Positions 1 through 22,923 of a stretch of DNA of 22,923 nt are shown piece by piece. The position numbers were made by a program, and so were the translations under genes. Under the pieces are notes generated by a model that worked only from the letters and a program-made list of their open reading frames with translations, did not search any database and was not told where the DNA came from. Each line of letters starts with the position of its first letter. Within the stretch, counting starts at the first letter, position 1. Source of the stretch: a virus; IMG/VR virus record IMGVR_UViG_3300035665_000254, positions 1-22,923 of that record; one strand, written 5' to 3'.

Positions 1-1
1 C

Positions 2-55
2 TGTCCTGTAGACTTAGTAAAGACCCCTCAACCAAAAGGCCCACCAAATGAGTAA
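2..55 (+). CDS. Possible 3' end of an upstream gene (partial)
   Basis: Two frames are open from the left edge. One ends at a TAA at 53-55 and reads CPVDLVKTPQPKGPPNE at its end. The other ends at a TGA at 49-51 that overlaps the next gene's ATG as ATGA. The first looks more protein-like, but 17 codons cannot decide. A gene ending here would be closely coupled to the membrane protein starting at 48. No function can be given. Confidence 0.3.
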   Translation, partial: CPVDLVKTPQPKGPPNE

Positions 56-458
56 AGAACGCTTATCACCACAAGACCTAGACGCTAGATTAAAGTTTAT
101 TTTAGGAATCACACTAGGAACAATTCTTCTATGCACATCATTAGGCATTCTTTACGGCCTCCTATTTGTGACACAGCCAATAGGTGCTCAGTCTGAGAAC
201 GACAAGATGTTCTTTAACGTTCTAGGAAGCGTAGCAACGTTTATCACAGGTACCCTGGCTGGTCTTCTTATTGGTCAGAGCGGTGCCAAAGATGTCATGA
301 AAGCAGTTCAAGACAATAAAGAAATTGATGCCAAGAATACAAGAGAAGACAAGAAATTAGAAGCAGAGATTGATGCTACAGCAGCACGTCTAGCAGCAAA
401 GCCAGATGGCGCAATGCCAGAGGAACAGCCTGTTGATACAGATTGGGACAAAGACTAA
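48..458 (+). CDS. Two-helix membrane protein next to the endolysin, holin candidate
   Basis: A 136-aa protein with two hydrophobic segments, about residues 16-41 and 55-76, and a short polar loop between them. The C-terminal tail of about 60 residues is strongly charged and probably helical, rich in Lys, Glu, Asp and Ala, and ends in an acidic stretch. This plan (two helices, cytoplasmic charged tail, directly before a lysin) fits class II-type holins, and the overlap of its stop with the endolysin ATG (TAATG at 456-460) suggests coupled translation. The tail is longer than in many small holins, so a structural or regulatory membrane protein is also possible. The hydrophobic segments and the coupling are visible; the holin role is inference. 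Confidence 0.6.
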   Translation: MSKERLSPQDLDARLKFILGITLGTILLCTSLGILYGLLFVTQPIGAQSENDKMFFNVLGSVATFITGTLAGLLIGQSGAKDVMKAVQDNKEIDAKNTREDKKLEAEIDATAARLAAKPDGAMPEEQPVDTDWDKD

Positions 459-1009
459 TGGCAGACCAAGGAACAGCAGCACGCCTTATTGAAGTTGCTA
501 AAGCAGAAATTGGCGTTATCGAAGGACCAAAAGATAATGAGACTAAGTACGGTGCTTATACTAAAGCCAACTTCCAACCATGGTGTGGTTCTTTTGTTAT
601 GTGGTGTGGCAACGAGGCTGGAGTAAAGATTCCTAACACTGTATACACACCAAGTGGAGCAGCGGCATTTAAGAAGGCTGGTGCATGGATTGACGGAGAT
701 GTTGCAGACCCAGAACCAGGAGATATAGCCTATTTTGATTTCCCATCAGATGGCGTCGATAGGATTTCTCACGTAGGTATTGTTATTAAAGACAATGAAG
801 ATGGCACTGTTTGGTGTATCGAAGGCAACACATCTTCTAAGAAGTCTGGAAGTCAAAGAAATGGTGGAGAGGTCTGCAAACAACTTCGGGCCTATAAGAA
901 GAACAAGGCTAACGTAATGATTTCAATTGTTGGTTTTGGTCGTCCAAAGTTTAAAAAGACAGCAGAAAAAACTGAATCTTCTACCAAGTGTCCTACTTGC
1001 GGTAAGTAA
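458..1009 (+). CDS. CHAP-domain endolysin (peptidoglycan amidase/endopeptidase)
   Basis: A 183-aa lysin with a CHAP (NlpC/P60-like cysteine peptidase) fold across nearly its whole length. The candidate nucleophile is Cys43 in PWCGSFVMWC. The candidate catalytic His is His105 in ISHVGIV. The third polar position is probably near Glu122/Asn124 in CIEGNTS. Such enzymes cut peptide or amide bonds in peptidoglycan at the end of infection. No separate wall-binding domain is seen. A basic linker leads to a final CPTCGK motif that could hold a metal or make disulfides. The ATG at 458 overlaps the upstream stop. A TTG at 443 would add five residues and is less likely. There is no signal peptide, so a holin is probably needed. 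Confidence 0.88.
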   Translation: MADQGTAARLIEVAKAEIGVIEGPKDNETKYGAYTKANFQPWCGSFVMWCGNEAGVKIPNTVYTPSGAAAFKKAGAWIDGDVADPEPGDIAYFDFPSDGVDRISHVGIVIKDNEDGTVWCIEGNTSSKKSGSQRNGGEVCKQLRAYKKNKANVMISIVGFGRPKFKKTAEKTESSTKCPTCGK

Positions 1010-1052
1010 CAATGACTCTTCCTACCAAGAAGAAAAAAATAATAGCCCGTAT

Positions 1053-1184
1053 TTAAGGTTTAGTTGCCGCTAACCGTTTTCCACACGAAGCACACATTGT
1101 GTAGGTATATCCTGTAAATGGACAGGCTATGGCTTCTTTAACTCTGTGTCTACAAAAAGTCTGTTTTATAAGTTGTTTGAACAT
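1053..1184 (-). CDS. Small zinc-ribbon protein on the minus strand (43 aa)
   Basis: The minus strand between the endolysin and the next plus-strand gene carries a 43-codon ORF. Its start is the ATG complementary to 1182-1184 and its TAA is complementary to 1053-1055. The N-terminus is basic and amphipathic (MFKQLIKQTF), followed by CRHR, then ACPF, then CASCGKRL. The metal-ligand candidates are Cys11, His13, Cys21, Cys31 and Cys34. Small phage proteins with a hydrophobic/basic start, a CRH motif and a final CxxCGK knuckle are common, and I recognise the style but not a named family. No Shine-Dalgarno sequence is visible. A promoter-like pair upstream would start the transcript at the ATG, so it may be leaderless. 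It is the only good minus-strand gene before 21784. The function is unknown; protein or nucleic-acid binding is inference. Confidence 0.55.
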   Translation of the reverse strand: MFKQLIKQTFCRHRVKEAIACPFTGYTYTMCASCGKRLAATKP

Positions 1185-1187
1185 GGG

Positions 1188-1215
1188 TTGACCATAACAT
1201 ACTCGTTTTTATAGG
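1188..1215 (+). promoter_or_regulatory. Sigma70-like promoter candidate for the 1229 gene
   Basis: TTGACC at 1188-1193, a 16-base spacer, and TATAGG at 1210-1215. Transcription would begin close to the GTG at 1229, giving a very short leader. The -35 overlaps the -10 of the opposite promoter candidate. This is a consensus match by eye only. Confidence 0.4.
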
Positions 1216-1219
1216 GCAA
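1191..1219 (-). promoter_or_regulatory. Sigma70-like promoter candidate for the minus-strand zinc-ribbon gene
   Basis: On the minus strand, TTGCCC (complement of 1214-1219), a 17-base spacer, and TATGGT (complement of 1191-1196). Six bases after the -10 is the A of the ATG at 1184, which fits a leaderless mRNA; these are frequent in actinobacteria. The elements interlock with those of the plus-strand candidate. Confidence 0.4.
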
Positions 1220-1228
1220 ACTAGTAGG

Positions 1229-1432
1229 GTGACTGTTACAAGTGCTAAGGTAAGCCTAAAAGTAAACGACCGTTGTGACAAATGCGGTGCTCAGGCAATG
1301 ATTCGTGCTACTTTACTTACTGGAGAGTTGTACTTCTGTGGGCACCACGCTCGTCAGATTGCAACTCCTCTTGTACTTAAATCAATTGAAGTCTATGACC
1401 CACAAGGTGTGTTTAATTATGGAAAACAATAG
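1229..1432 (+). CDS. Small CxxC...CGHH zinc-ribbon protein (DUF7455-like)
   Basis: A 67-aa protein with Cys16-x2-Cys19 in RCDKCGAQA and Cys37 with His39/His40 in FCGHH, separated by a beta-rich stretch. This matches the short actinobacterial and actinophage zinc ribbons of the CDRCGA...LLFCGHH type; naming it DUF7455-like is from memory of the pattern. It starts with GTG at 1229. A TAGTAGG sits directly against the start, too close to act as a normal ribosome site, consistent with a short-leader transcript from the promoter candidate at 1188-1215. Its end overlaps the next gene by 14 bases. The role is unknown; such ribbons often bind protein or nucleic acid. Confidence 0.72.
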   Translation: MTVTSAKVSLKVNDRCDKCGAQAMIRATLLTGELYFCGHHARQIATPLVLKSIEVYDPQGVFNYGKQ

Positions 1433-1775
1433 ATATGTGCTTGGTCAGGGGATTTTTGGAGGAATTAAGGGAAGTTATGGTAGATATAGCGTGGGACCTC
1501 GTGTGAACAGTCTTTCAACACAGTTTAATGATTACATGGATACTGTAGAAGAAAGTAAACGTCGTCGTTTCAAGAGAAAAAAAGAATCAGGTTATTCAGG
1601 CGCAGGTTTCTGGTTTGGTCTTTACCCAAACATGGTTGCAGGTATGGGCTCAGGAACAGGTGTGATGAATCCTGACCAAGTCCCTGCAGATGCTGGTTCT
1701 GGACAAACTGCTGCAACAACAGATGGTATGGGAATGGGTGGAACATCTTTTAATGGCGCTGGTGGTGTTAGTTAA
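1419..1775 (+). CDS. Hypothetical protein with basic middle and Gly/Met-rich C-terminus
   Basis: 118 aa from the ATG at 1419. The frame is open further upstream, but that part lies inside the zinc-ribbon gene and reads unlike a natural N-terminus. Residues 1-45 are Gly/Ser/Tyr-rich (GIFGGIKGSYGRYSVGP), then comes a strongly basic patch (SKRRRFKRKKE). The last 50 residues are Gly, Ala, Met and Thr rich with no charge pattern. No known domain was recognised. It overlaps the gene before it and is joined to the next by TAATG, so it is part of the same operon. The low-complexity tail would suit a small virion or adaptor protein, which is speculation. Confidence 0.6.
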   Translation: MENNRYVLGQGIFGGIKGSYGRYSVGPRVNSLSTQFNDYMDTVEESKRRRFKRKKESGYSGAGFWFGLYPNMVAGMGSGTGVMNPDQVPADAGSGQTAATTDGMGMGGTSFNGAGGVS

Positions 1776-2008
1776 TGGATGAAGTATTTGGTTCTCCTAA
1801 AATGCAACGACAAACATTACGTGTTAATCAACGTCGTGGAATTAAACAACACTTTGGGTACAACACTAATTTAGGTTACAAATCAAAAGCAGAACCAAGT
1901 GTTGTTTCTTGGAACAATCGTGGTCGTGGTGTACAGGGTGAATCTGTTAACTCACACAATCCTGCTGCGTCTAAATTTATAGTGCGAAGAAATTGGAAAC
2001 CAGTATAA
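1775..2008 (+). CDS. Small basic hypothetical protein
   Basis: A 77-aa protein rich in Arg, Lys, Asn and Gly with almost no acidic residues (MDEVFGSPKMQRQTLRVNQ at the start, IVRRNWKPV at the end). The ATG at 1775 overlaps the previous stop (TAATG), so it is translated together with the preceding gene. No motif was recognised. The composition suggests binding to nucleic acid or to an acidic partner, possibly the large acidic protein encoded just downstream, but nothing in the sequence proves this. Confidence 0.6.
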   Translation: MDEVFGSPKMQRQTLRVNQRRGIKQHFGYNTNLGYKSKAEPSVVSWNNRGRGVQGESVNSHNPAASKFIVRRNWKPV

Positions 2009-2052
2009 TTTAAGTCTTGAGGGGTACAAGATAAAAGATTCCGAGGGGTTTC

Positions 2053-4722
2053 TTGAAATTGCTGCGTGCATCCGCAGAACAATATGGTTTCTTTAGTCGT
2101 TTAAACTTTTTACTAGGAGCAGGATTTATTTATCTGCTTCTTTCGATTCTTCCTGCTTATGCAGAGGAAACAACTTCTGCACCACCTGCGCCACAAGAAA
2201 CAACAGCGCCAACCCCAGAGCCCACACAAAGTCCAACGTCATCTACTTCTTCTCCTGAACCTTCTCCAACGCCAACAGCCGAACCTTCACCGAGCGAAGC
2301 ATCACCTTCACCAACACAAAGTCCAGAGCCAAGCCCAACCCCAACCCCAACAGAAACCACAGCGCCTGAGACATCTCCTACTCCTTCCACATCCACTTCG
2401 ACTGAGCCCGCTCCAAGTCCAACTCCAACGCCAGAATCTTCGCCTGCTTCCACTTCAACTCCGACTCCAACTCCTGAACCTTCTCCAACTCCAACCGCGA
2501 CCTCGACTCCAGCGCCAACACCCGCTCCATCTTCTGAGCCGAGTCCAACTCAATCACCGACTCCAGAGCCTTCACCTTCCGCTTCAGTGGCTCCGACGCC
2601 CATATCCAGCCCAGAACAATCCCCGTCCCCAAGCAATACAACACAAACGCCGACTGCCACCACACCTGAAACACCTACAGTCACCTCCGTACAAGCAAAA
2701 ATTGAGACGGCAACTGTAACGCTAAATGCTGCAATTGAATCGTCAACTGTCACACAACAAGCGGCTGCTGCTACTCAAATAACTGAGGCTCAAACTGCTA
2801 TCACTGTGGCAGAGAGCGCCACGGTCACTGCTGTTGCTGCGCAGGCTACTGTTAATGCTCTTTTAGATGCGCCAGAAAACACAAAAGTGTACACAACTGA
2901 TGGTTATGTGGCTCCCGTTGCTCCGCAAACACCCACAGTTACAACAACAACTTTGCCTGTGATGTACGACGCATCAACTAAAATTCAAACTCCTTTTGAT
3001 ATAAAAATGGGTGATGTGGTATACAACGGTCAGGGTGCAGATAGCCAAATTTATGTAACTTCAAAGGCAACTATTACCTTTGGCACTGGAAACCATATCT
3101 GGTGGGATTTCCCTGCTGGACCAAGCATTTCAGTATTTGCCAGCGACTATATGAATGCTGGTCAAGGCACATCTACTGTAGTAACTACCACAGATACAAC
3201 TTTAGAAGTTGATTGGAACCTTAAAAAGTTTGGTGACAACAACAGCCCTATAACTAACATTAATTGGAAAATGACTGTCAACCCTACAACTGGGGAATGG
3301 ACTGGTATAGGAACTGTTGCTGGCAATACTACTAATCTTTGGTATCCGCAACGCACTGGTGTTAGAGAAACTGCAGGCGAGCCTATAAAACCAATGACAA
3401 ATGTAACTAATGAGACCATTGCTGCGGCTCAAGAAACAGCGGCAACAAAACTTGCTACCGCAAATGCTTTAGCAAATACTGCAGTAGAAAAAGTAGAAAC
3501 CGCTGTTACAGTTCTTCAAACTCCGATTCCTCAAACTCCGCCGACTCCAACACCTGAGCCAACTCCCGCACCGCAGCCAGAGCCAACACCACAACCACAG
3601 CCAGAGACGCAACCACAGCCAACACCACAACCCGAACCTTCACCTGAACCTCCTACAAATCCGTCAACCGACCCTGCGCCAACCAATCCAACTCCTGAGC
3701 CCACGGTTCCAGGACCTCAACCTGAGCCTCAACCTCAACCAGAGCCTGTTGTACCGCAACCCGAACCAGAGCCTGAGCCTCCTGTGACGGAAGAGGATGA
3801 CCCTGAAGAACCTGAAGTTGCTCCAGAGAATCCTGAAGAGTCTTCTGAAGAGGAAACAGAAAGTCAGGAAGAGGCTCCAGAGGATTCTCCTGAAGATGAC
3901 ACTCCCGAAGACACTCAAGACGATTCAGAGAGTCCTCAAGACACTCCTGAATCTTCCGATAATCAACAGCCAGACTCATCAGAAGACCCTACAGACTCAG
4001 AAACAGAACCGACCCCAACAGAAGAAGAGACACAGCCCATATCGCCTGAAGAAGGCGACGAAACTGACGAGTCTTCTGTCGAACCCCAACCTGAAGAATC
4101 AGAAGAGCCAGAAACAGACAACCAAGAGCAATATAATCAGTCGGAAGAAACACAAGATACTCCTATCGTTGAACCAAGTAACCCAGAGCCTACACCAGAA
4201 ACAGTTATCTCCGACGCACTTTCTGACGGTCAATTAACAACCGAAGAAAAAGAAGTCATAGTTACTGCTTTGGTCGCTAGTCTAGCACCAGGTGAGGCTA
4301 TCTCTAGCGAAACTTTAATAGAGGCTGGAATTACTTATGAAGACTTACCTCCACAAACACCTGTTGACGTTAGAACCGATGAGAACGGTAATGCAGTTAT
4401 TATTACTGCAGAAGTTGCAGCCGCCCTTGAACTAATCGAAAATCCATCTGAATTAATTGGCGAATTATTTACTGACCCAGGTCAAGTTCTTCTTGCACTG
4501 GGAAGTATCGGTGCAGATATGTCAGAAGAAGAACGAGAAGAAGCAACAAAGATGGTCGTAGCAACTGTAGTCGCTGCAGGTGCTGCTATTAATGCTGCAA
4601 CAACCGCAGCAGCCGCAGCAGCCGCTGCTGCAACAACAACGGGAGGGTCAACTGGAGGCAGTAGTTCAGGTGGCGGAGCGCCAACTGGAGATAGCAAGGC
4701 AGTTAGGAGACGCCGCAAATGA
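2053..4722 (+). CDS. Very large secreted/surface protein with Pro-Thr-Ser and acidic Pro-Glu linkers (889 aa)
   Basis: Starts with TTG at 2053 behind a GAGGGG ribosome site (2043-2048). Residues 1-37 form a signal peptide: basic start, hydrophobic core FLLGAGFIYLLLSIL, cleavage expected after AYA37. Then follow: a Pro/Thr/Ser linker (39-212); an Ala/Thr helical segment (213-272); a beta-rich globular region with Trp/Gly clusters (about 285-440; GNHIWWDFPAGPSIS); a second Ala/Thr helix (450-488); a Pro-Gln-Glu linker becoming highly acidic (489-717); a C-terminal helical domain (718-840); a poly-Ala stretch; a Gly/Ser segment; and a final KAVRRRRK. Linkers of this type span cell walls. The Ala-rich segment plus basic tail could act as a membrane anchor, but no LPxTG motif is present. 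I recognise no named family. It lies between the endolysin and small membrane genes and overlaps the next ORF by four bases. Roles in lysis, surface masking or superinfection exclusion are inference. Confidence 0.85.
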   Translation: MKLLRASAEQYGFFSRLNFLLGAGFIYLLLSILPAYAEETTSAPPAPQETTAPTPEPTQSPTSSTSSPEPSPTPTAEPSPSEASPSPTQSPEPSPTPTPTETTAPETSPTPSTSTSTEPAPSPTPTPESSPASTSTPTPTPEPSPTPTATSTPAPTPAPSSEPSPTQSPTPEPSPSASVAPTPISSPEQSPSPSNTTQTPTATTPETPTVTSVQAKIETATVTLNAAIESSTVTQQAAAATQITEAQTAITVAESATVTAVAAQATVNALLDAPENTKVYTTDGYVAPVAPQTPTVTTTTLPVMYDASTKIQTPFDIKMGDVVYNGQGADSQIYVTSKATITFGTGNHIWWDFPAGPSISVFASDYMNAGQGTSTVVTTTDTTLEVDWNLKKFGDNNSPITNINWKMTVNPTTGEWTGIGTVAGNTTNLWYPQRTGVRETAGEPIKPMTNVTNETIAAAQETAATKLATANALANTAVEKVETAVTVLQTPIPQTPPTPTPEPTPAPQPEPTPQPQPETQPQPTPQPEPSPEPPTNPSTDPAPTNPTPEPTVPGPQPEPQPQPEPVVPQPEPEPEPPVTEEDDPEEPEVAPENPEESSEEETESQEEAPEDSPEDDTPEDTQDDSESPQDTPESSDNQQPDSSEDPTDSETEPTPTEEETQPISPEEGDETDESSVEPQPEESEEPETDNQEQYNQSEETQDTPIVEPSNPEPTPETVISDALSDGQLTTEEKEVIVTALVASLAPGEAISSETLIEAGITYEDLPPQTPVDVRTDENGNAVIITAEVAAALELIENPSELIGELFTDPGQVLLALGSIGADMSEEEREEATKMVVATVVAAGAAINAATTAAAAAAAAATTTGGSTGGSSSGGGAPTGDSKAVRRRRK

Positions 4723-4886
4723 TAAAGTTCCTTAAAGATATGCTAGACCAACTTTGGACACTTTTGGGTATGTTTATTGCTTGGATTGTGCTCGATGGAA
4801 GTGCAAAAGACGTGGTTGGTTGGGCAACAATCGGAACTCTCGTTGCATGGATTGCAACGTATCCCCTGCGCAACCGCGAAGATTAA
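4719..4886 (+). CDS. Small two-helix membrane protein, holin candidate (55 aa)
   Basis: The ATG at 4719 overlaps the previous stop (ATGA) and the 55-codon frame ends with TAA at 4884-4886. Two hydrophobic segments are visible: residues about 12-26 (LWTLLGMFIAWIVL) and 33-49 (VVGWATIGTLVAWIATYPL). They are joined by a short DGSAKD turn, with a basic start (MIKFLK) and a charged end (RNRED). This hairpin-like topology and size fit small phage holins or antiholins. The near absence of a loop resembles pinholin-like hairpins, but the family is not recognised. Translation is probably coupled to the 889-aa protein. Holin function is inference from topology and neighbours. Confidence 0.7.
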   Translation: MIKFLKDMLDQLWTLLGMFIAWIVLDGSAKDVVGWATIGTLVAWIATYPLRNRED

Positions 4887-4928
4887 GAGATTATTTACCT
4901 TGAGAAGGGCATCTCATTTAGGAGATAT

Positions 4929-5123
4929 ATGGATAAGAAAGCACTAGAAGCAGCAGCAGCCACGTACTTACGTGCCGCTGCAGCAGCAGTTGCCGCTCTG
5001 TACATGAGCGGTATCACAGACCCAAAGACTTTGCTCAATGCATTTATTGCAGGTCTTCTCGGCCCATTGGCTAAAGCACTAAATCCAAAAGACCCGTCAT
5101 ACGGGTTCGGCAAGAAGAAATAA
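4929..5123 (+). CDS. Small Ala-rich hydrophobic protein, holin-like (64 aa)
   Basis: A good ribosome site (TAGGAG near 4918-4923) precedes the ATG at 4929. Residues 8-27 form an Ala-rich helix, then GITDPKTLLNAF leads into a second hydrophobic stretch (residues 38-50, FIAGLLGPLAKAL). It ends NPKDPSYGFGKKK. Small phage proteins with the pattern Ala-rich helix, then DPKxL, then NPxDxxFG are often annotated as holins in actinophages and aquatic phages; that assignment comes from the pattern, not a search. It sits between two other membrane proteins, so either it is the holin or it works with them. Confidence 0.68.
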   Translation: MDKKALEAAAATYLRAAAAAVAALYMSGITDPKTLLNAFIAGLLGPLAKALNPKDPSYGFGKKK

Positions 5124-5138
5124 CACTGAGGTAGATAG

Positions 5139-5522
5139 ATGGCGCTTGAGGCAATTGCTGGTGTAGTAATTCTTTTTGCATCAGTCTTTACAGCCTTGGG
5201 CGTCATCTTTCGCCCAGGCTACATAAGGATTAAAGAATTAGGAGAATGGTTCGACCATTTTAAGAGAGATTGGATGGGCGAAGAAGAGGCTCCTGGTAGA
5301 GACGCTGTTCCTGGGGTTATGGAGAGGCTAAATAAACTCGATGGCGAATTAAGCCAGAATAGTGGGAAGTCTACAAAAGACGTAGTCAACAAAATGCTCT
5401 ATAAACAAGAAAAGATGGAAGAGAAGGTCGACATAATGCTTGAGGCCTTCGTAGAGATGGGCGAGCGTCTTATCAAGATTGAAGACCACGTAGCCAAAAG
5501 CCATCCTGAAGATACCAAATAA
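5139..5522 (+). CDS. Membrane-anchored coiled-coil protein (DUF2746-like)
   Basis: 127 aa. One transmembrane helix at residues 5-24 is followed by a WFDHFKRDWMGEE segment and the signature APGRDAVPGVMERL with SQNSGKSTKDVV (residues about 51-83). A charged helical tail with heptad-like spacing runs to the end. This matches the layout of DUF2746 proteins of actinobacteriophages: N-terminal membrane helix, a W-x-G-E...RPGVMERL motif, then N-x-G-S-S-x-x-D. Their function is not established; position with lysis genes suggests an accessory lysis or membrane protein. Start ATG at 5139, 15 bases after the previous stop, preceded by GAGGTAG. It is the third membrane protein in a row. Confidence 0.72.
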   Translation: MALEAIAGVVILFASVFTALGVIFRPGYIRIKELGEWFDHFKRDWMGEEEAPGRDAVPGVMERLNKLDGELSQNSGKSTKDVVNKMLYKQEKMEEKVDIMLEAFVEMGERLIKIEDHVAKSHPEDTK

Positions 5523-5551
5523 ACTATCTAACTTTACGAGAAGATTAGGTC

Positions 5552-5962
5552 ATGGTAGATATTCCTTCACGTGATTGGAATCCCTTTCTTTGGGCTGGAA
5601 GTAAGTTAAGAACACCAACAAAGCCTGTAAAGAAGACTAACGAAACTGCAGGATTGCGCTCTCAACAAAGTTCAGAGACTCAATCAACTGCAAGTAAGGC
5701 TGGTGGAGTTCTTGATGTTCATTTTCAAGGAACATTAACTGCTCCATCTCAAAAGGGTGCGGGACACAAGGCATGGCTTGGACCTGTTGTTCCTCCAAAA
5801 CCAAAAAGTTTAGAAGGAGTTCCATCTGTACGCAGAGGAAAGAGTGGACTTGAGGCAAACCCTGAATATCGAGAAGTTAAACGTAAGATTCAGCACTTCG
5901 AAGAAGCAGTAAACGCTGCAAAGGGTAACCCTCATCGTATTGAATTTACGGGTGGAATATAA
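5552..5962 (+). CDS. Hypothetical protein, disordered N-terminus
   Basis: 136 aa starting MVDIPSRDWNPFLWAGSKL. Residues about 20-55 are Lys/Thr/Ser/Gln rich and look disordered. Residues 56-85 are Gly/Pro rich (HKAWLGPVVPPKPKS). The C-terminal 40 residues form a charged helix (NPEYREVKRKIQHFEEAV) before a short FTGGI end. No family was recognised. It opens a run of tightly packed small genes, and its stop overlaps the next ATG (TAATG at 5960-5964). Confidence 0.6.
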   Translation: MVDIPSRDWNPFLWAGSKLRTPTKPVKKTNETAGLRSQQSSETQSTASKAGGVLDVHFQGTLTAPSQKGAGHKAWLGPVVPPKPKSLEGVPSVRRGKSGLEANPEYREVKRKIQHFEEAVNAAKGNPHRIEFTGGI

Positions 5963-6297
5963 TGCCAGCCTTCTTAAATAAAGACGATATGTCATACGAA
6001 CACTTTAATATTGGTTCTGACTCTCAAGTTTCTCCTTTAACAGAAAAGGACAGAGATATCATTCGGTTTTCTGCTCGTAAATTTAAGAGCGTAATCGACA
6101 GAGACACCGCTATTAATACAAAGTTTGGATTAAGTTCTGTAGACTACTTTAGAAAGTTAGAGGCGGTTAAAGACCATCCACATTTGAGTAAACGAGTACG
6201 TGGAAGAGTCGGAGAACTATTCTCTACTCCTGGTCCCATGACTGGAGGCACTCCTATCATGGACAGCAAACAATTCTCACATGGAGTGAACTGGTAA
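5962..6297 (+). CDS. DUF3263-like helical protein
   Basis: 111 aa. Residues about 26-86 match the layout of actinobacterial DUF3263: LTEKDRDIIRF, a basic helix, then FGLSSVDYFRKL and a closing KRVRGRVGEL. The family has a short multi-helix fold resembling helix-turn-helix proteins (a FGLSxxxYxxxL recognition-like helix). The role in phages is unknown. DNA binding, as a regulator or as a small-terminase-like protein, is inference. The flanks (residues 1-25 and 87-111) are polar and specific to this protein. TAATG overlaps are found at both ends, so it is expressed with its neighbours. Confidence 0.68.
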   Translation: MPAFLNKDDMSYEHFNIGSDSQVSPLTEKDRDIIRFSARKFKSVIDRDTAINTKFGLSSVDYFRKLEAVKDHPHLSKRVRGRVGELFSTPGPMTGGTPIMDSKQFSHGVNW

Positions 6298-6575
6298 TGG
6301 CAAAAAAAGTGGAAGCATGGCAACGTAAAGAAGGTAAGAACCCTAAAGGTGGCCTCAATGAAAAGGGCCGTAAGTCATACGAACGAGCAAACCCTGGTTC
6401 TGACCTCAAACCTCCTGTAAAGCGTGAACAGGCAAAGAAGTCCAAGAAGTCTGCTGCGCGACGTAAATCATTCTGCGCTAGGATGGAAGGCATGAAGAGA
6501 AAGAACACCTCTTCAAAGACTGCTAGAGACCCTAACAGTCGGATTAATAAATCACTACGAGCATGGGACTGTTAA
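6297..6575 (+). CDS. Small basic protein, DUF6321-like
   Basis: 92 aa, strongly basic. The ordered motifs AWQRKEGKNPKGGLNEKGRKSY, NPGSDLKPPV, KKSKKSAARRKSFCARMEGM and the final LRAWDC give the recognisable layout of a small protein found in many phages and environmental genomes (DUF6321-like, from memory of the pattern). The two cysteines lie in SFCARM and at the very C-terminus. No enzymatic role is known. The conserved ARRKSFCARM block and high Lys/Arg content suggest nucleic-acid contact (inference). It starts with TAATG overlap. Confidence 0.75.
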   Translation: MAKKVEAWQRKEGKNPKGGLNEKGRKSYERANPGSDLKPPVKREQAKKSKKSAARRKSFCARMEGMKRKNTSSKTARDPNSRINKSLRAWDC

Positions 6576-6752
6576 ATGTTTACAAAACTACTTATTAAAC
6601 TTGGCTTAAAGAAAGACCCAAAAGCAATTGTTGCAAATCTATTGAAAGAACTTGATGCAATAGAATCTGTAAAGGTAATTCCAGCAAAAAAGAAGGCTAC
6701 AGCAAAGAAGACGGCTCCTGCCAAAAAGAAGACGGCAAAGAAGGCTAAATAA
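6576..6752 (+). CDS. Short lysine-rich, histone H1-like peptide (58 aa)
   Basis: The ATG at 6576 directly follows the previous TAA (6573-6575), and TAA at 6750-6752 overlaps the next ATG. Residues 1-33 form an amphipathic helical part (MFTKLLIKLGLKKDPKAIVA). Residues 36-58 are an AKKK/TAKK repeat tail with no acidic residue. Such tails resemble eukaryotic H1 and bacterial H1-like or HU C-termini and bind DNA without sequence preference. A role in condensing phage or host DNA is inference. Start, stop and coupling on both sides support a real gene despite its size. Confidence 0.65.
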   Translation: MFTKLLIKLGLKKDPKAIVANLLKELDAIESVKVIPAKKKATAKKTAPAKKKTAKKAK

Positions 6753-7003
6753 TGAAATGCGCTAACTGCGATTCTGGTGCTCTTTTTGTCTATCAAATAA
6801 CGGCAGAAAAAGAGATACTGTATTGCGGTAAGCATTTACCAAAGTTCTTAGAGTCCCGCAGGCGTGCAGGAAACTTAAAGACTACTGATGCCTTCGCTGA
6901 GGAACGAAAAACAGCCTTAGAAACTGTCGCATCTCCTGCAGAACCTGCAGCCCCTAAAAAGCGCAAGAAGAAGGCAGCAGAAAATAATGAAGGTAATTCG
7001 TAA
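6752..7003 (+). CDS. Zinc-ribbon protein with basic Ala/Pro/Lys tail
   Basis: 83 aa. Cys3-x2-Cys6 (MKCANCDSG) and Cys25-x2-His28 (LYCGKHLP) form a small zinc ribbon of the same general type as the protein encoded at 1229. A linker leads to a Lys/Ala/Pro-rich tail (APKKRKKKAAEN). The tail composition echoes the lysine-rich peptide just upstream. TAATG coupling is seen at its start, and its 3' end overlaps the next gene by 17 bases. The function is unknown; binding to DNA or to the transcription/replication machinery is inference. Confidence 0.65.
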   Translation: MKCANCDSGALFVYQITAEKEILYCGKHLPKFLESRRRAGNLKTTDAFAEERKTALETVASPAEPAAPKKRKKKAAENNEGNS

Positions 7004-7223
7004 GTTCGCAGTACAAGGACATGCTGTACCATCATCCTCACACAGTCCAAGAGGACCGTTTCCACCTGAAGTCCTAGCAGGACCTCAGAGAAGTTACGGC
7101 GATGACCATTCGGATTCCTTACATCCAGCACTAGACGAAGTACGCTTCTTCAAATGTCGCGACTGCGAAGAGGTGCTTTTTGAGACTGAACTAGACAACC
7201 ACACATGTGAGGAAGAAGAATAA
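6987..7223 (+). CDS. Small C-terminal zinc-finger protein
   Basis: 78 aa. Residues 1-50 are polar and Pro/Ser/His rich. Residues 54-74 carry FKCRDCEEVLFETELDNHTC, giving ligands Cys57, Cys60, His72 and Cys74, a CxxC...HxC finger. It ends in an acidic EEEE. The start lies within the preceding gene (17-base overlap) and the stop overlaps the next ATG (TAATG). It is the third plus-strand cysteine-knuckle protein in the window. No named family was recognised. Confidence 0.62.
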   Translation: MKVIRKFAVQGHAVPSSSHSPRGPFPPEVLAGPQRSYGDDHSDSLHPALDEVRFFKCRDCEEVLFETELDNHTCEEEE

Positions 7224-7867
7224 TGGCCGTAAATAACAATGGGAATCTACTTGATTCCGCAGGAAACGTATGCGTCGACAGAGTTTGGGGCAATATGCCT
7301 ATGCAGCCAAACGATGAGCGCGACGAAGCAGTTCAAGGAGACTTGAGCGCAACTCTTAATGACCATGTCATTGCTTATGCAGGATGGAATGGTTATCCAC
7401 TTTATACACCAAACGATGATGGAGCAGGCGTTGGATATGTAAACGTCCCATCTGTTATTGGTGTAGTTACAGCAACCGCTGTAGATACTCTTGATGATGC
7501 TGGTCTTACAGTTACTACAGCATCTGCTGCAACTAACTCTGCAAAGACAATTACAGCAGTATCTCGTACAACTGGTTCAACAACTATCCGTTTTACTGCA
7601 TCAACACACGGATATTCACTTAACCAGAAAGTAACTGTTTCTGGTCTTGACTCCGAGTTCAATGCTACTTGGACGATTGTTAACGTTCCAAACGGAAACG
7701 CGTTTGACGTTACAGGAACTTCAACAGCATCTTATGGTGCATCAGGACTTTCTGGTTCTGTAGTTGCAGTATCTGGAACAATCAAGACACAGTCTGTTGC
7801 TGCTGGTGGAGCAACGATTGCAGTAGGACAAGCAGTAACTATTACACCTTGGGCCACAGCCTCTTAA
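7223..7867 (+). CDS. PASTA-like protein with an inserted beta domain, putative virion protein
   Basis: 214 aa. The N-terminus (residues 1-65: VDRVWGNMPMQPNDERDE ... IAYAGWNGYPLYTPND) is a pattern I associate with phage structural proteins. Residues 74-102 (NVPSVIGVVTATAVDTL, then AGLTV) match the first half of a PASTA domain. Residues 186-208 (TIKTQSVAAGGATIAVGQAV) match its second half. Between them, residues about 103-185 are a self-contained beta-rich insert (STTIRFTASTHGYSLNQKV ... TWTIVNVPNGNAF). PASTA domains bind peptidoglycan or muropeptides in host kinases and penicillin-binding proteins. Here the domain may help a virion part touch the cell wall, which is inference. TAATG links it to the gene before. 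Confidence 0.65.
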   Translation: MAVNNNGNLLDSAGNVCVDRVWGNMPMQPNDERDEAVQGDLSATLNDHVIAYAGWNGYPLYTPNDDGAGVGYVNVPSVIGVVTATAVDTLDDAGLTVTTASAATNSAKTITAVSRTTGSTTIRFTASTHGYSLNQKVTVSGLDSEFNATWTIVNVPNGNAFDVTGTSTASYGASGLSGSVVAVSGTIKTQSVAAGGATIAVGQAVTITPWATAS

Positions 7868-7872
7868 TATAA

Positions 7873-8706
7873 ATGGCTCGTATCAGAGGAGGAGGCGCAG
7901 CGGGTAAACGCCCTGCTGCCCTCCCTTCTGCTCAAGAATTGCTAGGCGCAATTGGAAAGCCATATGGCTTTGGTCCAAAACAAACATCAGGAATGATGAA
8001 AGCATTATCTACAGAGGGCGGATTTCAAAGCCCATTTGCTGCACTGCCTACAGCAGCGTCTACTGGTGAGTTTTTTGAAACAATCTCTTTATTAAACGCA
8101 ACCGATACTATGCGTTATTACAATCCACAAAGCCCTGATGAAGTTGCATATCGCAATCAGGCTGGTGAAGCAGTGTTTCCTACTCTAGGTGAAGACGTTT
8201 ACTACGTAGACGCGCAAGGTAACTTTGTTGACCGTTCTGCTGGTCGCAAATATTACGATGAAGACTTAGATACTGGTGAAGTTGTTATCCCTGGTGAAAA
8301 AGGACCTCAATTTGGTGAGTCGGATGCTCCTGCTCCTCTTTCTCTTGTACCAACCTCTTCAAGTAACCCAGACCGTCCTCGCACAGTTGCGGCTGGATAT
8401 GACCGTAATCGTTCAGTGTTGACTGTTGTATTTCGTGATGGAACGTATTACAACTACTATGAAGTAAACACTAATGAATGGCAAGACTTTAAAAAACGAG
8501 TGTCTAAAGGACAATACATCTATAAGTATTTAGACTACAAACCTCGTGGTGCAGCCAATGTAAATAGCCTTCCTTCGTATGCACGCACGGCTCTGTACAA
8601 ACTTACTAGAACGTTGCAATTACAAAGAAGTGCAAAACAGTACGATAGGCTTGCCAAAAGTAATACTCCTAAAGCACCAAAGGCAAACAAACCAAGAAAG
8701 AGATAA
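7873..8706 (+). CDS. KTSC-domain protein
   Basis: 277 aa. Residues about 162-222 (TVAAGYDRNRSVLTVVF, YYNYYEV, EWQDFKKRVSKGQY) fit the KTSC domain, a small fold found alone in phages and at the end of some lysyl-tRNA synthetases: a YDxxxxxLxVxF strand, a Y-x-Y strand, W-x-x-F and S-x-G-x-Y. Residues 1-160 are Gly/Ala/Pro-rich and acidic by turns with no recognised domain. The C-terminus is basic (PKAPKANKPRKR). The ATG lies five bases after the PASTA gene stop, and its own stop abuts the next gene. The molecular role of KTSC is not known; virion or assembly association is inference from position. Confidence 0.7.
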   Translation: MARIRGGGAAGKRPAALPSAQELLGAIGKPYGFGPKQTSGMMKALSTEGGFQSPFAALPTAASTGEFFETISLLNATDTMRYYNPQSPDEVAYRNQAGEAVFPTLGEDVYYVDAQGNFVDRSAGRKYYDEDLDTGEVVIPGEKGPQFGESDAPAPLSLVPTSSSNPDRPRTVAAGYDRNRSVLTVVFRDGTYYNYYEVNTNEWQDFKKRVSKGQYIYKYLDYKPRGAANVNSLPSYARTALYKLTRTLQLQRSAKQYDRLAKSNTPKAPKANKPRKR

Positions 8707-9108
8707 ATGCCCAAGGCTCACAATATCGGACCACTATTTGTACAAATAACCAAGTTCCCCTATGAATGGGACGGTAAGTTTGTAGTCAGAGGGTGGACTC
8801 AAGAGATTGAAGAGCCGTATAGAACGGCTAATCCATTTATATTTAGACTGCCCAATTATAAGGCTATGGTTTTTGGACTATGGACTGGTGCAAAAGACGA
8901 AGAGGATGCGTTAAACTCAGCGCTAGAAAGGCGGGATGTAACTTACGATGATTTTACGGAAAAAGCGGGCTGGACACCAGCCCCAGACTCGGATAGAGAA
9001 ACGGGTAGCGACGATTTCCACCCCAGACTTGATAACTTGGATGGAACAGTCGATGTTCATAATTGGGAAACACATAACAGTATGGCAGAGACAACAGAGC
9101 GAGGCTGA
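8707..9108 (+). CDS. Hypothetical protein upstream of the terminase
   Basis: 133 aa, starting immediately after the previous stop. Residues 1-65 look folded and mixed alpha/beta (FVQITKFPYEWDGKFVVRGW, IFRLPNYKAMVFGLW). The second half is polar and acidic (TPAPDSDRETGSDDFHPRLD). No family was recognised. Its position just before TerL is where many phages carry small packaging or head genes, but no small-terminase motif is seen. The last 56 bases overlap a possible small gene in another frame. Confidence 0.6.
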   Translation: MPKAHNIGPLFVQITKFPYEWDGKFVVRGWTQEIEEPYRTANPFIFRLPNYKAMVFGLWTGAKDEEDALNSALERRDVTYDDFTEKAGWTPAPDSDRETGSDDFHPRLDNLDGTVDVHNWETHNSMAETTERG

Positions 9109-9190
9109 CCTTGATGAAGTTCTTATGGGTGCAGAAGCATTTCATGCAATTGCCAAAGAATTAAAACGACGCTCTAACCCTGTGCTATGA
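9053..9190 (+). CDS. Possible small helical protein, start uncertain (45 aa)
   Basis: Past the end of the preceding gene the +2 frame continues with a convincing amphipathic helix (EADLDEVLMGAEAFHAI, then AKELKRRSNPVL) and ends in TGA at 9188-9190. Possible starts are ATG at 9041 (49 aa), 9053 (45 aa) or 9125 (21 aa); none has a clear ribosome site. The helix composition and the close fit before the hairpin at 9219 argue for a real product. The first 20 codons overlap the upstream gene and are not convincing. No function is recognised. Confidence 0.42.
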   Translation: MFIIGKHITVWQRQQSEADLDEVLMGAEAFHAIAKELKRRSNPVL

Positions 9191-9218
9191 TTTCTATGCT
9201 TCGCCTCTCTACAGGTCT

Positions 9219-9250
9219 AGCGTTGACCCACCCAAAAGGTGGGTCACGCT
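9219..9250 (+). terminator. Strong hairpin before the terminase gene (terminator or processing site)
   Basis: A perfect 9-bp stem, TGACCCACC (9224-9232) with GGTGGGTCA (9238-9246), loop CAAAA, is extended by AGCG/CGCT (9219-9222 and 9247-9250) with one bulged T. The following GTTT is too short for a classic intrinsic terminator. The hairpin ends 10 bases before the TerL start, so it may cut or attenuate the transcript, or affect TerL translation. Confidence 0.5.
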
Positions 9251-9259
9251 GTTTAATGG

Positions 9260-10843
9260 GTGCATATGGAAGAAGATAAGTTTGAAGAAATAAATCCTGA
9301 ATTCTATCTTCAGGATGAACAACCTGTTGAAGAAGATGTAGAGGAACCTCTTGATGAGTTATCCCAACAGTTTGTAGACAAACTCATTGACAAGATGCTT
9401 GAGTTTCTTAAAGTACTTGTTGGGCATGACCTGCACCCTTATCAAAAGCCTCTTGCTCGTCGCATTATGGAATCAGTTATCATTAATGATGGCGAAGAAA
9501 TAACAGCGTTAGCATCGCGTCAGTCAGGTAAGTCAGAGACGGTTGCAGACACGGTGGCTACTATGATGATTCTTCTTCCACGCCTTGCAAAGTTGTATCC
9601 AGACCTTCTTGGAAAATTTAAAGATGGAATTTGGGTTGGATTGTTTGCACCAACCGAAGCACAGGCTGAGACTCTCTTTGGTCGCACTGTTACTCGTTTA
9701 AGTTCAGAGCGTGCTGTTGAAATCATGGATGACCCAGAAATTGACGACACAGCCGCACGCGTAGGCGGGGTAACACGTCAGATTCGTTTAAAGAAATCTG
9801 GTTCTACTATCACAATGATGACCGCTAACCCAAGAGCAAAGATTGAGTCTAAGTCATTCCATCTTGTAATCATTGATGAGTGTCAAGAAGCAGATGACTT
9901 TGTTGTGTCGAAGTCCATCTCTCCTATGTTGGCTTACTATGCAGGAACAATGGTTAAAACGGGAACGCCAACAACAAGTAAGAATAACTTCTATCGTGCT
10001 ATACAGTTAAACCGTAGACGACAAACAGGACGCGCTGCAAGGCAAAACCACTTTCAATGGGATTGGAAAGACGTTGCTAAATTCAACCCAAATTATGAAA
10101 AGTTTATTCGTAAAGAAATGCTGCGTATTGGGGAAGACTCTGATGAATTTCAAATGTCATATAATTGCAAATGGTTGCTAGAACGAGGAATGTTTGTTAC
10201 GTCATCTATAATGGACGAACTAGGTGACACTTCACAAGAGTTAGTTAAGTCTTGGCACAAGACTCCTGTTGTTGTTGGAGTTGACCCTGCACGTAAGACT
10301 GACTCAACAGTTGTTACGATTGTGTGGGTTGATTGGGATAGACCTGATGAGTTCGGATACTTTGACCATCGCATTCTCAATTGGTTAGAGATGCAGGGAG
10401 ATGATTGGGAAGAGCAGTACTATCAAATAGTTAACTTCCTTGAGAACTACGACGTACTTGCTGTTGGTGTTGATGCTAACGGTGTAGGTGATGCAGTCGC
10501 ACAACGACTTAAGTTACTCTTACCAAGAGCAGAGGTTATGTCCTTGACATCTAGCCCATCAGAACAGTCGAAGCGTTGGAAACACCTACAAGCACTACTC
10601 CAACGCAAAATGATTTCTTGGCCTGCCCATGCTAAAACTAGGCGCCTAAGAACATGGAAACGGTTCTATCAACAGATGGTTGACGCAGAGGTTCAGTACA
10701 AAGGTCCTAACTTCCTTGTAGCCGCTCCTGATGAGTCTTACGCACACGATGACTTTGTAGACTCCCTTGCTATAGCCTGTTCCTTAACTCAGGACCTCGT
10801 TATGCCAGAAGTTGTGGCTTCAAGTAATCCTTTCTTTGGTTAG
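9260..10843 (+). CDS. terL: Terminase large subunit (packaging ATPase/nuclease)
   Basis: 527 aa. TerL pumps phage DNA into the prohead through the portal and cuts the concatemer. ATPase domain: Walker A-like SRQSGKS at residues 86-92, an adenine-site region near HPYQKPLARRIM (59-70), Walker B VIIDE at 203-207 with catalytic Glu207, and a coupling motif TGTPTTS (234-240). RNase H-like nuclease domain from about 336: acidic residues Asp342 (VVGVDPARKTDS), Asp405 (AVGVDANGVGD) and Asp498/Asp501 (HDDFVDSLA). All key residues are present and the length is normal. The start is GTG at 9260 or ATG at 9266, neither with a strong ribosome site. An acidic N-terminal extension of about 35 residues precedes the core. 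No small terminase was recognised nearby. Confidence 0.95.
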   Translation: MHMEEDKFEEINPEFYLQDEQPVEEDVEEPLDELSQQFVDKLIDKMLEFLKVLVGHDLHPYQKPLARRIMESVIINDGEEITALASRQSGKSETVADTVATMMILLPRLAKLYPDLLGKFKDGIWVGLFAPTEAQAETLFGRTVTRLSSERAVEIMDDPEIDDTAARVGGVTRQIRLKKSGSTITMMTANPRAKIESKSFHLVIIDECQEADDFVVSKSISPMLAYYAGTMVKTGTPTTSKNNFYRAIQLNRRRQTGRAARQNHFQWDWKDVAKFNPNYEKFIRKEMLRIGEDSDEFQMSYNCKWLLERGMFVTSSIMDELGDTSQELVKSWHKTPVVVGVDPARKTDSTVVTIVWVDWDRPDEFGYFDHRILNWLEMQGDDWEEQYYQIVNFLENYDVLAVGVDANGVGDAVAQRLKLLLPRAEVMSLTSSPSEQSKRWKHLQALLQRKMISWPAHAKTRRLRTWKRFYQQMVDAEVQYKGPNFLVAAPDESYAHDDFVDSLAIACSLTQDLVMPEVVASSNPFFG

Positions 10844-10913
10844 CCACACAAAGTATCAAAAAGGGTGGAAACTATTACCAGGTATACCTAAACCTAGAAA
10901 CAAGGAGTCTCCA

Positions 10914-11309
10914 ATGGCTATTTCACCAGCACCTCGCTTTCCAGAGCGTGCACCTAATGTCTACGAACGCAAGATGAGCGACAACCCAGTACGCCGTGGA
11001 CCACTACGCTTTGAAGAAGGCGTTGCAACAGATACCGATGTTCCAACTGATTTCCAAAAGGGAATGGCACAGGGTTCCGCTGTAGCAGCAGGTCGTCCAA
11101 ATCGTAATGCACCTGTATGGCAGAAGCCTGCCGCTGAAACTCTTTCAGAGCGTGCACATGTCGGTTCCGCTGCTTGGATTGAAGCACCTACAATGTTAGG
11201 TGAGTTTGCGCATGGCACATACACAGACCGTGCAGAGCAGACAATTGAGACTGTTGTACGTTCAGGTGGACGTCAACAGCGCCCAGCACCAACAGTCGTA
11301 AACGACTAA
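10914..11309 (+). CDS. Hypothetical Arg/Pro/Ala-rich protein between terminase and portal
   Basis: 131 aa from ATG at 10914, chosen because AAGGAG lies about nine bases upstream; the frame is open earlier but that part overlaps terL. The protein is Arg/Pro/Ala rich and looks largely disordered (SPAPRFPERAPNVYERKM at the start, GGRQQRPAPTVVND at the end). A middle stretch, WIEAPTMLGEFAHGTYTDRA, may fold. No family was recognised. Its placement between TerL and portal suggests a small head or assembly protein (inference). The 70 bases before it hold only the ribosome site and a palindrome AGGTATACCT at 10880-10889. Confidence 0.65.
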   Translation: MAISPAPRFPERAPNVYERKMSDNPVRRGPLRFEEGVATDTDVPTDFQKGMAQGSAVAAGRPNRNAPVWQKPAAETLSERAHVGSAAWIEAPTMLGEFAHGTYTDRAEQTIETVVRSGGRQQRPAPTVVND

Positions 11310-11327
11310 TTAATTTAGCAACCTGAC

Positions 11328-11355
11328 CCCGCTCATACGGTAGTGTATGGGCGGG
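11328..11355 (+). terminator. Intergenic hairpin, 11-bp stem
   Basis: CCCGCTCATAC (11328-11338) pairs with GTATGGGCGGG (11345-11355) with one T-G wobble, and the loop is GGTAGT. AACAGGC follows, so there is no U-tract. It lies 11 bases before the GGAGGAG ribosome site of the next gene and probably affects mRNA stability, processing or read-through rather than acting as a strong terminator. Confidence 0.5.
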
Positions 11356-11378
11356 AACAGGCTATCTGGAGGAGTTCA

Positions 11379-11636
11379 GTGAGAAAACCCGCTAATCCAA
11401 AACTGTATGCAATGTTTGTTGCACAGGCAAAGGCTAAGTATTCAACATGGCCTAATCCTGGTGCAAGTGCATGGGTTGCTAAAAAGTATCAACAAGCAGG
11501 CGGTCAATACGTAGAAACAACTGAAGCAGACCGTCGTAAAAAAATGGCAATAAAGAAACAACAGCATGAACAAGAAAAGAAACGTTCTGTAAAAAAAGAT
11601 AATAAAAAATCCGAAAAGGATAAAGGCAAGAAGTAA
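11379..11636 (+). CDS. Small lysine-rich protein before the portal
   Basis: 85 aa from GTG at 11379, selected because GGAGGAG (11367-11373) is ideally placed; the open frame upstream lies in the hairpin. Residues 5-41 look folded (NPKLYAMFVAQAKAKY, then TWPNPGASAWVAKKY and GGQYVE). The pattern resembles small phage proteins with a KYxxWPxxxASxWVxKxYxxxGGxY core. Residues 50-85 are a Lys/Glu/Gln coiled tail ending KDKGKK. No function is known. It is coupled to the portal gene by TAATG at 11634-11638. Confidence 0.65.
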   Translation: MRKPANPKLYAMFVAQAKAKYSTWPNPGASAWVAKKYQQAGGQYVETTEADRRKKMAIKKQQHEQEKKRSVKKDNKKSEKDKGKK

Positions 11637-13372
11637 TGTCATTTCTAGATTTCACGCCACCGTCTTATAGAGCGGCGTCATCTGACCTTACGATTTCTAT
11701 TTCACCTCTTGGTCTTGTAGAACTTGCTGACGAAGAATTTGAGGTTCACGGTCCTCGTCTAAACCGTTATTCGCTCAACTGGGCAATGTACTTAGGGCAT
11801 CACTGGGGTTATCGTCGTGAACAAGGCGAAATGCAAATTGCCGTTAATTACTATCGCGCTTTCAATGATTATCTTGCAAGGTTTGTCTTTGGTCGTGGAG
11901 TTCATTTTCGTTCTCCTAAATCGACTGAAGCAATTATTCCAGACCGCTTAGAGCGCATTTGGGAAATTGACAATGACAAGATGCGTGTTCTACTTGAGAT
12001 GGGACAGCAGGGCGGTATTACTGGCGATGTTTTTGTAAAAGTAGCATACGAAGAGCCATGGACAGACTCTGCTGGCATGTTCCATCCTGGACGTGTTCGC
12101 ATTCTTCCTATGAACTCATCTTTCTGCTTCCCTGAATTTCATCCACACGACAGAACACGCCTACTTCGCTTTAAGCAGAAGTATCGTTTCTGGGGAACTT
12201 CTCTTGAAGGTACTCGCCAAGTATTTACTTACACTGAAATTTTGACTGACGATGTTATTGAAGAGTACATCAACGATGAACTCATTGATTCACGCCCAAA
12301 TCCACTAGGACTTATTCCAGTGGTACATATTCCTAACGTTCCTGTTTCAGGTTCACCGTGGGGTCTCTCGGACGCACACGACATCATCACTATCAACCGT
12401 GCATATAACGAAATTAGCACTGATGTTGCAGACATCATTAACTATCACGCTTCTCCTGTGACAGTTATCGTTGGTGCTAAAGCCTCTAACCTTGAGAAAG
12501 GTGCTAAGAAGGTTTGGGGCGGTCTTCCAAAAGACGCCCAAGTCTTCAATCTTGAAGGTGGCGCATCAGGTATTGATGGCGCTTTGAAATATCTTGAGTT
12601 ATTAAAACGCTCAATGCACGAAATCATGAACATTCCAGAAACTGCGCTTGGACAAGTCCAGCCAATTTCTAATACATCAGGTGTTGCTCTTTCTATTCAG
12701 TATCAGCCACTGATGAATCGCTACTCTCAAAAGGTAGCCCAGTATGGCAAGGGACTAGAGCGAATCAATGAACTTGCACTTCGCACCCTTGCTATCAAGG
12801 AACCACAAACATTTTTATATAATCCAAATGAAGATGGGCCAATCAAGGAAGGTCAACTAGACCGTCTTGACCCAAATGACCCACTTTCATATATGAACTA
12901 TGTACAGTTCCCACCTCCATTACCATTAGACAAACTAATTGTGCTTAACGAAATTCAGACCAAACTTGGTATGGGTCTTGAGTCTAAAGAGGGGGCACTT
13001 CGTACTCTTGGTGAAGAATTCCCAGAAGAGAAGTTACAAGAGATTCGTCGTGAACTTGTTGAAGATGCTAAGGCAGACGGAGCCCTCACTCTTGTCCGCG
13101 TTCAGATTCAAAAGCAGATTCAAGACATGACAGGTATGATGCCAGGACCTGATGGAACAAGCGCAGTTCCGCTCCAACCTACTGAACTAGGTGATGGAGA
13201 TATCATGGGAGATGGCGTAGAAGGCGCTCCTTCACCTGAGAATATCGAAAACCCAGTCAATCAAGAGGCTGAGGCTATTAATTCACAGGCAGAAGCCGCT
13301 ATCCGTGAAACGCTACTAACCCAAGCCTATGGAACAAAGATTCCACAGAGAAGGGCAGTAGATAGAGAATAA
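11636..13372 (+). CDS. Portal protein (SPP1 gp6-like)
   Basis: 578 aa. It forms the dodecameric ring at one head vertex through which TerL packages DNA and to which the neck attaches. Features seen: an N-terminal segment with NRYSLNWAMYLGHHWGYRRE, then NYYRAFNDYLARFVFGRGV. A central region GDVFVKVAYEEPW with LGLIPVVHIPNVPVSGSPWG follows. Then comes the typical long portal helix section AYNEISTDVADIINYHASPV, and the IPETALGQVQPISNTSGVAL stretch found in gp6-type portals at the tunnel region. The C-terminal 100 residues are acidic and Gln/Glu rich. The size fits the family (about 450-600 aa). It lies after terL and before scaffold and capsid, the usual order. The start overlaps the preceding stop. 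Confidence 0.9.
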   Translation: MSFLDFTPPSYRAASSDLTISISPLGLVELADEEFEVHGPRLNRYSLNWAMYLGHHWGYRREQGEMQIAVNYYRAFNDYLARFVFGRGVHFRSPKSTEAIIPDRLERIWEIDNDKMRVLLEMGQQGGITGDVFVKVAYEEPWTDSAGMFHPGRVRILPMNSSFCFPEFHPHDRTRLLRFKQKYRFWGTSLEGTRQVFTYTEILTDDVIEEYINDELIDSRPNPLGLIPVVHIPNVPVSGSPWGLSDAHDIITINRAYNEISTDVADIINYHASPVTVIVGAKASNLEKGAKKVWGGLPKDAQVFNLEGGASGIDGALKYLELLKRSMHEIMNIPETALGQVQPISNTSGVALSIQYQPLMNRYSQKVAQYGKGLERINELALRTLAIKEPQTFLYNPNEDGPIKEGQLDRLDPNDPLSYMNYVQFPPPLPLDKLIVLNEIQTKLGMGLESKEGALRTLGEEFPEEKLQEIRRELVEDAKADGALTLVRVQIQKQIQDMTGMMPGPDGTSAVPLQPTELGDGDIMGDGVEGAPSPENIENPVNQEAEAINSQAEAAIRETLLTQAYGTKIPQRRAVDRE

Positions 13373-13374
13373 GT

Positions 13375-13438
13375 TTCCAACTATAAAAAGTTTGGAATAT
13401 ATCGAGACAATTGCGTATAAATGTACTGCAATTATCTC
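13375..13438 (+). promoter_or_regulatory. Structured portal-scaffold intergenic region with promoter-like elements
   Basis: The 121 bases between portal and scaffold hold two inverted repeats. The first is TTCCAACT (13375-13382) with AGTTTGGAA (13389-13397), with one bulge. The second is GAGACAATTGC (13404-13414) with GCAATTATCTC (13428-13438), 10 of 11 pairs and a 13-base loop. TTGGAA (13392-13397), an 18-base spacer and TATAAA (13416-13421) also form a sigma70-like promoter candidate, its -10 lying inside the second loop. It could start a capsid-level transcript, or be RNA structure only. Confidence 0.4.
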
Positions 13439-13493
13439 ATAATAACTAAGGGACACGCCGCAAGGCATACGGACAACGACATAAGAAAGATAA

Positions 13494-14258
13494 GTGACTA
13501 CTATGGAAAACGCAGTAGACGAAACAAATATTACTGAGATGCAAATCCCAGTAGATGTACAAATGAGTGGAGATATGCCTACCTATTCTGCTGATGACAT
13601 TGCGAAAGCACGTGAGCAGGAAAAGGCAAAACTTTATCCTCAGTTAGAAAAGATGAAAGAAGAACTCGCTTCTCTGAAAAGAGAGCGTGAAGAAGTGGCA
13701 GCCCGTGAAGCAGAGCGTCAATCACGCATTGCTGATGAGGAAGCCCGTGCAGCACAGTTGAAGAAGGAACAGGAAGAAAACGAACTGTCCTTCAAAGACC
13801 TTCTCAAAAAGAAGGAGCAAGAATTTCAATCTCAGTTAGAGAATGAGCGTCTTGAAAGAGAACGTGCTATCGCACTCCTTGAACAGGAACGCAAGTTCCA
13901 AGAGTTGATGAACTATCGTCAATCTCGATTAGAGCAGGAAAGAGATAACATCATTCCTGAACTTATTGATTTAATTGAAGGTGGTTCACAAGATGAAATA
14001 GAGCAGAGCATCTCAACTCTGAAAGACAAATCTGCTCGAATTTTAGACTCCGCTCAACAGGCTATGCAGTCTGCTAGAGCACAAATGGCAGGACCACGCG
14101 TTACAGCGCCTGCCGCAGGACCCCTCGATAATGACTCGTCACAACAATCGTTTACTCCTGATTCAATCAGGGATATGTCATTGGCAGACTATGCGAAACA
14201 AAGAGCCAAATTACTTGGCAATGCAGCATCAAATCGTGGTCAGGGACTGTTCGGTTAA
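13494..14258 (+). CDS. Coiled-coil scaffolding protein
   Basis: 254 aa from GTG at 13494 (251 from ATG at 13503; both possible). Residues 35-165 are an almost continuous charged coiled coil (EEVAAREAERQSRIADEEAR and similar), rich in Glu, Lys, Arg and Gln with few prolines. A second helical part (IIPELIDLIEGGSQDEIEQS) follows. The C-terminus, about residues 200-254, is Ala/Gly/Pro-rich and ends in a basic helix (LADYAKQRAKLLGNA), the usual capsid-binding element of scaffolds. Scaffolds guide shell assembly and leave before or during packaging. Position directly between portal and major capsid protein is the strongest support. No protease motif was seen, so it may be removed intact or cut by an enzyme outside the window. 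Confidence 0.83.
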   Translation: MTTMENAVDETNITEMQIPVDVQMSGDMPTYSADDIAKAREQEKAKLYPQLEKMKEELASLKREREEVAAREAERQSRIADEEARAAQLKKEQEENELSFKDLLKKKEQEFQSQLENERLERERAIALLEQERKFQELMNYRQSRLEQERDNIIPELIDLIEGGSQDEIEQSISTLKDKSARILDSAQQAMQSARAQMAGPRVTAPAAGPLDNDSSQQSFTPDSIRDMSLADYAKQRAKLLGNAASNRGQGLFG

Positions 14259-14291
14259 TCCACACAACTATCTAGAAAGGACTTGACCTAA

Positions 14292-15419
14292 ATGGCAAGT
14301 GCAATTACAGGTACTGGTCAACTAGCCAGCGCCCCTACCGCTTATTCAGGCTCCAATACAAGCCTTAATCAAGCAATTCAAACAATCTGGTCGAAGGAAA
14401 TCCTCTTCCAGGCAATGCCAATTCTTCGTTTTGAACAGTTTGCAGTTAAGAAGACTGAACTAGGAGTTGCTCCTGGTCTTCGTGTGAACTTCCTTCGTTA
14501 CAAGAACTTTGCAGTAGACCCATCTCCTCTAACAGAAGGTGTTCGTATGACAACGAACGCTCTTACTGCAGAGCAGATTGCTATTACTGTTGCAGAACAC
14601 GGCTACGCAGTAGCAGTTTCTGAACTTCTTCTAAATGCATCCTTCGATGACGTGATGGCTTCTGCTTCACGTCTTCTTGGTCGCCACATGGCACAGTACC
14701 TAGATGTACAGGCACGTAACACACTTTCTGCAGCAACTTCTGCAGTATTTGGTTATGACCGTTCTGCACTTCAGGGTGTTAATGACTGGTACAACGAAGG
14801 AAGCGCTGCAACACAGTTCTCAGACCTCGATGGTAACTACAAGTTATCTACAGGTGCTGTCAAGGATGCTGCTCTTACCCTTGCTGGTAAGAACATCCCA
14901 CGCCTTGGTGAGACATACGTACAGTTCGTACATCCAAAGCAGTCACGTGATATCCGTTCGAACCCAGAGTTCATCGAGGTAACAAAGTACGCTGCTCCAG
15001 GAAACTTCATGCTCGGTGAAATCGGACGTCTCTATGACGTAGTATTCATCGAAACAACACAGGTTAAGAAGTTGGCTGTTAACGCTTCTTATACAACTTC
15101 AACAAGCGTAGGAGTTCCTGCGTCTCAGATTGAAGTACCTGTTAAGGCTAACACTCGCCCAGGTTCAGGCGGTAACCCAGAGTCTGCAGATTTCACTGCT
15201 GAAAAGGGTTATTTGACTTCTGCAACTGGAAACGGTGCTGAGGTTTACGAGTCCATCATGATTGGTGACAATGCATTTGGTCACGCAATCTCCCTCCCAG
15301 TTGAACTCCGCGATGGTGGCGTTCTCGACTTCGGTCGTGAGCACGCTCTTGCTTGGTATGCAATTTGGGGTCTTGGTGTTATCACAGACCAGGCTATCGT
15401 CAAGGTCTACACCAACTAG
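14292..15419 (+). CDS. Major capsid protein (N4-gp56 family, HK97 fold)
   Basis: 375 aa, forming the icosahedral shell. The N-terminus is Ser/Thr/Ala-rich, then IQTIWSKEILFQAMPILRFEQFA, the opening typical of N4-gp56 family capsid proteins. Next come LRVNFLRYKNF, LTEGVRMTTNALTAEQIAI and HGYAVAVSELLL, then LLGRHMAQYLDVQARNTL (spine-helix region). YVQFVHPKQSRDIRSNPEF and PGNFMLGEIGRLYDVVFIET make the P/A-domain core. The C-terminus, LAWYAIWGLGVITDQAIVKV, is characteristic of the family. AAAGGA about ten bases before ATG 14292 is a good ribosome site. It is followed by a 16-bp hairpin. The family assignment is by motif reading. Confidence 0.9.
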   Translation: MASAITGTGQLASAPTAYSGSNTSLNQAIQTIWSKEILFQAMPILRFEQFAVKKTELGVAPGLRVNFLRYKNFAVDPSPLTEGVRMTTNALTAEQIAITVAEHGYAVAVSELLLNASFDDVMASASRLLGRHMAQYLDVQARNTLSAATSAVFGYDRSALQGVNDWYNEGSAATQFSDLDGNYKLSTGAVKDAALTLAGKNIPRLGETYVQFVHPKQSRDIRSNPEFIEVTKYAAPGNFMLGEIGRLYDVVFIETTQVKKLAVNASYTTSTSVGVPASQIEVPVKANTRPGSGGNPESADFTAEKGYLTSATGNGAEVYESIMIGDNAFGHAISLPVELRDGGVLDFGREHALAWYAIWGLGVITDQAIVKVYTN

Positions 15420-15426
15420 TTTCACC

Positions 15427-15469
15427 TTATGTCTGGGAGCCATACTCCTTCTTTGGCTCCCAGGCATAA
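15427..15469 (+). terminator. 16-bp hairpin after the capsid gene
   Basis: The left arm at 15427-15442 (TTATGTCTGGGAGCCA) pairs fully with the right arm at 15454-15469 (TGGCTCCCAGGCATAA), with one T-G wobble and an 11-base loop. It begins eight bases after the capsid stop. ACAATC follows, with no U-tract. The likely role is partial termination or protecting the 3' end of abundant capsid mRNA, while letting some transcripts reach the next gene. Confidence 0.65.
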
Positions 15470-15499
15470 ACAATCACACAACTTAGGAGAATAAACACC

Positions 15500-15883
15500 G
15501 TGGCAAATAAAGCAACAAGTCCATTGGATGCAACAGGAGTTGCAGCCGAAAGAGCAGCAAAAAAGAACGCTACTGAAGTAAAAAAGCGTCAAGAAGAAAT
15601 TTCTATCGCTAATCAGTTAGAGGCAGAGTCTCTTGAAAGAGACATCTTCGACCCAAAGAAACCAGATGCTCCACTCGTCTTGGACGAAATTGAAAGTGTT
15701 GGAGTCTCAGTGTCGAATGAGTACGTAGTCATTCGAACAATTACCGACATTGATGACATGACATTTGGAGTCGTTAACGGGACCCCTCAAAGTTACTCAT
15801 TCAAATCAGGAGTTAAGTACCGTGTCCCACGACACCTCTCTGATTATCTAGAGCAACTTGGGTACATTTGGCGGCCTAACTAA
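15500..15883 (+). CDS. Small head-region protein downstream of the capsid gene
   Basis: 127 aa from GTG at 15500 with TAGGAG about ten bases upstream. Residues 1-50 form a charged helix (Ala/Lys/Glu). Residues 70-127 are a beta-rich domain with EYVVIRTITDIDDMTFGVVN, SYSFKSGVKYRVPRHL and a C-terminal YLEQLGYIWRPN. The YxFxxGxKYRVP...LExxGxIW pattern is familiar from phage proteins encoded next to the capsid gene, but I know no assigned function. A head-decoration or head-completion protein is the best guess from position. It is the last gene before a strong terminator, so its level is tied to the capsid transcript. Confidence 0.62.
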   Translation: MANKATSPLDATGVAAERAAKKNATEVKKRQEEISIANQLEAESLERDIFDPKKPDAPLVLDEIESVGVSVSNEYVVIRTITDIDDMTFGVVNGTPQSYSFKSGVKYRVPRHLSDYLEQLGYIWRPN

Positions 15884-15896
15884 GCCGTCGCTAGTA

Positions 15897-15950
15897 GTCC
15901 TCCCTCAACTGGTTCCCGCCCTCCTCCCAGTTGAGGGTTGGACCTTTTTT
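15897..15950 (+). terminator. Intrinsic terminator closing the head operon
   Basis: CCCTCAACTGG (15902-15912) pairs perfectly with CCAGTTGAGGG (15927-15937). GTCC (15897-15900) and GGAC (15940-15943) extend the stem across small bulges. Six T's follow (15945-15950). This is the clearest Rho-independent terminator in the window. Confidence 0.88.
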
Positions 15951-16009
15951 GTGCTGTTTATTTGTAAGTTACAAGAGAGAATAACAACACTTGAGTTCTC
16001 GGAGGTTTT

Positions 16010-17074
16010 GTGGCGACGTTATCTAGCCTAGGAAGCAGGCTTCGCACTGAAATAGGCGATATCGGCAAATCTTTTGTGTATCAATTTACAGCCGATGGAA
16101 CCACCAATCGATTCTTAGTTCCATACTCACCTCTTGATGGATTAAACCTGTCAATATTACAAGATGGCGTCAACGTATCTGACGATGTTGCAGTTGAAGA
16201 AGCCACAGGATATATAGTCTTTGACACAACACCATCAGCAGATGACGTAATAATTGTTGCTGGTAATTATTATAGATATTTTACCGACACAGAAACTGAA
16301 CAATTTGTTAGCACTGCATTTACTGAACACAGTGCGTATCACACGGACGCGTACGGGCGAAGCGTTTCTCTACAAAATCTTCCTGTTCTTGAAGAGTACC
16401 CAGTAGTTATTTATGCAGCAACACTGGCTCTCTATGCGTTAGCCAATGATGCTGCATTTGATATTAACGTGTTTGCTCCAGATGGCGTAACTATTCCTCG
16501 TTCTGAACGATATCAGCAGTTGATGCAAATGGTTCAGGCTCGTCAAAGCCAGTACAAAGAACTTTGTTCACAACTTGGTATTGGTCTTTACAAGATTGAT
16601 GTATTTAGTTTGCGCCGAATTTCAAAAACTACAAATCGTTATGTACCAATCTTTCAACCTATGGAAGTCGATGATAGAGAGACTCCAACACGGGTTTACG
16701 TACCTATCCCAACTTACGGTGGAGTTGATGCTCCTGTTACAACTATTGTTCAAGACCTGTTTGTGTATGAAGGCGATGACTATACCTTCAATGTAGTTTT
16801 TGATTTTGAACTTGATACATACACGGCAACCTCCGAAATACGTGCGCTTCCTGGAAGTTCTGCCTTAATAACTTCTTTCAATATTACAAAACCTGATGTT
16901 GGTTCAGGTGATGGAGCAGGGCTTCGTACTTTACAGTTGGACCTTACTGAAGTCCAAACCCGTCTCCTTCCAAAAACGTCGTACTACGACATTCAAATGG
17001 TGGATTCAAACGGCGTTACAAAAACGTATGTTACGGGTAAAATCTTCTTGACTAAAGAGGTGACTACTGAATGA
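16010..17074 (+). CDS. Head-tail connector/neck-type protein with C-terminal Ig-like domain
   Basis: 354 aa from GTG at 16010, behind GGAGG (16001-16005). Residues 1-105 include LGSRLRTEIGDIGKSFVYQF, a beta region (TTNRFLVPYSPLDG, LSILQDGVNVSDD) and VIIVAGNYYRYF. Residues 100-200 are helical (FVSTAFTEHSAYHTD, YPVVIYAATLALYALANDAA), similar in feel to phage head-completion or adaptor proteins. From about 245, QDLFVYEGDDYTFNVVF to VTGKIFLTKEVT is a beta-sandwich of the kind found at the start of many baseplate or neck proteins. It is the first gene after the head terminator and is coupled to the next by ATGA at 17071. The exact neck role is inference. Confidence 0.62.
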   Translation: MATLSSLGSRLRTEIGDIGKSFVYQFTADGTTNRFLVPYSPLDGLNLSILQDGVNVSDDVAVEEATGYIVFDTTPSADDVIIVAGNYYRYFTDTETEQFVSTAFTEHSAYHTDAYGRSVSLQNLPVLEEYPVVIYAATLALYALANDAAFDINVFAPDGVTIPRSERYQQLMQMVQARQSQYKELCSQLGIGLYKIDVFSLRRISKTTNRYVPIFQPMEVDDRETPTRVYVPIPTYGGVDAPVTTIVQDLFVYEGDDYTFNVVFDFELDTYTATSEIRALPGSSALITSFNITKPDVGSGDGAGLRTLQLDLTEVQTRLLPKTSYYDIQMVDSNGVTKTYVTGKIFLTKEVTTE

Positions 17075-17391
17075 GCCAATACGTAAGACCAGGGGCTAAC
17101 TCAACGACGTATGTAAACGACGTCATTAGTATTACAACGCCTTCAGGAACTGCCTCTTATGGAACTTCTGGGTCAGTAACAGAGGTAGTAGTTCCAGACC
17201 TTGCATATGCTCATAATCAGGCCACTTCCAGTTCTACCTGGACAATTGTTCATAATTTAGATTTTTATCCTAACGTTACGGTTGTAGACTCTGCTGGTAC
17301 AATCGTTGAGGGCGAAATCGCCTACACAAATCGAAATCAAATCGTGCTCACATTCTCAGCAGCATTTAGCGGTAAAGCCTATTTATCATAA
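17071..17391 (+). CDS. Small fibre-type beta protein
   Basis: 106 aa. The N-terminal half is Thr/Ser/Gly/Val rich. Residues 44-106 (LAYAHNQATSSSTWTIVHNL, PNVTVVDSAGTIVEGEI, NQIVLTFSAAFSGKAYLS) match a common small domain in phage tail fibres, with W-x-I-x-HNL-x-x-x-P-x-V-x-V-x-D and a final F-S-x-x-F-S-G-x-A-Y-L. A similar layout closes the 939-aa fibre just downstream. The ATG overlaps the connector stop (ATGA). It is probably a virion surface or fibre-attachment protein. Confidence 0.68.
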   Translation: MSQYVRPGANSTTYVNDVISITTPSGTASYGTSGSVTEVVVPDLAYAHNQATSSSTWTIVHNLDFYPNVTVVDSAGTIVEGEIAYTNRNQIVLTFSAAFSGKAYLS

Positions 17392-17402
17392 GGAGACATT
17401 GA

Positions 17403-20222
17403 GTGGCACGTAAATATTTAACCCCAATTGATTTAACTAAGTTAGAACTTCAGAATGCCCGCATTCAGAACCTAGCAACAGCCCCAGGAAGCCCAGTAGT
17501 AGGTCAAATCTATTTTGACACTGTACTTGGTTATCTTCGTGTTTGGAATGGCAGTGCATGGGTTAATACAAGCCAAGGTGCTCAAGGTACGCAAGGCACT
17601 CAAGGTACAACTGGTGCTCAAGGTACACAAGGAACACAGGGAACCGCAGGTGCGCAAGGTCTTGACGGTGCTAATGGTTCGCAAGGTACACAAGGAACAC
17701 AAGGTACACAAGGTACTGTTGGTGCGCAAGGAACTCAAGGAACACAGGGCACCGAAGGTGCGCAAGGCGCAGAAGGTGCACAAGGTACAACTGGTGAGAC
17801 TGGTGCTCAAGGTACGCAAGGAACACAAGGTGTTGAGGGACAACAGGGTGTACAGGGAACTCAAGGCACGCAAGGCGTTCAAGGTACTGAAGGACAGCAA
17901 GGAGTTCAAGGAACTGTTGGTTCTCAAGGCACACAAGGAACTGTTGGTTCTCAAGGCACACAAGGAACTGTTGGTTCTCAAGGCACCACAGGAGCGCAAG
18001 GTGCGGAAGGTGCACAAGGAACGGCTGGTGCGCAAGGTACAGAAGGCGCCCAAGGAACACAGGGAACACAAGGTACTCAAGGTGTTCAAGGTAAAGAAGG
18101 TTCCTTTGGTGGTATTTCATTTGAGTATAACTATGACAACTCAACCACTATGGCAGACCCAGGCGATACATACATTCGCCTTAATGCTTCTCCTTCTTCA
18201 GCAACAGCACTTGCAATTGATGACGTAAACGCTGCTTCAGTAGACATTCATCCATATCTACAAACAATTGATGACTCTACTTCAACAATTAAGGGTCACG
18301 TAAAGATTTCTCTAAAGTCAGATAGCAACACGTTTGCTCTCTACACAATTAGCAACCTAACAGATAATGCAACATGGTTTCAAATAACAATTGCATATGT
18401 ATCTGGTAATGGTTCATTCACAGATGAAGATGATGTAATTTTAACTTTTGCTCGTACTGGTGATGTTGGTGCACAGGGTGCTCAAGGTACAACGGGTGCT
18501 CAAGGCGTACAGGGCACTACAGGTGCTCAGGGAGCAGAAGGTGCTCAAGGTACAGAGGGCGCTCAAGGTACAGAAGGTGCACAGGGAGTTCAAGGTACTG
18601 AAGGACAACAGGGTACTCAAGGAACTTTAGGTGCTCAGGGTACTCAAGGTACCGAAGGAGCCCAAGGCGTCGAAGGACAACAGGGCGTTCAGGGCGTTCA
18701 GGGAACTCAGGGCGTTCAAGGTACTCAAGGTGCAGACGGTATTCAAGGTCTAGACGGTGCTAACGGTACCCAAGGTACAGTCGGTGCACAGGGTACAGTC
18801 GGTTCACAAGGAACAACTGGAGCCCAAGGTACTCAAGGTACAGCAGCACTTTGGAACTTTACTGGTGCTTATAACATCGGATTACCATATGCAGTTGGCG
18901 ATGTAGCAACTTACCAAGGACAGACTTGGTACCGCAAAAATGCTAATGGCGGTAACGTTGGAGATACTCCTTCAGAAGGAACCTTCTGGACATTGCTTTC
19001 TGCGCAAGGCGTTCAAGGCACTGTAGGTTCACAGGGCACTGCGGGAACTCAGGGTACTCAAGGTACACAGGGTGCTACTGGTACAACTGACCCAATCACT
19101 GCTGGCTATGCATTAACTAAGGTCGGAGACCAGGTCTCATTTGATGCCTTCGTCGCAAGTACTGGAGCAGGATTCGAAGGCGCTCAGTACACAACAACAC
19201 TAAAGGCAATTGCTCCAACTGACAACAACGTAATTAACTTGCCAGATGCAGCAGGTACTATCGCTCTTACCAGCGATATCACAGCGACAATTGCTGATAC
19301 TGATGATGTTCCAGAAGGTACTACAAACCTCTACTACACTGATGAGCGTGTAGATGACCGTGTTAACGACCTTATCGTTGATGGTACTGGTATTCAAACC
19401 ACCTACAACGATGGCGCTCAAACACTAACTATCGCTGTTGACACGACAGTCATCGCAACTCGTGCATACGTAGACTCAACAGCACAAGGTCTTGATGTCA
19501 AGGCTTCTGTTAAAGTTGCAACGACAGCAGCATTAGCAACCTACGCCTTCTCTAACACAGGTGGCGGAACTCTTACGGCAAGTGCTAATGGCGCCCTAAC
19601 AATTGATGGTGTAAATCTTGCGCAAGGTAACCGTGTTCTTGTAAAGAATGAAGCAGGTGCTAACGAGAAGTACAACGGTGTCTACTCCGTAGCAACTGCT
19701 GGTGATGGAAGCACTCCATGGGAGTTGATGCGTGCAGACGATGCAAATGCTTCTGCAGATGTCACAGCAGGCCTCTTCACATTCGTTGAGCAAGGCACAA
19801 CAAATGCTGATACTGGCTGGGTATTAACAACTAATGACAGCATCACCCTTAACACTACAGCGCTAACCTTCACACAGTTCTCTGGTGCAGGAACATACAT
19901 CGCTGGTGGCGGTCTAACTCTTACTGGTAACACATTTGCAGTGGGCGCTGGAACAGGTATCACCGTAAACGCTGATGATGTTGCAGTAGACACAACCACA
20001 GTTGCTAGAAAGTACACAACCACAGTTGGTGACAACAGCGCAACATCCTTTACAATCACACACAACTTCAATACACGTGGAGTCGTTGTTTCGGTTTACA
20101 ACGCAGCCTCCGCTTATGAAGAGGTAGTTGTAGATGTTGAAAAGACAACCGTCAACACCGTTACTGTGAAGTTTGCTGAAGCCCCAGCAACTAATGCTTA
20201 CGTCGTGGCGGTCATTGGCTAA
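17403..20222 (+). CDS. Large collagen-like tail fibre (939 aa)
   Basis: Starts with GTG at 17403 behind AAGGAG. Order of parts: an attachment-like N-terminus (1-58: LTPIDLTKLELQNARIQNLA, GQIYFDTVLGYLRVWNGSAW); collagen-like Gly-X-Y (59-231), Y almost always Gln and X Thr/Ala/Val/Glu; a beta domain (232-352); a second collagen-like part (353-480); a Trp-rich module (482-533: WNFTGAYN, GDVATYQGQTWYRKN, W) like chitin/carbohydrate-binding modules of the CBM5/12 type; a third short collagen part (534-560); then fibre domains including NLYYTDERVDDRVNDLI, RAYVDSTAQGLDVKASVKVA and TIDGVNLAQGNRVLVKNE. The end is an HNF-type tip (885-939). There is almost no proline in the repeats, so helix stability must come from other residues. 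It probably binds the host surface as a trimer. Confidence 0.87.
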   Translation: MARKYLTPIDLTKLELQNARIQNLATAPGSPVVGQIYFDTVLGYLRVWNGSAWVNTSQGAQGTQGTQGTTGAQGTQGTQGTAGAQGLDGANGSQGTQGTQGTQGTVGAQGTQGTQGTEGAQGAEGAQGTTGETGAQGTQGTQGVEGQQGVQGTQGTQGVQGTEGQQGVQGTVGSQGTQGTVGSQGTQGTVGSQGTTGAQGAEGAQGTAGAQGTEGAQGTQGTQGTQGVQGKEGSFGGISFEYNYDNSTTMADPGDTYIRLNASPSSATALAIDDVNAASVDIHPYLQTIDDSTSTIKGHVKISLKSDSNTFALYTISNLTDNATWFQITIAYVSGNGSFTDEDDVILTFARTGDVGAQGAQGTTGAQGVQGTTGAQGAEGAQGTEGAQGTEGAQGVQGTEGQQGTQGTLGAQGTQGTEGAQGVEGQQGVQGVQGTQGVQGTQGADGIQGLDGANGTQGTVGAQGTVGSQGTTGAQGTQGTAALWNFTGAYNIGLPYAVGDVATYQGQTWYRKNANGGNVGDTPSEGTFWTLLSAQGVQGTVGSQGTAGTQGTQGTQGATGTTDPITAGYALTKVGDQVSFDAFVASTGAGFEGAQYTTTLKAIAPTDNNVINLPDAAGTIALTSDITATIADTDDVPEGTTNLYYTDERVDDRVNDLIVDGTGIQTTYNDGAQTLTIAVDTTVIATRAYVDSTAQGLDVKASVKVATTAALATYAFSNTGGGTLTASANGALTIDGVNLAQGNRVLVKNEAGANEKYNGVYSVATAGDGSTPWELMRADDANASADVTAGLFTFVEQGTTNADTGWVLTTNDSITLNTTALTFTQFSGAGTYIAGGGLTLTGNTFAVGAGTGITVNADDVAVDTTTVARKYTTTVGDNSATSFTITHNFNTRGVVVSVYNAASAYEEVVVDVEKTTVNTVTVKFAEAPATNAYVVAVIG
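17910..17986 (+). repeat. 27-bp perfect tandem repeat within collagen-like region
   Basis: The unit starting GGAACTGTTGGTTCTCAAGG begins at 17910, 17937 and 17964. The first two copies are identical over 27 bases and the third matches for 23. It encodes GTVGSQGTQ, three Gly triplets. Elsewhere the repeats use varied synonymous codons, so this is a recent expansion. Confidence 0.85.
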
Positions 20223-20224
20223 CG

Positions 20225-20506
20225 ATGAGCAGCAGAGCACTAGTACCACTGAACGTACTGGCTACCGTTACGGAGCCAGTAGGTCAGCATGCTGGTGACC
20301 TCTACTTTAATCCAGACAATCACAACCTCTATGTATTTGATGGAGTATTCTGGGTCGAGATATCGACAGTACCTACTTTCGACATCATAGAGGGTGGCGA
20401 CGAAGCAAGCGGAAGCGACACCTATCTGTCAACAGCAGAAGGTGGAGACGAAGCAGGTGGCAGTGATTCTTATACCAGTTCCTATGATGGTGGAGGAGTA
20501 ATCTAA
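20225..20506 (+). CDS. Small fibre-associated protein with EGGDEA repeats
   Basis: 93 aa, starting three bases after the 939-aa fibre stop. Residues 1-48 (VTEPVGQHAGDLYFNP, HNLYVFDGVFWVEI) are a short beta motif also used at phage fibre starts, like GQIYFDT...LRVWNGSAWV in the gene before. Residues 56-87 hold two 16-aa repeats (EGGDEASGSDTYLST and EGGDEAGGSDSYTSS, each followed by one residue), then a shortened third, DGGGV. The repeats are acidic and Gly/Ser rich. The TAATG overlap with the next gene indicates co-translation with the second collagen-like fibre. A linker or chaperone-like fibre partner is inference. Confidence 0.65.
   Translation: MSSRALVPLNVLATVTEPVGQHAGDLYFNPDNHNLYVFDGVFWVEISTVPTFDIIEGGDEASGSDTYLSTAEGGDEAGGSDSYTSSYDGGGVI
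20390..20485 (+). repeat. Two 48-bp repeat units (EGGDEA)
   Basis: Two in-frame 16-codon units encode EGGDEA-type repeats, with silent and a few amino-acid differences between the copies. A partial third copy (DGGG) follows at the end of the gene. Confidence 0.7.
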
Positions 20507-21798
20507 TGGCAGTAACAATCAAATTACGTCGTGGAACAGCAACGAACTGGTCAACGAATAATCCAACTTTAGCCGCTGGTGAAGTCGGCATTGAAACCGA
20601 TACTGGAAAATTAAAGATTGGTAATGGCTCTACCTCTTGGAACTCTCTTCCATATGGCGGATTACAAGGTACTCAAGGAACTCAAGGTGTTCAGGGCGTT
20701 CAAGGTACACAGGGAGTCCAAGGAGTAGGGGGTGCTCAAGGAACCACTGGAGATACTGGAGCCCAAGGTACTCAGGGAACACAAGGTACTCAAGGAACTC
20801 AAGGTACTCAGGGAACTCAGGGAACAGTTGGAGCCCAAGGTACTCAGGGAACACAAGGCGCTGAAGGTTCACAGGGTGCTGAAGGACAACAAGGTACTCA
20901 AGGAACGCAGGGTACGCAAGGCGTACAGGGAACTATTGGTTCTCAAGGTGTACAGGGTGTTCAGGGTACACAGGGTGTGCAAGGAAGCGAAGGACAACAA
21001 GGAACTCAAGGAACGACAGGCTCTCAGGGAGTTCAAGGTACCCAAGGCACTCAAGGAACCCAAGGAACCCAAGGAACTCAAGGTTCAATAGGAGCCCAAG
21101 GTGTTCAAGGTCTTGCTGGTCAAAGCGGTTCGTCATCTAGCATTTTTGAGTTTAAAGCAGACGCAAATAGCCAAGCAGACTCTGCTCCATCCAATGGACA
21201 TCTTCGTTGGAACAACGCCACTCAAAAGAATGCTTCTTTTATATATATAAGCCATCTCGACACTCTTGGTAATGACAATGATGTGATTTTTTCACTCATT
21301 AAACAAGGCGATGTAATCACTGTTCAGAAAAAAGACAATTCAGATGATTATCAAACATTTAATGTTAGTGGCGCTATAACAGTTATTTCGAACAGTTACA
21401 TAAAGATTCCAGTATCAAATACTGGTTCTGGTGGTGTTGGAGCGACTAATTTTTCTCAAAATGACACTCTGTTATTCGTTATTACAAGCGTCGGTGTTCA
21501 AGGTCCAACTGGTGCGCAAGGCGTTCAAGGAACCGTCGGTGCACAAGGAACAGTTGGTTCACAGGGTGTACAAGGAACGCAGGGAACACAGGGTGTACAA
21601 GGAACCATCGGTGCTCAAGGAGCCCAAGGAACGACAGGCTCTCAGGGAGTTCAAGGTGTTCAAGGCACAGTTGGTACTGGTACACAGGGAACTCAAGGTG
21701 TGCAAGGAACTGCAGGTACCACAGGTACTCAAGGAACAGCAGGAACTGCAGCAGCAGGCGGTTCTATCCCAGATATCCTGATGCTAGGTGGTATGTAG
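20506..21798 (+). CDS. Collagen-like tail fibre with Mtd-type N-terminus (430 aa)
   Basis: Residues 3-51 (IKLRRGTATNWSTNNPTLAA, GEVGIETDTGKLKIGNG, WNSLPYG) match the common N-terminal domain of phage fibres related to the major tropism determinant (Mtd_N-like). Then a collagen-like stretch of Gly-X-Gln (52-210), a beta domain (211-331: SIFEFKADANSQAD ... NDTLLFVITSVG) like that in the 939-aa fibre, a second collagen-like part (332-415) and a short hydrophobic end, GGSIPDILMLGGM. No C-terminal receptor-binding domain follows, so it may serve as a shaft or decoration fibre. The start overlaps the previous stop. Its last 15 bases overlap the minus-strand glycosyltransferase gene tail to tail. 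Confidence 0.85.
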   Translation: MAVTIKLRRGTATNWSTNNPTLAAGEVGIETDTGKLKIGNGSTSWNSLPYGGLQGTQGTQGVQGVQGTQGVQGVGGAQGTTGDTGAQGTQGTQGTQGTQGTQGTQGTVGAQGTQGTQGAEGSQGAEGQQGTQGTQGTQGVQGTIGSQGVQGVQGTQGVQGSEGQQGTQGTTGSQGVQGTQGTQGTQGTQGTQGSIGAQGVQGLAGQSGSSSSIFEFKADANSQADSAPSNGHLRWNNATQKNASFIYISHLDTLGNDNDVIFSLIKQGDVITVQKKDNSDDYQTFNVSGAITVISNSYIKIPVSNTGSGGVGATNFSQNDTLLFVITSVGVQGPTGAQGVQGTVGAQGTVGSQGVQGTQGTQGVQGTIGAQGAQGTTGSQGVQGVQGTVGTGTQGTQGVQGTAGTTGTQGTAGTAAAGGSIPDILMLGGM

Positions 21799-22524
21799 TA
21801 GTTCTGTACTGCCCCAGTGAATTTGGCTTTTACGGGCTGCATCTAAATTAAACTTTACTGGTCTATACGCATTTGGCTTTAGAGTGTAAGTTGCAAATCT
21901 CATTTGGTCTGGTTCTTGTTTCATTCTAAAATTAAATACATACCAATCTACTGGCGCTGTTATGCCACGTGTGGCTACATCATTCAGAGCCTTTTCTGCC
22001 CCACGTCTACTCACTGCATACGCAGCACATGACCACTGTTGATATGACCTACAAATGTGCTGTTCATAAATATCGTGCTGTTCTTCGTTATAGGCAAACA
22101 GCGAGTCATCAGGAACAAAGATAGAGAAGAAGTCCCAGGTAGGCATCAACTCCTGCATATAAAAGTTTGTAATCATTTGAAAGTTTGCACTTAGTTCAAC
22201 ATCATCTTCAAAAATGAGTAGCACATCCTTATCAGTTTGCAAGAAGTTTTTATATGCCAACCAGTTACTTGCCCAGACTCCAACTACTCCTGATGATGGA
22301 GGGAAGGTCTCTCCTGGCTGTGCATAGTCTTCTACAGTGTTTACTTTAAAGTCAGGATTATCGTTGATGAAGTCCTCAGCCTTATCTATAGTGTTTAAGT
22401 ATTGAGTTGGAGAACCAAGCCTTGGAAGAAAATCAAGCCTCTTTAAAATTTTTTCATAGGCTCTATTACGTATTTCATTTCCAGTATCAGTATGAAAGAC
22501 CTCAAAGCAGGCATTGTTTAACAT
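21784..22524 (-). CDS. Glycosyltransferase, GT25-like
   Basis: 246 aa on the minus strand. Motifs fit GT25 (LPS-type galactosyltransferase/procollagen galactosyltransferase-like, GT-A fold): RAYEKILKRLDFLPRLGSPT near the start, VGVWASNWLAYKNFL, the metal/nucleotide-binding LLIFEDDVEL at residues 102-110 (EDD 106-108), DFFSIFVPDDSLF, then WSCAAYAVSRRGAEKAL (164-180) and PVDWYVF. It would transfer a sugar from a nucleotide sugar to a protein or surface glycan. The start overlaps the methyltransferase stop (ATGTTAA, 7 bases), so the two form an operon. It faces the collagen-like fibre genes; modifying those fibres is an attractive but unproven idea. Confidence 0.75.
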   Translation of the reverse strand: MLNNACFEVFHTDTGNEIRNRAYEKILKRLDFLPRLGSPTQYLNTIDKAEDFINDNPDFKVNTVEDYAQPGETFPPSSGVVGVWASNWLAYKNFLQTDKDVLLIFEDDVELSANFQMITNFYMQELMPTWDFFSIFVPDDSLFAYNEEQHDIYEQHICRSYQQWSCAAYAVSRRGAEKALNDVATRGITAPVDWYVFNFRMKQEPDQMRFATYTLKPNAYRPVKFNLDAARKSQIHWGSTELLHTT

Positions 22525-22922
22525 TTCTGTATCCAGACTTGATAGCCAGACTCAATAAGGCTGTATTGCCCCTTGCAGACCTCTAGAACGGCATCTACGC
22601 CTCTCTTTGGCTCTAGGAATGGATTGCCGTTGTAATTCCATAGGTAATCATCAAAGGCCATTACACCGCCCTTCTCTAGCCATTTAAAGGCATTGAGGCC
22701 ATCTAGAGCGGTCTGTAGCGCTGTATGGTCTCCATCTATATAAATGAAGTTAAATGTCATGGCATTGATTGTAAAAAACTCATCACTTGTCATCTTGCAC
22801 TTGACTACTCGGTCATCGTTAAATCGAGAGTCGTAGTACTGCTCAACAGTTTGAAAGTCAAGATTCTCGTGGGCCTTTTCTTCACTACCCTGCCAGGTGT
22901 CAACATCGTGGAGCCGTTCTAT
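22518..22922 (-). CDS. SAM-dependent methyltransferase, N-terminus beyond window (partial)
   Basis: The minus-strand frame is open to the right edge, giving 134 residues of the C-terminal part. ERLHDVDTWQGSEEKAHENL is the typical opening of the Methyltransf_24-type core, where the acidic residue after the strand binds SAM. FNFIYIDGDHTALQTALDGL and WLEKGGVMAFDDYLWN follow (IDGDH and FDDY hold the acceptor/metal-site acidic residues of class I sugar or small-molecule O-methyltransferases). KRGVDAVLEVC and GYQVWIQKC end the protein. An internal ATG at 22793 exists, but the conserved sequence before it shows that the real start lies outside the window. It is coupled to the glycosyltransferase. 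The substrate is unknown; methylation of a sugar in the same pathway is inference. Confidence 0.75.
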   Translation of the reverse strand: MERLHDVDTWQGSEEKAHENLDFQTVEQYYDSRFNDDRVVKCKMTSDEFFTINAMTFNFIYIDGDHTALQTALDGLNAFKWLEKGGVMAFDDYLWNYNGNPFLEPKRGVDAVLEVCKGQYSLIESGYQVWIQKC

Positions 22923-22923
22923 T

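Follow-up and report, generated by a model that had tools for sequence, protein, structure and literature searches.

The 22.9-kb stretch of viral DNA analysed here (22,923 nucleotides; hereafter the window) carries, judged from sequence, a phage-specific, single-copy and obligate two-gene module, the larger product of which has an exported, modular and C-terminally anchored architecture with swapped exodomains and non-AUG starts. That infected actinobacterial cells display this modular protein on their surface is a reading in which we place about even confidence. We infer surface display, a complex of the protein with its small partner, and low dosage. The long exported protein probably coats the infected cell, and the function that we infer as most likely is a modification of the cell envelope directed against rival phages.

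A predicted surface protein of modular layout

The surface-protein frame is intact and real: it encodes 889 residues from a TTG start behind a GAGGGG Shine-Dalgarno sequence, and its conservation across hundreds of contigs ruled out a frame artefact of repetitive sequence. An earlier, sequence-only reading of the window had proposed a signal peptide, linkers, helical segments, a beta domain and an RRRRK end, a layout that composition and sequence confirmed (Table 1). The layout is beyond chance: a first search of viral contigs (best 80 hits per search) retrieved it from 79 loci, and a second, the search suggested by that reading with a profile of the C-terminal domain (alignment A1), from at least 535.

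Table 1. Features of the module and of the adjacent lysis genes; positions are those of the window.
Feature	Position	Strand	Basis
2-TM protein, holin candidate, outside the module; accompanies the endolysin in many genomes	48..458	+	
CHAP endolysin, outside the module	458..1009	+	Pfam CHAP E 6.7e-11; PHROG endolysin E 2.5e-26
Shine-Dalgarno-like GAGGGG, 6 nt 5' of the TTG start	2041..2046	+	sequence
Modular surface protein, Sec-exported (predicted), TTG start, 889 aa	2053..4722	+	sequence, family searches
Signal peptide, residues 1-37, end ..LSILPAYA/EE	2053..2163	+	sequence; equivalent in 99/100 complete members
P/T/S-rich disordered linker, residues 38-210	2164..2682	+	composition
Ala/Thr-rich helical segment, residues 211-285	2683..2907	+	composition
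All-beta exodomain, residues 286-450	2908..3402	+	AF2; swapped among close relatives
Second Ala/Thr helical segment, residues 451-492	3403..3528	+	composition
Acidic Pro/Glu linker (wall-spanning, predicted), residues 493-713	3529..4191	+	composition
Conserved C-terminal domain, residues ~714-833 (ADGxLTxxE .. DLPPxTPVEVR .. GADMSEEEREE)	4192..4551	+	alignments A1/A3, AF2
Ala/Val-rich TM-like helix, residues 834-861	4552..4635	+	hydropathy, AF2, composition
Gly-rich tail with RRRRK end, presumed cytoplasmic	4636..4719	+	charge, composition
Partner, membrane protein of 55 aa with two TM segments; its gene shares 4 nt (ATGA) with the surface-protein gene	4719..4886	+	searches, hydropathy

The first linker consists of 31% P, 25% T and 21% S and lacks K, R and G; the acidic one contains 28% P and 23% E. 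TM and signal-peptide calls are predictions from our own hydropathy rules, and the rule-based export test, for which frames were first extended upstream, looked for a basic n-region, a hydrophobic core and an AxA-type site. By this test, 99 of the 100 complete unique members of the family have a predicted exported N-terminus, members with non-canonical starts included. At the other end, the C-terminal 21-residue hydrophobic stretch of members has a mean KD of 1.78, and the last 12 residues carry a net charge of at least +2 in 98% of members. In the window protein, the C-terminal helix is 57% A and only moderately hydrophobic. The motif DMxxxER was found in 136 of 137 members, and its stricter form GADMSEEER in 72 of them.

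Structure prediction, another check that the sequence-only reading had proposed, gave a mean pLDDT of 94.6 for the beta domain and block values of ~82-93 for the C-terminal domain; AF2 modelled a single helix running from the SEEEREE motif through the poly-Ala region and covering residues 115-150 of the segment modelled. Pfam, PHROGs, NCBIfam and PADLOC contained no match to the window protein, and neither fold searches with the C-terminal domain nor profile searches of the PDB returned anything significant.

Distribution and host of the family

The C-terminal domain is retained, at 42-100% identity, in every member whose 3' end is present, and the N-terminal part varies, with protein lengths from 277 to 1472 aa and differing domain content. 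The gene is present in exactly one copy in 30 of 30 large contigs. WhiB, an actinobacterial marker, was found in all 24 large contigs tested, which identifies the viruses as actinophages; the WhiB control search matched only Corynebacterium. The proposal that the sequence reads like a Sec-exported, wall-spanning host-surface protein, here of an actinophage, is supported. The host is likely Nanopelagicales or a related freshwater group.

Outside these viral contigs, profile A1 gave no confirmed occurrence of the C-terminal domain among the genomes of 84,980 cellular species, single-sequence tblastn detected no relative of the surface protein in 50,697 phage records, and neither the C-terminal domain nor the partner has a relative in Pfam, PHROGs or NCBIfam. 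A host gene picked up by a phage is thus unsupported, since both the C-terminal domain and the partner lack a relative in the cellular genomes. The capsid protein of the window is ~60% identical to that of LuckySocke, BRock and other Streptomyces phages of 113 kb; these phages yielded no relative of the surface protein by tblastn, the LuckySocke annotation has no counterpart upstream of the terminase, and papers on freshwater actinophages do not mention the module. The module occurs in at least three terminase lineages without cross-match (75, 24 and 17 loci), and the tree of the C-terminal domain requires at least seven changes of terminase lineage against a minimum of two, which argues that the module has been transferred between phage lineages.

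Relatives encode other secreted proteins as well. A second secreted phage family of 340-380 aa (L072:10105-11244, minus strand; L157:12021-13043; L145:3569-4588) combines a signal peptide, a beta-like body, a C-terminal coiled-coil and a Lys-rich end and resembles host surface proteins. The product of L145:11748-12860 is also secreted and contains a metallopeptidase-like HExxH motif, LAHEYTHSV, and an M23-peptidase-like gene (L157:7749-8147; GYHTGVDF..HLHFEM) lies immediately upstream of the surface-protein gene.

Non-AUG start codons

The arrangement CCGAGGGG-N5-TTG is kept in the window relatives L009, L010, L013, L075, L089, L090, L092, L028, L031, L112 and L151. Start sites across the family were inferred from sequence. 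Among the 99 members bearing a signal peptide, TTG was the commonest start (52) and ATG accounted for at most 12. No in-frame ATG, GTG or TTG precedes the signal peptide in 27 of the 99; here, a strong Shine-Dalgarno sequence stands right before ATA or ATT, or in a single member before CTG, as in L144 (AAGGAGATAAA-ATA) and L131 (AGGAGTTAAA-ATT), and this type also includes L146, L150, L100, L103, L108, L110 and L083. Twelve other gene families on the same contigs start with ATG in 322 of 351 cases, compared with 12 of 99 here (Fisher p ~1e-53, a significance overstated by the relatedness of the sequences). Gene calling limited to ATG, GTG and TTG truncates the ATA/ATT members and thereby hides the signal peptide in about a quarter of the family. 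In Streptomyces, the coupled pair sigR-rsrA has a GTC start and is repressed by IF3 (PMC5472188).

A two-TM partner follows the surface-protein gene

The partner ORF, which falls below the usual 60-aa cut-off, was absent from the sequence-only reading, as were the non-AUG starts and the swapping of exodomains. All 157 of the 157 related viral loci have the partner directly 3' of the surface-protein gene, with an offset of -4 in 106 of them; the partner and family loci compared are the best 80 hits of each search and so cover the closer relatives. A search with a profile of the partner alone (A4) found at least 596 viral relatives, none in the 84,980 cellular genomes and none in phage records. 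In 77 of the 79 new partner loci the surface-protein gene is immediately upstream, and the other two start too near the contig edge, which makes it 77 of 77 evaluable loci. Short overlaps link the translation of neighbouring genes and are overrepresented among genes for the subunits of complexes (PMC10666635), implying that partner and surface protein may form a complex.

The outward domain is exchanged

The beta domain, which had been called unique, is indeed present; it is not universal and proved to be one of several exchangeable exodomains, being found in 58 of 157 loci, the remaining loci carrying PA14 or other modules. A structural search of the PDB gave a best E of 0.13 and TM-scores below 0.25. 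Good structural matches were confined to two proteins of uncultured Caudovirales, neither annotated with a function: A0A6J5NEV5 (E 7e-10, TM-score to the query 0.81) and A0A6J5P6J9 (E 6e-10, 0.74), which are probably unannotated members of the surface-protein family. We rejected a TerB identity, as 'TerB_like domain containing protein' is only an automatic label, borne by A0A6J5NEV5.

The comparison of close relatives was informative about how this variety arises. In L013, L089 and L090, TerL is 95-98% and the partner 91-100% identical to the window, and the C-terminal domain 78-86%, whereas the exodomain reaches merely 32-33% identity. The discrepancy with TerL implies that the outward domain was swapped and the anchor kept. 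Exodomain type did not correlate with tail-fibre type in the three comparable genomes.

Such exodomains might serve adhesion or aggregation, attaching infected cells to one another or to particles or polysaccharide and altering virus dispersal or grazing. Their variety would agree with this, as would PA14, detected by motif in 25 of 100 members and scoring higher than the Pfam cut-off in L019, L027 and L072, the FN3-like segments that occur among the exodomains of the family, and the MSCRAMM-like layout. No ligand is known, however, sequence data cannot separate adhesion from receptor shielding, and tiny free-living planktonic hosts offer little occasion for adhesion; we therefore consider an adhesin unlikely.

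The module and the lysis genes

Besides the module, the window encodes a terminase (9260-10843), a portal (11636-13372), a major capsid protein (14292-15419) and collagen-like fibre ORFs (17403-21798). The likely start of the CHAP endolysin is the ATG at 458, and the first in-frame TTG is at 443.

A lysis factor was another option of the sequence-only reading. The partner would then act as a holin or antiholin resembling class II, and the surface protein, exported and anchored, would help to breach or destabilise the wall of a monoderm host in a spanin- or LysZ-like manner. A CHAP endolysin lies within 3 kb of the module in 11 of the 21 large contigs, where chance would give ~8%, and shares its strand in 20 of 21; surface-protein gene, partner and CHAP gene are consecutive in L052, and one 80-aa gene stands between in L061. 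Two-TM small proteins are typical holins, LysF1a being a two-TM example with N-in/C-in topology (PMC13056207), and the partner, with 55 aa and two hydrophobic segments, fits the holin criterion of a small protein with 1-3 TM segments. Weak start codons would also fit timed lysis. The partner belongs to no PHROG family, however, and its matches in Pfam and NCBIfam were weak, stayed below the cut-off and included no holin. Its constant associate is the surface-protein gene and not the endolysin, which lies 3-19 kb off in many genomes. In lineage B (G003, G004, G005 and G008), moreover, a cassette of lipoprotein, 2-TM gene (g48) and CHAP endolysin is found ~5-17 kb from the module, which implies that the module is separable from lysis and that a holin candidate exists elsewhere in these genomes. 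Exchangeable PA14, FN3 or beta exodomains are also without obvious use for a lysis protein. Proximity to the endolysin in about half of the large contigs thus stands, but the separate lineage-B cassette leaves the lysis factor less supported, and we judge it improbable.

Several further genes were observed. The window (4929-5123) and its homologues (L052:7084-7275, L246:2957-3199) encode a small hydrophobic protein with an NPKDPxxGxG end; the homologues often adjoin the endolysin, making it a holin candidate for which no family model was found. A small phage lipoprotein with a lipobox and the motif YRYPCQDPxNWExxECKPPxC is encoded at L238:1739-1960, L239:3241-3453 (minus strand), L240:3312-3521 (minus strand) and L243:1198-1431 and also occurs in L013, L089, L090 and L092; it adjoins the 2-TM gene and the CHAP endolysin in four lineage-B loci and is a candidate lysis or exclusion lipoprotein. 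Window positions 7223-7867 encode a protein of 214 aa that relatives also have upstream of the terminase; its PASTA-like repeats are weak and fall slightly below the Pfam cut-off (E 2e-4).

A fibre or decoration of the virion, with the hydrophobic N- and C-termini as assembly elements, is very unlikely. In its favour, the gene lies shortly before the terminase and head genes of the window, fibres commonly hold long Pro-rich rods and beta domains, and one member (L072) has a coiled segment with a weak PHROG tape-measure match (E 4e-9). Against it, the AxA-type signature persists even with non-canonical start codons, the end that is conserved and resembles an anchor is the C-terminus, which has a basic tail and a two-TM partner, and collagen-like fibres are encoded elsewhere in the window. 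The earlier variant of a new fibre exported through Sec is improbable, a conserved, membrane-anchor-like C-terminus with a variable N-terminus being the reverse of a tail fibre.

A working model of surface display

We propose that the weak non-AUG codon, combined with a strong Shine-Dalgarno sequence, throttles synthesis of the surface protein, plausibly via IF3; the codon and ribosome-binding site are seen in the sequence, and the mechanism is our suggestion. The signal peptide is predicted to direct the protein to Sec, the P/T/S-rich and acidic P/E linkers to cross the wall and push the variable exodomain (beta domain, PA14 or FN3-like) outward, and the C-terminal domain to lie at the membrane, with the Ala-rich helix inserted and the Arg-rich tail in the cytoplasm. 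As the conserved overlap suggests, the 55-aa partner would be made by termination-reinitiation at a fixed ratio to the surface protein, and it may form a complex with the C-terminal anchor and aid its insertion or organisation. In the last and least certain step, the exodomain would cover or bind receptors of the infected cell and hinder adsorption or DNA entry of rival phages.

Interference with competing phages is the function that we favour, with adhesion and lysis as its rivals, and it is the least certain part of the model. The sequence-only reading had listed a surface shield or superinfection exclusion; this is now the favoured option, as a predicted function, because exodomain exchange, single copy and lineage spread fit an arms race at the cell surface. 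A counterpoint is the position of the gene in the late region, beside terminase or endolysin in the window, given that most known exclusion genes are expressed earlier. Known superinfection-exclusion proteins, moreover, are for the most part lipoproteins or membrane proteins of small size. The moderate hydrophobicity of the C-terminal helix and the missing correlation of exodomain with tail-fibre type also count against the model. Our more far-reaching proposal, that a widespread, undescribed system of large viruses of aquatic actinobacteria lets lytic phages re-dress the infected surface against rivals by means of an obligate pair, held at a low level by systematic TTG, ATA or ATT starts, is tentative and somewhat doubtful.

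If the model is true, a module that lacks a family model, and of which isolated phages yielded no relative, would be among the commonest accessory systems of viruses of abundant freshwater bacteria. It would point to a so far undescribed phage route of host-surface remodelling, make testable how lytic phages alter the envelope of slow-growing planktonic actinobacteria, and offer a natural display anchor for monoderm cells.

Comparison with known systems

The family resembles LPXTG/MSCRAMM proteins in its signal peptide, variable outward domains, Pro-rich wall-spanning part, C-terminal helix and basic tail, as assigned by our rules. It differs from them in its coupled two-TM gene, its phage origin and a C-terminal domain not found in cellular genomes. 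A sortase substrate was rejected, as an LPxTG, LAxTG or NPQT motif is missing from the last 90 residues of all 137 members. Likewise, SEC10/PgrA surface exclusion (TIGR04320) was dismissed: matches reached 18.5-18.8 bits against a curated cut-off of 70, in L019 and L042 only, and they fall on Ala/Thr coiled segments, with none on the window protein.

With LysZ and spanins the surface protein shares export, phage origin, a membrane segment and, in half of the genomes, a position near lysis genes. LysZ, however, has 177 aa and one TMD with N-in/C-out topology (PMC13056207), and the cleavable signal-peptide signature, C-terminal helix and basic tail of the family make the inverse topology; lacking a single N-terminal TMD of N-in/C-out orientation, the protein is not assigned to LysZ or the spanins. 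In the SigR/RsrA system of Streptomyces, too, a non-canonical codon starts the leading gene of an actinobacterial pair whose translation is coupled (PMC5472188), but the proteins are unrelated and control by IF3 is a regulatory analogy only.

Ltp of the S. thermophilus phage TP-J34 is a phage-encoded superinfection-exclusion surface lipoprotein (PMC3952083). In contrast to the lipid-anchored Ltp and Llp, the family has a C-terminal hydrophobic helix, a length of 277-1472 aa, a two-TM partner and non-AUG starts, and a lipoprotein identity was rejected because a lipobox with a lipidated cysteine is missing from all 137 members. Like Ltp, which is phage-encoded, exported and located on the infected or lysogenic cell (PMC3952083), the surface protein described here is encoded by a phage and predicted to be displayed on the cell that the phage has infected.
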